Below, piece by piece: positions 1-64,000 of a DNA stretch of 64,000 nt. Both the position numbers and the translations under genes were made by a program. Source of the DNA: Candidatus Nanopelagicales bacterium (GTDB taxonomy: Bacteria > Actinomycetota > Actinomycetes > S36-B12 > GCA-2699445); NCBI GenBank assembly GCA_030700225.1, contig JAUYJT010000017.1, positions 1 to 64,000 on the forward strand, in the 5' to 3' direction. Position 1 is the stretch's first letter. Every line of letters starts with the position of its first letter. The notes beneath the pieces were generated by a model. That model was not told the origin of the DNA, did no database searches, and saw only the letters and a program-made list of their open reading frames with translations.

Positions 1-303
1 GGGTGTGTGATCCCGGGTTGTGATGTGGGTCCTGAACACACCCAGCCGCATCACGTCACCGCGTGGTCCCTGGGAGGCGCGACCGACCTGGACTCGTTGG
101 CCAGCGTTTGCTGGCCGCATCACCGTCAACTCGACCTCGGCCGATGGGAACTGACCCGCGACACCGATCCAGGCCAACCCGAGGCGGGCCAACCCGAGGC
201 GGGCCAACCCGGGGTCGGGGAACCCCCCGCAGGCGATCCATCCCAGCCGTGGTGGACCGTCACCCCGACACCGCGACACCGATGGCGAAGACCCCCGCCC
301 TAA
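1..303 (+). CDS. HNH endonuclease domain protein, C-terminal part (5' end outside window)
   Basis: The frame is open to the left edge, so only the C-terminal hundred or so residues are visible. They contain an HNH nuclease core: a CxxxGC pair at the start, then QPHHVTAW, GGATDLDSL, and CWPHHRQL, which give the His/Asn/His-like catalytic region and a likely zinc-binding set of cysteines. This arrangement is typical of the C-terminus of actinobacterial DUF222/HNH proteins, which exist in many copies per genome and whose role is poorly known. After the domain comes a Pro/Gly-rich tail containing a tandem pentapeptide GQPEA, GQPEA, GQPGV. The stop codon overlaps the bioY stop on the other strand by a few bases. 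The missing upstream part prevents assignment to a full family. Confidence 0.75.
   Translation, partial: GCVIPGCDVGPEHTQPHHVTAWSLGGATDLDSLASVCWPHHRQLDLGRWELTRDTDPGQPEAGQPEAGQPGVGEPPAGDPSQPWWTVTPTPRHRWRRPPP
172..216 (+). repeat. 15-bp tandem repeat in the HNH gene tail
   Basis: Three head-to-tail copies of a 15-bp unit (ggccaacccgaggcg) are seen, the first two identical and the third diverged. The unit is a multiple of three and encodes the pentapeptide GQPEA in frame. It is a coding minisatellite that would expand or contract without shifting the frame. Confidence 0.8.
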
Positions 304-1067
304 GCGGAGGTCGTGGCGGCCTGGTCTTCAGCCGTGTCCCGTGCTGTCTCGTGCGATGTGGTCAGGTCCAGCACAGCGTCGGCGTCCGTGGCGTCAGCGT
401 CGCCGGAGATGTCCACGTCGCCGGCGATATCCACGTCGAAGACGTCTTCGTGATCAGAGCGGCTGGCGTCGGCGGCGTTGGGGTTGTAGGGCAGGGCCCG
501 ACCGCTCCGGACCAGCCAGCTCCACACCAACGGGAACAGCACAGCAGCGACGGCGATCTTGATTCCGTCACCAAGGAGGAACGGAGACATGCCCAGAGCG
601 ATCGCGTTGTCGATTGACGTGTGAATCGCCATTGCTAGCCCTGCCACCCCAAAGATGTAGATCGCGATGCTTCCGAGCACCATGCACAGTGCGGTGTCCA
701 GGGCGGTCCGGGTCCAGTTCCGTTCAGCGAGGAACCCGACGAGCCCGGCCGCGACTACGAATCCGATCAGGTAGCCGCCGGACACACTGGAGTAGCCGGA
801 TGCGCCATCAGCGAACCACGGCACACCGGCGATCCCCGCGACCACGTACACAAGCATTGATATCGTCCCGCGGATGCACCCAAGCGACGCGCCGACCAGA
901 AGTACGGCCAAGGTCTGGCCCGACATCGGGGCTGGCGTGTCGCCCATTGGAAGCACGAATTGAGCGGCGAGGCCAACGAAGCTCGCGCCGAGCGCCACCA
1001 GCAGGGCGCTGCGAATCAAGCTTCGGGGAAGGACGTCGGCTAGAACTCGGGGGGCCGGAGCTGCCAT
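300..1067 (-). CDS. bioY: BioY biotin transporter substrate-binding subunit with acidic C-terminal tail
   Basis: This is an integral membrane S-component that captures biotin, normally working with an ECF ATPase/T-protein module (none is encoded nearby). The BioY core is visible: several hydrophobic helices, the SGQTLAVLLVGASLG segment, and GYLIGFVVAAGLVGFLAER, which resembles the BioY biotin-binding region. I chose ATG at 1067 because GGAG lies six bases before it; an ATG at 1112 is also possible. After the last helix the protein has an unusual tail of about 60 residues rich in Asp, with a repeated DVDIAG/DVDISG hexapeptide. Most BioY proteins end soon after the last helix, so this tail is odd. 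It is convergent with the HNH gene and overlaps its stop. Confidence 0.88.
   Translation of the reverse strand: MAAPAPRVLADVLPRSLIRSALLVALGASFVGLAAQFVLPMGDTPAPMSGQTLAVLLVGASLGCIRGTISMLVYVVAGIAGVPWFADGASGYSSVSGGYLIGFVVAAGLVGFLAERNWTRTALDTALCMVLGSIAIYIFGVAGLAMAIHTSIDNAIALGMSPFLLGDGIKIAVAAVLFPLVWSWLVRSGRALPYNPNAADASRSDHEDVFDVDIAGDVDISGDADATDADAVLDLTTSHETARDTAEDQAATTSA
402..437 (-). repeat. 18-bp tandem repeat encoding DVDI[AS]G in the BioY tail
   Basis: Two adjacent 18-bp units (402-419 and 420-437) differ at two positions and encode DVDISG and DVDIAG within the acidic tail of BioY. The Asp spacing resembles calcium-binding loops, but no family can be assigned. Confidence 0.7.
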
Positions 1068-1378
1068 TTCATCTCCAAACTTGGGAGTCGCGAAGATCTG
1101 CGTTTGAGTCACCCTACGCGGTGATGTCCTTGATCATGCCAAATCGGACCAAATGCGCAACCAGATCGTAACGACACGACGTGTTCGCCCACTGCTCGGC
1201 GGTAATCGGCTAGGGTTTGCAGTGGTCAACTGGCATCGGTGACGGTTCTCGGGATTGAAGAAGTCTCGAACTACCGGGAGCGAGATCGGTGTGGCTGTGA
1301 CAATCGAATACTTGACGAACGCGATAGCGCTGCGGTTGAGGATGCTGGGGAAGGCGACCCTCGACCTAAGGAGGCGCA
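1068..1378. promoter_or_regulatory. Divergent intergenic region between bioY and the DUF3145 gene
   Basis: These 311 bases separate two divergent genes and so must hold both promoters and leaders. A perfect short dyad, ACACG-A-CGTGT, lies at 1174-1184 and is a candidate operator. A strong Shine-Dalgarno sequence, AAGGAGG, precedes the DUF3145 start. I saw no convincing -35/-10 pair and no known riboswitch. Confidence 0.35.
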
Positions 1379-1912
1379 ATGTCGAGTTCGCTAAGTCCGG
1401 TGTACGTCACAGAGGCGCAGGTGCCGGCGCGTGGAGTCATCTACGTGCATTCGTGCCCGCGCGCCCTTGGCCGCCACGTGGAGTGGGCGCTGTCCCAGGT
1501 TCTCGGCGTCGATGTCTTGATGGACTGGACCGGGCAGGCGGTCGCGCCAGGATTCGTTCGCGGTGAGCTGTCATGGCAAGCAAACCCCGGCACAGCAGCA
1601 GAGCTGGTGAGCGCCCTTCGCGGATTCCATGCCCTGCGGTACGAGGTCACCGAGGAACAAACTCCTGGCAGGGAGGGTGAGCGCTTCTCATACACGCCGG
1701 ACCTGGGAGTGTTCCGGGCCACCATAGGCATACACGGGGACGTCGTCATCGCCGAGGATCGCTTGCGGGCCGCGCTCGCTGATGCCGACACCGACAATGA
1801 GATAGGCGAGCGGATCAAGTCGCTGTTGGGTGCGGCGTGGGACGACGAGCTCGAACCCTTCCGGTACGCGGGGGAGGGGACCCCGGTCCGCTGGCTTCAC
1901 AGAGTGGGTTGA
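1379..1912 (+). CDS. DUF3145 family protein
   Basis: This 177-residue soluble protein matches the actinobacterial DUF3145 family along its length, including GVIYVHSCPRALGRHVEWAL near the N-terminus and LSWQANPGTAAELVSALR in the middle. The family is widespread and conserved in Actinobacteria, and no function is established. No membrane segment, signal peptide or catalytic motif is seen. The start is well supported by an AAGGAGG sequence seven bases upstream. Its stop codon is two bases from the stop of the convergent VIT1 gene, leaving no room for a separate terminator. It is probably monocistronic. Confidence 0.85.
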   Translation: MSSSLSPVYVTEAQVPARGVIYVHSCPRALGRHVEWALSQVLGVDVLMDWTGQAVAPGFVRGELSWQANPGTAAELVSALRGFHALRYEVTEEQTPGREGERFSYTPDLGVFRATIGIHGDVVIAEDRLRAALADADTDNEIGERIKSLLGAAWDDELEPFRYAGEGTPVRWLHRVG

Positions 1913-1914
1913 CG

Positions 1915-3069
1915 CTAGCCCAACCCCATTCCTACGAGGCTGCCGACTACGTAGGTGACAGCTGCTGCCGCGCTTCCCACAAGGAGCTGCCTCGCCGCTG
2001 ATTTCGCCATGCCAAGCCCGGACAGTCGACCAACAGCGGATCCGACGATCACCAACGCGATGACCGCGAGGCAAACCGCCGTCAGCAGCGCCGCCGTGCC
2101 GACCAGGAACACATACGGGATGACGGGAACGGCGGCACCCATCGCGAACGCGGCGAAGCTCGACGCAGCGGTGCGTATTGGAGATCCGAGTCCCTCGGGG
2201 TCGAGCCCCAACTCCTCGCGGGCGAGGGTGTCCAGCGCGGTGTCCGGATCGGAGATGATCTTCTCCGACAGTCGCCGAGCGCTCTGGCGGTCCATGCCCT
2301 TCGCCCGGTAGATCAGCTCCAGCTCCAGGCGCTCCTCCTCGGGGCTGTCAGCCAATTCCCGGGACTCGATGTTGATCTCTCGCTGGAACAGATCGACTTG
2401 GCTGGAGACGGAAACGTACTCGCCGGCCGCCATTGAGAAGGCACCTGCCAGCAGCCCGGCCAGCCCCGCGAACAGCACTGTCCCGCTGGCGATGCCTGTT
2501 CCGGCGAAACCCATCACCAGCGCTGTGTTCGATACCAGTCCGTCGCTGACTCCGAAGACAGCAGCCCGCAGAGACCCTGACTTGTCAGTTCTGTGCCAAG
2601 GCTCGGCCTTGTTCAGGTACTGCCTGACGTCCGCAGGCGACATGGCGAAGCTAGCGCCGGAATCCCCGCCGTCTGAGGTTGGCTCCGCCTGCAGGGTTCG
2701 AAGCACGCGCTCGTGCGCTCTCTCATCTTCCACCATTCCCGGCAGAGCATCGGGCTCGTCGTCGTACACTCCTTGGGCTTCGCGTTCGGCCGCCTCGAGA
2801 TCGGGCAGGACCGCGTCGAGGGAGAAGCGGCGTGCAGTGTTGAGCAGATCCTGGTCCGATCGCGGGAGCGAACCGTCGTCTTCGGGGACATCGGCGCCGC
2901 GCTCGGCCAGAAGGTTCATCCAGTGTTCGGCGTGGCGCTCCTCGATACCCGCGAGTTCATTCAGCACCTCACGGCGCTCGCCGCCGGCCAGGTCGGCCAG
3001 TGCGTGGTATAGGCGAGCGGCGCTGCGCTCGGCGGCCAGGTACTGCGAGTAGCGATCAATGTCCCGCAT
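1915..3069 (-). CDS. Ferritin-like/VIT1 (CCC1) family iron or manganese transporter
   Basis: The first 130 or so residues form a rubrerythrin/ferritin-like helical domain with Glu and His residues suited to a metal site ([18 protein letters not shown]). The C-terminal 220 residues form a VIT1/CCC1 membrane domain with the characteristic [34 protein letters not shown] and long C-terminal hydrophobic helices. Plant and yeast VIT1/CCC1 proteins move Fe2+ or Mn2+ across membranes; bacterial fusions with a ferritin-like domain are thought to export or detoxify iron. The reading frame starts inside the 3' end of aceE (14-base overlap), which suggests co-transcription and translational coupling with pyruvate dehydrogenase. 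The metal specificity is inferred. Confidence 0.87.
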
Positions 3070-5758
3070 CGAGTCCGTACCTTTCTATAGCATCCGGCAC
3101 TGCGCCAGGTTCGACTTCGCCATTGGCGGCCAGCTTCACCAGGGTCTGGACAACTATCGATTGTGCGTCCACAAGGAAATGACGGCGCAGCGCGGCCCGC
3201 GTGTCTGAACGTCCCCAGCCATCTGTGCCCAGCGAGGCGAAGTCCTGCGGGACCCACTGGGCGATCTGGTCCTGCACAGCGCGGAGGTAGTCGGACACGG
3301 CAATCACCGGTCCGGGGCGTCCCTGGAGCCGCTGGGTGAGGAATGGCACGCGCACGGGTCCGCGCGGGTTCAACAGGTTGTGACGGTCGGCCGCGAGCGC
3401 TTCTCGGCGCAACTCTGTCCAGGAAGTCACCGACCACACGTCGGAATCCACGTACCACTCGTCGGCCAGGAGACGCTGGGCTTCCAGCGCCCAGGCAAGC
3501 GCGACTCCGCTGGCGAGTAGTTGTGCGCGTGGACCGCCGTCGGCATCGGTGGGGGCTACCAGGTGCATACCCCGCAAGATCCCGTCGACGTCGACGTTAT
3601 CCGGCTCGACTGGTTGTTGCATGGGCTCGTTGTAGACGGTGAGGTAGTAGGAGACGTCCTCTGGGTTCTGGCCGCACATGCGCCTCAGACCGTCGCGGAC
3701 AATGTGCCCGATCTCGTATGCGTAGGCGGGGTCGTACGAGATGACAGCGGGGTTGGTCGAGGCGAGCAGTGGGGAGTGTCCGTCTTGATGTTGCAGGCCT
3801 TCGCCGTTCAACGTCGTCCGCCCCGCAGTCGCGCCGATGATGAACCCGCGCGCCATCTGGTCCATCGCGGCCCAGATCGAATCCGCGGTCCGTTGGAACC
3901 CGAACATGGAATAGCAGATGTACACGGGGATCATCGGCTCGCCATGGGTCGCGTAAGACGTTCCGGCAGCGATGAATGATGCGACAGAGCCGGCCTCGTT
4001 GATCCCTTCATGAAGGATCTGCCCGGACTCGCTCTCCTTATAGGACAGAAGTTGCTCCCGGTCGACCGAGATGTAGGTCTGGCCATGGGGGGAGTAGATC
4101 TTCGCTGACGAGAAGATGGCATCCAGGCCGAAAGTGCGCGCTTCGTCGGGGATGATGGGCACGATCCGTTTCCCGATCCCCGGATCGCGCATCAAATCCT
4201 TGAACAAGCGGACTAGGGCCATCGTCGTGGCGACCCGCTGTTTGCCCGATCCTCGCTTCATCCCAGCGAAAGCGGAATCGGCCGGGGTCGGCAGAGCCGG
4301 GGCGGTCGCGCGGCGGGCGGGAAGACCGCCGCCTAGTTCCTCGCGCCGGGCCAGCATGTAGCGGATGTCTTCATGGTCGGCGCCGGGGTAGTAGTACGGC
4401 GGCAGTGACTGGTCAAGATCAGCGTCGGGGATTGGGATGTCGAGTCGGTCGCGGAACAAGCGCAGATCCGCGATCGTGAGCTTCTTCATCTGGTGGGTGG
4501 CGTTCCGGCTCTCGAAGTTGGGTCCCAGGCGCCAGCCCTTGATGGTCTTGGCCAAGATGACCGTGGGTCGACCGGTTGGCTCGGCGGCCAGCGCGTAGGC
4601 GGCGTAGAGCTTGCGGTAGTCATGTCCGCCGCGTTTGAGTGACCAAATCCGCTCATCCGACCAGTCCTCCACAAGAGCTGCGGCCCTGGGATCCCTGCCG
4701 AAGAAATTCTCGCGTATGAATCCGCCGCTCTCACTTTTGAACGTCTGGAAGTCGCCGTCCGGGGTGTTGTTCATCAATGACACCAGTGCCCCCTCGGTGT
4801 CATTGGCAAGCAACTCATCCCAGTTGCGGCCCCAGACGACTTTGACGACATTCCAGCCCGCGCCCCGGAAGAAGGACTCCAACTCCTGGATGATCTTGCC
4901 GTTGCCCCGTACAGGCCCGTCCAGGCGTTGCAGGTTGCAGTTGATAACGAAGATCAGGTTGTCGAGTTGCTCGCCCGCGGCGACTTGAAGAGCCCCTCGG
5001 GCTTCCGGCTCGTCCATCTCGCCGTCGCCCAGGAAAGCCCACACTCGCTGCTGAGCGGTGTCTTTGATTCCGCGGTGGAGCAAGTACCGGTTGAACCTGG
5101 CTTGGAAAATGGCGTTGAGCGGCCCCAGGCCCATCGACACTGTCGGGAACTGCCAGAAGTCCGGCAACAGCCGCGGATGCGGATAGGACGGCAAGCCACC
5201 GCCCGGGTGTGACAGCTCCTGCCTGAAGCCGTCGAGCTGGGATTCCCGAAGCCGCCCTTCGAGGAAGGCCCGGGCGTAGATTCCTGGGCTGGAATGCCCC
5301 TGGAAGAAGACCTGATCTCCACCGCCTGGATGATCTGGTCCTCGGAAGAAGTGGTTGAACCCGACTTCGTATAAGGCCGCAGACGACGCGTAGGACGATA
5401 TATGTCCGCCGACACTGATTCCGGGCCGCTGTGCCCGGTGCACCATAATCGCCGCGTTCCAGCGCACATAGGCGCGGATGCGCTTCTCAGCTTCCTCATC
5501 ACCTGGGAACTCGGACTCCAACTCAGGCGGAATCGTGTTGATGTAGTCGGTGCTGCGCAGACTTGGCACTCCGACGTGACGCTGAGCCGCGTGTCGGAGC
5601 ATCTGCAATGTGAGCAGCCGCGCGCGCGTGTGGCCTTTCTGATTGATCACCGCGTCATATGAGTCCAGCCACTCCCGTGTTTCCTCCGGGTCCGTGTCCA
5701 CGTACTGGGTGGGCAGCCCCCCTTCCAAGAGAGGCGCGGAGTCCGGCTTCTTGGCCAC
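3056..5758 (-). CDS. aceE: Pyruvate dehydrogenase E1 component, homodimeric type
   Basis: This enzyme decarboxylates pyruvate with thiamine diphosphate and passes the acetyl group to the lipoyl E2 subunit, linking glycolysis to acetyl-CoA. At 900 residues it has the usual length of the single-chain AceE family. The thiamine/Mg motif is clear ([14 protein letters not shown] followed by [14 protein letters not shown]), and family signatures include [34 protein letters not shown] and the C-terminal transketolase-like domain ([20 protein letters not shown]). GGAG lies upstream of the ATG. The E2 and E3 genes are not in the window, as is common in Actinobacteria. The downstream VIT1-type gene overlaps its end. 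Confidence 0.96.
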
Positions 5759-5813
5759 TTCTTCTCCAAGGATTGGCGGGCCATATACGTATCATTGTGC
5801 TCCCAGATCGGTC

Positions 5814-7163
5814 CTATCGCCCACTGGAGATCTGCCGCTGGCCAGTTGACCGCGGATGTCTAGCGTCGATCTGCGCCAACGTGTTCCCCTTGGTTTCGCG
5901 CAGCTTGAGCAGCAGCGGAACGGCGATGACCGAACACGCGACGAGGTAGAAGGAGGGGGCCACCGGAGTGTCGAAGAGGTTGATAGTGGCGGCTGCGATC
6001 AGCGGGGCTGTGCCTCCCAGCACCGCCGAGCCCAGGTTGTAGCCCACCGCCAGGGCCGAGTACCGAGCTGCGGTCGGGAACTGCTCACCGATCGCGGCAA
6101 CGACAGGTCCTGTGTACAGCATCAGCAGCAGTAGCAAACCGCAACCGGCGAGCATGACGGGGATCAGGCTGTCATGAGTGAGCACGATGAACAGCGGGAC
6201 GCTGAGGACTATGAATCCCAGGGCGGCCCATACCAGTGACCGGCGTCTTCCCCAGCGGTCAGATAGGAGCCCGAACAGCGGGGTTGCCACCGCGTACAGT
6301 GCCGTCATCCCGGTGGTCACCCATAGGGCCTCGTCACTCTGCAGTTCGCTGATGGTGTCCAGGATGGTCGGGACGAAGCCCAGCACCACGTAGTACAGGA
6401 TGCCCCCGTAGCCAGCTAGTAGAGCCGCCACGAACACAGGTCCTGGCAAGTGCCTCAGAGCGAACCTGAGCGGCCGTTTCGGAACCTGGCCATGCGCGGC
6501 CTCTTCTTCGAAGGCCGTCGTTTCGGCCATCTTCCTGCGCATCACCAGCGTCCACAGGCCCAGGAGCCCCCCGACGATGTATCCGATCCGCCAGCCGTAG
6601 CTGCTCATGGCGCCGGGATCCAGCCACGTGGTCAGCGCCGAGACCAGTGCTGAGGCGATCAGTATCCCGATGCCGGAGGTGAACACCGCTGTCGCCGCGA
6701 CGAAGCCGCGCCTGGCCGGGGGTGCCTGCTCCACCAGCTGTACTACTGTGCCGCTGTACTCGCCGCCAGCGGAGAATCCCTGCGTCAGTCGCAGCGCGGT
6801 GAACAGGATCGGCGCCCATATGCCGGCGGTCGCGTACGTCGGCAGGAAGGCCGTCATCGCCAGGGGGAAGGTCATGAGCATGATTGACAGCACAAGCGCT
6901 CGCTTGCGGCCCCTTCGGTCGCCAATCCAGCCGTAGAAGGCCCCGCCCGCGATCCGCATGATCGAGCCGGCCGCGAAGACTCCCAGACTGGCCATGGCCG
7001 AGACGATTGGATCGGACGACGGGAAGAACAACGGCGCCATCACTGGAACGAGATACAGGTAAAGGCCGTAGTCGAACCATTCGAGGACTGTCCCGCTGGA
7101 TCCGTACAGGATGCTGTTGCGCGCTCGCTTGCGTTCCGCTGTCGGGACGGTCTTGCCAGGCAT
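5814..7163 (-). CDS. MFS transporter, metabolite:H+ symporter type (copy 1 of tandem pair)
   Basis: This is a twelve-helix major facilitator, most like the metabolite:proton symporter group that includes ProP, ShiA and KgtP. Signatures are EWFDYGLYLYL in helix 1, the loop 2-3 motif GWIGDRRGRKRAL, RLTQGFSAGGEYSGTV in helix 4 and the second-half GLLSDRWGRRRSL. The substrate cannot be told from sequence; organic acids or osmolytes are usual for the group. I chose ATG 7163, which has GGGTGAG just upstream and matches the start of the second copy; 42 further in-frame residues lie upstream but look non-coding. It lies 55 bp upstream of aceE on the same strand. The neighbouring gene at 7320-8660 is its close paralogue. 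Confidence 0.88.
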   Translation of the reverse strand: MPGKTVPTAERKRARNSILYGSSGTVLEWFDYGLYLYLVPVMAPLFFPSSDPIVSAMASLGVFAAGSIMRIAGGAFYGWIGDRRGRKRALVLSIMLMTFPLAMTAFLPTYATAGIWAPILFTALRLTQGFSAGGEYSGTVVQLVEQAPPARRGFVAATAVFTSGIGILIASALVSALTTWLDPGAMSSYGWRIGYIVGGLLGLWTLVMRRKMAETTAFEEEAAHGQVPKRPLRFALRHLPGPVFVAALLAGYGGILYYVVLGFVPTILDTISELQSDEALWVTTGMTALYAVATPLFGLLSDRWGRRRSLVWAALGFIVLSVPLFIVLTHDSLIPVMLAGCGLLLLLMLYTGPVVAAIGEQFPTAARYSALAVGYNLGSAVLGGTAPLIAAATINLFDTPVAPSFYLVACSVIAVPLLLKLRETKGNTLAQIDARHPRSTGQRQISSGR

Positions 7164-7319
7164 GCTCACCCAACGTAGCGGATCGCTTGTGCGCAACGCG
7201 GTAGATGGCTGGCGCGTGGGGGAGTTGACCACGTCCTGCGCGGAACATCCTCTCCGCCAGGCGCCACATTCCGCTGGTTTGATGTTCACCGATAAGGGTC
7301 AGTCCCACCACTCTCCGAG

Positions 7320-8660
7320 TCAGTCGGGACTCACGGCCATGGGCTCTGGCGAGCGATTGGCGTTGATTTCGTCCAACGATTCCCCCTTTGTTTCGCGCAG
7401 CCTCATTAGCAGGGGGACGGCGATGATCGATGTCGCGACCAGATAGAAGGCAGGAGCCACAGGCGTGTTGAAGTAGTGGATCATGGCGGCCGCGATCAGT
7501 GGCGCGGTCCCGCCGAGCGTAGCCGTACCCAGGTTGTAGCCCACGGCGAGTGCCGAGTAGCGAGCGACAGTCGGGAACTGCTCTCCGATCGCGGCTAGTA
7601 GAGGTCCGTTGAGCAGCATGAGCAGCAGTAGCAAACCGCAACCGGCGAGGATGACGGGGATCAGGCTGTCGTGGGTTAACACGATGAACAGCGGGACGCT
7701 AAGGACTATGAATCCGAGGGCGGCCCAGATCATTGACGGGCGTCTTCCCCAGCGATCTGATAGGAGCCCGAACAGCGGGGTTGCCACCGCGTACAGTGCC
7801 GTCATCCCGGTCGTCACCCATAGGGCCTCGTCACTTTGCAGCTCGCTGAAGGAGTCGAGGATGGTCGGGACGAAGCCCAGGACCACGTAGTACAGGATGC
7901 CGGCGTAGCCAGCTAGTAGAGCCGCCACGAAAACCGGTCCTGGCAAGTACTTCAGAGCGAACCTGAGCGGCCGTTTCGGAACCTGGCCATGCGCTACCTC
8001 TTCTTCGAAGGCCGTCGTTTCGGCCATCTTCCTTCGCATCACAAGCGCCCAAAGGCCCAGAAGCCCCCCGATGAGGTATCCGATCCGCCAGCCGTAGCTG
8101 CTCATGGCGCCGGGATCCAGCCACGTGGTCAGCGCCGAGACCAGTGCTGAGGCGATCAGGATCCCGATGCCGGATGTGAACACCGCGGTAGCGGCCACGA
8201 AGCCGCGCCTGGCCGGGGGTGCCTGCTCCACCAGCTGTACTACTGTGCCGCTGTACTCGCCGCCAGCGGAGAATCCCTGAGCCAGTCGCAGCGTGGTGAA
8301 CAGGATCGGTGCCCATATGCCGACGGTCGCGTATGTCGGCAGGAAGGCCGTCATCGCCAAGGGGAAGGTCATGAGGATGATTGACAGCACAAGCGCTCGC
8401 TTGCGGCCCTGGCGGTCGCCAATCCAGCCGTAGAAGGCCCCGCCCGCGATCCGCATGATCGAGCCGGCCGCGAAGACTCCGAGGGTGGCCATGGCCGAGG
8501 TGACGGGATCGGACGTAGGGAAGAACAGCGGGGCCATGACTGGGACGAGATACAGGTACAGGCCATAGTCGAACCATTCGACAATCGTTCCGGCTGATCC
8601 GTACAGGATGCTGTTGCGCGCTCGCTTGCGTTCCGCTGTCGGAATGATCTTCACAGGCAT
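7320..8660 (-). CDS. MFS transporter, metabolite:H+ symporter type (copy 2 of tandem pair)
   Basis: This paralogue of the preceding transporter has about nine identical residues in ten and the same twelve-helix layout. Differences cluster in helix 1 (EWFDYG is kept, flanking residues change), the loop after helix 5, helix 10 (LLNGPLLAAIGEQ here, LYTGPVVAAIGEQ in copy 1) and the cytoplasmic C-terminus. Nucleotide similarity continues upstream of the ATG (the sequence encoding SDPLRWVS is shared), so the duplication included the ribosome binding region. The ATG at 8660 is preceded by GGGTGAG. The gene is transcribed toward copy 1 with a 156-base gap. The concentrated differences could mean a shift in substrate, but this is inference. 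Confidence 0.88.
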   Translation of the reverse strand: MPVKIIPTAERKRARNSILYGSAGTIVEWFDYGLYLYLVPVMAPLFFPTSDPVTSAMATLGVFAAGSIMRIAGGAFYGWIGDRQGRKRALVLSIILMTFPLAMTAFLPTYATVGIWAPILFTTLRLAQGFSAGGEYSGTVVQLVEQAPPARRGFVAATAVFTSGIGILIASALVSALTTWLDPGAMSSYGWRIGYLIGGLLGLWALVMRRKMAETTAFEEEVAHGQVPKRPLRFALKYLPGPVFVAALLAGYAGILYYVVLGFVPTILDSFSELQSDEALWVTTGMTALYAVATPLFGLLSDRWGRRPSMIWAALGFIVLSVPLFIVLTHDSLIPVILAGCGLLLLLMLLNGPLLAAIGEQFPTVARYSALAVGYNLGTATLGGTAPLIAAAMIHYFNTPVAPAFYLVATSIIAVPLLMRLRETKGESLDEINANRSPEPMAVSPD

Positions 8661-8835
8661 GCTCACCCAACGTAGCGGATCGCTGGATGGGATGTGTCGA
8701 ACATCTCCGCTGGCCGTGGCGAGGGAGTAAGTCCCCAGATCCCGCAAGGGGGTTGCGGACTGCCGCCCTGATCGGATGGACTACGGCCATGCAACCAAGC
8801 GGCGCGGTGTTCGCGCTGGCCCGGTGGGGGATCTC

Positions 8836-9231
8836 GTGAGCGAGTCTGGCACTCGTACGCCGCTCGGCGTCCAACCTGGATCAGTCGTGCAGATCGTCGG
8901 ATGGGACGACGATTGCGACAAGGGAGTTCGCACAGCGGTGGAGGCGGCTGGCGGGGGTCCCGTAGTCGGCGAGGACTTCGAAGGCGTCGTTGACGAAGTG
9001 TTGCTGTGGTGGCGTGATGATGACGGTGACATCGTGGACGGCCTGCTCGACTCGATGGGGATGCTAGGTGAGGGCGGCTCGGTGTGGCTGCTGACTCCAA
9101 AGCCGGGGCGCAGCGGTCACGTGGAAGCTGAGGAGATCGCGGACGCTGCCCCAACGGCCGGACTGCGGCCGACAGCCAGCATCAGCGTTTCCGATGACTG
9201 GCATGGCACTCGCCTTGTGCCGCGTCACTGA
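8836..9231 (+). CDS. DUF3052 family protein
   Basis: This 131-residue protein matches the actinobacterial DUF3052 family: PLGVQPGSVVQIVGWDDDCD at the start, LLWWRDDDGDIVDGLLD in the middle and GGSVWLLTPKPGRSGHVE before the end. The last part, NISVSDDW-like (SISVSDDWHGTRLV), is also typical. The family is small, conserved in Actinobacteria and of unknown role; no catalytic residues are evident. I placed the start at GTG 8836 because GGTGGGGGA precedes it and the family alignment begins there; an upstream ATG at 8776 is in frame. It is divergent from MFS copy 2 and lies just before a tRNA gene. Confidence 0.85.
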   Translation: MSESGTRTPLGVQPGSVVQIVGWDDDCDKGVRTAVEAAGGGPVVGEDFEGVVDEVLLWWRDDDGDIVDGLLDSMGMLGEGGSVWLLTPKPGRSGHVEAEEIADAAPTAGLRPTASISVSDDWHGTRLVPRH

Positions 9232-9253
9232 CCCGGAATGTAGCCTTCGGGCG

Positions 9254-9330
9254 GGGCGCATAGCTCAGTTGGTTAGAGCACCTGCCTTACAAGCAGGGGG
9301 TCAGGGGTTCGAGTCCCTTTGCGCCCACCA
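9254..9330 (+). tRNA. tRNA-Val (anticodon TAC)
   Basis: A full cloverleaf can be folded. The acceptor stem is GGGCGCA with TGCGCCC, the D arm contains TAGCTCAGTTGGTTAGAGCA, the anticodon stem CCTGC/GCAGG encloses the loop CTTACAA, and the T arm has GGTTCGAGTCC. The anticodon TAC reads GTA (and other GTN by wobble) as valine. The discriminator is A and the terminal CCA is encoded. No adjacent tRNA is seen. Confidence 0.96.
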
Positions 9331-9392
9331 GGCGGACTGGACTCCGTCGCAGGTAGATTCGGCGGACAACGACGACCCGGAAGTGGGGCAGG

Positions 9393-10493
9393 ATGATCGA
9401 GGGCTACGACCTCCCGGACACTCCTGAGGTTCGAGCGAAGCTAGACGAGGCTCAGGCCGACTCTCTGGCCAGGATGGGGTTGGACGCGCATACGGTGGCC
9501 GCCTGGGAGGACGGTTGGCGGACAGCCCGCGATGTCGAGAACACGTTCGAGTGGTGGTACTTCGACATGCAGCTCGATGACGGATCCACGTTGGTGGCGA
9601 CGTTCAACACCAAGCCGAGCACCCATCCCAGTGGCCCACTGAAACCGTCCGTCTTGCTGATCTATCACGGTCCGGACGGGTCCAAGATCCGAGTGAGCCA
9701 GCCATGTGAGGAGTCGGGGTTCCGGGCGGCGACAGAGGCATGCGACGTGAGGATAGGCCCGAACACGGTCGCGGGTGACCTGGACACCTATGTGCTGCAC
9801 ATCGATGTCGCGGGGGTGGTCGCTGACTTGACGATCAAGCGAGGGGCACCGTCGTGGCGGCCCGGCGCGGGAGTGTCGTGGTTCGACTCGGCGCACAAGC
9901 ACTACTTGGCTTGGGTAGTACCCGTGCCCTACGGCTCGGTTGCGGGGACCATCACCGATGCCTCGGGAACACGCGAGGTATCCGGCTCGGCGTACCACGA
10001 CCACAATTGGGGCAACAAGTTGATGTCGGACTACCTCGACCACTGGTACTGGGGGCGCGCTCACATCGAGGACTTCACCGTCGTGTACGTGCGGATGACG
10101 ACGAAAGGGATCTTCGGGTTCGGATCAGTCAACTTCCCCACCTTCTACTTGGCGAAGGGTGAGCGGCTGCTGACAGACGACATTCTGCCGCTGCGGCTTG
10201 AGACTGGCGAGGAGGTTCCCGGCCCAGGCGATCAGACCTACCCGAGCGAGCTGACCTGGAAGTGGCAGACCGACGCGGGCAGCGTCCAGATGCGCGTGAC
10301 CGAGCCGAAGCTGATAGAGGCGCTCGACATGGCCGAGGACGCGGGCGCACTGCGCAGGACTTTGATCCACGCACTGGGCGGTCACCCGATGTACTACGAC
10401 TTCAACGCCGACATGGAGTTGTCTGTCGAACTCGGTGGAGTCAAGCGAATCGTGAAGGGTCGCACCCTCTTCGAGAAAATGATGTTCCGCTAG
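9393..10493 (+). CDS. CrtC/AttH lipocalin-like hydratase family protein
   Basis: This 366-residue soluble protein belongs to the superfamily of carotenoid 1,2-hydratase (CrtC) and AttH proteins, which have two lipocalin-like beta-barrels. Family marks are NTFEWWYFDMQLDDGSTLVA near residue 50 and GSAYHDHNWGN with the following HWYWGRAH in the middle; the acidic and His residues of these segments line the substrate cavity in the family. No carotenoid genes are nearby, so a role in carotenoid hydration is not supported here, and a hydrophobic substrate of another kind is equally likely. The ATG at 9393 follows GGGGCAGG. No signal peptide or membrane helix is seen. Confidence 0.72.
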   Translation: MIEGYDLPDTPEVRAKLDEAQADSLARMGLDAHTVAAWEDGWRTARDVENTFEWWYFDMQLDDGSTLVATFNTKPSTHPSGPLKPSVLLIYHGPDGSKIRVSQPCEESGFRAATEACDVRIGPNTVAGDLDTYVLHIDVAGVVADLTIKRGAPSWRPGAGVSWFDSAHKHYLAWVVPVPYGSVAGTITDASGTREVSGSAYHDHNWGNKLMSDYLDHWYWGRAHIEDFTVVYVRMTTKGIFGFGSVNFPTFYLAKGERLLTDDILPLRLETGEEVPGPGDQTYPSELTWKWQTDAGSVQMRVTEPKLIEALDMAEDAGALRRTLIHALGGHPMYYDFNADMELSVELGGVKRIVKGRTLFEKMMFR

Positions 10494-10535
10494 ACCGCAG
10501 AACTCCGATGCGCCGCGTTCCGTGTTAATGATCGT

Positions 10536-10541
10536 TACAAT
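10536..10541 (+). promoter_or_regulatory. Candidate -10 element upstream of the PAS-GGDEF-EAL gene
   Basis: TACAAT stands out in an AT-rich patch (GTTAATGATCGTTACAATT) within an otherwise G+C-rich spacer, about 65 bases before the next start codon. No good -35 hexamer lies 16-19 bases upstream, so this is a suggestion only. Confidence 0.3.
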
Positions 10542-10605
10542 TCAGGTGTGATCGACTCGCACGGCGAGCTCTGATGCGTACGGGGCTCACTGGGTGGGGT
10601 CCAGA

Positions 10606-13503
10606 GTGAGCGAAGCTCGTGTCAGCACTGGGCCGGATCAAATAGCTTGGGCCAATAGGGTCGGCGTCGCGGTGTCGCTCGGGGCCGCCGCCTTGGCGGT
10701 CTTGGCGCTCGCGGCGTGGCCCTGGGGCATCAACTGGCCAAGCCCCTCTGCTGAGTCTTGGCCGCTTGTCATGCCGCTGTGGGTTGCCCTGCTTCTGTTG
10801 GGGTCCGCATCTGCCGCAGCCTGTCTAGTCCGGGGATTCCGGATTCAGGCCTTGGTTCTCTTCGCGCTAGTGACTGTCCTTGACGCCTTGCTCGCTGCGG
10901 GCAAAGTTTGGTACTGGGAGCCGGGAGCGCGGCTCCTCCAGTTCCCAGAGCAACTGCAGTCGGATGGCTTCGACCTCCCTAGCTTGCCCTCACAGAGGGA
11001 AGTCATCATCGTGGCCTGCATCTGCGTGGCGGGACTGCTGTCCTGCGGCTCGGGCCGGAGTCGACGGCGGGTGCGCGTCCTCGTGTCGATCTTCCTGGCG
11101 CTGAGCCTGCTGATCGAACTGAGCCAGATCATGGCGTCGGCCTACACGCTGATGCACCCAGAAGGTGGGGAATGGATCCAAGACGAGGCCCTGACCGCCA
11201 TCGTCGGCTTCGCCGCCACCGGACTGGGCGTCGCCGCAGCCAGGCCGACCCAGCTGCCCATGTCGTTGACGCCGACCCCAAAGGCGTTGCTTGTTGGCCT
11301 TGGGCTGGGGGTCTCGGTCGTCGCCTGGGACCTGTTCGTCGCATTCCTTCAGATGATCGCCGAGGATCACGGGTTCGCTCAAGCCCACGAATGGGCGACC
11401 GCCATCGTGATCACAGGATTGACCATCGCGGTCGTCGCGGCGAGTGTCATCGTGGCACACAAGTCACGGCTGCGTGGCTACACGGAAGCCGCCGCCGGCG
11501 CGGTGCTAGTAGTCGACGCGAGAGGTCGCGTCGTAGACGCGAACCCTCAAGCGGCGTCGATGCTGAGGTCGGATGTGGCTCGGCTACGCGGTAGCGCAGC
11601 CGAGGAGTGGATACCAGATCGCACGAGGGAACACCATGAGGGGCTTGAGGATCAGGACTTCACAGCTCAAGGCGACCGTTGGCTCGGCGATATTCGGGTA
11701 ACAGGTCACCGGGCAGACGACACAGAGTTTCCCGCCGATATCGCGCTGCACGCCATTGCGGGGCCGAGCGGAAACGTGCTGCTGGTGTCGATGCGAGACC
11801 GGACCGAGGAGGAGAAGCTGCGCTCGGACCGGGATCGGGCCAGGCAACTCCTTGACCAGGCCACGGAACAGTCACCGATCATGCTCGGTGTCATCGAGAT
11901 GGACGGAACAATCGCGCAGCTCAACGACTCGGCATGCCGGTTCCTGGGAGTCGACCGCGCCGATGCCCTGGGACGGCCCTATCGGGACTTCGCGACGTGG
12001 GACGATCCAGAGCCCGACTTCCTTCGGATGCTGGGGGCGGCGGGGGCCAGGGGCTTGATGGAAGCCACGCACCGGTTCTCGCGAGCAGACGGCTCCACCG
12101 TCTGGCTGGAACTCCATGTCTCGGCGCTTACCGACGAGGCGGGCCGGATAGTGGCGATCTCCGTGCAGGGCATCGACGTTTCCGCCCAGATGCGGGCCGA
12201 GGCCGAAGTTGAGCTGACGATGGCGGAGCTCGACTTCCGCTCCCGCCACGACTCCCTCACGGAGCTTCTGGACCGAAGGGAGTTGCTGAACGAGGTCGGC
12301 GAGTTCCTTGCCACGGTCGACGGGCATCATGTAGCGGTCCTGTACTGCGACCTCGATGACTTCAAGTACGTCAACGACGGGATCTCCCACGGGGCTGGCG
12401 ACGAAGTGCTGCTTCAAGTAGCGAAACGTCTGCGGACGGCCGCGAGTGACGGCGCGATCGTCGGGAGAATGGGAGGAGACGAGTTCGTCATCGGTGTGCG
12501 CGACGTGGCATCGCCGCAGGCCGCCAAGAGGCTTGCCGCGAAGGTCCAGGACCTCGTTGGCGCGGAGCCTTACCAAGTCGATGGCCACAAGCTCCGCATC
12601 GGTGTCAGCATCGGGATTTCGATCTCGCGCCCCGGTTTGGACGCGAACACGATGCTGCGCGAAGCCGATGAGGCCCTCCGCCGCGCTAAGGCGACTGGGC
12701 GCGGCAGGTGCGAGATCTTCGGCAGGGCAATGCGAGAGAATTCCCTCAGGCGTGTCCGCATCGAGGAGGAACTGCGGACGGCTCTGGACGAGGGCCGCAT
12801 TCATGCCGCATATCAGCCCATCGTCGACCTGGACGACTACTCGCTCGTCGGGTATGAGGCGCTGGCGCGCTGGCATCAGCCAGATGGGTCGGTGATCCCG
12901 GCAACGGAATGGATCGATGTCGCGGAGGAGACTGGGCTCACCGTCGCCGTGGGCGACCGCGTGGCCTGGGAGGCCGCCCGCAGGCTGTCGGATATCCCCA
13001 GTGACCTGTTCATCGCTGTGAACGGTTCAGCGGCCCAGCTGACGAGCAGATTCTTCGCGCAGTCGATCGTTTCAATGCTCCACGGCTACGGTGCCAGGCC
13101 GGAACAGATGATCTTGGAGGTGACGGAGCAGTCGATCATGCAGGCTCCGGCGCTTGTCAAGGCGACTCTAGACTCGCTCGTGGACAGCGGCGTCAGGGTC
13201 TGTCTGGATGATTTCGGGACTGGCTACTCCTCCCTCACGCACCTTCGAACTATGCCGGTCTACGGGATCAAGCTCGACAAGTCCTTCGTCGACTTCTCGA
13301 CCGACTGCTCGGAGGAAGACGGTCCGTCGGCGCGAGTCGCGATGGGCTTGGCTGAGCTGGCCGGACGGCTCGGATTGACAACGACCGCGGAGGGGATCGA
13401 GCAGGAGTGTCAGGCTGACCTGCTGCGTCGATTCGGCTGGCAGCACGGGCAGGGCTGGCTCTTTGGCGCAGCAGAGCCGGATCCGGCTTCGCAGCAAGTG
13501 TGA
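10606..13503 (+). CDS. Membrane-anchored PAS-PAS-GGDEF-EAL cyclic di-GMP turnover protein
   Basis: The protein would make and/or break cyclic di-GMP at the membrane. About eight hydrophobic helices occupy residues 15-300, followed by two PAS domains (around 310-420 and 435-545), a GGDEF domain with an intact GGDEF motif at residue 623, and an EAL domain with EAL at 751. The EAL catalytic motifs appear complete: YEALARW, LEVTEQ, CLDDFGTGYSSL, IKLDKSFV and AEGIEQ. The GGDEF domain has RMGGDEF but no RxxD inhibitory site at the usual place, which hints at no product feedback. Both active sites look usable, so the net direction cannot be read from sequence. Start GTG 10606 follows GGTGGGG; GTG 10594 is possible. 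Its product could feed the BldD encoded at 50.2 kb. Confidence 0.9.
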   Translation: MSEARVSTGPDQIAWANRVGVAVSLGAAALAVLALAAWPWGINWPSPSAESWPLVMPLWVALLLLGSASAAACLVRGFRIQALVLFALVTVLDALLAAGKVWYWEPGARLLQFPEQLQSDGFDLPSLPSQREVIIVACICVAGLLSCGSGRSRRRVRVLVSIFLALSLLIELSQIMASAYTLMHPEGGEWIQDEALTAIVGFAATGLGVAAARPTQLPMSLTPTPKALLVGLGLGVSVVAWDLFVAFLQMIAEDHGFAQAHEWATAIVITGLTIAVVAASVIVAHKSRLRGYTEAAAGAVLVVDARGRVVDANPQAASMLRSDVARLRGSAAEEWIPDRTREHHEGLEDQDFTAQGDRWLGDIRVTGHRADDTEFPADIALHAIAGPSGNVLLVSMRDRTEEEKLRSDRDRARQLLDQATEQSPIMLGVIEMDGTIAQLNDSACRFLGVDRADALGRPYRDFATWDDPEPDFLRMLGAAGARGLMEATHRFSRADGSTVWLELHVSALTDEAGRIVAISVQGIDVSAQMRAEAEVELTMAELDFRSRHDSLTELLDRRELLNEVGEFLATVDGHHVAVLYCDLDDFKYVNDGISHGAGDEVLLQVAKRLRTAASDGAIVGRMGGDEFVIGVRDVASPQAAKRLAAKVQDLVGAEPYQVDGHKLRIGVSIGISISRPGLDANTMLREADEALRRAKATGRGRCEIFGRAMRENSLRRVRIEEELRTALDEGRIHAAYQPIVDLDDYSLVGYEALARWHQPDGSVIPATEWIDVAEETGLTVAVGDRVAWEAARRLSDIPSDLFIAVNGSAAQLTSRFFAQSIVSMLHGYGARPEQMILEVTEQSIMQAPALVKATLDSLVDSGVRVCLDDFGTGYSSLTHLRTMPVYGIKLDKSFVDFSTDCSEEDGPSARVAMGLAELAGRLGLTTTAEGIEQECQADLLRRFGWQHGQGWLFGAAEPDPASQQV

Positions 13504-13570
13504 TTCCGCGCCAAACGGCTGGCAAGATGGCGGGTACTGAGGCCGAGCGGGTCCTGATCTGAGGTGGAAC

Positions 13571-14851
13571 ATGCAGCGCGAACGCGTACTCCGGTCCATG
13601 GCCATTGCCGCGGCAGCGTCGGCGAGTCTGGTGATGGCGTCCTGTACGACCAATCCCGAGCAGCCAGCATCCACACCCACGACCGCTTCAGCGACGGCGA
13701 GAACATGGATGGAAACCCTCTACTCAGACAAGCCGAACACCAAGCTGGGCAGCATCCTGATTCCCGGCACGCACGATTCGGGCACGGGCGGAATCGATAC
13801 CGAGACCCCTTGCGAGAACCAGGTGATCGCGGGAACGCTTCAGCCCATCGTTGCCCTGCTCGACACAGAACCCTGCGTCTTGGCGGGATTCTCGCGAACC
13901 CAGGACGTCGACTTGAAGACACAACTGGAATCGGGGATCCGGTACCTGGACATGCGCATCGGCGTGCCGGCGGATCAGGCGGTGAAGCCGACGGGCCAGC
14001 CGATCCCTTTGCCGAAGAACCCGCTGTCGGTGGAGCTTGTCACTCAACACACTGTGGTGTCGCAGCCGCTCGGCGAGGCGCTGGATGGGATCTTGACGTT
14101 CGCCCAAGAACACCCCAAGGAGCAGGTGATTCTGGACTTCCAGCACGTCAACCTGCCCAAGGACCCCCAGGTAGCGGACTACTACAAGAAGATCCTGGAC
14201 CGGTACCTGCACGACTATGCGCCACGCGGCCTGGCCGGTGCTGTGCCGGTGTGCTCACGGGCGTGGAGCTCAGACGTCATCAAGGTTGATGACAGTGACC
14301 TGGCAACCAAGGTGTCGTTCGGCGAAGCATGGCGCGCGGAGCGCAACCTCATCGTGCTGACCGACCCCGAGGGGCTTCCCGCCAGCCCCTGCTACCGCGA
14401 CCGGGTGGACGCCGTGCTGTCACAGTGGCCCAAGACTCAAGATCCAGAAGTCAGCGCGACGTACAACAAGGCCGAGCTGAGGCAGCGTCGTCAGAAGCTT
14501 GCGGCGACTCCGCCGAAATGCGAGGGCACCCAATCCGTCGGCGCCAAGAAGGACGGCACACCGAAGCCTGGAACCGATCCCGCCAACTGGTGCGGCTTCT
14601 TCGTCAGCCAGATGCAGCTGTCGATCGGCAACACCATGTACGCCGGATGTGTGCTAGACCCCCGCGCTAAGTGTTCGCTGTTCGCGCTGAGCCAGACGGT
14701 CAACAACTCCATCGCCAACAGCGTCGAGTCATGGTCGGAAGCATCGCTGCCAGTCAACATCGTGATAGTCGACTTCTTCAACTACGCCGACCCGTCGGTA
14801 GTGGATACCATGCTGCGGCTCAATGCTGAGGCCCTGACAGATGCCTCCTGA
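13571..14851 (+). CDS. PI-PLC-like phosphodiesterase lipoprotein
   Basis: The N-terminus is a lipoprotein signal: basic start, an Ala-rich hydrophobic stretch and VMASC with the modifiable Cys at residue 25, then a Pro/Thr-rich linker. The rest resembles the X domain of phosphatidylinositol-specific phospholipase C. Key points are SILIPGTHDSGTGG with catalytic His68, the SGIRYLDMRIG strand near 120, and QHTVV with His160 as the second catalytic His, followed by VILDFQHV. The reaction in the family is cleavage of the glycerophosphodiester of phosphatidylinositol. Extra Cys-rich segments in the C-terminal half suggest disulfides. The protein would face outward, tethered to the membrane. GAGGTGGAAC precedes the ATG, and its 3' end overlaps the next gene by 11 bases. 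Confidence 0.8.
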   Translation: MQRERVLRSMAIAAAASASLVMASCTTNPEQPASTPTTASATARTWMETLYSDKPNTKLGSILIPGTHDSGTGGIDTETPCENQVIAGTLQPIVALLDTEPCVLAGFSRTQDVDLKTQLESGIRYLDMRIGVPADQAVKPTGQPIPLPKNPLSVELVTQHTVVSQPLGEALDGILTFAQEHPKEQVILDFQHVNLPKDPQVADYYKKILDRYLHDYAPRGLAGAVPVCSRAWSSDVIKVDDSDLATKVSFGEAWRAERNLIVLTDPEGLPASPCYRDRVDAVLSQWPKTQDPEVSATYNKAELRQRRQKLAATPPKCEGTQSVGAKKDGTPKPGTDPANWCGFFVSQMQLSIGNTMYAGCVLDPRAKCSLFALSQTVNNSIANSVESWSEASLPVNIVIVDFFNYADPSVVDTMLRLNAEALTDAS

Positions 14852-15386
14852 GAAGCGCGCCAGCGTGGACGGGAGGCGCCGGCTTCCTAGGGAAGAGTTC
14901 GCTGACGTTCTCGAAGGCAATGCGCGCTATGTTGAGGAATTCCAGGGTCAAGAACTGACTGGGCGCGCGGCTTGCGGGCTCGCCGTCGTGACTTGCATCG
15001 ATTCGCGGATCGACCCGCTGGCACTGCTCGGTCTCAACGCCGGTGACGGCAAGATTCTGCGCAACGCTGGCGCCCGTGTCACCGACGATGTGTTGCGCAC
15101 CCTGGTGCTGGCTACCCATCTGCTCAATGTCAGGCGGGTCCTCGTGATGGCGCATAGCGATTGCAAGATGGCCAGCGCGACTGAAGCGCAGATTCACAAC
15201 GAGATCGAGGCTCGAGGCGGTCCAGACACACGCGGCCTGGAGTTCCACGTCATCGATGACCAGGCGGAGACGCTGGCGGCCGACGTCGCCCGCATCCGCG
15301 CTTACCCCCTGCTGCCCGCATCGTTGGTCGTGGCCGGTGCGATCTACGACGTCCACACGGGAAGGCTCGAGCCGATCGACGTGTGA
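14841..15386 (+). CDS. Beta-class carbonic anhydrase
   Basis: The enzyme interconverts CO2 and bicarbonate using zinc. All expected ligands are seen: Cys52 in CIDSR with the Asp54/Arg56 dyad, then His105 and Cys108 in HSDC. At 181 residues it is of the short type found in mycobacteria and other Actinobacteria, and it ends with VAGAIYDVHTGRLEPI, a usual terminus for these proteins. There is no signal peptide, so it is cytoplasmic. It overlaps the PI-PLC-like gene by 11 bases and is probably translated from the same message. A hairpin follows the stop. Confidence 0.92.
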   Translation: MPPEKRASVDGRRRLPREEFADVLEGNARYVEEFQGQELTGRAACGLAVVTCIDSRIDPLALLGLNAGDGKILRNAGARVTDDVLRTLVLATHLLNVRRVLVMAHSDCKMASATEAQIHNEIEARGGPDTRGLEFHVIDDQAETLAADVARIRAYPLLPASLVVAGAIYDVHTGRLEPIDV

Positions 15387-15396
15387 GATTGGGTTG

Positions 15397-15415
15397 GGGC
15401 CAGGAACTCTGGCCC
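15397..15415 (+). terminator. Hairpin after the carbonic anhydrase gene
   Basis: A perfect 7-bp stem GGGCCAG/CTGGCCC with a 5-base loop GAACT starts ten bases after the stop codon. There is no U tract, as is usual for actinobacterial intrinsic terminators. It would end the PLC-carbonic anhydrase transcript before the acyltransferase gene. Confidence 0.5.
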
Positions 15416-15497
15416 AGGCTGAATTCTGACTTCCGCTCACAGGGCGACACATGGGTTCCATCGTTAGGCTGGCGCTGCACGAGGAGGGCTGAACCGA

Positions 15498-16892
15498 ATG
15501 AGCGCTGTCAAGAACTACGAACGTCTCTCCGTCGAAGACCACCTGTTTGTGGAGCTCGACGCTCCTCGCCTGCCGATGACGATCGCTTTGCTGGCGATCA
15601 TCGAGGATTCGGGGGCGGACTTCGACGAGATCCTTGCGACTGTGGAAAGTCGCCTGGACATGGTGCCCCGATTCCGCAGGAAGCTGATGCGGGTTCCGTT
15701 CGGGCAAGGCCGTCCTGTGTGGGTGGACGACGAGAACTTCGATCTGCGCTTCCACGTCCGCCACTCCGGCCTACCTCGCCCGGGCGGGCGTAAGGAACTC
15801 TTGGAAATGGCATCGAGAGTATTCAGCAGCCCTCTCGACTTCAGCAAGCCGTTGTGGGAAATGTGGATCGTTGACCTGCCGGACAACCGCAAGGCGCTGA
15901 TGCAGAAGACACACCACTGCCTTGTCGATGGGATCTCCGCCGTCGATATCGTCACGGTGCTGTTCGACCGCACAGCGGAAAGGCCAGCGATGGGGCCGCG
16001 GACGGAATGGGAGCCGCAGCCCCCGCCCTCACGTGCGGAACTGTTGCGGGACAGCGTCGCCGAGAACATCACAGCGCCGTGGGAAGCGGCCCGCAAGCTG
16101 TGGGACGTGGCCCGCAAGCCCGTTGAGATGGTCAGCAAGGGGGTTGAGACCGCTCGCAGCGTCGAGTCGTTCCTGTCCTCGAGCGTGCCGTCCAGCGCGT
16201 CCACATCGCTGGATCAGCACGTAAGCGCTCCTCACCGCCGACTCGACACGGTGAGCACCAGCCTCGCGGACGTCAAGGCGATCAGGAGCCGGAGCGGCGC
16301 GACCGTGAACGACGTGGTGCTGGCCGTCACCGCGGGTGGCATCCGGCACCTGCTGCGCAGCAGGGGCGAAGACACCACGGACCTGGTCGTGAAGTCGGTC
16401 ATCCCTGTGTCAACCCGGTCTGAGGACGAGCACTACACGTACGGGAACATGATCGCCGCGATGGAGGCTGACTTGCCGGTAGGCGAGCCTGACCCGTGGA
16501 AGCGGCTGGAGCTTGTGCAGAACTGCATGAGAGAGGCCAAGGAGACCAAGCAGTCTTCGGGAGTTGACTTCGTGGCGCGAATTGGCACATTCGCGCCGGC
16601 CTCGCTGGTAGCGATCGCCGGGCGTGTGGCTTCAGCGCAGCCGATGTACAGCTTGGTGATCACGAACATCCCCGGACCCAGGGAGCCGCTCTACTTCGTG
16701 GGCGGCGAGATGCTCGAAGCGTTCTTCTTCGGTCCCAATCTCATCCAAACGACTGATCTCGCGGTGGCTGTAGTGTCATACAACGGCAAGCTCACCTTCG
16801 GGCTCACGGCGGACCGGGACAACCTGCCGGACGTCCACGTCCTGGCCGAGGGCATGGAGGCTTCGCTTGAGGAGCTCATTCGACCTGGTTGA
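15498..16892 (+). CDS. Wax ester synthase/diacylglycerol acyltransferase (WS/DGAT)
   Basis: These enzymes move acyl groups from acyl-CoA to diacylglycerol or fatty alcohols to make storage triacylglycerol or wax esters. At 464 residues it has the family length. The catalytic motif HHCLVDG occupies residues 139-145 (HHxxxDG), and conserved segments include PLDFSKPLWEMWIVD, NDVVLAVTAGGIRHLLR and TNIPGPREPLYF. The N-terminal LSVEDHLFVELD resembles the usual LSxxDxxFL start. GAGGAGGG precedes the ATG. It is convergent with the amidase gene, eight bases apart. Which product is made cannot be determined from sequence. Confidence 0.92.
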   Translation: MSAVKNYERLSVEDHLFVELDAPRLPMTIALLAIIEDSGADFDEILATVESRLDMVPRFRRKLMRVPFGQGRPVWVDDENFDLRFHVRHSGLPRPGGRKELLEMASRVFSSPLDFSKPLWEMWIVDLPDNRKALMQKTHHCLVDGISAVDIVTVLFDRTAERPAMGPRTEWEPQPPPSRAELLRDSVAENITAPWEAARKLWDVARKPVEMVSKGVETARSVESFLSSSVPSSASTSLDQHVSAPHRRLDTVSTSLADVKAIRSRSGATVNDVVLAVTAGGIRHLLRSRGEDTTDLVVKSVIPVSTRSEDEHYTYGNMIAAMEADLPVGEPDPWKRLELVQNCMREAKETKQSSGVDFVARIGTFAPASLVAIAGRVASAQPMYSLVITNIPGPREPLYFVGGEMLEAFFFGPNLIQTTDLAVAVVSYNGKLTFGLTADRDNLPDVHVLAEGMEASLEELIRPG

Positions 16893-16900
16893 GGCGTCGT

Positions 16901-18343
16901 TCAGCCCCACTTGCTGCCGCGCAGCCGGATGACCTGGCCGCGTGAACGATCCGCAGTCGGCGTGCGCGGCGCGACGAGCCGGTACTTTGTCAAACCCGCG
17001 TAGTACTTCAGCTTCAGCCGAGCCCAGCGCGAGCTGTCTGTCTTGCGCGTGGCGTAGAGCCGCCAGGGCGATTTGTTCCTCCTGAACTTCACCAGAACCG
17101 TGCGGCCGGTTCCCGGCCTGACGCGCGACTTGGTCCGGTAGTAGCGCTTCGTCTTCCCTCGGACGTATTTGGCGGGCCAAGGGCCGATGGATGTCGCCGA
17201 TAGAGCGGGGGGCGCGCTGTCGGCCATGCCGTTCCGCTCCTGGTAGTCGGAAGCCAGAGTGCGGATCTTGCCGAGTTGCCCATATAGGTCTTCGCCTGGG
17301 CACGCTGTCGAATAGGCATCCCTATGGCCGCTGACGCGGTGGAACGTCTGTACCTGACCCTTGGGCGCCCCACCGGGGTATCCCGCCGCAGTGAGTTTCT
17401 CCCAGCCGATCGCGGTGCGGCCAGTCAGCCCGAGCTTCCAAGCGACTATCTGCGCCAGGGCATCGTTCAGTGCCGTGCGACCGGTTGAGGGCGCGTCGGT
17501 GAAGTTGCCCAGCGCTGACACCGACACGGAATTGTCGTTGAAAGAAGCCGTCGCGCCGCTCTTGACAGGCAGCTCCACTCCGCCCGCGCGTCCCTCATAG
17601 ATATTGCCGTACTTGTCAACGGCGAAGTTGTAGGGATAGTCGCAGTAGCCGTTCCCCGTGGCATATGAGTACACGGCTCGCAATTGGGCAGGGGCTTGGG
17701 ATTCGGTGTAGCTGCTGCTGGATGCCGTGTGGTGCACGAACGCGACCTTGTGCGCGTCCGTCAGCCCTGGGCATTTGCTGCGAAGCGACTCGTTGGCGCC
17801 CCACTCGGCCCGGGAGATGATCTCGGGGATGTCTGAGTCGGCCCTAGCCGAAGAGGCGGCGGTGTACCGCTCGATCACAGCGCGATCAGCTGGAGCTTCG
17901 GCTACCTCGATCATGCGAACCGACGCAGTGGGAGAGGGGCGCCCGCCTGGTGTGTCGATGCGCACCTGGGCAGCGTCGGCGGGGTCCGTCAGCAGCGGTA
18001 CCGTGGCTGGCTTGATGGCCTCGAAATCCGGGTCATCCGGGTCGGGTGTGTCCGTGCTCACCGGAAGATGCTGCCACTGGGACCAACCGCCCTGCTCACG
18101 CACGCGAACCCACACCGCTGAGCCGGGAGCGGGATCTCTGTCGAACGTGACACCGATGAGTCCGAACTCGATCTCCGCGTCGACCTGCGCGGAGTTGGGT
18201 CCCGCCAGACGGTGTGTTTCCACCTTAGGTGTGACCTGCCGCGGTGCGGGGGAAGGCCAGGACGTCGCCGGCATGGCGACGAGGCTTCCAGCGATGATCA
18301 CAACTGCCGACCCGAGAACCAGTCGGCGCCGCGTTGCGCGCAT
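16901..18343 (-). CDS. Secreted N-acetylmuramoyl-L-alanine amidase / peptidoglycan recognition protein
   Basis: The 480-residue product starts with a Sec signal (MRATRRRL, a hydrophobic core, then a cleavage region near PATSWPSPAP). After an N-terminal beta-rich region of about 150 residues comes an Amidase_2/PGRP domain beginning at PEIISRAEWGANESL. Zinc ligands are visible as the His in FVHHTAS, the His in GHRDAYSTACPG and the Cys of the same segment. The enzyme would cut the amide bond between muramic acid and the stem peptide in the wall. The C-terminal 75 residues are strongly basic and aromatic (KTKRYYRTKSRVRP), perhaps a wall-binding region. GAGGGAGG precedes ATG 18343, fixing the start over a longer frame. 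Confidence 0.88.
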   Translation of the reverse strand: MRATRRRLVLGSAVVIIAGSLVAMPATSWPSPAPRQVTPKVETHRLAGPNSAQVDAEIEFGLIGVTFDRDPAPGSAVWVRVREQGGWSQWQHLPVSTDTPDPDDPDFEAIKPATVPLLTDPADAAQVRIDTPGGRPSPTASVRMIEVAEAPADRAVIERYTAASSARADSDIPEIISRAEWGANESLRSKCPGLTDAHKVAFVHHTASSSSYTESQAPAQLRAVYSYATGNGYCDYPYNFAVDKYGNIYEGRAGGVELPVKSGATASFNDNSVSVSALGNFTDAPSTGRTALNDALAQIVAWKLGLTGRTAIGWEKLTAAGYPGGAPKGQVQTFHRVSGHRDAYSTACPGEDLYGQLGKIRTLASDYQERNGMADSAPPALSATSIGPWPAKYVRGKTKRYYRTKSRVRPGTGRTVLVKFRRNKSPWRLYATRKTDSSRWARLKLKYYAGLTKYRLVAPRTPTADRSRGQVIRLRGSKWG

Positions 18344-18459
18344 CGGTTCCTCCCTCGAATCAGGGTCCCGTCTCCTTGCCCACCATAAGGGAGGCGTGCC
18401 GCCGCGCGGGGTCATGCGCGCCCGGATTGTGATGTCTAGCGAGTTGTGGGGGCGTCGGC

Positions 18460-18465
18460 AATAAT
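18460..18465 (+). promoter_or_regulatory. Candidate -10 element for leaderless transcription of the P-type ATPase gene
   Basis: AATAAT ends seven bases before ATG 18472, so a transcript starting at the usual distance would begin at the start codon itself. No ribosome binding site is evident before this ATG, which fits leaderless translation, common in Actinobacteria. No -35 match was found. Confidence 0.3.
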
Positions 18466-18471
18466 GTGGTG

Positions 18472-21180
18472 ATGCCAATGCCTGCTGGTGGCACGTTGTC
18501 GGGAGATCATCATGCTCTCGCCCACTACGAAGTGCTCCTGCTGCTCGAAACTGATCGGTCACGCGGGCTCACAGAGTCTGAGGCGCGCAGGCGTCTTGGG
18601 TCGTACGGACCCAATGCGCTACCTGAAACAGCGATCGCCGGACGCATAGAGAGATTCCTGCGGCAACTCCTGACACCACTGGTGTACGTGCTCCTGGCCG
18701 CTGGGGCGATCACGACCGTGCTTGGCAAGATCGCGGACTCCGCGGTGATCTTCGGCGTTGTCATTGTCAACGCGATCGTTGGCTACTGGCAGGAATCCAA
18801 GGCGCAGGCCGAGCTTGAGGCGCTTCGCAAGATGGTTACGACTACCGCGCGTGTGCGGCGTGACGGGCACACGACAACGGTGTCGTCCGAGAGCTTGGTA
18901 CCCGGGGATCTAGTCCTGATCGAGGCCGGAGACAAGGTGCCAGCGGACATGCGGCTCATGGAGCTAGCTGAGCTGCGAGTCGACGAGTCCGCTCTGACCG
19001 GTGAGTCGCAACCGGTCACCAAGGACGAGGTCGCATTGCCGGCGGACACACCCGTCGCCGACCGGCGCAACATGGTTTACTCCGGGACGTTCGTCAGTGG
19101 CGGCAGCGGTGTCGGGGTCGTGGTCGCCACGGGTTCGGAAACCGAGCTGGGAGAGATCCACAGACTCGTGGGCGCCGTTGATCCGCTGGCAACGCCGTTG
19201 ACTCGCAGGCTGACGTGGTTCAGCAAGGTACTGACGGTCGTGATCGTCTCCTTGGCCGTCTTCGCCTTCGCCGTGGGTGTCGCGCGGGGTGAATCCTGGT
19301 CGGAGATGTTCGTCGCGGCCGTCGCCCTGGCTGTCGGCGCCATCCCGGAGGGGCTGCCCGCAGCCGTGACAATCACGCTGGCCATCGGGGTGGGCAGGAT
19401 GGCCCGACGGCGCGCGGTAGTTCGGCGTCTTCCAGCTGTGGAGACCCTGGGCAGCACAACCGTCGTGTGCACGGACAAGACCGGGACCCTGACCGAGAAC
19501 CAGATGACGGTTCGCGCCATCTGGACTCTGGCGGGTTCCTACGAAGTGACCGGGGGTGGATACGACCCGTCCGGGGTGCTAGTCGCCTCGCAAGCCCGGC
19601 ACGCCAACCAGGACGAGGCGCTGTCCTGGTCGCTGCTCGTCGGCGCGCTGTGCAATGACGCTTCTTTGGATCGAGCCGACACCGGCGCGTGGCGCATAAC
19701 CGGGGATCCCACCGAGGCTGCCCTTCTGGTCGTTGGGGTCAAGTCTGGGATGGACCTGGACGATCTGCGGGCCAGGCATCCTCGGCTCGATTCCATCCCG
19801 TTCAGCTCTGAGCGCCAGTACATGGCGACGCTGAATGAAGGTGAGAATCCCGGCTTCCGGGTGATTCTGGCCAAGGGCGCCGTGGAACGGATTCTGAGCC
19901 TGTGTACCGCCGCGATGGCGCCTTCGGGGCAGATCGAACCTCTTGACGCGGACCGGATACTGCGGCGGGCCGCTGTGATGGGCGGATCGGGGCTGCGTGT
20001 CCTGGCCACGGCAGTGCTGGGCGTGGACGAATCGGTGGGAAGTATTCCTGAAGGAACTGGCGGATCGCTGATATTCACCGGGCTGCACGCGATGCTCGAC
20101 CCCCCGCGGCAGGCGGCGATCTCAGCCGTTCAGTCGTGCCGTCAGGCCGGCATCGCGGTGAAGATGATCACGGGCGATCACGCGGCGACTGCCGAGGCGA
20201 TCGCGCTTCAGGTCGGGGTAATTGACGAAGTGCGGGTGGGAGACGTCCTCACGGGTGAAGTGCTCGCCCGGCTCGGGCAAGATGAACTCGGCCTGGCAGC
20301 CGAACGGGCCTCGGTGTTCGCGCGCGTCTCACCTGAGCAGAAGCTTCGTCTGGTGGAGGCGCTCCAGGCCCGCCGCCATGTAGTGGCGATGACCGGCGAC
20401 GGCGTGAACGACGCTCCGGCTCTACGCCAGGCGGATATCGGCGTCGCGATGGGGCTCGCTGGCACGGAAGCCGCGAAGGAAGCCGCGGACATGGTCCTGG
20501 CTGATGACGATTTCGCGACCATCGAGGCGGCTGTCGAAGAGGGTCGAGGCGTATTCGACAACCTCATCAAGTTCATCGTGTGGACGTTACCGACGAACAT
20601 GGGCGAGGGGTTCGTCATCCTGGTCGCGGTGGCCTTGGGCACAGCCCTGCCGATTCTTCCGCTACAGATCCTGTGGATCAACATGACGACCGCGGTGCTG
20701 CTGGGACTAATGCTGGCCTTCGAGCCCAAGGAGTCCGGGATCATGAACCGGCCTCCCCGCGACCCGAGCAAGCCGCTGCTGACCAGAGCTCTGATCGAAC
20801 GGATCCTGGTGGTGTCGGCTCTGCTCGTCGGCGGCTCTTGGCTGATCTTCGAATGGGAGCTGTCCGCCGGGTCGGGGCTGGAAGTGAGCCGTACCGCGGC
20901 GATGAACCTGTTCGTCACAGTCGAGGCCTTCTACCTGTTCAGCTGCCGGTCCCTTACTCGCTCTACCTGGCAGCTCGGGATCTTCAGCAATCACTGGGTC
21001 ATTGGGGGCCTCGCGATTCAGGCGGTCGCCCAGATCGCGATCACATACCTTCCAGCGATGAACGGCGTGTTCGGAACTGCCCCGATCCCCGGCGAGAGTT
21101 GGGTGCGCATCGTCTGCTTCTCGATCTTGGCGTCGCTTGTGGTGGCAGTCGACAAGCGCCGACACGGAGCCGCGATGTGA
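18472..21180 (+). CDS. P-type cation-transporting ATPase (calcium-type, P2)
   Basis: This 902-residue pump uses ATP to move a cation, probably Ca2+ or a similar divalent metal, across the membrane. The full set of P-type motifs is present: TGES at 176-179 (actuator), PEGL at 292-295 in helix 4 (typical of Ca2+ and Na+ pumps), the phosphorylated Asp335 in DKTGTLT, KGAVERIL in the nucleotide domain, and TGDGVNDAP from 641. An N-terminal cation ATPase domain and a C-terminal six-helix domain flank these. No heavy-metal domain is seen. GTG codons at 18466 and 18469 are alternative starts. It is divergent from the amidase gene. Ion choice is an inference from the PEGL helix. Confidence 0.9.
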   Translation: MPMPAGGTLSGDHHALAHYEVLLLLETDRSRGLTESEARRRLGSYGPNALPETAIAGRIERFLRQLLTPLVYVLLAAGAITTVLGKIADSAVIFGVVIVNAIVGYWQESKAQAELEALRKMVTTTARVRRDGHTTTVSSESLVPGDLVLIEAGDKVPADMRLMELAELRVDESALTGESQPVTKDEVALPADTPVADRRNMVYSGTFVSGGSGVGVVVATGSETELGEIHRLVGAVDPLATPLTRRLTWFSKVLTVVIVSLAVFAFAVGVARGESWSEMFVAAVALAVGAIPEGLPAAVTITLAIGVGRMARRRAVVRRLPAVETLGSTTVVCTDKTGTLTENQMTVRAIWTLAGSYEVTGGGYDPSGVLVASQARHANQDEALSWSLLVGALCNDASLDRADTGAWRITGDPTEAALLVVGVKSGMDLDDLRARHPRLDSIPFSSERQYMATLNEGENPGFRVILAKGAVERILSLCTAAMAPSGQIEPLDADRILRRAAVMGGSGLRVLATAVLGVDESVGSIPEGTGGSLIFTGLHAMLDPPRQAAISAVQSCRQAGIAVKMITGDHAATAEAIALQVGVIDEVRVGDVLTGEVLARLGQDELGLAAERASVFARVSPEQKLRLVEALQARRHVVAMTGDGVNDAPALRQADIGVAMGLAGTEAAKEAADMVLADDDFATIEAAVEEGRGVFDNLIKFIVWTLPTNMGEGFVILVAVALGTALPILPLQILWINMTTAVLLGLMLAFEPKESGIMNRPPRDPSKPLLTRALIERILVVSALLVGGSWLIFEWELSAGSGLEVSRTAAMNLFVTVEAFYLFSCRSLTRSTWQLGIFSNHWVIGGLAIQAVAQIAITYLPAMNGVFGTAPIPGESWVRIVCFSILASLVVAVDKRRHGAAM

Positions 21181-21304
21181 GAAACTCGAGCGCGACCACC
21201 ACGGACTGAGGCACGCCGCCTCAGGTGAGCGGCGCCGGGGGACCCTCGGGTTAGAGTCCATAGGTCCGACGAGTTCGGGCAGACCGACCGCCCCGGAGGT
21301 GCCT

Positions 21305-24300
21305 GTGTCCGACGCCGCAGCAGCGGACAACTCTTTCGCACATCTGCACGTCCACACCGAGTACTCAATGCTGGACGGTGCCGCGCGGCTCGATGATCTC
21401 TTCGCGGAAGTGGCTCGCCTTGGGCAATCCGCCGTGGCTGTCACAGACCACGGCAACCTGTATGGCGCCTACGAGTTCTACACCAAGGCACGCGCCGCCG
21501 GAGTGAAGCCGATCATCGGCATGGAGGGGTACTACGCGCCGCAAGGGCGCCGCGAACGGGTCCCCGCGGACTTCGGCGGTGGGTATGACGAGCTGACCGA
21601 TGCGGTCGGCGAAGGCAGGGGCAGATTCGCCTACACACACATGACTTTGTGGGCTGAAGACAATGTCGGGTTGCACAACTTGTTCCGAGTCTCGAGCCTG
21701 GCCAGCCTCGAGGGCTACTATCGCTCGCCGCGCCTGGACCATGAGCTCTTGGAATCGCATGGGAAGGGCCTGATCGGGACCACCGGTTGCCCGTCCGGAG
21801 AGGTGAACCGCTGGCTCCAGGCTGGCAACTACGACAAGGCCCTTTCCGTGGCAGCGGACTTCCAAGACATCCTGGGCGCGGGGAACTACTACTGCGAAGT
21901 GATGGATCACGGAATCGCGATCGAGCGCAGGTTCCGCGAAGACCTTCTGCGGATAGCCAAGTCGCTGAGTCTGCCGCTCGTGGCGACCAATGACACTCAC
22001 TATGTCCGAGCTGACGAATGGAAGATGCACGACGCGTTCTTGTGCGTCGGAACGAAGAGCCTTGTCAGCGATGAGAAGCGGTTCCGGTTTGGGAGCCATG
22101 ACTTCTACATCAAGTCCGCCGCTGAAATGCGCAGCCTGTGGTCAGACCTTCCAGAAGCCTGTGACAACACAGTCGCGATCGCGGAGCGGTGCAACGTGTC
22201 CTTCAATGAGGGCGCCAACCTCATGCCGCGCTATCCGGTACCGGCGGGCGAGACGGAGGAATCCTGGTTGGTCAAGGAAGTTGACCTGGGACTTATCGCC
22301 CGGTTCGCGCCGAATCCGGTGCCGCAAGGTCACCGGGAGCGCGCCGAGTATGAAGTTCGCGTCATTGCGCAGATGGGCTACCCCGCGTACTTCCTCGTCG
22401 TCGCGGACCTGGTCAGACATGCGAAGGAACAGGGGATCCGCGTCGGCCCCGGACGTGGGTCCGCCGCCGGTGCCCTGATCGCGTGGGCCCTTGGCATCAC
22501 CGAGCTCGATCCGATAGAGCACGGATTGTTGTTCGAACGCTTCCTGAACCCGGAGCGGGTATCGATGCCCGACATCGACATCGACTTCGACGAGCGCCGT
22601 CGTGGGGAGATGATCAGGTACGCGACGCAGAAGTACGGATCGGACCGCGTCGCCCAGATCGTCACGTACGGCTCGATCAAGGCAAAGGCCGCGATCAAGG
22701 ATTCAGCACGGGTTCTTGGCTACCCCTTCAGTCTGTCTGACCGGATATCAAAGGCCATGCCGCCCGCCGTCATGGGCAAGGAAATCCCTTTGTCCGGGAT
22801 CTTCGATGAGGCTCACGAACGTCACAACGAGGCCGGTGAGTTCCGTGACCTGTACGCATCGGATCCCGGAGTGAAGGAAGTCGTTGACACAGCGCGCGGG
22901 TTGGAGGGGCTGAAGCGGCACGTTGGGGTCCACGCGGCAGGCGTGATCTTGTCGAGCGAGCCGCTGCTGGACGTCATCCCCGTGTGGCGCCGTGACGCGG
23001 ACGGGTCGATCATCACGCAGTTCGACATGGGCGCGTGCGATGCCCTCGGGCTGCTGAAGATGGACTTTCTTGGGCTGCGGAATCTGACCGTTCTCGACGA
23101 TTGCCTGAAGTACATCCTGGCGAACACCGGCGAGGACGTCATCCTGGAAGAACTGCCGCTCGATGATCCAGCCGCCTACGAGCTGATGTCGCGCGGTGAC
23201 ACCCTCGGCGTGTTCCAGCTTGACGGTGGCCCGATGCGCGCTCTGCTGCGGTCGATGGCCCCGGACAGTTTCGAGGACATCTCAGCGGTGTTGGCGCTGT
23301 ATAGGCCAGGGCCCATGGGCGCCAACGCTCATAACGACTATGCCGACCGGAAGAACGGGCGCAAGCCTGTCGTTCCGATCCACCGCGAGTTCGCCGAACC
23401 GCTGGCGGAGATACTCGATGACACCTATGGCCTGATCGTCTACCAAGAGCAGGTGATGGCTATCGCGCAGAAAGTGGCCGGATACTCGCTAGGCAAGGCC
23501 GACCTTCTGCGACGGGCAATGGGCAAGAAGAAGAAGGCCATTCTCGACAAGGAGTTCGGGCCCTTCAGCGATGGCATGCGGACCAACGGCTACTCCGAAG
23601 GCGCGATCAAGACGTTGTGGGACATCTTGGTTCCGTTCTCCGACTACGCGTTCAACAAGGCCCACACCGCTGGCTACGGGTTGGTCGCCTACTGGACCGG
23701 TTACTTGAAGGCGAACTACCCAGCTGAGTACATGGCGGCGCTGCTTACGAGTGTGAAGGACGACAAGGACAAGTCGGCGGTGTATCTGAACGAATGCCGG
23801 CGGATGGGCATCAAGGTGTTGCCGCCGGATGTCAACGAATCGGACGTCGACTTCACCCCGACGAGGGGCGACATCCGGTTTGGATTGTCCGCTGTACGCA
23901 ATGTCGGGGCCGCGGTCGTGGAGTCAGTCGTCAGGACCCGTAACTCACACGGACCGTTCGCTGACTTCCGGGACTTCCTGGCCTCAGTGGAAATCAATGT
24001 GTGCAACCGGCGGGTTATTGAGTCGATCATCAAGGCTGGGGCCTTCGATTCTCTTGGGCACTCCCGCAAGGGCCTGTTGGATGCGCACGAGCAGTACATC
24101 GATGAGGCGGTCGCGACAAAGCGGGCCGAGGCGGTCGGCCAGTATGACCTCTTCGGTGGGGATGCTGGAGGGGGCGCCGCCGTGAGTGGCGCACTGCCGA
24201 CCATCGGTCACGCCGAATGGGACAAGGGCGTGCTGCTGGCGTACGAGCGCGAGATGCTCGGACTCTACGTCAGTGACCACCCGCTCAACGGGTTGGAGCA

Positions 24301-24871
24301 TCTGCTCCGGAAGGCCACTGACTGCCCGCTGGCTTCGCTTCACTCCGACGACCGTCCGTCGGGCCAGGTGGTCACCATAGCGGGGCTGATCTCATCGGTA
24401 CAGCGCAAGGTGACGCGTGAGAAGGGTGAGCCGTGGGCTCTGGTCACTCTCGATGATCTTGACGCCTCGGTAGAGATCGTCGTCTACCCACGGTCCTACT
24501 TGCCGGTCAGTGCCCAGCTGACCGAGGACCGTGTCGCGGCATTCAAGGTCCGCATTGACCGGCGGGACGAGGACAGCCTCAGGCTCGTCGCTTTGGAAGT
24601 CTCGTTCCCAGATCTGGGTGACGTATCCGCTGGCCCTGTACGGCTGTCTATGCCCGTGACCCGATGTGTCCCGGCCGTGGTCGACAGCCTGAAGGAGATC
24701 CTGGCGGCCAGTCCCGGGATGGTTGAGGTGCAGCTGAGCCTCACCAACGGTGAGCGGACGACGGTTCTGCGTCTGGACGACCGGCTGCGGGTCACGCCCT
24801 CACCAGCGCTCTACGGAGAACTTAAGGCGCTGCTCGGCCCGGCATCGGTAGTGGCTGAGTCCTCCGGATAG
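21305..24871 (+). CDS. dnaE: DNA polymerase III alpha subunit
   Basis: This is the replicative polymerase catalytic subunit, 1188 residues. The N-terminal PHP domain begins FAHLHVHTEYSMLDGAARL; the polymerase active-site acids are in MPDIDIDFDERRRGEMI; GPGRGSAAGALIAWALGIT, KMDFLGLRNLTVLDD and the YQEQVMAIAQKVAGYS segment are classic DnaE1 signatures. The C-terminal third has the helix-hairpin-helix and OB-fold regions (SGQVVTIAGLISSVQRK). GTG 21305 is preceded by GGAGGTGCCT and matches the usual start; the open frame extends further upstream but overlaps the ATPase gene. It is convergent with the YbaK-like gene, 22 bases apart. Confidence 0.97.
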   Translation: MSDAAAADNSFAHLHVHTEYSMLDGAARLDDLFAEVARLGQSAVAVTDHGNLYGAYEFYTKARAAGVKPIIGMEGYYAPQGRRERVPADFGGGYDELTDAVGEGRGRFAYTHMTLWAEDNVGLHNLFRVSSLASLEGYYRSPRLDHELLESHGKGLIGTTGCPSGEVNRWLQAGNYDKALSVAADFQDILGAGNYYCEVMDHGIAIERRFREDLLRIAKSLSLPLVATNDTHYVRADEWKMHDAFLCVGTKSLVSDEKRFRFGSHDFYIKSAAEMRSLWSDLPEACDNTVAIAERCNVSFNEGANLMPRYPVPAGETEESWLVKEVDLGLIARFAPNPVPQGHRERAEYEVRVIAQMGYPAYFLVVADLVRHAKEQGIRVGPGRGSAAGALIAWALGITELDPIEHGLLFERFLNPERVSMPDIDIDFDERRRGEMIRYATQKYGSDRVAQIVTYGSIKAKAAIKDSARVLGYPFSLSDRISKAMPPAVMGKEIPLSGIFDEAHERHNEAGEFRDLYASDPGVKEVVDTARGLEGLKRHVGVHAAGVILSSEPLLDVIPVWRRDADGSIITQFDMGACDALGLLKMDFLGLRNLTVLDDCLKYILANTGEDVILEELPLDDPAAYELMSRGDTLGVFQLDGGPMRALLRSMAPDSFEDISAVLALYRPGPMGANAHNDYADRKNGRKPVVPIHREFAEPLAEILDDTYGLIVYQEQVMAIAQKVAGYSLGKADLLRRAMGKKKKAILDKEFGPFSDGMRTNGYSEGAIKTLWDILVPFSDYAFNKAHTAGYGLVAYWTGYLKANYPAEYMAALLTSVKDDKDKSAVYLNECRRMGIKVLPPDVNESDVDFTPTRGDIRFGLSAVRNVGAAVVESVVRTRNSHGPFADFRDFLASVEINVCNRRVIESIIKAGAFDSLGHSRKGLLDAHEQYIDEAVATKRAEAVGQYDLFGGDAGGGAAVSGALPTIGHAEWDKGVLLAYEREMLGLYVSDHPLNGLEHLLRKATDCPLASLHSDDRPSGQVVTIAGLISSVQRKVTREKGEPWALVTLDDLDASVEIVVYPRSYLPVSAQLTEDRVAAFKVRIDRRDEDSLRLVALEVSFPDLGDVSAGPVRLSMPVTRCVPAVVDSLKEILAASPGMVEVQLSLTNGERTTVLRLDDRLRVTPSPALYGELKALLGPASVVAESSG

Positions 24872-24893
24872 GGGATGGGGTCGCGCCTGGCCG

Positions 24894-25490
24894 TCAGCTG
24901 ACGCACAGGGGGGCAGTACGGGCGCGCAGAAGATTGATGAGTTGGTCGGGAATCAGCTCCAGCAGCAGCCCCTGACGGCCGGCCGGGACCAGGATGGTTG
25001 GCTGCTCCATCGCGGAGGTGTCCAGAAGTAGTCCCAGCGGGGTCTTCGATCCCAGGGGGCTAACGCTGTCCGCGGCGTACCCGGTGATCCGTTCGACCTC
25101 ATCCGCATCGGTGTAATCGGCACTGCGAGCACCCACAGCCGCGGCGACGGCGCTCAGGCTCATGATGCTGCGAGCTGGCACGACGGCGATCAGGTTCTCA
25201 TCTTCCACCTTGACGACTAGGGTTTCGAACAGCCGCCTTGCCGGGATCCCGTAGTCCTCTGCGGCGGCAACTCTGTCCGCGTCGGCTTCAGGCGGACACG
25301 CGTGTAGGGCGTAGGCGATTCCGGCGCGCCCGAGGACCTTCGTCGCCGGTGTATCAGAGCCGCTGGCTTTGGTGGTGGAGCCGGCCTTGTCCGGCGCGGC
25401 CTTGCTCGCGGCGCTCACCTTGGCTCGTTTGGTCCCCCCTGTTGCGGAGGCCTTGCCAGCTTTCGTTTTGCGCTTTTCCACATCTGACAT
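24894..25490 (-). CDS. YbaK/EbsC-type Cys-tRNA(Pro) deacylase with basic N-terminal extension
   Basis: Residues 47 to the end match the YbaK family, which removes cysteine wrongly attached to tRNA-Pro: TPATKVLGRAGIAYALH, ARRLFETLVV, AVVPARSIMSLSAVAAAVG, and ITGYAADSVSPLGSKTPLG followed by the ILVPAGRQGLLLEL strand. The first 46 residues are an unusual Lys/Ala/Ser/Thr-rich, low-complexity extension resembling histone-like or RNA-binding tails; standard family members start near the TPA motif. The extension might help bind tRNA, which is inference. The gene is divergent from hisD, with 66 bases between starts. Confidence 0.85.
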   Translation of the reverse strand: MSDVEKRKTKAGKASATGGTKRAKVSAASKAAPDKAGSTTKASGSDTPATKVLGRAGIAYALHACPPEADADRVAAAEDYGIPARRLFETLVVKVEDENLIAVVPARSIMSLSAVAAAVGARSADYTDADEVERITGYAADSVSPLGSKTPLGLLLDTSAMEQPTILVPAGRQGLLLELIPDQLINLLRARTAPLCVS

Positions 25491-25544
25491 CCTGCCCCTC
25501 CCGTCGGCCGGATCGCGCGTGACACCGCATGCGCTCGGAAAACG

Positions 25545-25550
25545 TAGGAT
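25545..25550 (+). promoter_or_regulatory. Candidate -10 element for a leaderless his operon transcript
   Basis: TAGGAT ends seven bases before the hisD GTG at 25557, the spacing expected if transcription starts on the initiation codon. A GTGACA lies at 25519-25524, a longer than ideal distance for a -35. This is a candidate only. Confidence 0.35.
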
Positions 25551-25556
25551 ATTGGG

Positions 25557-26870
25557 GTGATTCGGGTTGTTGACCTTCGCGCGCGGATGGTGGACACGGC
25601 ATCTGTCGTGCCGCGGGCCGCCGCGTCCTCAGGGAGCGAGCTGGATCGCGTCAGCGGGATTGTCGCAGACGTCGCCGTGCGCGGTGAAGAGGCGATCCTG
25701 GAATGGACCGAGCGTCTGGATGGGTTCCGCCCGCCCGTGCTGCGCGTTCCAGCGGAAGCCCTGGCCGAGGCGGACAGTCGGCTGGATCCTCTCGTTCGGG
25801 CGGTGCTGGGCGAAGCCATCGGGCGAGTGCGCTTGGTGCACGAGGGCCAGGTTCCTCTGCGGCACGACACCGACGTCGCCCCCGGGGGGCGCGTAAGCCA
25901 GAGGTGGATTCCAGTCGAGCGCGTCGGCCTGTACGTTCCGGGCGGCAACGTCGCCTATCCATCGAGCGTGATCATGAACGTCGTCCCCGCCCAGGTGGCC
26001 GGCGTGGAGTCGCTCGCGGTCGCCAGCCCTCCCCAGAGGGAGAACGGCGGCTTGCCAGATGCCGTAGTTCTCGCGGCCTGCGCGATGCTTGGTGTCGATG
26101 AGGTCTACGCGGTGGGAGGCGCTCAGGCGATCGCCATGCTCGCGCACGGCGTCAGGTTCTCGGACGGCACTGCTTGTCGTCCAGTCGACATGATCACGGG
26201 CCCAGGGAACGTCTACGTCACGGCGGCGAAGCGGCTCGTCAAGGGGCTGGTCGGCATCGACTCAGAAGCCGGCCCGACCGAGGTCATGGTGATCGCTGAC
26301 GACTCCGCCGACGCGGCGTGCGTGGCATCCGACCTGATGAGTCAGGCCGAGCACGACACCATGGCGGCGTGCGTCCTTGTCACGGACTCGCCGGATCTGG
26401 TCGACGACGTGGTCACGGAACTGGCCCGTCAAGTAGCTGGCACGAAGCACCGGGAGCGGATCACGGCAGCGCTGGGCGGACCGCAGAGCGCGATCATGCT
26501 TGTGGCCGACTTGGCGGCCGCGTTCGACATCGCGAATGCGTACGGCGCCGAACATCTCGAGGTCCAAACTCGCAACTCACGCGAGGACGCTGGGCGCGTG
26601 CGCAACGCCGGAGCGATCTTCGTCGGGCGGTACAGTCCCGTCTCACTCGGCGACTACGCGGCAGGATCGAACCACGTCTTGCCGACCGGCGGCACCGCAG
26701 CCCACTCGTCGGGTCTTGGCGTGCACACCTTCCTGCGCGCGGTCCAGGTGATCGACTATGACAAAGACGGGCTGGCCGGGATCGCCGACGTCGTCCGAAC
26801 CCTCGCGGAGGCGGAGGACCTGCCAGCTCACGGTGCGGCGATCTCGTCGCGATCTCAGGGCAGCCAGTGA
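25557..26870 (+). CDS. hisD: Histidinol dehydrogenase
   Basis: The enzyme performs the last two steps of histidine synthesis, oxidising histidinol to histidine with two NAD and a bound zinc. The 437-residue sequence has the family motifs [51 protein letters not shown] and [15 protein letters not shown], the last containing the catalytic Glu-His pair region. [20 protein letters not shown] and the C-terminal [19 protein letters not shown] are also standard. It opens the his cluster and its stop overlaps hisC by four bases (GTGA), implying translational coupling. Confidence 0.97.
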
Positions 26871-28003
26871 ACCCAGGGTTGCCGGTGCGGGCGGATCTGG
26901 CCGGTGTCGAGCCGTACGGGGCGCCTGTTCTTGACGTGCCCAACCGGCTAAACGTCAACGAGAACCCCTACAGCCCGTCGGCCGATGTTGTGGCTCAGAT
27001 GGGCCGGGCGGCCGCGGACGCGCTTGCTTCCGCCAACCGATATCCCGACCGCGAGTGCATCGAGCTGCGCGCGGAGCTGGCCAGCCTGATCGGAGGTAGA
27101 ACCGCGGCAGCCAACATCTGGCCCGCCAACGGCAGCAACGAGGTCATGCATCAGATCTTCGCGGCTTTCGGGGGGCCCGGACGCCGCGCCCTGTCATTCG
27201 CGCCGACCTACTCGCTGTACCCCCAGTACGCGCGTGAGACGTTCACCGAGTATGTGACGGCTCCGCGTCGTGGCGACTTCGAGTTGGACATGTCCGAGGT
27301 CGCGCGGTCTTTCACGGAAGCCCGGCCGTCGCTGGTTGTGGTGGCCTCGCCGAACAACCCGACCGGCACGCTTCTTCCAGCGGGACAGCTCGACGAGTTG
27401 CTCGACCTGGTCGCGGGCGCCGACGCGATGCTCATTGTTGATGAGGCCTACGTGGAGTTCGCCGACGTCGGGGTCTTCTCCGCCACAGCTCGTGTGCCCG
27501 ACAGCGATCGGTTGATCGTCACCCGGACAATGAGTAAGGCGTTTGGGCTCGCGGGCCTCAGGCTCGGTTACGCGGTTGCCAGCGCCGAGGCGATCGACGC
27601 GGTGCGCATCGTGAGACTGCCGTATCACTTGTCGTCGACGACGCAGGCGATGGCGTGCGTCGCGGCCAGGAATGCCCCGGTCTTGCTAGCCCCCGTGGCG
27701 ACGTTGCGAGCCGAACGACGCCAGCAGGCGGAGTGGTTCAGTGCGGTTGGGCTTGATGTCGCGGCGTCGCAGGCGAACTTCTTGCTGGTGGGCTGTTTCG
27801 CTGACCGGGAGGCGACTTGGCGTGCGTTGGTCGATCAGGGCGTCCTTGTGAGGATGGTCGGGCCGGACGGTTGGCTGAGGGTCAGCGTGGGGACACCGGA
27901 GGAAAACCAGGCCATGCGCCAAGCGATGAGTATCGTCTTGGACAGCGGTGCGGCGCGGCTCCTGGGCTCCGGCGCACTGCGGGATGAAGGGTTGCAGTCA
28001 TGA
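26867..28003 (+). CDS. hisC: Histidinol-phosphate aminotransferase
   Basis: This PLP enzyme transfers an amino group from glutamate to imidazole-acetol phosphate. The 378-residue sequence shows the class I/II aminotransferase fold: [11 protein letters not shown] at the N-terminus, [14 protein letters not shown], the [11 protein letters not shown] segment, [11 protein letters not shown], and the PLP lysine in [15 protein letters not shown]. Overlaps of four bases with hisD and hisB place it in the middle of a tightly coupled set. In some Actinobacteria a HisC paralogue serves aromatic amino acids; position here supports the histidine role. Confidence 0.96.
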
Positions 28004-28596
28004 ATAGGACCGCGCGAGTTGAACGGGCGACCAAAGAGAGCCGAGTCGTGGTGGAGCTTGATCTGGACGGCTCCGGCAAGACGAGCATCGACACTGGCGT
28101 GCCGTTCTTCGACCACATGCTTTCCCAGCTAGGGAAGCACGGCGGCTTCGATCTAGCGGTTACGACAGACGGCGATGTGGCTGTCGACTCGCACCACACC
28201 GTCGAGGACACATGCCTGGCCATCGGGCAGGCGCTCAATGAATGCCTGGGCGACAGGTCGGGTGTGCAGCGTTTCGGCGACTCGCTGGTGCCTTTAGACG
28301 AAGCCCTCGTGCAGACAGCGGTTGACCTTTCTGGCCGCCCCCATCTGGTTCACGTCGAGCCGGAGCTGATCGAACTCATCGGCAGTTACGACACGACTTT
28401 GACCCGACACGTCTGGGAGTCGATTGTGGCCAGTGCTGGCATCACGTTGCATGTCCGCGTTCTCTCCGGTAGGAACGCGCACCACGTTGTGGAGGCTCAG
28501 TTCAAGTCAGTCGCCAGAGCGCTGCGCGCGGCCGTGGCTTTGGACCCTCGGGTCGCCGGCATCCCTAGCACCAAGGGGACTCTAGGTGGCCAGTAG
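28000..28596 (+). CDS. hisB: Imidazoleglycerol-phosphate dehydratase
   Basis: The enzyme dehydrates imidazole glycerol phosphate to imidazole acetol phosphate using two Mn2+. This is the monofunctional 198-residue form without the phosphatase domain found in enterobacteria. The two metal-binding His-rich motifs are seen as FFDHMLSQLGKHGGF and DSHHTVEDTCLAIGQAL, with the matching NAHHVVEAQFKSVARAL near the C-terminus. It overlaps hisC by four bases and hisH by eleven bases. No histidinol phosphatase gene is recognised in the window. Confidence 0.97.
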   Translation: MNRTARVERATKESRVVVELDLDGSGKTSIDTGVPFFDHMLSQLGKHGGFDLAVTTDGDVAVDSHHTVEDTCLAIGQALNECLGDRSGVQRFGDSLVPLDEALVQTAVDLSGRPHLVHVEPELIELIGSYDTTLTRHVWESIVASAGITLHVRVLSGRNAHHVVEAQFKSVARALRAAVALDPRVAGIPSTKGTLGGQ

Positions 28597-29227
28597 GCCG
28601 CGCGTCGTCGTATTCGACTACGGGTTCGGGAACGTTCGGTCGGCCGAAAAGGCGCTCAACCGCGTTGGAGCTGACGCCGTGATCACAGCGGACGCTGACC
28701 TGTCTCGTGAGTGCGACGGGCTGGTCGTCCCGGGAGTGGGCGCTTTCGCCGCGTGCATGCGGGGTCTGGCTGATGCCGGAGGGCCCGACATCATCGCCGA
28801 CCGCATCGCCGTGGGGCGCCCTGTCCTGGGGGTCTGTGTTGGGATGCAGGTGATGTTCTCCCGCAGCGCCGAGCACGGTGAGGAGGTGGCGGGTCTTGGC
28901 ATCTGGCCAGGCACCGTCGAACTGCTCCATGCGGAAGTTCTGCCTCACATGGGCTGGAACACCGTCGAGGCCCCGGCAGGTTCGGCGCTGTTTCGCGGCG
29001 TGGCCGACCAGCGCTTCTACTTCGTGCATTCATACGGACTGAGGCAGTGGGCCGAGTTGGCTGGGCTTCCTGGTGCGCAGGTGGCGCTGTCGGAGCATGG
29101 TGAGAAGTTCGCGGCAGCGGTCCAGCACGGCGTAGTCGCGGCTACTCAGTTCCACCCCGAGAAATCTGGAGCGGCCGGGCTAAAGCTGCTCGCTAACTGG
29201 TTGTCCAGCATGTCGCGCCCGGAATAG
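28586..29227 (+). CDS. hisH: Imidazole glycerol phosphate synthase, glutamine amidotransferase subunit
   Basis: HisH releases ammonia from glutamine and passes it to HisF, encoded 1.8 kb downstream. The 213-residue class I amidotransferase has the catalytic Cys in GVCVGMQVMF, and the His-Glu pair in ATQFHPEKSG; VFDYGFGNVRSAEKAL and VPGVGAFAACMRGL are typical of the family. GTG 28586 lies within the end of hisB, eleven bases of overlap, and is the first start that keeps the full N-terminal strand. Confidence 0.96.
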   Translation: MASRPRVVVFDYGFGNVRSAEKALNRVGADAVITADADLSRECDGLVVPGVGAFAACMRGLADAGGPDIIADRIAVGRPVLGVCVGMQVMFSRSAEHGEEVAGLGIWPGTVELLHAEVLPHMGWNTVEAPAGSALFRGVADQRFYFVHSYGLRQWAELAGLPGAQVALSEHGEKFAAAVQHGVVAATQFHPEKSGAAGLKLLANWLSSMSRPE

Positions 29228-29283
29228 CTGAACAAACCGGTCAAAGCCGCTAGATTCCGATCATCCGAGGATGAGGTGGGTAG

Positions 29284-29634
29284 ATGTCTTCTCCGATGCC
29301 AGGTTGGTACCCAGATCCGGAGAACCCTGGGCGACAGAGATTCTGGGACGGCGTGAAGTGGACCGAGGCCAGGGCGTACCCGGAGACCCAGGTCGGGGTG
29401 AACCCGTCGGCTCCCAACGAGAGGAACAAGTCCGATAGCTCCTGGGCATGGGTCGTCGCGATCGCGATCATCGGCGTGATTCTGCTCATCGCAGCGGTTG
29501 TCATCAGCGGTGGCGAGAAGCCAGCGCCAGGTCCTACGACGACAGAGACGACCGCGGGTCCAACTGTCACCCCGCCGACACCGCCGACACCGCCGACCCC
29601 GCCGACCCCGCCGCCGCCGACCCCGACGTCATAG
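29284..29634 (+). CDS. DUF2510 domain single-pass membrane protein with Pro/Thr tail
   Basis: This 116-residue protein has three parts. The N-terminus is a DUF2510 domain (PGWYPDPENPGRQRFWDG then VKWTEARAY). A transmembrane helix runs from about residue 53 to 75 (WAWVVAIAIIGVILLIAAVV). The remaining 40 residues are a Pro/Thr-rich tail ending in repeated PPT units. DUF2510 is an actinobacterial membrane-associated module of unknown function. The order suggests the domain stays in the cytoplasm and the tail lies outside, though topology is not proven. GAGGTGGG precedes the ATG. It sits between hisH and priA in the same direction and is likely co-transcribed, with no obvious role in histidine synthesis. 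Confidence 0.82.
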   Translation: MSSPMPGWYPDPENPGRQRFWDGVKWTEARAYPETQVGVNPSAPNERNKSDSSWAWVVAIAIIGVILLIAAVVISGGEKPAPGPTTTETTAGPTVTPPTPPTPPTPPTPPPPTPTS

Positions 29635-29649
29635 TCGTAGGTTGACCCG

Positions 29650-30411
29650 ATGGCTGGAATCCTGGAGCTGTTCCCCGCTGTCGATGTCGCTGACGGCAAG
29701 GCCGTCCGCCTGGTCAAGGGGGTCGCGGGCACGGAGACCGACTACGGCGACCCCATCGAGGCCGCTCTGCGGTGGCAATCTCAGGGAGCGTCCTGGATCC
29801 ACTTGGTGGACCTGGACGCGGCTTTTGGCCGAGGCTCAAACAGGGAGCTGTTGTCTGATGTAGTTGGACGCGTCGACATCGACGTGGAACTCAGCGGCGG
29901 AATACGTGACGAGGATTCGCTGACGGCGGCCCTGGCCACAGGATGCCGACGGGTCAATCTCGGCACAGCCGCGCTGGAAAGCCCCCAGTGGTGCGAGAAA
30001 GTCATCGCCGAGCACGGAGACCGCATCGCTGTCGGTCTGGACGTGAGGGGGAGTCGCCTGGCAGCTCGGGGATGGACGCGCGAAGGTGGGGAACTGCTCG
30101 CGACGATCGCGAGACTGGATGCGCAGGGGTGCGCGCGCTATGTCGTGACCGACGTGTCTCGCGATGGCACTTTGACCGGGCCCAACCTGGAGCTGCTCAG
30201 GGTTGTCTGCCACAGGACTGAACGGCCGGTCATCGCTTCTGGCGGCGTCGCGAAACTGGAGGATCTGCATGAGCTCGCGGAGCTCCTGCCCTTGGGACTT
30301 GAAGGCGTGGTTATCGGCAAGGCGCTGTATTCGGGGGCGTTCTCGCTCTCCGAGGCTTTGGCCGCAGTCGCTCCTCGCCGGGATTACCTTGACCTCGACG
30401 GTGCCGTCTGA
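29650..30411 (+). CDS. priA: Bifunctional ProFAR isomerase / phosphoribosylanthranilate isomerase PriA
   Basis: This beta/alpha-barrel isomerase acts on ProFAR in histidine synthesis. The sequence is of the actinobacterial PriA type: [56 protein letters not shown] and [18 protein letters not shown]. PriA proteins in Streptomyces and Mycobacterium also replace TrpF, relying on an Arg near residue 19 and an RGWTR loop; both are present here (VRLVKG and ARGWTREGG). No trpF gene is seen among the trp genes of this window, which fits dual use. Catalytic acids Asp in PAVD and TDVSRDGT are conserved. The dual function is inferred from family and context. Confidence 0.94.
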
Positions 30412-30450
30412 CCCAGGGCTGAACAGAACCTGCGAACCCGCCCGAACTTA

Positions 30451-30554
30451 GCGGACGTTCTTGACAAACGCGCCCTTTAGGGTACAGACGCGCCCGTTAC
30501 AACGGGTGTCTCCTTGCGTAACGGTCGCGTTTGCACGGAACGGCCGCTTCCGCG
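30451..30554. repeat. Dyad-symmetric intergenic element, copy A
   Basis: This roughly 104-bp noncoding element aligns along its whole length with 42451-42553. Its modules read ACGTT (30455), CCCTT (about 30474), CCGTT (30494), then inverted AACGG at 30501, 30520 and 30539. Spacing is 19-20 bp on each side of a centre of dyad symmetry near 30499. The sequence between modules resembles ACAAACGCG or ACAGACGCG in one orientation and its complement in the other. It lies after priA and before the convergent PPOX gene. The same spacing is kept in copy B despite base changes. Function is unknown: a multi-site operator, a mobile palindromic element and an RNA hairpin are all possible. Confidence 0.8.
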
Positions 30555-30557
30555 CAA

Positions 30558-30583
30558 GGGGGCGGGGCCGTAGCGGGGGGGGG
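30558..30583 (+). other. G-run tract following element A (possible G-quadruplex)
   Basis: Runs of five, four and nine guanines (GGGGG C GGGG then GGGGGGGGG after CCGTAGC) follow the palindromic element within four bases. The long last run can supply two tracts, so an intramolecular quadruplex is possible. Copy B has an even clearer tract at the same place. Confidence 0.5.
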
Positions 30584-30587
30584 CGAA

Positions 30588-30980
30588 CTAGGTGGGGATG
30601 GTTAGCCGGACGGCCGCGTAGTGCTCAGGCCGCTGGCGGGTAACCCGCAACACGATGTCCAGCATCGGCCAAACCAGCCCGTACCTTCGGCGCAGGAGAT
30701 CGCGGGTCCGCGATACGCCAGCCTGATCGACTACGAGCTCAGCTTGGGCCTGGGTTGTGCCGCCTTGGGCCTTGCCGCTGCGATCGCACGGAGCCAACTC
30801 AACGTCAGGGTTGGCCTTGATGTTGCGGGCGGTTTCGGACGCGTCATCGACAATCAGGTAGAGGTGATCTCCTTCGCGCGCGACCCATTCAGCCGTCGTG
30901 CTGGTGGTCCCGGCGGCGCTCGAGGTCGTCAGCAGTATGTTCCGCGCCGCGCTCATGCGGTCAAGTTCGGGAGTCCTCAT
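30588..30980 (-). CDS. PPOX-class (flavin/F420-dependent) family protein
   Basis: This 130-residue protein matches the small split-barrel PPOX family of actinobacterial FMN/F420-dependent enzymes (TIGR03666/TIGR03668-like): an N-terminal helix with LDRMSAARNILLTTSS, TAEWVAREGDHLYLIVDD, and ARNIKANPDVELAPCDRSGK, a typical nucleotide-cofactor region. The substrate is unknown. I prefer ATG 30980, where the family alignment begins; the frame runs up to 31037 and would then overlap hisF. It is transcribed against the his genes, from between priA and hisF, so it interrupts the operon. The stop codon touches the G-run tract after element A. Confidence 0.75.
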   Translation of the reverse strand: MRTPELDRMSAARNILLTTSSAAGTTSTTAEWVAREGDHLYLIVDDASETARNIKANPDVELAPCDRSGKAQGGTTQAQAELVVDQAGVSRTRDLLRRRYGLVWPMLDIVLRVTRQRPEHYAAVRLTIPT

Positions 30981-31030
30981 CGCCGCCAGCTTACGCGCAC
31001 CAAAGTGTCGGCACGCCGTAACCTGGACCC

Positions 31031-31834
31031 GTGTCACTCGCCGTGCGTGTCATCCCCTGCCTGGATGTCGATGACGGCCGTGTCGTAAAGGGCGTCAATT
31101 TCGTCGACCTCAAGGATGCTGGAGACCCTGTTGAACTGGCGGCCGTCTACGACTCCGAAGGGGCGGACGAGCTCGTCTTCCTGGACATCACGGCCTCAAG
31201 CGGCCAGCGGGAAACCACGTATGACATGGTTCGCCGGACGGCGAGCGAGGTCTTCATCCCCCTGACCGTTGGGGGCGGAGTGCGAAGTGTCGACGACTTC
31301 GACCGATTGCTCCGGGCTGGCGCGGACAAGGTGGGCGTGAACACCGCTGCCTTGGCCAATCCTGAGCTGGTCAAGGATGCCTCGCGGAGATTCGGTTCAC
31401 AGTGCGTCGTCGTGTCGGTTGACGCGCGCAGGTGTGCTGATACGGCGAGCGGGTTCGAAGTCACGACTCACGGAGGGCGCCGCGGGACCGGCATCGACGC
31501 GGTCGGATGGGCCAAGCGGGCGGCGGAAACAGGAGCCGGGGAAATCCTGCTGAATTCGATGGACGCGGACGGGACCAAGCGCGGATTCGATCTCGAACTG
31601 ATACGTGCTGTCCGGCACGTAGTGTCCGTGCCGGTGATAGCGAGCGGCGGCGCTGGCTGCCTCGCGGACTTCGGGCCGGCTATCGAGGCTGGCGCGGACG
31701 CGGTGCTGGCCGCGAGCGTGTTCCACTTCGGCGTGCTGCGGATACCTGATGTGAAAGCGGAATTGAGCCGGTCGGGTTACCCGGTCAGGCTGGTCGGTCC
31801 TGGTCTTCGCGAACGTGGAACCGAGCTTGCCTGA
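31031..31834 (+). CDS. hisF: Imidazole glycerol phosphate synthase, cyclase subunit
   Basis: HisF uses ammonia from HisH to make imidazole glycerol phosphate and AICAR. The 267-residue barrel begins [20 protein letters not shown] with the catalytic Asp, and has [36 protein letters not shown] and the second catalytic Asp in [31 protein letters not shown] is the phosphate-binding end. GTG 31031 gives the normal start. It has its own upstream spacer of 50 bases shared with the divergent PPOX gene, so a promoter must lie there. Its last 50 bases overlap the convergent TIGR03085-like gene. Confidence 0.96.
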
Positions 31835-32459
31835 ACGAGGCAACGGCCTCGGGCTCACCGAGAATCTCAACGTCGACTTCGCTGCGGCCGTACGCGAGAA
31901 GCATCAGCTCACCGGCAGTGCCGACGATGGTCACAGCCTGGCTGCCGCCCTTCGCCTTGTGCTCGTGCTCATCCGCGTTCGTACGTCGCAGAATCACACC
32001 ACCCTTGGCGCCCTTGAATAGCAGCCGACCGCCGAGCTTGAGACGATCCCAGAGCAGATCAGACAGCTTCGGGTCAAGGCTGCGCGGCTTCCAGCTGTTT
32101 GAGCCTCTGCGCACATCCTCGTGATGAACGAAAAACTCCACGATGTTCGCCTGGCCATCAACCCATGGGAGGCGGAAGGTCGACCAGATCGGCGGGCCGT
32201 TCCTGACCAGACGGACGAGCTTCTCGAACGGTTGCGAGGCAGCGTCGTTCTGGACCTTCTCCGTCCACGCGGATAGAGGCCCTCCAAGAATTCCGAGCGC
32301 CGCGTCAGGACGGCCTTCGCGCACTACCAAGTGCGCCGCCAAGTCCCTTGTCGTCCACCCCTCGCAAAGCGTGGGTTCGTCCGGGCCGACTTGCTCCAGC
32401 AGGTCACAAAGCTGTGACCGCTCCTCGCGTGCTAGGTCAATGGCTGACACGCGGCCCAT
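31785..32459 (-). CDS. TIGR03085-type DinB-like/MDMPI-fold protein
   Basis: This 224-residue protein belongs to the actinobacterial TIGR03085 family, related to mycothiol-dependent maleylpyruvate isomerases and DinB-like four-helix metalloproteins. The usual metal-binding histidines appear in [14 protein letters not shown] and [14 protein letters not shown]-terminally it has the family's small beta domain ([17 protein letters not shown]). The reaction is not known; thiol transfer or a non-catalytic role are possible. I chose ATG 32459, from where the family similarity begins; the frame is open to 32630. It is antisense to the his genes between hisF and hisI and overlaps the hisF end by 50 bases. 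Confidence 0.8.
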
Positions 32460-32540
32460 ACTAGGCACATCGCGTACCGTGACCTGGTACCCCCCTCGGC
32501 ACTTCGGTCCTGCCGCGCGGATGCCCCCGAGAGAGGCACA

Positions 32541-32912
32541 ATGGGAAGCGTGTCTACCGCGCGCGAAGACGACGACTTGTTGGAAGCGGTCCGCTTCGGG
32601 CCCGACGGTCTGGTTCCCGCTATCGCTCAATCTGTGAGCGGTGATGTCCTGATGCTCGCGTGGATGGATCGCGCCGCGCTGCTGGCAACTTTGGATTCAG
32701 GCCGCGGTACGTATTTCAGCCGGAGCCGTGGAAAACAGTGGACCAAGGGCGAGACGTCCGGAAACGTTCAGCTAGTGCGGCGCGTCCGCTACGACTGCGA
32801 CGGCGACGCGATTCTGCTGACGGTTGAGCAGACCGGACCTGCTTGCCACACAGGCACAGCGACTTGTTTCGATGACCGCGATCTGCCGCTTTCTGTTCGT
32901 GACGGCGCATGA
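32541..32912 (+). CDS. hisI: Phosphoribosyl-AMP cyclohydrolase
   Basis: The enzyme opens the adenine ring of phosphoribosyl-AMP, the third step of histidine synthesis, using zinc. This is the short monofunctional form of 123 residues, with the HisE function separate and not in this window. Motifs are DVLMLAWMDRAALLATL, TYFSRSRGKQWTKGETSGN and the metal-binding cysteines in RYDCDGDAILLTVEQTGPAC followed by HTGTATCF. GAGAGAGG precedes the ATG; a GTG nine bases on is possible. Thirteen bases separate it from trpE, so the two are likely expressed together. Confidence 0.95.
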   Translation: MGSVSTAREDDDLLEAVRFGPDGLVPAIAQSVSGDVLMLAWMDRAALLATLDSGRGTYFSRSRGKQWTKGETSGNVQLVRRVRYDCDGDAILLTVEQTGPACHTGTATCFDDRDLPLSVRDGA

Positions 32913-32925
32913 CTGGCGAGCGAGC

Positions 32926-34500
32926 ATGACCAACATCGCCTCCGCCGACGGCAACGCGGTTCCGAGCTTGTCCGAGTTCAGGGAGTTGGCTAAGACCCGC
33001 CGCGTTGTTCCGGTCATGCGCCGCGTGCTGGCGGACGGGTTCACACCCGTCGGGTTGTATCAAGCTCTGGCTGGAGGTCGGGCCGGAACATTCCTGCTCG
33101 AGTCGGCCGAGCATGGCCGCGTGTGGTCGCGGTACTCGTTCGTCGGAGTGCGATGCCCCGCGATGCTCACCGAGTCCGATGGGCGGGCGCTGTGGTCGGG
33201 TAAGGCACCCGAAGGCGTCGCGCACACCGATGACCCTCTGGAGGCGATGCGAGCCACGATCGAAGCACTGGCAACAGATCGTCCAGAAGGACTGCCGCCA
33301 TTCACGTCCGGCCTGGTCGGGTACGTCGGCTACGACGCCGTGCGACGGCTGGAGCGGCTTCCGGACGAGAACCCCGAGGAATTGGGAGTTCCCGAGCTGT
33401 GCATGCTCCTGGCCACCGACGTGGCTGTCTTGGATCACGCCGACGGCACTGTGTTGCTCATAACCAACGCTGTCAACTACGACAACTCTGACGAGCGCGC
33501 CGACGCCGCGTGGGTCGACGCGATGGGTCGGCTGGATCGCATGACACGCGACCTCGCCAGGGCAGTACCTATTCCGCCGGCCAGATACCGCGCGGTATCC
33601 GCGAAGGCTCCGGCTTCCCGCACTGACCGGGACGACTATCTGGATGCCGTTGCCAAGTCCCGTGAGTACATAGAGGCGGGGGACGCGTTCCAGATCGTGA
33701 TCTCGCAGCGTTTCTCGACTAAGTGCCCGGCTTCGGCGATAGACGTCTATCGGGTGTTACGCGCGACGAATCCAAGCCCATACATGTACCTGTTTCGCTT
33801 CCCCGAAGCGACTGGATCCGACGACGGGCTGTCGGACCGCGTCGCCTTCGACGTAGTCGGCTCGTCCCCGGAGGCGCTAGTGACCGTCAAGGCGGGCGAG
33901 TGCATGCTGCATCCCCTCGCTGGTACCAGACGCCGGGGCGATTCACCTGAAGAGGATGTCGCCCTCTCGGAGGACTTGCTGGCTGACGACAAGGAGCGGG
34001 CTGAGCACTTGATGCTGGTAGATCTGGGCCGAAACGATTTGGGAAGGGTGTGCGCGCCTGGGTCGGTCGAAGTCGTCGAGTTCATGCAGGTGGAGCGCTA
34101 CTCGCATGTCATGCACATCGTGTCTACCGTCGTGGGTCGTCTCGCGCCAGGGAAGTCCGCCTTCGACGCGCTCGCCGCTGCCTTCCCGGCGGGAACCTTG
34201 TCCGGCGCGCCCAAGCCACGTGCCATGGAAATCATCGACGAGTTAGAGCCCGTCAGGCGCGGACTGTACGGAGGAGCTGTCGGCTACCTCGATTTCGCTG
34301 GCGATCTCGACACCGCGATCGCGATCAGGACAGCGGTCATCCTCGGCGGTGTTGCCTACGTGCAGGCGGGCGCGGGGTTGGTCGCGGATTCGGTTCCGGA
34401 GACCGAGGACGCGGAGTGCCGCAACAAGGCGGCCGCCGTGCTCAACGCTGTGGCTTCGGCCGCGACGATGGACGCCGCCCTAACGGACGATGGCGCGTGA
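32926..34500 (+). CDS. trpE: Anthranilate synthase component I
   Basis: The enzyme converts chorismate to anthranilate with ammonia from a glutamine amidotransferase (TrpG), which is not encoded nearby. The 524-residue product has the chorismate-binding domain with EAGDAFQIVISQRFS, HPLAGTRRRGDSPEEDVAL, LMLVDLGRNDLGRVC and AAFPAGTLSGAPKPRAMEIID. The N-terminal domain carries LLESAEHGRVWSRYSFVG, part of the tryptophan feedback site (the S of LLES is usual). ATG 32926 is chosen because it follows hisI by 13 bases and gives the normal N-terminus. There is no room for a leader peptide attenuator before it. Its stop overlaps the response regulator start. Confidence 0.95.
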   Translation: MTNIASADGNAVPSLSEFRELAKTRRVVPVMRRVLADGFTPVGLYQALAGGRAGTFLLESAEHGRVWSRYSFVGVRCPAMLTESDGRALWSGKAPEGVAHTDDPLEAMRATIEALATDRPEGLPPFTSGLVGYVGYDAVRRLERLPDENPEELGVPELCMLLATDVAVLDHADGTVLLITNAVNYDNSDERADAAWVDAMGRLDRMTRDLARAVPIPPARYRAVSAKAPASRTDRDDYLDAVAKSREYIEAGDAFQIVISQRFSTKCPASAIDVYRVLRATNPSPYMYLFRFPEATGSDDGLSDRVAFDVVGSSPEALVTVKAGECMLHPLAGTRRRGDSPEEDVALSEDLLADDKERAEHLMLVDLGRNDLGRVCAPGSVEVVEFMQVERYSHVMHIVSTVVGRLAPGKSAFDALAAAFPAGTLSGAPKPRAMEIIDELEPVRRGLYGGAVGYLDFAGDLDTAIAIRTAVILGGVAYVQAGAGLVADSVPETEDAECRNKAAAVLNAVASAATMDAALTDDGA

Positions 34501-35201
34501 CCCCGATGACGGATGGGTCGCGAGGTCTGGTGCTCGTCGTGGAAGACGAGGCAGCGATCGCGGACATCTTGCGCATGTACCTTCGTCGTGAAGGCTTCGG
34601 AGTCACCATCGAGAAGTCCGGTGAGGCGGCTCTGGTTTCGATCAAACGCGTGCGCCCGGTCGCGGTAGTTCTGGATGTCGGACTTCCCGGAATCGACGGC
34701 ACTGAAGTCGTTCGCCGGATGCGGGCAGCGGGTGACTGGACGCCCGTGTTGTTCTGCACAGCCAGAGAGGACGAGATCGACCGGATCCTGGGATTGGAGC
34801 TTGGAGCGGACGACTACATCACCAAGCCCTTCAGCCCCCGCGAAGTCGTCGCCCGGGTCAAGGCGGCGGTGCGCAGGGCGTCTGGTCCGGGTGGCGCGGA
34901 CGTGCTGAGCGTCGGCGAGGTGACAGTTGACCGAGCGGCGCACACGGTCCGCGTCCGCGATCGGAACATGGCGCTTACGGCCACCGAGTTCGAACTACTC
35001 GCATACCTCATGGCGAAGCCTGGCCGGGTGTTCTCGCGCGAGCAATTGCTGTCACAGGTCTGGGGTTACGAGGCCATGGCCAGCACTCGGACGGTCGACG
35101 TGCACGTGGCACAGGTCAGGGCCAAACTGGGCTCGGCGAGTCCAATCCGAACCGTGCGCGGAGTTGGATACTCGGCTGTCCGAGAGAGCGTCGATGACTG
35201 A
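34497..35201 (+). CDS. OmpR/PhoB-type response regulator
   Basis: This is a two-domain regulator. The receiver has the acidic pair (VVEDE), the phosphorylated Asp in VVLDVGLPGIDG (residue 60 counted from this start), the Thr in LFCTAREDE and the Lys in YITKPFSPRE. The C-terminal winged helix has LTATEFELLAYLMAKPGRVF and VDVHVAQVRAKLG with VRGVGYS, as in PhoB/OmpR. I placed the start at GTG 34497, which makes a four-base overlap with trpE; ATG 34506 is an alternative. It is followed by its kinase with an eight-base overlap. Its location inside the trp genes is unusual and suggests co-expression. Confidence 0.92.
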   Translation: MTPMTDGSRGLVLVVEDEAAIADILRMYLRREGFGVTIEKSGEAALVSIKRVRPVAVVLDVGLPGIDGTEVVRRMRAAGDWTPVLFCTAREDEIDRILGLELGADDYITKPFSPREVVARVKAAVRRASGPGGADVLSVGEVTVDRAAHTVRVRDRNMALTATEFELLAYLMAKPGRVFSREQLLSQVWGYEAMASTRTVDVHVAQVRAKLGSASPIRTVRGVGYSAVRESVDD

Positions 35202-36582
35202 ATCGCGCCAGGGCTTCCTGCGGACCGTGTCGGGCAGAACCGTCCTGCTCGCGGCGGGCGTCGCTGTTCTGACGGCCGTGGTCGCTGTGGCGGTCAGCAT
35301 CCCGCTGATCCTTGGCGCGTCCAAGACCCAGGAGCAGGTGACTCTCGACAGGCTCGCGGACGTCACAGTCGAAGCGCTTCAACGCCCCTCTCCGATGGGG
35401 GCGACAATGCGGTTGAGGCAGTCGCTGGCTGCCCAGCGCGTGACTCCCTACGTGGTGGGTCCGGAGCTCGAGGTGCCGCCCGGATTGGACCGTGCCCAAG
35501 TTGCCGCGATCATCGCGGGAGATCGCTTGTCTACGACAGTCACGGTCTCCGGGGACAGCTACTTCGTCGCCGGGCGCCCCATCGACGGTCGCTACGGCTT
35601 GGTGTTGTTGGCGCCAGCCCAACTCGCGGGGGACTCCGCGGATGAGGCGGTCAGGCGGCTCCTGGTAGCGCTGGCCATCGGGGTGCTCGTTGCCGCTGGA
35701 ATCGGTTACCTGGCCTCGCGGCGCCTCACAAGTCCTTTGCGCCAGGCCGCCGATGCCGCCGAGAGGTTGTCATCCGGAGAGCGCGGTTTGCGGCTGGACC
35801 CAGAGGGGCCCGCCGAAGTGGCCGACATAGCGACGTCGCTGAACCAGCTTTCTCAGGCGTTGGCGCGAAGCGAAGGACGTCAACGCGAGTTCCTGCTCTC
35901 GGTGTCACACGAACTGCGAACTCCACTGACAGCGGTGCGCGGGTACGCGGAGGCACTCGCGGACGGGCTAGTGGATCCCAGTGAGGTCGCCAGCACTGGG
36001 GCGGTAATGACGCGGGAGTCAGATCGGCTGGACCGGCTCGTTTCCGATCTGCTCGACCTGGCGAGGCTGGGTGCCGCGGAAGTCGCTGTCGAGGTCGTCG
36101 TCATTGACATGTCCGAAGTCTGCGCCCAGGCCGCGGAAGTGTGGTCGGACCGCTGCCAGCGGGAAGGCGTCGTGTTCACTCCCGACATCTCCTCAGGGGT
36201 CTTCGTCCGCGCCGATCCCACTAGGGCGCGCCAAGTCATCGACAACTTGGCTGAGAACGCTCTGCGGGTGACACCTTCCGGCGCGCGAATCGTCCTGGCT
36301 CTGCGCAGGGAGGATGGAGACGCGGTGATCGAGGTCCGCGACGGTGGACCGGGGCTGTCCGACGACGACATGGCAGTCGCGTTCGAACCGGCCGCGTTGT
36401 ACGCGCGCTACCGGGGTATTCGCGATGTTGGCTCCGGAGTCGGACTGGCTCTAGTGGGGCGCCTGGCAGCTCGACAGGGAGGTCGCGCTCGGGTCGAGCG
36501 GTCCGCCGAGGGAGGTGCCGCGTTCCAGGTGAGGATGCCGCTGGTTCTCCCCGAAGGTGGCAGCCCCGTGACTCATTCCTGA
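35194..36582 (+). CDS. Sensor histidine kinase
   Basis: The 462-residue protein has two transmembrane helices, about 14-41 and 155-174, which enclose an extracytoplasmic sensor region of some 110 residues with no recognised fold. A HAMP linker follows (LASRRLTSPLRQAADAAERL), then the dimerisation/phosphoacceptor domain with His239 in SVSHELRTPLTAVRGYAEAL, and the ATPase domain with NLAENALRV, DGGPGLSDDD and GVGLALVGRLA. It would phosphorylate the upstream response regulator. The ligand cannot be guessed from sequence. Its gene ends 76 bases before trpC. Confidence 0.92.
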   Translation: MTESRQGFLRTVSGRTVLLAAGVAVLTAVVAVAVSIPLILGASKTQEQVTLDRLADVTVEALQRPSPMGATMRLRQSLAAQRVTPYVVGPELEVPPGLDRAQVAAIIAGDRLSTTVTVSGDSYFVAGRPIDGRYGLVLLAPAQLAGDSADEAVRRLLVALAIGVLVAAGIGYLASRRLTSPLRQAADAAERLSSGERGLRLDPEGPAEVADIATSLNQLSQALARSEGRQREFLLSVSHELRTPLTAVRGYAEALADGLVDPSEVASTGAVMTRESDRLDRLVSDLLDLARLGAAEVAVEVVVIDMSEVCAQAAEVWSDRCQREGVVFTPDISSGVFVRADPTRARQVIDNLAENALRVTPSGARIVLALRREDGDAVIEVRDGGPGLSDDDMAVAFEPAALYARYRGIRDVGSGVGLALVGRLAARQGGRARVERSAEGGAAFQVRMPLVLPEGGSPVTHS

Positions 36583-36658
36583 GGCCTGGCACCCACCGGA
36601 TTCATGGGTTGGGCGCGGCGCTACTGTGACGTGAATCGGGCTTTCAGGGAGGTCGGCG

Positions 36659-37468
36659 GTGAGCGTACTGGACGACATCCTCGATGACGTCCGCACAGAC
36701 GTTGAGCTGCGCATGGCCCAGACACCGCTTGAGGAGTTGAAGGAGCGCGCTTCACACATGCCGCCATGCCGCGACGCGGTGGCGGCCCTTCGCGGTGAAG
36801 GGGTCAAGGTAATCGCGGAAGTCAAGCGGTGCAGTCCGAGCCGGGGAATCCTCGCGCCGATACCCGACGCTGGAGCGTTGGCCGCTGAGTACGAAGCCGG
36901 CGGTGCGCACGCGATCAGTGTCCTGACAGAGGAGCGGCGGTTCTGCGGTTCACTGGCTGACCTGTCTTCGGTCAGGGCCGCGGTCGACATCCCTGTGATG
37001 CGCAAGGACTTCGTCGTGACTTCCTATCAGCTCTGGGAGGCGAAGGCGTACGGCGCCGATATCGTTCTGCTGATCGTCGCCGCGCTTGCCCAGGACGCGC
37101 TCGTGAGCCTTATCGAACGCGCCAAGTCGCTGGGCATGGCGCCACTGGTGGAGGCGCACGACGAGTGGGAAGTGGAACGCGCGGTTGCCGCTGGCGCTGT
37201 CCTGGTCGGTGTGAACGCCCGAGATTTGCACACCCTGTCGGTTGACCACGAGCTCTTCGCGCGGGTTGCGCCATCCATACCAGCCCACTGCTTGTGCATC
37301 GCGGAATCGGGCGTGCGCGGCCCGCTTGACCTGATCGCCTACGCCCACGGAGGCGCGAGCGCCGTGCTCGTGGGGGAGAGCCTCGTGACACACGAAGACC
37401 CGCGCGCCGCAGTGCATGAGCTAGTGACGGCAGGGGCTCATCCATCGGTAGCCAACCACCGGGAGTGA
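36659..37468 (+). CDS. trpC: Indole-3-glycerol phosphate synthase
   Basis: The enzyme closes the indole ring from CdRP, the fourth step of tryptophan synthesis. The 269-residue barrel shows [18 protein letters not shown] with the catalytic Lys, [41 protein letters not shown] with the second Lys, [12 protein letters not shown] and [16 protein letters not shown] 36659 has GGGAGG upstream. It is separated from the kinase gene by 76 bases and its stop overlaps trpB by four bases. The monofunctional form without TrpF is consistent with PriA covering the isomerase step. Confidence 0.96.
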
Positions 37469-38670
37469 GCGTGCCGGATTCCGCGTTCACCCACTATGGG
37501 CCTTACGGCGGGCGATTCGTGCCCGAGGCTCTAATGGCAGCCCTGGACGAGCTGACCGGCGCGTACGAGCAGGCACTAGCTGATCCCGACTTCGCGTCGA
37601 AATTGGATGGCCTGTTGTGCGACTACGTGGGTCGCCCAAGTCCGCTGACTGACGCACGCCGGTTCGCCGCGGAGTGTGGCGGGGCTCGCGTGCTGTTGAA
37701 GCGCGAGGACCTCAACCACACAGGAAGCCACAAGATCAACAACGTTCTCGGGCAAGCGCTGTTGACGGTCCGGATGGGCAAGCGCCGCGTGATCGCCGAG
37801 ACGGGCGCTGGGCAGCACGGCGTCGCGACAGCTACTGCCGCGGCACTGTTCGGGCTTGAATGCACGATCTACATGGGGGAGGAAGACACGCGACGGCAGG
37901 CCCTGAACGTAGCGAGGATGCGTCTGCTCGGCGCGGAAGTCGTGACCGTCACCGCCGGAACCCAGACGCTCAAGGACGCCATCAACGAGGCGATGCGCGA
38001 CTGGGTGACCAGCGTCGAGCACACGCACTACTTGCTCGGGACCGTCACTGGACCGGCCCCGTTCCCTGAGATGGTTCGGCACTTCCAGTCGGTGATTGGC
38101 GTCGAAGCGCGCCGTCAGGTGCTCGAACGGACCGGCAGGTTGCCCGACGCGCTCGCGGCGTGCGTCGGCGGCGGCAGCAACGCGATCGGACTGTTCAGCG
38201 CGTTCCTGGCCGATCCGGGAGTCGCGCTGTTCGGGTTCGAGGCCGGGGGCAAGGGCGTCGACAGCGGCCGGCACTCGGCCCGGTTCAGTGGCGGTAGTCC
38301 CGGTGTCCTGCACGGCACGCGCACGTACATCCTGCAAGACGAGTTCGGACAGACCCGCCCCTCCTACAGCATCAGCGCCGGGTTGGACTACCCGGGCGTG
38401 GGCCCTGAGCACGCTCTGCTGCATGACAGCGGGCGGGCGACCTACGAGCCCGTTGACGACGACGAAGCCATGGCCGCGTTCAAGGTTCTGTGCCACACCG
38501 AGGGCATCATCCCAGCGCTCGAGAGCGCGCACGCGCTGGCGGGAGCGATACGGCTCGGTCGGCGTTTGGGACCGGAGGCGTTGATCCTGGTGAACCTGTC
38601 GGGTCGCGGGGACAAGGACGTGAGCACGGCCGCGCGCTACTTCGGTCTGATTGACGACGGCGCCTCATGA
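37465..38670 (+). CDS. trpB: Tryptophan synthase beta subunit
   Basis: This PLP enzyme joins indole and serine to give tryptophan, in an alpha2-beta2 complex with TrpA. The 401-residue product has [16 protein letters not shown], the PLP lysine in [37 protein letters not shown], the phosphate-binding [15 protein letters not shown] and [15 protein letters not shown]. It is the TrpB1 type found with TrpA. Four-base overlaps at both ends couple it to trpC and trpA. Confidence 0.97.
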
Positions 38671-39473
38671 GCGCGCTGTCCGCCGCTTTCGAGACCGCGA
38701 GGGCCGAAGACCGGGCGGCGCTGATCGGCTACCTGCCTGGCGGCTTCCCCGACAAGGAAACTTCCGTGCGCTTGCTGAAGGCCATGGTGGCCGGTGGAGC
38801 GGACGTACTCGAAGTCGGGTTGCCGTATTCAGACCCGATGATGGACGGCCCGGTGATCTGCGCCGCGTCAGAGACAGCCCTGAAGGCCGGGACCACGACG
38901 CTGGACGTGTTCGAAATCGTGAGCGAGCTACGTGCGAGCGGTGCCGCCATCACGGTGATGACCTACTGGAATCTGATCGAGCGCTACGGCGCTGAGAAGT
39001 TCGCCGCGGACCTCGCCGCAGCCGGGGGTTGCGGTGTGATCACGCCGGACCTCACGCCAGAGGAGGGCAGCGATTGGCTGGCCGTGTGCGACCGCGCAGG
39101 ACTGGACCACGTCTTCCTGGCCGCGCCGTCGTCAACGGATGAACGGCTCGGCAGGGTCGCCGCGGCCAGCGCGGGTTTCGTCTACGCGGCATCGTTGATG
39201 GGAGTGACTGGGGCGCGATCCGATCCGCCCCTGGCTGCCGAGTCCCTGGTGCGCAGACTTCGCGCTGTCACGCGGCTGCCGATCGCGGTGGGGCTGGGTG
39301 TTTCGACGCGCGCCCAGGCAGCGGGCGTGGCCGGATACGCTGACGGGGTGATTGTCGGCTCGGCGTTCGTGAAGGCGGCGCTACAGGCGGGTGGGCCGGA
39401 TGAGGCTGAGGCTGCGGTCGCGGCACTCGCGGCGGAACTCGCCGCCGGGGTCCGGCGTCTGAGCGGGGAGTGA
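38667..39473 (+). CDS. trpA: Tryptophan synthase alpha subunit
   Basis: TrpA cleaves indole glycerol phosphate and delivers indole to TrpB. The 268-residue barrel has the expected [20 protein letters not shown] (catalytic Glu and Asp region), [35 protein letters not shown] and [15 protein letters not shown]. The phosphate-binding end is [20 protein letters not shown], then [12 protein letters not shown]. The start overlaps trpB by four bases, and its stop overlaps the following VKOR gene by four bases. Confidence 0.96.
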
Positions 39474-40558
39474 AGGGAATCGTCTTGGCAGCCACTGTGG
39501 GGCAAGGGGGACAAGCGCTCACTTTGAAGAAGATGGAGAGAGTCGGAAAGCACTGGTTCGTCGCGTTCTTAGAATCCGGAGACTGGGTGTTCGCCTGGGT
39601 TGACACGGAAGGACTGCAGCCTGGGTCCGTAGCCAGCCTGGAAAGTAGGATGCTGGATCTCGGCGACCTGTGCGAAGAGAATCCGGAACTTTCCGGCGAC
39701 TTCATTTCCACGCAGTGCAGGTGCCTTGAAGAAGTAGCTCGGGAACCGGAAGTGCTGCTGGGAAGTCAGCTCCCCCTAAACAGGACGGATCTGCTGAATT
39801 TGGCGGACGGCTTGGAGTCTTCCGCGGCGGACGTGAAGGACGAGCTCAAAGACCACCTGGATCTCCCGCGGGATTTCGAAGCTGGCTTCTCGCGAGAGTT
39901 GGACAATCTGCGCCAGGCGGCGCAAAGCGGTGTGCGCGGGCAGAGACCTCTCAGCGGAAAGAGGTTTGAGGAATGGGTTATCCCACGGTCAAGGGGGGCG
40001 CACAGACCGACAGTTGTTGAGATGCTGGTGTCCAGCGTGCTTGGGTTGGTGGCGTCGCTGGTGCTGTCATACGATGCGGTGGTTCTGGCCGCGAACCCCA
40101 ATGCGCAGCTGTCGTGCAACATAACCTCGAAGATCTCGTGCGGCACTGTGGGGACTTCCTGGCAGGCGCACTTGCTGGGGTTTCCTAACGCGTTTCTAGG
40201 TTTGATCGCTGAACCGATCGTCATCTTCCTCGCTTTGGCCCTTCTCATGGGGGTTCGGTTCCCCCGCGGACTCATGCTCACCGCTCAGGCGGTGACCACG
40301 ATTGGATTCTTGTTCGCCTATTGGTTGTTCTACCAGGCGTATTTTGTAATTGGCGCCCTGTGTCCCTGGTGCCTTCTGATAACGGTGACAGTGACCTTGG
40401 TGTTCTCGTCGATGACCAGGATCAACATACTTGAGGGCAATCTGGGATCCACTCTCCAGATGCGTGTCGGACCGTACTTCAAGTACGGGCTGGACATCGT
40501 GGTGTCGGTGCTGCTGGTGGCGATCATCTCGGCCATGGTGGTCTACCGCTACTTGTGA
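39470..40558 (+). CDS. Vitamin K epoxide reductase (VKOR) family protein with long N-terminal region
   Basis: The C-terminal half is a VKOR-type quinone-linked disulfide-forming membrane protein. It has helices from about residue 182, the loop cysteines in SCNITSKISCGTV (Cys216 and Cys224), the following HLLGFPNAFLGLIAEP and the redox motif CPWC at 298-301. In Actinobacteria VKOR reoxidises a DsbA-like protein, and such a gene follows here. The first 180 residues are not part of VKOR: they are hydrophilic, with CRC near residue 83 and a long helical, charged segment (DVKDELKDHLDLPRD). I do not recognise this part. The gene begins with a four-base overlap with trpA. Confidence 0.86.
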   Translation: MKGIVLAATVGQGGQALTLKKMERVGKHWFVAFLESGDWVFAWVDTEGLQPGSVASLESRMLDLGDLCEENPELSGDFISTQCRCLEEVAREPEVLLGSQLPLNRTDLLNLADGLESSAADVKDELKDHLDLPRDFEAGFSRELDNLRQAAQSGVRGQRPLSGKRFEEWVIPRSRGAHRPTVVEMLVSSVLGLVASLVLSYDAVVLAANPNAQLSCNITSKISCGTVGTSWQAHLLGFPNAFLGLIAEPIVIFLALALLMGVRFPRGLMLTAQAVTTIGFLFAYWLFYQAYFVIGALCPWCLLITVTVTLVFSSMTRINILEGNLGSTLQMRVGPYFKYGLDIVVSVLLVAIISAMVVYRYL

Positions 40559-40688
40559 GTACCGGGTCCGGCGTGCCGGTAACCCGCCTCTGGGTTGGGC
40601 ACTTGGCGTCCGCGTACAGTGGGTCCGATCCGGAATCCGGAATCACCGGCGCGAACGACAACGAGCTTGAACAAGGGAGCTACGGAGA

Positions 40689-41492
40689 ATGGCTAGTACT
40701 GAGAGCAGCCGCGCGAGGAAGAGAGCGGCTGAGGCCCGGGCGGCAGCGGAGGCAGCCCAGAACCGGCGCCAGCGACTGATCAACATCGGGATTGGTGCCG
40801 TCCTGGTCGTAGTCGTCGTCGGCCTGGTCGGGGGAGCCTGGTGGTCGTCGGGCAGGTCCGGGGGGAACATCGAGCCTTCAGCGGACGCGGTCTTGCCGCA
40901 GGGAGTACTCGCGGCGGATAGTCCCTACGCGTACGGAGTCGTGGCTGCCAAGGGTGCGGCTCAGGGCAAGCCGGTCGTCGAGATATGGGAGGACTTCCAG
41001 TGCCCAGCCTGCGAGTACTTCGAGAAGGTCTTCGGCGAAACCGTGACGGAGATGGCGAAGTCCGGCGACGCCGAAGTCATTTGGCGCACGATCGCGTTCC
41101 TGGACAGCAACATTCCCGGCCAGAACTCCAAACGGGCCATGTCGGCTTGGGGATGCGCCATCGACGAGGGCAAGAAGGACGAGTACCACGAGATCGTGTT
41201 CGCCAACCAGCCGACTGAGGGTGTCGGCTGGACCAACGACCAGCTGATCTCCTTCGGGGCGCAGGCGGGCATCAAGGGCGACCGCTTCGACCCCTTCAAG
41301 CAGTGCGTTGTCTCCGAAACGTACTTCGGATGGTCTGTCAACAGCACCGACCAGATGCGGATCCAAGGCATCACAGGTACGCCCACGGTCGTCGTGAACG
41401 GGAAAAAAGTCGCCTTTGATCCCTCGGATCCGGACGGGGACATCGAACGGCTGAAGAAGGCAGTGGCCGAGGCGGGGGCGCCGCAGAGTTGA
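40689..41492 (+). CDS. DsbA-like thioredoxin-fold membrane-anchored protein
   Basis: This would introduce disulfide bonds into exported proteins. An N-terminal Arg/Ala-rich cytoplasmic segment is followed by one transmembrane helix (about 31-52), and then a DsbA/thioredoxin_4 domain with the active site CPAC at 105-108 (WEDFQCPACEYF). The cis-proline is in GITGTPTVVVNGKKV. Two extra cysteines (WGCAID and KQCVVS) may form a structural disulfide. The preceding VKOR gene is its likely oxidising partner, 130 bases upstream. The stop overlaps lgt. The ATG is preceded by AAGGGAGC. Confidence 0.9.
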   Translation: MASTESSRARKRAAEARAAAEAAQNRRQRLINIGIGAVLVVVVVGLVGGAWWSSGRSGGNIEPSADAVLPQGVLAADSPYAYGVVAAKGAAQGKPVVEIWEDFQCPACEYFEKVFGETVTEMAKSGDAEVIWRTIAFLDSNIPGQNSKRAMSAWGCAIDEGKKDEYHEIVFANQPTEGVGWTNDQLISFGAQAGIKGDRFDPFKQCVVSETYFGWSVNSTDQMRIQGITGTPTVVVNGKKVAFDPSDPDGDIERLKKAVAEAGAPQS

Positions 41493-42373
41493 TGCTCCCC
41501 GCCTACATCCCGAGCCCCCCGCACGGTGTCTGGTACCTAGGGCCGCTACCGCTGCGCGCGTACGCGGTCGCGATCATCCTCGGGATCGTCGTGGCGATCT
41601 GGGTGGGGGACAAGCGCTGGGTTGCTCGCGGTGGGTTGCCCGGGACTGTCCTTGACGTGGCGATCTGGGCGATTCCGTTCGGGATCGTCGGTGGTCGGCT
41701 GTATCACGTCATCAGCGACAACCAGCTCTACTTCGGTCCAGGAGGCAGCGGCTTCGCGGGTGCTGTGCAGGTTTGGCAGGGCGGCCTGGGTATCTGGGGC
41801 GCTGTGGCGCTCGGTGCGCTCGGTGCCTGGATTGGCTGCCGTCGCAAGGGCATTCCGCTTCCGGCGTTCGGAGACGCGATAGCGCCCGGCATCGTGCTCG
41901 CCCAGGCGATCGGGCGCTGGGGCAACTACTTCAACCAGGAACTCTTCGGCGGGCCCACTGACCTGCCCTGGGGTCTCGCGATCGATCCAGTGAACCGGCC
42001 AGACGGGTTTGAGCAGTTCGCGACCTTCCATCCGACGTTCCTGTACGAGTCGTTGTGGAACCTCGGCGTGTTCACGGTGTTGCTTCTGGCAGACAAGCGC
42101 TTCCGCATGGGGCACGGTCGGGTGTTCGCCTTGTACATCGCTTTGTACTGCCTAGGCCGCCTGGGTGTGGAGTGGCTTCGAATCGACACGGCGAACATCA
42201 TCTTCGGCCTTCGCTTGAACATCTGGACGTCAATCCTGGTCGGGCTCGGTGCCGTCGTGTGGCTGATCATCAGCGCTCGGGTCAGGCCAGGCCGCGAGGC
42301 GCCGGAGACTCTGCGGCCGCCGGAGCCCGTCGCGGGTAGTGAAGAGGAAGACACCGCCGAATCATCTTCCTAG
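41492..42373 (+). CDS. lgt: Prolipoprotein diacylglyceryl transferase
   Basis: Lgt attaches diacylglycerol to the lipobox cysteine of prolipoproteins at the membrane, the first step in lipoprotein maturation. The 293-residue protein has seven hydrophobic helices and the family signature GRWGNYFNQELFGGPTDLPW, with VGGRLYHVISD and HPTFLYESLWNLG also conserved. The ATG at 41492 shares one base with the dsbA-like stop (TGATG). The hydrophilic C-terminus is Glu/Pro-rich. It would act on proteins such as the PI-PLC-like lipoprotein at 13.6 kb. Confidence 0.95.
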   Translation: MLPAYIPSPPHGVWYLGPLPLRAYAVAIILGIVVAIWVGDKRWVARGGLPGTVLDVAIWAIPFGIVGGRLYHVISDNQLYFGPGGSGFAGAVQVWQGGLGIWGAVALGALGAWIGCRRKGIPLPAFGDAIAPGIVLAQAIGRWGNYFNQELFGGPTDLPWGLAIDPVNRPDGFEQFATFHPTFLYESLWNLGVFTVLLLADKRFRMGHGRVFALYIALYCLGRLGVEWLRIDTANIIFGLRLNIWTSILVGLGAVVWLIISARVRPGREAPETLRPPEPVAGSEEEDTAESSS

Positions 42374-42450
42374 CACGGCAGATCCCGAGTTCTGGGGAAT
42401 CGCTTCAGCCGTGGCCTTGGTAGCTCGATGGAACTCCACGCCCGCCGCGA

Positions 42451-42553
42451 AACGGCCGTTCCGAACAAACGCGACCGTTCGGGTACAGACGCGCCCGTTG
42501 CAACGGTAGTTTCCTTGACTAACGGGTGCGTCTTTCCGGAACGGCCGTTCCGG
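42451..42553. repeat. Dyad-symmetric intergenic element, copy B
   Basis: This 103-bp element has imperfect inverted arms at 42451-42479 and 42521-42549. Each begins or ends with the palindrome AACGGCCGTT. Direct CCGTT modules lie at 42456, 42475 and 42495, and inverted AACGG modules at 42502, 42521 and 42540, so the spacing is 19, 20, then 7 across the centre, then 19, 19. The centre CCGTTGCAACGG (42495-42506) is a perfect palindrome. On the left the modules carry ACAAACGCGA and ACAGACGCGC prefixes, repeated with a 20-bp period. Copy A at 30.5 kb shows the same spacing. It precedes gltB by about 150 bases. Confidence 0.85.
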
Positions 42554-42554
42554 C

Positions 42555-42579
42555 GGGGCGGGGCGGGGGCGGGGCGGGG
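42555..42579 (+). other. G-quadruplex-forming tract after element B
   Basis: Five guanine runs of four or five bases are separated by single cytosines (GGGG C GGGG C GGGGG C GGGG C GGGG). This satisfies the standard intramolecular G-quadruplex pattern with one-base loops on the + strand, the coding strand of gltB. It starts two bases after element B, as the looser tract does after element A. Confidence 0.75.
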
Positions 42580-42705
42580 CGCGGCCGGTCACGATTTGGT
42601 GCCCAAAGGCACGCGTGAAGTAGGCTCATGGGCGCGGGGCCTGTCACTCTGCGGTTCACATCTGCGATGATCATCGCTGGAATTCGAAAGACGGAGGTTC
42701 ACATC

Positions 42706-45700
42706 GTGCACACCGCCTTTCCGCGGCGCCAAGGCCTGTACGACCCGTCAGCCGAGCACGATTCGTGCGGCGTTGCCTTCGTGGCCACACTCACAGGCGA
42801 GCCAAGTCACGACATAGTCGACAAGGCGCTCTCAGCGCTGCATAACCTGGAACATCGCGGAGCATCAGGGTCGGAGCCGGACTCCGGTGACGGGGCCGGG
42901 ATCCTCACTCAGGTACCAGACGAGTTCTTTCGACAGGTCGTCGAATTCGATCTGCCGCAGTCTGGTCAGTATGCCGTAGGCACAGCGTTCCTTCCGGTCG
43001 CCGCTGCTCTCGCGGATGAGGCTGCTGCTCGTGTGGACGAGATCGCGGCGGGTGAAGGGCTGGAGGTGCTCGGCTGGCGAGATCTGCCGGTCAACTCGGC
43101 CCTAGTGGGCCGCACGGCCCGCAGTGTCATGCCGAGGTTCCGGCAGCTGTTCCTCGCCGCCCCCGATCGTGGCTTGAAGGGGATGGATCTGGACCGCGTG
43201 GCGTTCTGCGTGCGCAAGAGGGCGGAGCGGGAAGCTGACGTGTACTTCCCTTCGCTATCCGCGCGGACAATCGTGTACAAGGGGATGCTGACGACAGCTC
43301 AGCTTGAGCCTTTCTACCCGGACATCTCCGATCCCCGCTTCACCTCGGCGATCGGCCTCGTTCACTCAAGGTTCTCCACCAACACGTTCCCGTCGTGGCC
43401 GCTGGCCCACCCCTATCGGATGATCGCGCACAACGGTGAGATCAACACAGTCATGGGCAACCGGAACTGGATGCGGGCGCGCGAGGCCATATTGACCTCG
43501 GACGTGATCCCGGGGGACCTCACGCGGCTGTTCCCGATCTGCACTCCCGGCGCCAGCGACTCGGCGTCGTTCGATGAGGTGCTGGAGCTGTTGCATCTGG
43601 GCGGGCGGGCATTGCCGCACGCGGTCCTGATGATGATCCCGGAGGCCTGGGAGAATCACGCTGAGATGGACCCCGCCCGGCGCGCGTTCTACGAGTTCCA
43701 CTCAACGTTGATGGAGGCATGGGACGGCCCGGCGAACGTGTCCTTCACTGACGGAAACGTGGTCGGGGCAGTGCTGGACCGCAACGGCCTGCGGCCCGGG
43801 CGTTTCTGGGTGACTTCCGACGGGCTAGTTGTGCTGGCGTCAGAGACTGGAGTCCTGGATCTGGATCCGGCCACCGTAGTTCGTAAGGGCCGGTTGCAGC
43901 CGGGCAGAATGTTCCTAGTCGACGTCGGAGCCGGACGCGTCATGGAAGACGATGAGATCAAGTCCGCTCTTGCCGCCGAGAACCCATACCAGGAGTGGCT
44001 AGACGCCGGAGTCATTCATTTGGATGACCTGCCGGAGCGTGAGCATGTCGTGTACACCAGGGAGTCCGTGCTGCGCCGCCAGCAGATGTTCGGTTACACG
44101 GAAGAGGAACTTCGGATTCTGCTGACCCCGATGGCGGCGGCGGGGGTTGAACCGATTGGCTCCATGGGAACCGACACCCCGATCGCGGCCATCAGCGATC
44201 GGCCCCGGCTTCTGTTCGACTACTTCGCCCAGCTCTTCGCGCAAGTCACGAATCCTCCGCTTGACGCGATCCGGGAGGAGATCGTGACGGCCCTCAGCAC
44301 GGGTATTGGCCCTTCGGGGAACGTCCTGGGCGCTGAGCCGGGCGACTGCCGTCAGGTGCGGTTGCCTTTCCCGGTGATCAACAACGATGACTTGGGCAAG
44401 ATCCTCCACATCAACGCATCTGGTGATCAGCCAGGGCTGGCAGCCGGCAGCGTGTCCGGGCTGTACCGGGTCGATGAGGGCGGTGACGGACTGCGCCGCA
44501 GCCTGGACGCGGTCTGCCGCGAGGTCGACGCGCTGATCAACAAGGGCAAGCGGTTCATCATCTTGTCGGATAGGAATGCCGACGCGGACCGCGCTCCGAT
44601 TCCGTCGCTGCTGTTGGCCTCAACTGTGCATCACCATCTCGTACGCGAGAAGACTCGGACCCTCGTCGGCATCATCGTCGAGGCCGGAGACGTGCGCGAA
44701 GTTCACCATGCGGCTTTGCTGATCGGCTATGGCGCGGCCGCGGTGAACCCGTATCTGGCCATGGAGACAGTCGAGAACCTGGCCCGCCGCGGGATGCTCG
44801 GTGATGTCGCGCCCGACGCGGCAGTCCGCAACCTGATCAGGGCCTTGGGCAAGGGTGTGCTGAAGGTCATGTCCAAGATGGGCGTATCGACCGTGTCGTC
44901 GTACTGCGGCGCTCAGATATTCGAGGCAGTCGGACTATCGGCGGAGCTGGTCGACCGCTACTTCACCGGCACGACGTCCAAGCTTGGGGGAATCGGTCTG
45001 GATGTGATCGCCGAGGAAGTCGCACGTCGGCATCGGGTCGCCTTCCCCCCGAGCGGAGTGTCGCCAGCCCACCGCAGGCTTGCCGTTGGAGGCGAGTACC
45101 AATGGCGCCGCGAAGGCGAACCGCACATGTTCGACCCGGAAGCGGTGTTCTGGCTGCAGTACTCAACGCGAGAGAACCATCCGGGTGTCTATCGCAAGTA
45201 CAGTCAGCGCGTCGACGACCAGTCCGCGAGGTTGATGACGCTGCGCGGGCTGTTCCGATTCAAGGATGGGCTGCGCCCGGCACTACCGCTCGATGAGGTG
45301 GAACCTGTCCACGAGATCGTCAAAAGGTTCTCCACCGGTGCGATGTCGTACGGGTCGATCTCGTCCGAAGCGCATTCGACCCTCGCGGTCGCGATGAATC
45401 GACTGGGTGGGAAGTCCAACACCGGAGAGGGCGGTGAGGATCCTGAGCGCTTCGTGTCCATGGCCAATGGGGACTCCCAGCGCTCTTCGGTGAAGCAGGT
45501 CGCGTCCGGACGCTTCGGTGTGACCAGCGAGTACCTGGTGAACAGCGACGATATTCAGATCAAGATGGCTCAGGGCGCCAAGCCTGGCGAAGGCGGGCAG
45601 CTCCCAGGTCACAAGGTCTATCCGTGGGTGGCCAAGACCCGCCACTCCACGCCAGGTGTCGGACTGATCTCTCCACCGCCTCACCACGACATCTACTCGA

Positions 45701-47232
45701 TCGAGGATCTGGCCCAGCTGATCCACGATCTGAAGAACGCCAATCGCCACGCGCGAATTCACGTCAAGCTGGTCTCCGAAGTTGGGGTCGGGACGGTAGC
45801 GGCTGGCGTCAGCAAGGCCCACGCTGACGTGATCCTGATCTCCGGGCACGACGGCGGTACTGGGGCGTCGCCGCTGACGTCGCTGAAGCATGCTGGAGCG
45901 CCGTGGGAGCTGGGATTGGCTGAGACGCAGCAGACGCTGTTGTTGAACAACTTGCGCGACCGCGTCGTTCTGCAAACCGACGGGCAACTCAAGACCGGCC
46001 GAGACGTAGTCGTGGCGGCGCTGCTCGGTGCCGAGGAGTTCGGATTCTCGTCCGCGCCGCTGGTGGTCCTGGGTTGCGTCATGATGCGGGTGTGTCATCT
46101 GGACACCTGTCCGGTCGGGATCGCGACTCAGAACCCGGTTCTAAGGGACCGGTTCACAGGCAAGGCTGCACATCTGGTCCGGTATTTTGAGTTCCTAGCG
46201 GAGGAGGTTCGCGAGTACTTGGCCGCGCTGGGGTTCCACAGCCTGGATGAGGCGATCGGTCACGCCGAGATGCTGGACACCGCTGAGGCGATCGATCACT
46301 GGAAGGCCAGCAACCTGGACCTGAGTCCGATCCTCCACGTGCCGGATGTGGCGCATTCCAAGCGCAAGGTAATCGAGCAGGACCATGGTCTGGATCACGC
46401 CCTGGACAACGAGCTGATCCGATTGCGTGAGGACGCGCTCCGCAGGGGGGAGCCTGTCAGGGGCCACTTCCCGATACGAAACGTCAATCGCACGGTCGGG
46501 ACGATGCTGGGGGCTCAGATATCTCGCACGTACGGCGGGGACGGGATGCCGGAAGGCAGCATCGACCTGACGTTTGTCGGATCCGCGGGGCAGTCCTTCG
46601 GCGCATTCATTCCGCGCGGCGTAACCCTGAGGCTGGAGGGGGACGCCAATGACTACCTGGGCAAGGGGCTGTCGGGCGGGACGATCGTGGTGCGTCCCGA
46701 TCGGAAGTCCGTGCTCGTCGCGGAGGAGAACATCATCGCGGGGAACGTCATCTGCTACGGAGCCACGTCCGGGAACGTGTTCCTAAGGGGACTCGTCGGG
46801 GAGCGGTTCTGCGTGCGCAACTCCGGCGCGACCGCTGTCGTGGAAGGTGTCGGTGACCACGGCTGCGAGTACATGACCGGAGGCAGGGTAGTAGTGCTTG
46901 GCTCCACAGGCCGCAACTTCGCGGCGGGAATGTCCGGTGGAGTCGCCTACCTGCTGGATCCGGACCCGAGGCGGATCAACACAGGGATGGTTGAGCTGGA
47001 GGATCTCGATGATGATGATGACCGGAAGTTCCTCCTTCAGATCATCGAACAGCACTTCCTGGAAACCGAGTCCCCTGTGGCGAAGCGGCTGATGGACGAC
47101 CCCAACTCCGCGTTGGCCAGATTCGCGAAGATCATGCCAGTCGACTTCAAGCGAGTGCTGATGGCTCGGGCGCAGGCCGAATCGCAGGGTCGCGACCCGA
47201 TCGAGGCGATCATGGAGGCGAGTCGTGGGTGA
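42706..47232 (+). CDS. gltB: Glutamate synthase large subunit
   Basis: GltB makes glutamate from 2-oxoglutarate and glutamine-derived ammonia. The 1508-residue chain has the class II glutamine amidotransferase domain, with the nucleophile Cys21 in [10 protein letters not shown] exposed after removal of a 20-residue propeptide. The central and FMN domains follow, with [13 protein letters not shown] and [19 protein letters not shown]. The [3Fe-4S] cysteines are in [20 protein letters not shown], and the C-terminal beta-helix has the usual Gly-rich repeats. GTG 42706 with GGAGG upstream was chosen over 42628. The gltD start overlaps its end by eight bases. Confidence 0.97.
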
Positions 47233-48679
47233 TCCGCGAGGATTCCTAGGTCATGGGCGTGAGTTGCCGGGGCGCCGACCTGTCGATGTTCGCATCCATG
47301 ACTGGCAGGAAGTCTATAGAGAGTTCCCTGAATCCCGGTTGCGTACGCAGGCCACGCGGTGCATGGACTGCGGAATCCCGTTTTGTCACAGCGGATGCCC
47401 GCTGGGGAACCTGATCCCCGAGTGGAACGATCTCGTTCGCCGCGGCGACTGGCGAGCGGCGAGCGAACGACTGCACGCGACGAACAACTTCCCGGAGTTC
47501 ACCGGTCGACTGTGCCCGGCGCCGTGTGAGACCGCCTGCGTGTTGGGCATCAACCAGGATCCCGTGACGATCAAGCAGGTTGAGGTCTCGATCGCGGAGA
47601 AAGCTTGGCAGGCCGGCATGGTTTCCTCCCAACCCCCGGCCCGCCAATCGGGCCGAACCGTGGCAGTAGTGGGATCTGGACCCGCGGGGTTGGCGGCAGC
47701 GCAGCAGCTCGCCAGGGCCGGCCACACCGTCGCGGTGCTTGAGCGGGCTGACCGGATCGGAGGCCTGCTTCGCTACGGCATTCCGGAGTTCAAGATGGAG
47801 AAGCACCACCTTGATCGTCGCCTGCGCCAGATGGAGGCCGAAGGAGTGCGCTTCCGACCCGGCGTGAACGTCGGCATGGACGTCACAGGTGAGGCCCTGC
47901 TAAATCGGTACGACGCCATCGTGCTCGCTGTCGGGTCAACTCGTAGCCGGGACCTGATCGTGCCGGGCCGAGAGCTAGACGGTGTGCACCAGGCCATGGA
48001 GTATCTGGAGCTAGCCAACCGCGTCTGCGAAGGCGACATCGAACTTTCCCCGATCGACGTGCACGGAAAGCACGTCGTCGTCATCGGCGGCGGCGACACG
48101 GGCGCGGACTGCGTCGGAACCGCTCATCGCCAAGGGGCCTCAGCGGTGACCCAGCTAGAGATCCTGCCCCTGTCCCCTCACGAGCGGCTAGTGAACCAGC
48201 CCTGGCCCACGTACCCGATGATCTACCGAGTCTCCAGCGCCCATGAGGAAGGCGGAGAGCGGATCTTCGGTGTCTCCACAGACGCGTTCCTGGACGATGG
48301 ATCAGGACGGGTCGGGGCTCTGCGATTGACCGATGTCGAGTTCGAGGACGGTCAGTTCATTCCCGTCCCAGGTTCTACGCGCGAGCTGGCCGCGGATTTC
48401 GTGTTCCTGGCCATGGGTTTCACGGGAGTCGAGGCGGAGCTGTGGAGGACTCAGTTCGGGGTCGAAATCACGGATCGGGGTTCAATCGAGCGCGATGACG
48501 CCTATCGGACGTGCGTACCAGGCGTGTTCGCCGCCGGGGACGCCGGGCGTGGGCAGTCCCTGATCGTGTGGGCGATCGCGGAGGGTCGCGCGGCTGCCGC
48601 GTCTGTGGACCGGTACCTCACCGGGTCATCGAACCTCCCAGTCCCGATCGCGGCATCGGCGAGGCAGTTGTCTGTCTGA
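47225..48679 (+). CDS. gltD: Glutamate synthase small subunit
   Basis: GltD supplies electrons from NADPH to GltB. The 484-residue protein has two N-terminal cysteine clusters for [4Fe-4S] centres ([17 protein letters not shown] and [12 protein letters not shown]), an FAD-binding [18 protein letters not shown], and an NAD(P)-binding [15 protein letters not shown]. The C-terminal FAD motif is [19 protein letters not shown]. The GTG start lies within the end of gltB. The gene is followed by a 48-base gap before pyk. Confidence 0.97.
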
Positions 48680-48727
48680 GGCGCTGACCATGGCAACGTG
48701 GCCGGCCATCTGGCTAGTGTGCTGATC

Positions 48728-50146
48728 ATGCGCCGAGCGAAGATCGTATGCACACTGGGCCCGGCGACATCTGACTACGACGCGGTGCGTGGCCTCGTGG
48801 AGTGCGGCATGGACGTGGCGCGGCTGAATCTGTCCCACGGCACGTACGAACAGCAAGAAGCCACGTACAGGAACGTGCGCAGGGCCTCCGAGGAGACCGG
48901 CAGAGGGGTCGGCATACTCGTTGACCTGCAGGGCCCTAAGATCCGGCTTGGTGTCTTCGCGGACGGCCCCGTGGCGCTCGCTCGCGGGGCGCGCTTCGTA
49001 ATCACGACCCAGGACGAACTCGGCGACGAGTCAGGGTGTTCGACTACCTACGCGGGGTTGCCGCAAGACGTCAAGCCGGACGACTTGATCCTCGTGGACG
49101 ACGGTCGCGTGACTTTGCGGGTCACCTCCATTGACGGCCCGCGCGTTGTGACTCAGGTCGTGGAGCCCGGCGTTGTGTCCGACCATAAGGGTCTGAACTT
49201 GCCTGGGGTAGTAGTCAGCGCACCGGCTCTTACCGACAAGGATGCGGCGGATCTTCGTTGGGCGCTGCGAACTGGCGCTGACATGATCGCGCTGTCGTTC
49301 GTGCGCGAGGCCAGCGACATCGATGCGTTGCACCGGATCATGGAGGAGGAGGGCTGCCGCGTTCCCGTTCTGGCCAAGATTGAGAAGCCCCAAGCCATAG
49401 CCCGGCTTGACCAGATCGTTGAGAGATTCGACGGAGTCATGGTTGCCAGGGGGGACCTTGGAGTGGAGCTGGCGCTGGAGCGAGTTCCGCTGGAACAGAA
49501 GCGGGCGATCGACTTGTGTCGGCGGCTCGGGAAGCCGGTGATTGTGGCGACCCAAATGCTGGAGTCGATGGTTACGGCATCGCGCCCCACCCGTGCTGAG
49601 GTTTCTGACGTGGCCAACGCAGTTCTCGACGGCGCCGATGCACTGATGCTTTCGGAAGAAACCAGCGTGGGTAAGGATCCCGCGCTGGTCGTGCGGACGA
49701 TGGCCCGAATCATTCAGCACGTGGAAGAGCATGCGCTGGATCGTCTGCCGGAGATGCCTCAGGAGTCGATTGTGTCAACCGCGCGCGCTGTTACGCGGGC
49801 AGCTGTCGAAGTCGGTCAGGCAGTCGACGCGGCGTTCCTGATCGCATTCACCGAAACAGGCTCGACCGCTCGGCTGATGGCGCGACACAGGGCTGCGGTA
49901 CCGCTGCTGGCCTACACGCCCAATCCCCGAGTCCGCCATTGGCTGGCCCTTGTGTGGGGGGTCGAGGCTTTCCTCGCGCCGCAGGCGGCCGACACCGATG
50001 CGCTTGTTGATGAGGTGGACGCGGCTCTGCTTGGGAGCGGACGAGCCAGCGGTGGGGAGCTGGTGGTAATTGTGGCCGGGGTTCCACCTGGAGTTCCAGG
50101 CACTACGAATGGAATGCGCGTACACCCGGTGGGCAGGACTAGTTAG
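48728..50146 (+). CDS. pyk: Pyruvate kinase
   Basis: The enzyme makes pyruvate and ATP from phosphoenolpyruvate. The 472-residue product has RRAKIVCTLGPATSDYDAVR, the ARLNLSHGTYEQQ substrate region, ILVDLQGPKIRLG, the catalytic Lys in VPVLAKIEKPQAI, VMVARGDLGVELALERVP and TQMLESMVTASRPTRAEVSD. The C-terminal allosteric domain is present. ATG 48728 is the usual start; an earlier in-frame start at 48698 would add ten residues with no support. The gene end carries a 12-bp tandem repeat that spans the stop. Confidence 0.96.
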   Translation: MRRAKIVCTLGPATSDYDAVRGLVECGMDVARLNLSHGTYEQQEATYRNVRRASEETGRGVGILVDLQGPKIRLGVFADGPVALARGARFVITTQDELGDESGCSTTYAGLPQDVKPDDLILVDDGRVTLRVTSIDGPRVVTQVVEPGVVSDHKGLNLPGVVVSAPALTDKDAADLRWALRTGADMIALSFVREASDIDALHRIMEEEGCRVPVLAKIEKPQAIARLDQIVERFDGVMVARGDLGVELALERVPLEQKRAIDLCRRLGKPVIVATQMLESMVTASRPTRAEVSDVANAVLDGADALMLSEETSVGKDPALVVRTMARIIQHVEEHALDRLPEMPQESIVSTARAVTRAAVEVGQAVDAAFLIAFTETGSTARLMARHRAAVPLLAYTPNPRVRHWLALVWGVEAFLAPQAADTDALVDEVDAALLGSGRASGGELVVIVAGVPPGVPGTTNGMRVHPVGRTS

Positions 50147-50161
50147 GGCACTAGTTAGGGC
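50138..50161 (+). repeat. 12-bp tandem repeat spanning the pyk stop codon
   Basis: Two identical head-to-tail copies of ACTAGTTAGGGC lie at 50138-50149 and 50150-50161. The first contains the pyk TAG stop, and the second carries the same TAG in frame four codons later, a duplicated stop. It lies in the short space between the convergent pyk and bldD genes. Confidence 0.85.
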
Positions 50162-50175
50162 GCAGCCGTCCAGAG

Positions 50176-50664
50176 TCAGTCAGTGACCGCCCGGGAGTCC
50201 ACGTTCAAAACGCCCCAGGCCTTCAGCTCCTCGACCAAGAGGCTCGCCGGCTGGTCGTAGATGACCGCGAGGGTCCGCAAGTCTTCCTGTCGGATCGACA
50301 GCACGCGGCCGTTGTAGTCACCCCGCTGGGATTGGATAGCGGTGACGTAGCGAGCAAGCGGTCCCGCCTTGTCCGCGGGCAGCCGAGTCAACTGCTCAAG
50401 ATCGACTGTCATCTGCGGTGACAGGTCATGCTGCGTGGCCACAGAGCCGCCAGGGAGGAGCTCGGTGACGGGGACCGCGTAGAACTCGGCCAGAGCGGCC
50501 AGCTTCGCGACAGTGATCGCCCGGTCCCCACGCTCGTAGGATCCGACAACGACGGCCTTCCAGCGAGATCCTGACTTTTCCTCCACACCCTGGAGTGACA
50601 GACCCTGCTGCTGTCGAATCGCCCGCAGACGGGCGCCGAGCGCCTTGGCATAGTCAGAGGCCAT
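50176..50664 (-). CDS. bldD: BldD-type developmental regulator with c-di-GMP binding signature
   Basis: The 162-residue protein aligns end to end with Streptomyces BldD: an HTH domain beginning YAKALGARLRAIRQQQGLSL, then GVEEKSGSRWKAVVVGSYER and FYAVPVTELLPGG. The C-terminal domain has the c-di-GMP signature RxD-X8-RxxD, here RGD at 114-116 and RQED at 125-128. These are the residue numbers known for Streptomyces BldD, where a c-di-GMP tetramer drives dimerisation and repression of developmental genes. The neighbour pyrR on the other side of the gap matches the synteny of Streptomyces. It is convergent with pyk. Whether this organism differentiates is unknown. Confidence 0.94.
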   Translation of the reverse strand: MASDYAKALGARLRAIRQQQGLSLQGVEEKSGSRWKAVVVGSYERGDRAITVAKLAALAEFYAVPVTELLPGGSVATQHDLSPQMTVDLEQLTRLPADKAGPLARYVTAIQSQRGDYNGRVLSIRQEDLRTLAVIYDQPASLLVEELKAWGVLNVDSRAVTD

Positions 50665-50715
50665 ATCCCCATCCTTCCCACTGATCCAGCCGACGACTCG
50701 AGTATGAGCCTACGT

Positions 50716-50728
50716 CTACGGTAAGTAA
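50716..50728. promoter_or_regulatory. Candidate BldD box upstream of bldD
   Basis: The sequence CTAC-GGTAA-GTAA fits the published BldD half-site pattern TNAC-N5-GTNA except for the first base. It lies about 50 bases upstream of the bldD start, where autoregulation would be expected, since BldD represses its own gene in Streptomyces. One mismatch in eight defined positions makes this tentative. Confidence 0.3.
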
Positions 50729-50880
50729 CGACCGGGCGGCTCCGCAAACTGGGGCACGGGAGTCTTGCGTCACACCGCCGCTCGTCGGCCTGGCGCGGAC
50801 TCAAGCCCGACCTGACGATCGCCGCTCATTAGGCGCCGTGTTGAGCGGGTGGTAGCGTCAACGCGGGCATCCTTTAACGG

Positions 50881-50897
50881 CCCGTCCAGTGAGGCGG
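50881..50897 (+). promoter_or_regulatory. PyrR-binding RNA hairpin before pyrR
   Basis: The leader reads CCGTCCAGTGAGGCGG. It folds as CCG-(U)-CC, a loop AGUGA, and GG-CGG, and it matches the PyrR-binding consensus ARUCCNGNGAGGYU at 12 of 14 positions. It lies immediately upstream of AAGGAGGTCGG and ATG 50911. In mycobacteria PyrR bound near the start represses translation, so the same control is likely here. It would reduce pyr operon translation when UMP is plentiful. Confidence 0.65.
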
Positions 50898-50910
50898 TCA
50901 AGGAGGTCGG

Positions 50911-51489
50911 ATGAGTTCTGGAACCGATGAAGGTTCGGTCGTCCTCGACGGGGCGGACATTTCGCGGGTGATTTCCCGCATGTCTCACGAGATCGTTGAA
51001 CAAACACGCGGGGCCCACGGCCTAGTAGTCATGGGGATCCCCACGCGCGGAGCGGTGCTCGCGCGCCGCATCGCTTCCAGGATCAGCGAGGTTGAGGCGG
51101 CCAGGGTTCCAACCGGATCCATTGACGTAACCATGTACCGGGATGACCTGAGCATGCGTCCGGCCCGGGCATTGGGCCCCACTGACATCCCTCACGGCGG
51201 CATCGACGGTCGCACAGTGGTCCTTGTGGACGACGTGCTCTTCTCAGGGCGGACCGTGAGGGCGGCTCTGGATGCCGTGATTGACCTAGGACGTCCCCGG
51301 AGCATTCGGCTGGCGGTTCTCGTGGATCGCGGCCATCGCGAGCTGCCGATCCGGGCGGACTACGTCGGCAAGAACATCCCCACCGCCGTCGACGAGAGCG
51401 TCCAAGTGCGCCTGGCGGAGGTGGACGGTGTCGACGAGGTGGTTCTGGTCCGTCGTGGTCATCGTGGCTACTTCGAGGAGCGGGCGTGA
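50911..51489 (+). CDS. pyrR: PyrR, uracil phosphoribosyltransferase-type regulator of the pyr operon
   Basis: PyrR binds pyr mRNA in response to UMP and may also act as a uracil phosphoribosyltransferase. The 192-residue protein has [19 protein letters not shown], the PRPP-binding motif [19 protein letters not shown], and [20 protein letters not shown], all family marks. The ATG is supported by AAGGAGG. It is first in the operon and its stop overlaps pyrB by four bases. The hairpin just upstream is its probable binding site, suggesting self-control. Confidence 0.96.
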
Positions 51490-52436
51490 ACCGGCATCTG
51501 CTTTCAGCCGGGGACCTGGACCGGCAGGACGCGATTCTGGTCCTCGACACCGCTTCTCAGATGGCCACGCTCACCGACAGATCTGTGAAGAAGCTGCCGA
51601 CTCTGCGCGGCCGGACGGTTGTGAACCTGTTCTTCGAAGATTCGACCAGGACCCGGATCTCCTTCGAAGCCGCCGCCAAGCGCCTATCCGCGGACGTCAT
51701 CAACTTCTCGGCCAAGGGATCCAGCACATCCAAGGGCGAGAGCTTGAAGGACACCGCGCTGACGCTGCAGGCTATGGGCGCTGATGCCGTTGTCATCCGG
51801 CACGGGTCGTCTGGGGCACCCTGGCAGCTGGCCGCGTCAGACTGGATCGATGGGGCGATAATCAACGCTGGCGACGGTACCCATGAGCATCCGACTCAGG
51901 CGCTGCTCGACGCTTTCACGATGCGGCGGCACCTGTGCGGTGGAGCCGGAGACTTGGCCGGGCTTCGCGTTACTCTCGCGGGCGATGTGCTGCACAGCCG
52001 GGTCGCTCGTTCGAACGTGCTGCTGCTGTCAACTCTCGGTGCAATCGTCACGCTCGTCGCCCCCCCGACGCTCCTGCCCGTCGGAGTGGACCAATGGCCG
52101 TGCGAGGTGTCGTATGACATCGACGCTGTGCTGGAAAACACTGACGCGATGATGATGTTGCGTGTTCAGCGGGAGCGGATGAAGGATGCCTTCTTCCCGA
52201 GCGCGAGGGAGTACACGCGACGCTACGGACTGGATGAGCGCCGGATGGATCGGTTGCCCCAGCACGCCATCGTGATGCACCCCGGGCCCATGAACCGTGG
52301 AGTTGAGATAGCCGACGGTGTGGCCGACTCGCCGCGTTCCGTGATCGTCGAACAGGTGACCAACGGTGTCAGCGTGCGCATGGCAGTGCTGTATCTGCTC
52401 GTTGGCGGCGCTCGCTCGGAACAGGAAGTCGCATGA
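51486..52436 (+). CDS. pyrB: Aspartate carbamoyltransferase catalytic subunit
   Basis: This enzyme joins carbamoyl phosphate and aspartate in the second step of pyrimidine synthesis. The 316-residue product has the carbamoyl phosphate site [36 protein letters not shown], the AspAT motif [15 protein letters not shown] and [15 protein letters not shown]. No PyrI regulatory subunit is present, as usual in this phylum. GTG 51486 overlaps pyrR by four bases, and its stop overlaps pyrC by four bases. Confidence 0.97.
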
Positions 52437-53749
52437 GCGCCCCATCACGCCGGGTGATCATCCGGGACGCCAGACCCCTGGGTGGCGACGCGGTCGACGT
52501 AGTTCTCGTGGACGGCAAGATCGCCGCGATCGCGCCACCTGGGGCTGATTCGAGGAATGCCCCCGAGGACGCGATCGTGATCGAAGGTCGAGGCAACGTT
52601 CTGCTTCCCGGGCTCGTGGACCTGCACACGCACCTGCGCGAGCCGGGCCGCGAGGACGCCGAGACTGTGCTCACAGGTTCCGCAGCTGCGGCTGTCGGTG
52701 GCTTCACCGCCGTTCACGCCATGGCCAACACCGATCCCGTTGCCGACACCGCTGGTGTCGTTGAGCAGGTGTGGAGGCTGGGCCGCGACGCCGGGTACTG
52801 CGATGTGCGGCCAGTAGGCGCCGTAACGGTTGGGCTGGCCGGCTCACAGCTGGCCGAACTCGGTGCGATGGCCGAATCAGCCGCCAGTGTGCGAATGTTC
52901 AGCGACGACGGCAAGTGCGTCGACGACGCGGTCATGATGCGGCGCGCGATGGAGTACGTGAAGGCCCTCGACGGGGTCATCGCCCAGCACGCCCAGGAGT
53001 CCCGGCTCACCCGGGGCGCTCAGATGAATGAGGGCGCGGTGTCGGCGGTTCTGGGGCTAGCCGGCTGGCCCGCAGTCGCCGAAGAGGCCATCATCGCTCG
53101 CGACGTACTCCTGGCTGAACACGTCGGTTCCCGCGTCCACATCTGCCACGTGTCGACAGCCGGAAGTGTCGACATCATCCGTAGGGCCAAGGAAGTCGGC
53201 ATCGCCGTTACCGCAGAGGTCACGCCGCATCACCTGATGCTCACCGACGATCTGGTCAACGGATACGACCCCGTGTTCAAGGTGAATCCGCCGCTGCGCA
53301 CGATGCGCGACGTCGAAGCCGTGCGGCAAGGTCTCGTGGACGGGACGATCGACGTTGTCGCCACCGACCATGCGCCTCACCCCTCCGAGGACAAAGAATG
53401 CGAATGGAGCGCCGCCGCGTTCGGCATGCTCGGGCTGCCCACCGCGTTGTCCGTCGTTATCGCGGCCACGCTGGAAACTGGCCTGCTCGACTGGGCGGGT
53501 ATCGCGCGCTGCATGAGTGTCAATCCGGCCAAGATCGGCAGTGTCGAGACCCAGGGACGGCCGATCAGTGTCGGCGAGCCGGCGAACCTAGTGCTGGTTG
53601 ATCCCGGCGCACGCTGGGTTGTCGACCCGATCAAGTTCCCGGGTCCTTCGCGCAACTCGCCCTTCGCGGGTATGGAGCTGCCAGGGCGCGTGGTCGCGAC
53701 GATCTACGCGGGCACGCCCACAGTGCTGGAAGGGGTCTTGCAGTGGTGA
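52433..53749 (+). CDS. pyrC: Dihydroorotase
   Basis: The enzyme closes carbamoyl aspartate to dihydroorotate with a binuclear zinc site. The 438-residue product is of the type I class (like Bacillus PyrC): [18 protein letters not shown] with the metal-binding Hx[15 protein letters not shown], the [13 protein letters not shown] segment, HAQESRLT, and the [17 protein letters not shown] motif with the metal-binding Asp. It is coupled to pyrB by a four-base overlap, and the following gene starts inside its end. Confidence 0.97.
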
Positions 53750-54315
53750 TCCGAGGGCTGAGCGCTGGGCAGACATACAGTGAGCAGGCGTCGCTGGGTC
53801 AGTGGGCGACGCGCGTGATCATGACGTTGATTGTCTTGGCGATCATCGCCTTGGCCCTTTATGGGATGAGGCACGGCTGGCGCGCGCGGGCACGCCGCCA
53901 GTCGGAGCTCCCCGCCCTGCCCGCAGGGGGGCCGTCTACCGGGCGCGCCGAGGTTATTGGCACGTACGTGGGGACCGTGCGCGCCGGTGATTGGCTAGAC
54001 CGGATCGTGGCGGCGGGAGGTCCGGCGCGTGCCGCGATCAGTGTTGGGCCTGACGGTGTGGAAATCCGCAGGTCAGGTGAGGACTCGCTGGTGATCGGGG
54101 CCGACCGGCTGGTGGAAGTCGGCACTGCCCCCGGCCTGCTGCAGAAGGTGTATGGGCGCCATGGGGTGCTGCTGATCACTTGGATGTGGGGTGATCAGAT
54201 GGTTTCGAGTGGGCTTTGGTTCTCAGACCCTTCGGACCAGCGCTTGGTCCGCGTGGCGGTCGAGGGGATCGCTGGGCGGACCCAGGCGGCTGAGTCAGCC
54301 CCGGAAACGGCCTGA
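53746..54315 (+). CDS. PH-like domain membrane protein of the pyr operon
   Basis: The 189-residue protein has one transmembrane helix near residues 25-43 ([20 protein letters not shown]) and a cytoplasmic region, about residues 65-180, that is rich in beta strands and resembles the PH-like domain of the Mycobacterium Rv1382-type protein at the same place between pyrC and carA. The function is not known. Conserved position in several Actinobacteria suggests a link with pyrimidine synthesis or with co-regulation alone. GTG 53746 gives a four-base overlap with pyrC; 53743 is also in frame. Confidence 0.7.
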
Positions 54316-54317
54316 TC

Positions 54318-55442
54318 ATGGATCGGCAGCCAGCGGTGCTGGTTTTGGAGGATGGTCGGGAGTTCGCCGGCCGGTCGTTCGGGGCCCTTGGTTCGACGCT
54401 CGGAGAGGCCGTCTTCGCCACGGGAATGACCGGGTACCAGGAGACGCTCACAGACCCCTCCTATCACCGTCAGATAGTCGTGCAGACGGCTCCGCACATC
54501 GGCAACACTGGGATGAACGCGCAGGATCCAGAGTCGCGGGCGATCTGGGTGGCCGGATACGTCGTTCGGGATCCATCTCCCCTGGCCAGCAGCTGGCGAG
54601 CCAGCTCTGAGCTGGAGCCGGACCTGATCAGCGCGGGAGTCGTTGGGATCTGCGGGGTCGACACTCGGGCGCTGACACGGCACCTGCGGGACCGCGGGGC
54701 CATGAGGGCAGGGATCTTCTCGGGGGATGAAAGTGGTGGCGTGGGCCGTCTGGACCGAGTGCTCGCCTGTCCGAGCATGGTCGGCGCGGACCTGTCTGGC
54801 GAAGTCACTACGAGCGAGCCGTACATCGTGGAAGCGTTGGGCGAGCGGCGCTTCACCGTGGCCGCGGTCGACCTGGGTATCAAGACGATGACGCCCCAGC
54901 GCCTGGCGGAACGGGGTGTGCGCGTGCTGGTGCTTCCGGCGGGCGTCACTGCCGCCGACCTGATGGCGACCGAAGCGGATGGCTACTTCTTCTCCAACGG
55001 GCCTGGGGACCCGGCGGCTGCTGACCACGCGGTTGAGCTGGCACGCGCCCTCCTCGCGGCCGACCATCCAGTGTTCGGGATCTGCTTCGGCCATCAAGTG
55101 TTCGGCCGGGCGCTGGGGCTGGGGACATTCAAGCTTCCGTTCGGCCACCGAGGCATCAACCAGCCTGTCCGAGACCACTTCACGGGCCGCGTCGAGATAA
55201 CCGCCCACAACCACGGATTCGCCATCAGCGCGCCAGAAGGAGACTTCGACACGCCTTTCGGGCCAGCCCGCGTCAGTCACTCGTGCCTGAACGATGGCGT
55301 TGTGGAGGGGCTAAGACTCAACAGCGGTCGGTCGTTCAGCGTTCAGTACCATCCCGAGGCGGCCGCCGGGCCCCACGATGCCGCGTACTTGTTCGACCGC
55401 TTCTGTGACGTCATGGGAGGTTCGCCAGATGCCTTTGCGTGA
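54318..55442 (+). CDS. carA: Carbamoyl-phosphate synthase small subunit
   Basis: CarA releases ammonia from glutamine for CarB. The 374-residue protein has the N-terminal CarA domain ([19 protein letters not shown] and [16 protein letters not shown]) and a class I amidotransferase domain, with [32 protein letters not shown], catalytic Cys in [13 protein letters not shown] and the His-Glu pair in [13 protein letters not shown]. Two bases separate it from the PH protein gene, and carB starts inside its end. Confidence 0.96.
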
Positions 55443-58400
55443 TGACATCAGTTCGGTGCTCGTCATCGGTTCTGGACCGATCGTGATCGGGCAGGCGTGC
55501 GAGTTCGACTACTCCGGAACGCAGGCCTGCCGCGTGCTGAAGATGGAGGGTTTGCGGGTAGTGCTCGTCAACAGCAACCCCGCGACGATCATGACGGACC
55601 CGGAGTTCGCCGACGCCACGTATGTGGAGCCGATCACCGCGGAGTTCGTTGAGAGGATCATCGAGCGTGAGCGGCCCGACGCTCTGCTGCCCACGCTTGG
55701 GGGGCAAACAGCGCTGAATACCGCGATGGAACTTCACAGGTCCGGATGCCTGCGGAAGTACGAAGTCGAGCTGATCGGCGCGAACGTCGAGGCGATCGAA
55801 CGCGGCGAGAACCGCGAGGTATTCAAGCGCGTTGTGGACTCGATTGGGGCGGAGTCGGCCGCGAGCAGGATCTGTCACTCCATCGATGAGTGCCTGGCGG
55901 CCGCGCTGGAGCTGAACTACCCCGTCGTCGTGCGGCCTTCGTTCACCATGGGTGGCGCTGGATCGGGGATCGCGCACGATGCGGACGAGTTGACTCGCAT
56001 GGCTGGGGCGGGCCTGTTGGCGAGCCCAACCACGGAGGTGCTCCTGGAGGAGTCGATCCTTGGCTGGAAGGAGTTCGAGCTGGAGCTGATGCGCGACCAC
56101 AACGACAACGTGGTCGTCATCTGTTCGATTGAGAACCTGGATCCGATGGGCGTTCACACAGGTGACTCCATCACGGTCGCGCCGGCTCTGACCCTGACTG
56201 ATCGTGAGTACCAGCGGCTGCGCGACATCGGAATCGCGATCATTCGCGCAGTCGGAGTGGATACCGGCGGGTGCAACATCCAGTTCGCGGTCAACCCGGC
56301 GGATGGCCGAATCATCGTGATCGAGATGAACCCGCGCGTGTCCCGATCAAGTGCTTTGGCCAGCAAGGCGACGGGGTTCCCCATCGCGAAGATCGCCGCG
56401 CGGCTGGCTGTCGGCTATTCGCTTGATGAGATCCGCAACGACATCACCTTGGAGACGCCGGCCTCATTCGAGCCCGCGCTGGACTATGTCGTAGTGAAGG
56501 TTCCCCGGTTCGCCTTCGAGAAGTTCCCTGAGGCGGACGATCGGCTCACTACGACGATGAAGAGCGTCGGGGAGGCCATGGCCATAGGGCGCAACTTCAC
56601 TGAGGCGTTGCAGAAAGCTCTTCGATCCCTTGAGAACCCCGGGGCATCGTTCTCATGGAGCGGCGACAGGCCCGATCCGGCGCCTTTGCTAGTGGAGATG
56701 TCCACGGCCAGGGAGGGGCGCATCCGCCAGGTCCAGCAAGCGCTGTGGGGCGGGGCGTCGATAGACCAGGTTCATGAGGCGACCTGTATAGACCCGTGGT
56801 TCCTAGCACAGGTCGATCTGCTGAACGCGGTGGCGGAGAAGGTGCGCGCCTCCCACGAACTGGATGCCGACGTGTTGAGACTCGCCAAGAGGCACGGATT
56901 CTCCGACAAGCAGATCGCCCAGATCGCCGACCTTGACGAGGCGGTCGTGCGCGGTGTCCGGCATGCGCTTGGCATCCGGCCTGTCTACAAGACGGTTGAC
57001 ACGTGCGCCGCCGAATTCCCCGCTCAGACTCCCTACCACTACTCGACCTACGAAGACGAAACAGAAGTCGAGCCGGGCGATCGCCCGAAGGTGATCATCC
57101 TGGGCTCGGGTCCCAACCGAATCGGTCAAGGGATCGAGTTCGACTACTCCTGTGTGCACGCGTCCCTGACTCTCCGCGAGGACGGGTACGAGACCGTGAT
57201 GGTCAACTGCAACCCCGAGACAGTGTCCACCGACTACGACACCTCGGACCGGCTGTACTTCGAGCCGCTCACCTTGGAGGACGTGCTCGAGATCTACTAC
57301 GCCGAGTGCCAGTCGGGCGAGGTGGCGGGATTGATCGTGCAGCTGGGGGGGCAGACGCCGCTGGGCCTGGCTCAGCCGCTGAAGGACGCGGGTGTGCCGG
57401 TCGTGGGGACACCTCCGGAGGCCATCCACTTGGCTGAGGACAGGGGCGCATTCGGCATGGTGCTCGCGGAAGCGGGGCTGCCAGCTCCTCCGTATGGCAC
57501 CGCTAGGTCGTTCGATGAGGCGCGCGCCATAGCCCACAAGATCGGGTACCCCGTCCTTGTACGGCCCTCATACGTGCTGGGCGGTAGGGGTATGGAGATC
57601 GTCTACGACGATGAGATGCTCGCTGGCTTCCTGCACCGTGCCACCCAGCTGAACCCGGAGCACCCGGTCCTGATCGACAGGTTCCTGGATGATGCGATCG
57701 AGATCGACGTTGACGCGTTGTTCGATGGCACCGATCTGTTCCTCGGCGGAGTGATGGAGCACATCGAGGAAGCGGGGATCCACTCGGGAGATTCGGCCTG
57801 TGCGCTGCCTCCGATCACTTTGGGTCGTGCCGCGCTCGAGACGATCCGCGAATCGACCCGAGCCATCGCCGAAGGTGTTGGAGTACGCGGTCTGATGAAT
57901 GTGCAGTACGCGCTCAGCGGAGATGTGCTGTATGTGTTGGAGGCCAACCCCCGGGCCTCCAGGACTGTGCCATTCGTTTCGAAGAGCACCGCCGTTCCGC
58001 TGGCTAAGGCAGCAGCTCGGGTGATGATGGGCGAAAGCATCAGAAGTCTTCGCCAGCAGGGGCTACTGCCGACGAGCGGCGATGGCGGGAACCTACCGGT
58101 TGGCGGACCGATCGCTGTGAAGGAAGCAGTGCTGCCCTTCGGTCGTTTTCACGGGGTTGACACCGTCCTGGGCCCCGAAATGCGTTCCACAGGTGAAGTG
58201 ATGGGGATCGACGCTTCATTCGGGACCGCGTTCGCCAAGTCACAGGTTGGCGCGTACCAAGGCGGTCTGCCGGCTGGCGGACGCGTGTTGGTCTCGGTGG
58301 CGAACCGTGACAAGCGCGCGATGATTCTTCCCGTGAAGCGTTTGGCTGACCTTGGCTTCGAGGTTATGGCGACGGAGGGGACCGCCGAGATTCTGCGGCG

Positions 58401-58731
58401 CAACGGTCTGAAGGCCTCCGTGGTTCGCAAGCACCGCCAGGGGCCTGGCCCGAACGGCGAGCCGACAACTGTCCAGGCGATCATGGCCGGAGACGTAGAT
58501 CTGATTGTCAACACCCCATTCGGCGTCGGCACCCGATTGGACGGCTATGAGATTCGCACCGCGGCCGTCACGCGCGCCATCCCCTGCATCACGACGGTCG
58601 CCGGGCTCGCCGCCGCTGTCCAGGGCATCGAGGCCGGATCTTCGGAGGTTTCGGTCCGGTCGCTGCAGGAGTACGCCCTGGACCTCGCGTTCCTGCGCGC
58701 GGGTGAGCCCGATCCCAGTGGAGAGACATGA
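55429..58731 (+). CDS. carB: Carbamoyl-phosphate synthase large subunit
   Basis: CarB makes carbamoyl phosphate from bicarbonate, ammonia and two ATP. The 1100-residue protein shows the two homologous ATP-grasp halves: [20 protein letters not shown] and later [20 protein letters not shown], with [20 protein letters not shown] and [17 protein letters not shown]. The C-terminal MGS-like allosteric domain follows ([20 protein letters not shown]). GGGAGG upstream supports ATG 55429 rather than 55378. It overlaps carA by 14 bases and the following gene by four. Confidence 0.97.
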
Positions 58732-59588
58732 CGGCTGCGCGCCAATGGGAGGCCACGGTGATGGCGACTCGCCGATCCGGACGGCATGCCGTGGTGACCT
58801 TGTCGGCGCCGGGGATCGCCGATCAGGTGCGCGCGGGACAGTACGCCGCTGTAGCGGTGGGCGGTCAGAATCCGTCAACGTTGCTGCGCCGGGCCATGTG
58901 GATCGCCGAATCGGCCCCGACCGGCAGGCAGGGCGGCGTGATAGAGGTCGTAGCTGACGCCGAGGAAACTGGTGGCGCATGGCTCGCCGAGCAGCCGCGC
59001 GGGGCTCCGGTCGACGTGATCGCACCGCTCGGACGGCCCTTCTCCGCGCCTGTGGAGCCCGCGGTATGTCTATTGATCGGAATCGAAACCTCGGCTGCCG
59101 CGCTGCTGCGTCTGGGAGCCTTGCTCACTTCCCGCGGGAGCCACGTCGATTACCTGCTGCTGGGGGAACCGACGCGGGTGTACGGGGCACTCGAGGCGCG
59201 CCGACTGGGGAGTTCGCTGCGGTCTGAGGCGATCCCGACGGGTGTGAACCATAGGCGGGCCAGGATCGCGGATGTGGTCTCGGCGGCCCTGAGCGACGCT
59301 GATATCGATGTCGTGTACAGCGCGGGTCCGGCCCCTGACGTCGCGGCAGTGGCTGACGTGGTCGCGGCGAGGGGGCTTCCGCACCAGACAGCGCTTTCGC
59401 GAGTGACAGCGTGCGGATCGGGCGTATGCGCTGCCTGCGCGGTGCCGGTAGTGGGAACCGATGGCATCACGCGCGTCGTGCGGGCCTGCACCGAAGGCCC
59501 GGTCTTCGACGCCGATCGCGTGCTCTGGCAGGATCTGGCGCCGCCCCAGGGTGCCTGGAAGTCGCCGGAACGGGACCCACATGACTGA
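58728..59588 (+). CDS. pyrK: PyrK-like dihydroorotate dehydrogenase electron transfer subunit (variant motifs)
   Basis: The 286-residue protein has the PyrK layout: a ferredoxin-reductase-like FAD domain, a nucleotide-binding domain and a C-terminal [2Fe-2S] domain with all four cysteines, 229, 234, 237 and 254 (CGSGVCAAC, then RAC). In standard PyrK these pass electrons from the PyrD flavin through the cluster and FAD to NAD+. Two normally strict segments are altered. The flavin motif RPxS reads RRAMWI at 54-59, and the glycine-rich GGGxG segment reads GIETSAAA at 118-125. NAD or FAD binding may therefore differ. It overlaps carB by four bases and pyrD by eight. Confidence 0.85.
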
Positions 59589-60519
59589 CCTGACGTGCGA
59601 AATCGCTGGTCTGGCACTGCGGTCGCCAGTTCTGGCCGCCTCGGGTTGCGCCGGGACAGGCCGGGAATTGGCGAAGTTCGAGCCACTGGATTCCTTCGGG
59701 GCCGTCATCACAAGAAGCGTGACGCTGCAAGCGCGAGCCGGCCGACCCACGCCGCGCCTGGTGGAGACGCCCAGCGGACTGCTCAACGCGATCGGCATCC
59801 CTGGTCCTGGGATCGATGGATTCCTGGCCGATGAGTTGCCGTGGCTTGTGGATCACGGCGCCACCGTGGTTGCTTCGATCGCAGCCGGAGATGCGGCCGA
59901 TTACGGGCGACTGGCTCAAAGACTCCGCCAGGTGCGCGACATCGCGGGCATAGAAGTCAATCTGTCCAGTCCTTTGGTGCCGCGAGGCCGTTTGCCGTTC
60001 TCCGCCGAGCCAGGTCCCGCCGCGGCTGTAGTCCAGGCCGTGCGCCGGAGCACTTCCTCCAGCGTTCCGGTCTTCGCCAAGTTGTCCGGTGATGTGGGGG
60101 ACGTAGTCGCCGTGGGTCGTGCGTGCGTCCAAGCCGGAGCCGACGGGTTGTCCCTGATCAACGCCATGAGGGCCATGTCGGTTGATGTGGACCTGACGCG
60201 CCCGGCCCTGGGCAGCGGAAGCGGCGGCCTTTCAGGCCCGGCCATCCGGCCCGTCGCGCTTCGTGCTGTTTGGGAAACCGCCCGCGAGTTGCCGAAGACG
60301 CCGATTGTGGCGAGTGGCGGAATTCGTTCGGGCAGGGATGCGCTGGAGATGCTCCTCGCGGGCGCCTCAGCCGTGGCGCTGGGTTCGGTGCTGATCGCCG
60401 ACCCTTCGGCTGGGCGGCGCGTGAGCGCTGAGCTGGCGGAGTTGATGGACTCCCGTGGTGCGAAGTCGATCGGTGAACTCATCGGTTTGGCTCACTTGGG
60501 CTGGGAGGTGGATTCGTGA
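59581..60519 (+). CDS. pyrD: Dihydroorotate dehydrogenase, class 1B-like with Ser at the catalytic position
   Basis: The 312-residue barrel oxidises dihydroorotate to orotate with FMN. Family marks are SGCAGTGRELAKF, GLLNAIGIPGPGIDGF, VPVFAKLSGDVGDV, GADGLSLINAMRAM and the FMN phosphate site ASGGIRSGRDALEML with ALGSVL. Without a membrane helix and next to pyrK it is class 1B. In class 1 enzymes the catalytic base is Cys in NxSCPN. Here the segment is NLSSPL, residues 127-132, so Ser130 stands in for the Cys and Leu132 for the Asn. Ser is the base in class 2 enzymes. ATG 59581 lies eight bases inside pyrK. Confidence 0.9.
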   Translation: MTDLTCEIAGLALRSPVLAASGCAGTGRELAKFEPLDSFGAVITRSVTLQARAGRPTPRLVETPSGLLNAIGIPGPGIDGFLADELPWLVDHGATVVASIAAGDAADYGRLAQRLRQVRDIAGIEVNLSSPLVPRGRLPFSAEPGPAAAVVQAVRRSTSSSVPVFAKLSGDVGDVVAVGRACVQAGADGLSLINAMRAMSVDVDLTRPALGSGSGGLSGPAIRPVALRAVWETARELPKTPIVASGGIRSGRDALEMLLAGASAVALGSVLIADPSAGRRVSAELAELMDSRGAKSIGELIGLAHLGWEVDS

Positions 60520-61220
60520 GTAGCCCAGAACCCGAGCGGAAGGCGCCCATCGCGGTCGCCTTGGACACGTCATCTCTTCCGCTGGCGTGTCAGTGGGCCC
60601 TTCAGGTCGCGCCGTTCGTGAGGGCAGTGAAGGTCGGGCTTGAACTCTATCTTCGGCACGGGACGCCAGGCGTCGCGATGATCCGGGAGGCGGCACCTGA
60701 CTGCCTGCTGTTCCTGGATCTGAAGCTGCACGACATCCCGGCAACAGTGGCTGGCGCGGCTCGCAGTGTCGCTGGTCTTGAGCCGGACTACCTGACTGTG
60801 CACGCCTCGGGCGGGGCCTCGATGGTGACCGCGGCCGCTGAGGCTCTTCCCAAGACTCGCGTAGCAGCGGTCACAGTCCTGACTTCCTTGAGTCCAGCCG
60901 ACCTGATGGCTCTGGGATTGGGCCAGACTCCCGAGCATCTAGCGGTCGCGTGGGCACAGATGGCCGTGGCGGCTGGGGCCCGGGCGGTGGTGTCTTCGCC
61001 GCGAGAGGTACGCGCCTTGCGAGAGAGGCTGGGAGCTGGACCGCAGTTGGTGACGCCAGGAGTTCGGCCTCATGGCTCCGGAGCAGATGATCAGCGCCGG
61101 GTCTCGACCCCGGAAAGCGCGCTGGCCGCTGGAGCGGACCTTCTGGTGATCGGGCGACCGATCACCGGGGCGTCAGACGTAGGGGCTGCGGCCGCCGCGA
61201 TCGCAGCGAGCGTGTCGTGA
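60516..61220 (+). CDS. pyrF: Orotidine 5'-phosphate decarboxylase
   Basis: PyrF makes UMP, the last step of the pathway. The 234-residue barrel shows VALDTSSLPLACQWALQV, VKVGLELYLRHG, the catalytic FLDLKLHDIPATVAGAAR with the Asp-Lys-Asp array, AVTVLTSLSPADL and the C-terminal phosphate site VTPGVRPHG and IGRPITGASD. It is of the short, E. coli-like type rather than the longer form found in mycobacteria. It overlaps pyrD and mihF by four bases each, so the operon continues into mihF. Confidence 0.94.
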   Translation: MSSPEPERKAPIAVALDTSSLPLACQWALQVAPFVRAVKVGLELYLRHGTPGVAMIREAAPDCLLFLDLKLHDIPATVAGAARSVAGLEPDYLTVHASGGASMVTAAAEALPKTRVAAVTVLTSLSPADLMALGLGQTPEHLAVAWAQMAVAAGARAVVSSPREVRALRERLGAGPQLVTPGVRPHGSGADDQRRVSTPESALAAGADLLVIGRPITGASDVGAAAAAIAASVS

Positions 61221-61546
61221 AGCGGCCGCCGACGCTGACCCCTGAGCAGCGAGCCGCCGGACGCCAGGCAGCCTTGCGGTCGCGCGCGATCCGGTCAGAA
61301 GTCAAGGAGCGCTTGAAGAGCGGTCACCTCACGCTCGCTGAATTGGTCCAGATGGCGCGGACGACTTCGCCGCACGGCGATGCCGTGTCCAAGCTCCGGG
61401 TTGATGAGGTCCTTCTCAGTCTGCCTCGCGTAGGCCCGGTGTTGGCTGATCGGATACTGGTCTCGGCGGATGTTATTGGAGCCAGACGGATCAGCGCGCT
61501 CGGTCATCACCAGGTAGCTCGCCTACTCGCGGAGGTGACTGAATGA
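61217..61546 (+). CDS. mihF: Actinobacterial integration host factor mIHF
   Basis: This 109-residue nucleoid protein bends DNA and is unrelated in sequence to the HU-like IHF of proteobacteria. The mIHF pattern is clear: LTPEQRAAGRQAALRSRAIR at the N-terminus, VKERLKSGHLTLAELVQMA, then KLRVDEVLLSLPRVGP and the helix-hairpin-helix-like VLADRILVSADVIGARRISALG. It is coupled to pyrF and gmk by four-base overlaps. The same order mihF-gmk-rpoZ-coaBC-metK is known in Mycobacterium. Confidence 0.95.
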   Translation: MKRPPTLTPEQRAAGRQAALRSRAIRSEVKERLKSGHLTLAELVQMARTTSPHGDAVSKLRVDEVLLSLPRVGPVLADRILVSADVIGARRISALGHHQVARLLAEVTE

Positions 61547-62109
61547 GCGCGTCGTGCGGGCGAGGTCGGTTGCTCGTTGTCAGTGGTCCGTCCGGTGTCG
61601 GCAAGGGTCGCGTTGTCGCCGAGATGCTGAGGCGACGGCCGGACTTGTGGCTGTCTGTTTCCACTACTACCCGGGCACCACGCGTCGGGGAAGTCCCTGG
61701 GCGCGACTACGAATTCGTGGACGAGGCGGAGTTCACCCGAGCTGTCGAATCGGCCGAAATGATGGAGTGGGCCGAGTACGCGGGAAGGCGGTACGGAACC
61801 CGGCGCGCGGGCGTGGAGCAGCGCCTCGAGTCGGGACAGTCCGTCGTGCTTGAGATCGACGTCGAGGGTGCCAGACAGATCAAGGCGGACCATCCTGATG
61901 CCTTGCTGGTGTTCATCGCGCCCCCGGACTTTGACGAATTGCGGCGTCGGCTCATTGGTCGAGGGACCGAGTCCGAAGTGGACGTGGACCGCCGAATGAC
62001 CCGGGCGCGGGAGGAGATGGGGTTCGTCGGGCCGCCGTGGCAGGTCGTGGTGAACGACGAAATCTCGGTTTGCTCTGAACAGTTGCTACAGTTGTTGAGC
62101 CCACAGTGA
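61543..62109 (+). CDS. gmk: Guanylate kinase
   Basis: Gmk phosphorylates GMP to GDP. The 188-residue protein has the P-loop [11 protein letters not shown], the GMP-binding [40 protein letters not shown] and [11 protein letters not shown]. The P-loop has Arg after the usual Lys-Gly instead of Thr, a change at the position that commonly helps hold Mg-ATP. It starts in the end of mihF and ends 76 bases before rpoZ. Confidence 0.94.
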
Positions 62110-62185
62110 GCGCGGCGGCTGGGCGCCGAGCTTCTCCGGGCTTCCTGGTCGCCACACCGGCCAACCATCGAAAGGTGTCTTGCGA

Positions 62186-62548
62186 ATGAGTTTCCGCGCC
62201 GAAGGGATCACGCATCCGTCGATTGACGAGCTGTTGGAAACCACCGAATCCAAGTTCTCACTCGTCATCTACGCGGCCCGCAGAGCTCGGCAAATCACTG
62301 GGTACTACTCGCAAATGGGGGAGTACCTGCTGGAGTACGTCGGGCCACTGGTGGAGCACTACCCGCAGGAGAAGCCGATGAGCATCGCACTGCGCGAGAT
62401 TCATGAGGGCCTGGTGGTCGCCACGAGCGAAGACCCCCCCGACCCGACCAGCGCGGCCCCCTCGCTTGAGAGCGTCGAGGTTGTTGAGGCGGCGCCGTCG
62501 TCCGCCGACGAGGCGGTCGTGGAAGGTTCGCCGGACTTGCCCGCGTAG
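62186..62548 (+). CDS. rpoZ: RNA polymerase omega subunit
   Basis: Omega helps assemble and stabilise RNA polymerase. The 120-residue protein starts with [20 protein letters not shown], followed by [20 protein letters not shown], and [15 protein letters not shown], all conserved in actinobacterial omega proteins. The C-terminal 35 residues are acidic, Ser/Ala/Pro-rich and probably disordered. ATG 62186 with AAAGGTG upstream was chosen over TTG 62180. Confidence 0.95.
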
Positions 62549-62569
62549 GCGAGTCCAGAGGCGCGACCA

Positions 62570-63778
62570 ATGGGGAACCGGGGTCGCATCGTGCTCGGCG
62601 TTGGAGCCGGGATCGCGGCGTACAAGGCGTGCTCGCTACTTCGGCTGCTGACAGAAGGCGGCTACGACGTTGAGGTTTTGCCCACTCGGGATTCTTTGAG
62701 GTTCGTGGGCGCGGCGACTTGGGCGGCCCTTTCCGGCAAGCCCGTTCGGGAGTCGTTGTGGGATGGCGTCCACGAGGTGCCGCATGTGGAGATCGGACGG
62801 TGGGCGGACTTGGTTGTGATCGCGCCCGCTACGGCGAATCTCCTGTCGAAGGCGGCCGCGGGGGTTGCGGATGACTTGCTCACTTCAACGTTGCTGACGG
62901 CCAGGTGTCCCATCGTGATGGCCCCTGCGATGCACACGGAGATGTGGGAACACCCGGCCACGGTGGCGAACGTGAAGGTCCTTCGGGAAAGAGGCTGTGT
63001 CGTCTTGGACCCCGCGATCGGGCGCCTGACTGGCGTGGATTCTGGCCCGGGGCGCCTACCGGAGCCGGAATCGCTGTTCGAGACATGTCGGGCCGCGTTG
63101 AGAGCGGGCGCTGGTGCGGACCTGGCTGGGCGTGTTGTAGTCGTGTCGGCCGGAGGAACGCGTGAACCGGTGGACCCCGTGCGCTTTCTGGGGAACCGGT
63201 CAAGCGGTCGTCAGGGGTATGCGCTGGCGGCGGCGGCCTTGGCGCGCGGCGCTCAAGTGAGCCTTGTGTCAGCCAATGTCGCGTTGGTCCCGCCGGCCGG
63301 GGCGACTCTGATCCAAGTGGAATCGGCCGAGGAAATGCGCGAGGCGGTGCTGGGCGCGGCGCTGAGCGCGGACGCGGTAGTGATGGCGGCTGCCGTCGCG
63401 GACTTCCGGCCAGCCGTCCCAGCGGCGGTGAAGATCAAGAAGGCCGCCGGGGCGATTTCGGCGATCGAGCTGACTCGGAACGCCGACATCTTGTCCGAGC
63501 TCGTCCAGAGACGGCGTGACCAGCAGGTCTTGGTCGGATTCGCCGCCGAGACCGGCGCCCCGGGGCGCACCGTATTGGATCTGGCGCGCGAGAAGCTCGC
63601 GGACAAGGTGTGCGATCTGCTCGTCGTCAACGACGTGTCTGAAGGCAAGGTATTCGGCCAAGCCGACAACGAGGTTGTCATCCTCGGCGCTGACGGTTCT
63701 GTCGCTGAGACGATCTCGGGCAGCAAGGTGGACGTCGCCCACAGAATCTGGGATCAAGTAGTGGAAGTTCTGAGCTAG
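62570..63778 (+). CDS. coaBC: Bifunctional phosphopantothenoylcysteine decarboxylase / phosphopantothenate-cysteine ligase
   Basis: CoaBC performs two steps of coenzyme A synthesis. The 402-residue protein has an FMN-binding CoaC half ([51 protein letters not shown]) and a CTP-using CoaB half ([20 protein letters not shown], then [14 protein letters not shown] and [11 protein letters not shown]). In CoaC the usual PAMN motif reads PAMH and the substrate-recognition segment, which carries a Cys in many bacteria, reads [12 protein letters not shown], a pattern I recall from actinobacterial forms. The gene follows rpoZ by 21 bases. Confidence 0.96.
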
Positions 63779-63824
63779 ACCCCGCTCCCGTGACGCCAGG
63801 TCGGGCGGCCGAGCGGTCGCAAGT

Positions 63825-63841
63825 ACACTGCGATTCAGTGT
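63825..63841 (+). terminator. Small hairpin between coaBC and metK
   Basis: A 6-bp stem ACACTG/CAGTGT with a 5-base loop CGATT lies 26 bases before the metK start. It is too short and too weakly G+C-rich for a confident terminator; it may instead affect metK translation or overlap its promoter (TACACT at 63824-63829 resembles a -10). Confidence 0.3.
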
Positions 63842-63866
63842 CGGGGGCCGGTGGGGAAGGAACAAC

Positions 63867-64000
63867 ATGAGCAAGCGCCTGTTCACGTCCGAGTCCGTAA
63901 CTGAGGGGCACCCGGACAAGATGGCGGATCAGATCAGCGACGCGATCCTTGATGACCTGATCAGTCAGGACCGGGGAAGTCGCGTAGCAGTTGAGACTCT
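63867..64000 (+). CDS. metK: S-adenosylmethionine synthetase, N-terminal part (runs off window)
   Basis: MetK makes S-adenosylmethionine from methionine and ATP. Only about the first 45 residues are in the window: [20 protein letters not shown] followed by [15 protein letters not shown], the highly conserved N-terminus with the methionine/ATP-binding His in EGHPDK. GGGGAAGGAAC precedes the ATG. The position after coaBC is conserved in Actinobacteria. The rest lies beyond the right edge. Confidence 0.95.

Follow-up and report, generated by a model that had tools for sequence, protein, structure and literature searches.

Two copies of a palindromic element in the window

The window (the whole stretch of 64,000 nucleotides analysed here) lies on a contig of its own genome, G000, with the same coordinates. 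This genome is a 2.6-Mb assembly of 85 contigs and is 96% complete. The window contains two copies, A and B, of one near-palindromic element. Element A lies between a hisA-like gene (29650-30411, plus strand) and a small minus-strand ORF (30588-30980). Element B follows an lgt-like gene (41492-42373) and precedes a gltB-like gene (42628-47232), both on the plus strand; the gene names were given by inspection. A tRNA gene (9254-9327) is the sole Rfam match in the window, and neither element is matched at the gathering score.

An earlier note on this DNA, made from the sequence alone, had described A as a palindromic modular element with boxes at 19-20 bp spacing around a dyad at 30499, and had pointed to its likeness to B. 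The description is accurate. A and B have the same orientation and match at 80% across 135 bp (E 8e-22). Their 116-column core aligns without gaps and, in both, the CCGTT/AACGG boxes are spaced 19, 20, 19 and 19 bp (Table 1).

Table 1. Coordinates in the window of elements A and B, their boxes and the adjoining G-rich tracts
Feature	Position	Strand	Basis
Element A, 116-column six-box palindromic element of dispersed family	30442..30557	+	gap-free family-model match, 91.9 bits, E 4.6e-16
A box 1, outer, self-palindromic core, degenerate in A	30448..30461	+	alignment columns 7-20
A box 2, ACAAACGCGNCCGTT type	30464..30478	+	alignment columns 23-37
A box 3, ACAGACGCGCCCGTT, nearly invariant	30484..30498	+	alignment columns 43-57
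A dyad centre	30499..30500	.	columns 58-59; inner arms pair with i+j=117
A box 4, inverted, discrete recurring variants	30501..30515	-	columns 60-74
A box 5, inverted	30520..30534	-	columns 79-93
A box 6, outer, GAACGGCCGYTTC	30539..30550	-	columns 98-109
A G-rich tract after element	30557..30585	+	G enriched on the right of 54 copies
Element B, second copy in the window, orientation as A	42443..42558	+	103.1 bits, E 1.8e-18
B box 1	42449..42462	+	columns 7-20
B box 2	42465..42479	+	columns 23-37
B box 3	42485..42499	+	columns 43-57
B dyad centre	42500..42501	.	columns 58-59
B box 4	42502..42516	-	columns 60-74
B box 5	42521..42535	-	columns 79-93
B box 6	42540..42551	-	columns 98-109
B G-rich tract after element	42556..42582	+	read directly in sequence; general in family

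The dispersed family in genome G000

The earlier note had proposed a search for further copies with conserved spacing, and these are abundant. A DNA search of G000 identifies at least 40 copies and a covariance-model search about 64 places. Some of the latter are the same copy repeated across contig ends, and a fair count is about 60. Fifty high-scoring copies align gap-free over all 116 columns, the element itself being about 110 bp long. In box order, the consensus is GCGGAAACGGCCGTTCC / CGACAAACGCG(A/C)CCGTT / TGGGTACAGACGCGCCCGTT / GC / AACGGTCGTTTCCTTGCGT / AACGGGYGCGTTTGTCGG / GAACGGCCGYTTC. It includes three direct and three inverted boxes, 19-20 bp (about two helical turns) apart. The evenly placed protein sites suggested by the earlier note are real as an anatomy of phased boxes, and the conserved columns argue for protein recognition. 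In three deletion variants (C52:28182, C43:27022 and C13:4353) exactly one box is missing.

The copies have discrete boundaries and unrelated flanks. In 54 copies, most of the ten positions to the left of the core have 54-72% C, and about 11 positions to the right have 52-70% G. The G tract remarked on beside A is thus general and has a matching C/pyrimidine tract on the left. The same asymmetry (C on the left, G on the right) is found for unrelated palindromes of other genomes (Wilcoxon p 1e-5). Target-site duplications, another proposed check, were not found in any of the 54 copies.

The copies differ by about 21% (mean core identity 0.786) and the median identity between nearest neighbours is 0.875. 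Most of them are old. Across the 50 copies, 27 of 104 columns are invariant, compared with 0.07 expected if substitutions fell evenly, and 40 columns have at most one variant. Constrained columns differ by 2.1% between nearest-neighbour pairs and the remaining columns by 19.9%, when columns are classified from the other copies only (leave-pair-out). Arm-to-arm covariation, for which the earlier note had also suggested looking, is absent from 27 G000 copies when compared with shuffles. Nor was any association between opposite arm positions found in the 50 copies, where associations are mostly between neighbouring bases. Conserved columns and local associations together with a lack of arm covariation point to recognition of the boxes as DNA rather than as an RNA stem.

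Several details of individual copies are included here for completeness. Columns 64-66, 68-69, 84-85, 33-34 and 7-8 of the 50 copies carry discrete recurring words of two to three bases that are linked only locally; these words, including those of box 4, are not associated along the element or across its arms. C34:6513 and C7:919 are diverged copies of a distinct variant, and the sequence they share extends past the element boundary. C65:31268 and C44:112950 have a left flank of about 45 bp in common. At C65:31268 a tandem repeat of this flank also follows on the right, and the local duplication spans the element. Contigs C31, C64, C16 and C18 end in or beside elements. The repeats therefore probably break the assembly, and the copy number may be undercounted.

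Genomic context and distribution among relatives

Nearly all copies are intergenic. The 52 clear cases are divided between divergent (17), convergent (16) and co-directional (19) gaps, and convergent gaps are about twofold over-represented per intergenic base pair (17 found against about 8 expected). The spacing of copies is uneven, and some form local clusters. Since they occur in all three kinds of gap alike, a classic regulatory site is unlikely. The context fits insertion tolerated where it is least harmful better than it fits an operator or a terminator.

The family model identified the element in one other genome (G002) of 40 searched, and the DNA search added its congener, G005. Both belong to a sister genus (g3) and are metagenome-assembled genomes (MAGs): JAPOIY01 (Actinomycetota bin48) and CAIWTL01 (LaPlata 'Micrococcales' bin-553), respectively. 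Many genomes of the same family, f1, are without the element. The g3 arrays have four inner boxes in common with G000, two of GCGACYGTT followed by two inverted ones, spaced at 19 bp; the outer ends differ. An exact-pattern scan of GTDB r220 contigs and IMG/VR gave no match to the G000 centre, and found the g3 dialect only in the two MAGs. Within these databases, the G000 dialect thus seems to be restricted to its own lineage. Orthologous positions between G000 and g3 are limited to, at most, the rpsL region, which is at about chance level, and the nuclease locus described below. No array was found in the lgt-gltB gap of the relatives, the gap sequence being too diverged to define a junction.

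A nuclease gene bordered by the element

Comparison of the genes adjoining elements in G000, G002 and G005 singled out one gene (C15:6244-7182 in G000), located between element copies C15:6012 and C15:7320 on a different contig from the window and hence out of reach of the earlier note. Its homologue in G005 is likewise located between two elements, and in G002 two elements enclose a broken remnant of it. Family f1 has close homologues in the three array-bearing genomes but none in the other five. This is the only autonomous-like unit found with these repeats. By inspection, its neighbours read as genes for two ABC-transporter proteins and small ORFs, and no AbiEii was recognised among them.

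The product combines an AbiEi-like winged-helix part with an MTES_1575/DUF559 Vsr-type PD-(D/E)XK nuclease part. The former occupies the N-terminal 180 or so residues and is matched by PADLOC AbiEi profiles in 22 of 22 aligned homologues, but by Pfam AbiEi_4 in only two of the 22. A structural model of the protein (mean pLDDT 93) has as its best PDB fold the catalytic domain of the homing endonuclease I-Bth0305I (3r3p, E 3e-3, probability 1.00, TM 0.69 on target). Vsr (1cw0, 1vsr) is also among the nearest folds, although these E-values are weak and none passes 0.001. Sequence profiles match 3hrl (E 1e-8) and 3r3p (E 1e-4). Residues E206, D237, E248 and D250 are invariant and form the E, D, E-x-D pattern of a Vsr-like PD-(D/E)XK catalytic domain.

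G000 includes a second such pair. The nuclease gene C49:4429-5377 is accompanied by an unrelated palindrome of 75-80 bp (GTGATCTTGTCGCG...CGCGACAAGATCAC), which is itself dispersed. This flanks the gene at C49:4316-4410 and C49:5436-5513 and occurs elsewhere in the genome on C77, C23 (two copies), C57, C65 and C20. A third AbiEi-nuclease homologue (C84:35362-36282) is flanked only by a 52-bp direct repeat, which was not seen elsewhere in a sampled 0.5 Mb.

Flanking repeats at nuclease loci across Actinomycetota

For each locus, the 900 bp flanks on the left and right of the gene were compared with each other by blastn, and palindromy was assessed by a self-complement test. Within the order, a matched flank repeat is present at all 29 testable nuclease loci and is palindromic at 23, compared with one of 27 lgt loci in the same order. 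Ten further nuclease loci in the order are all flanked (39/39 in total). Of the ordinary genes in the regions retrieved, 5 of 54 are flanked, all weakly. Outside the order, 21 of 29 nuclease loci are flanked (16 by palindromes) and eight have no detectable flank pair. Three named plasmid loci, in Tsukamurella tyrosinosolvens and Arthrobacter sp. StoSoilB13 plasmid records, are flanked too.

The palindromes abut the start and the end of the gene. Their sequences differ between genera and also between gene copies in one genome: for example, four nuclease genes tested in another genome, G087, have four unrelated repeats. Actinobacterial genomes carry up to 14 copies of AbiEi/DUF559 fusions. One repeat sequence pairs with one nuclease gene, as judged by co-localisation, co-occurrence and one-to-one matching.

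Dispersal is also found in other lineages. G053 and G052, two genomes of genus g27, each carry their flanking palindromes at about 10 or more sites. In G181 the number is about 17, counting the two beside the gene; in G087 there are 24 copies besides the two at the gene, and in Tsukamurella 20 copies across eight T. tyrosinosolvens plasmid records. The region within 50 kb of the gene holds eight of the 24 G087 copies, where 1.1 would be expected (p 7e-6). G181 shows weak clustering, and this at 150 kb only (p 0.006). One G087 copy shares its 66-bp core with a gene-flanking copy but has unrelated flanks, and no target duplication of 2-8 bp borders the G087 copies (19 rows).

Three stem positions of the G087 family covary, with 16 double-change cells, a number reached in 3 of 500 shuffles. 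Between left and right palindromes of 15 loci, nine compensatory pair differences were counted versus 27 one-sided breaks. In these cases palindromy is therefore maintained at least in part. The modest covariation of the G087 family is compatible with a DNA palindrome.

Most copies in G053 and G052 occupy orthologous places, one differing by a single module of about 31 bp. This implies that copies are old, that movement is rare and that modules are lost or gained in place. The element cores are as conserved as their flanks, or more so. For one G053 copy, the G052 match in an empty-site alignment spans only one side. Genus g27 has two sibling dialects (GTTGCTGACTTGTGGCAAC and GTTGCCCGGTTGTGGCAAC), with modules of about 31 bp around a dyad, which are sometimes adjacent to each other.

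Comparison with known systems

The REPtron, in which TnpA-REP/RAYT tyrosine transposases are associated with REP/REPIN/BIME palindromes (PMC8266576, PMC3733652), is the known kind of system closest in architecture. Both systems have dispersed intergenic palindromes and an enzyme gene with copies of these palindromes on its borders. In both there is usually a single enzyme gene for each repeat family and, in some genomes, enrichment near the gene. However, the enzyme that defines REPtrons is absent here: in place of a HuH Y1 transposase there is an AbiEi-like protein with a Vsr/DUF559 PD-(D/E)XK nuclease. At 50-130 bp the elements are also longer, and those of G000 and g27 are composed of repeated boxes around a dyad. 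No conserved GTAG or CGTC tag was found at the ends of 50 G000 copies.

A REP/RAYT system was considered and rejected for G000. The sole Y1 match in this genome (HuH, PF01797) belongs to an IS605-type element (C48:15358-18516), composed of a TnpB-like ORF and the overlapping Y1 match, which covers only the C-terminal part of the profile. No array elements occur in the 20 kb around it. PF01797 was found in neither of the other array-bearing genomes, G002 (complete by its score) and G005.

TIRtrons (TIRYT) resemble the present system in having an enzyme gene flanked by inverted repeats able to form dispersed families, but their enzymes are tyrosine transposases (PMC3733652), to which the enzyme here is unrelated. 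I-Bth0305I, a Vsr-like EDxHD homing endonuclease (3r3p), has, among solved relatives, the fold closest to that of the nuclease domain. It differs in that no intron or intein is involved here, and in that the protein described here has an AbiEi-like N-terminal part, predicted to bind DNA, and dispersed flanking palindromes. An AbiEi domain is shared with the AbiE type IV toxin-antitoxin systems, but here it is fused to a nuclease and, at the C15 gene, stands beside no recognised AbiEii. ERIC, BOX, Correia and similar repeats are MITE-like imperfect palindromes of comparable size that are intergenic and dispersed. They are unrelated in sequence to the G000 element, and none is known to have a nuclease partner flanked by the repeat.

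Proposed mechanism and alternative explanations

Given the observed dispersal, six-box anatomy, pairing of nuclease with repeat, spread across Actinomycetota and strong constraint on the copies, the explanation towards which we lean is that A and B are non-autonomous members of a repeat family partnered by the AbiEi-like/Vsr-type nuclease, in an arrangement like that of a REPtron but with an unrelated enzyme. Mobilisation of the palindromes by the nuclease is inferred from the homing-type fold, the clean insertions without duplication and the clustering near the gene in G087. The AbiEi-type winged-helix part would bind the boxes of its own palindrome and the nuclease part would cut or nick DNA at or near the palindrome, or at the target site. 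Repair or replication would then place a copy of the palindrome at another intergenic position, with no duplication of the target and, rarely, the whole palindrome-gene-palindrome unit might be copied. After insertion, copies would persist and be maintained; strong constraint and orthologous retention imply that they are kept. Much of this pattern would also be expected from a regulatory or binding relationship in which nothing is mobilised.

One explanation of the latter type is that the palindromes are chromosomal binding sites for the AbiEi-nuclease or another protein (in nucleoid organisation, supercoiling, replication or segregation), kept for function and not for mobility. This would agree with the small difference at constrained columns (2.1% versus 19.9%, with 40 of 104 columns having at most one variant), with the evenly phased boxes, with the orthologous retention and well-conserved cores in G053/G052 and with the excess in convergent gaps (17 against about 8). 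We nevertheless consider it unlikely. The sequence is wholly different between related genera and even between the gene copies of one genome, many relatives of the same family lack the element, spacing is uneven with local clusters, and each repeat family is tied to a nuclease gene. It is more doubtful still that the AbiEi-type domain autoregulates its gene through the palindromes while the dispersed copies, spread by some other mobile-element route, act as decoys. AbiEi antitoxins bind inverted repeats at their own promoter, which, together with the PADLOC AbiEi match in 22/22 aligned homologues and the position of the palindromes against the gene start and end, is in keeping with such a role. 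This leaves the downstream copy, the dispersal into all kinds of gap and the clustering in G087 unexplained.

We attach little probability to the idea that the repeats are an ordinary MITE, derived from an unrelated DDE transposon with an undetected autonomous copy, and that the nuclease gene is captured cargo. Terminal inverted symmetry and many non-autonomous copies are what such an element would have, but there is no target-site duplication in the 54 G000 copies or the 19 G087 rows and, because unrelated palindromes accompany one nuclease family in many genera, cargo capture would have to recur each time. A structured RNA (a bidirectional terminator or an mRNA-stabilising hairpin) is the least probable of these explanations and was rejected for the G000 family in view of the lack of covariation (27 copies versus shuffles), of arm-to-arm association (50 copies) and of any Rfam match. 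One third of the copies, moreover, lie in divergent promoter gaps. These points outweigh the strong folding (-72 to -88 kcal/mol), the enrichment in convergent gaps and the compensatory arm changes in some other families. Among the three readings offered by the earlier note, the palindromic mobile element is best supported, by its sharp boundaries, unrelated flanks, high copy number and the enzyme gene lying between two copies; a regulatory site is unlikely in its classic form and the hairpin RNA is not supported here.

Returning to the nuclease-partnered mobile repeat, a broader proposal has, in our estimation, about an even chance of being correct. This is that an undescribed class of mobile repeat is widespread in Actinomycetota, in which a fused AbiEi-like/Vsr-type homing nuclease disperses its own flanking palindromes in lineage-specific dialects, as RAYT supposedly does with REPs. 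The absence of the REPtron enzyme and the open-access literature, in which we found no paper linking DUF559 or AbiEi proteins with palindromic repeats, suggest that the system is new in kind. At present, AbiEi/DUF559 fusions are annotated as antitoxins, as 'DUF559 domain-containing' proteins or as candidate defence genes. If each of them partners dispersed palindromes, many unknown genes and unexplained intergenic repeats would have a joint explanation, and counts of defence genes that include these fusions would need revision. The system would also represent a second, independent invention of the partnership between REP and transposase, with a Vsr/homing-type nuclease. The spread of palindromic repeats could then be tested in a new enzyme family, for which Tsukamurella and Arthrobacter provide cultured examples.
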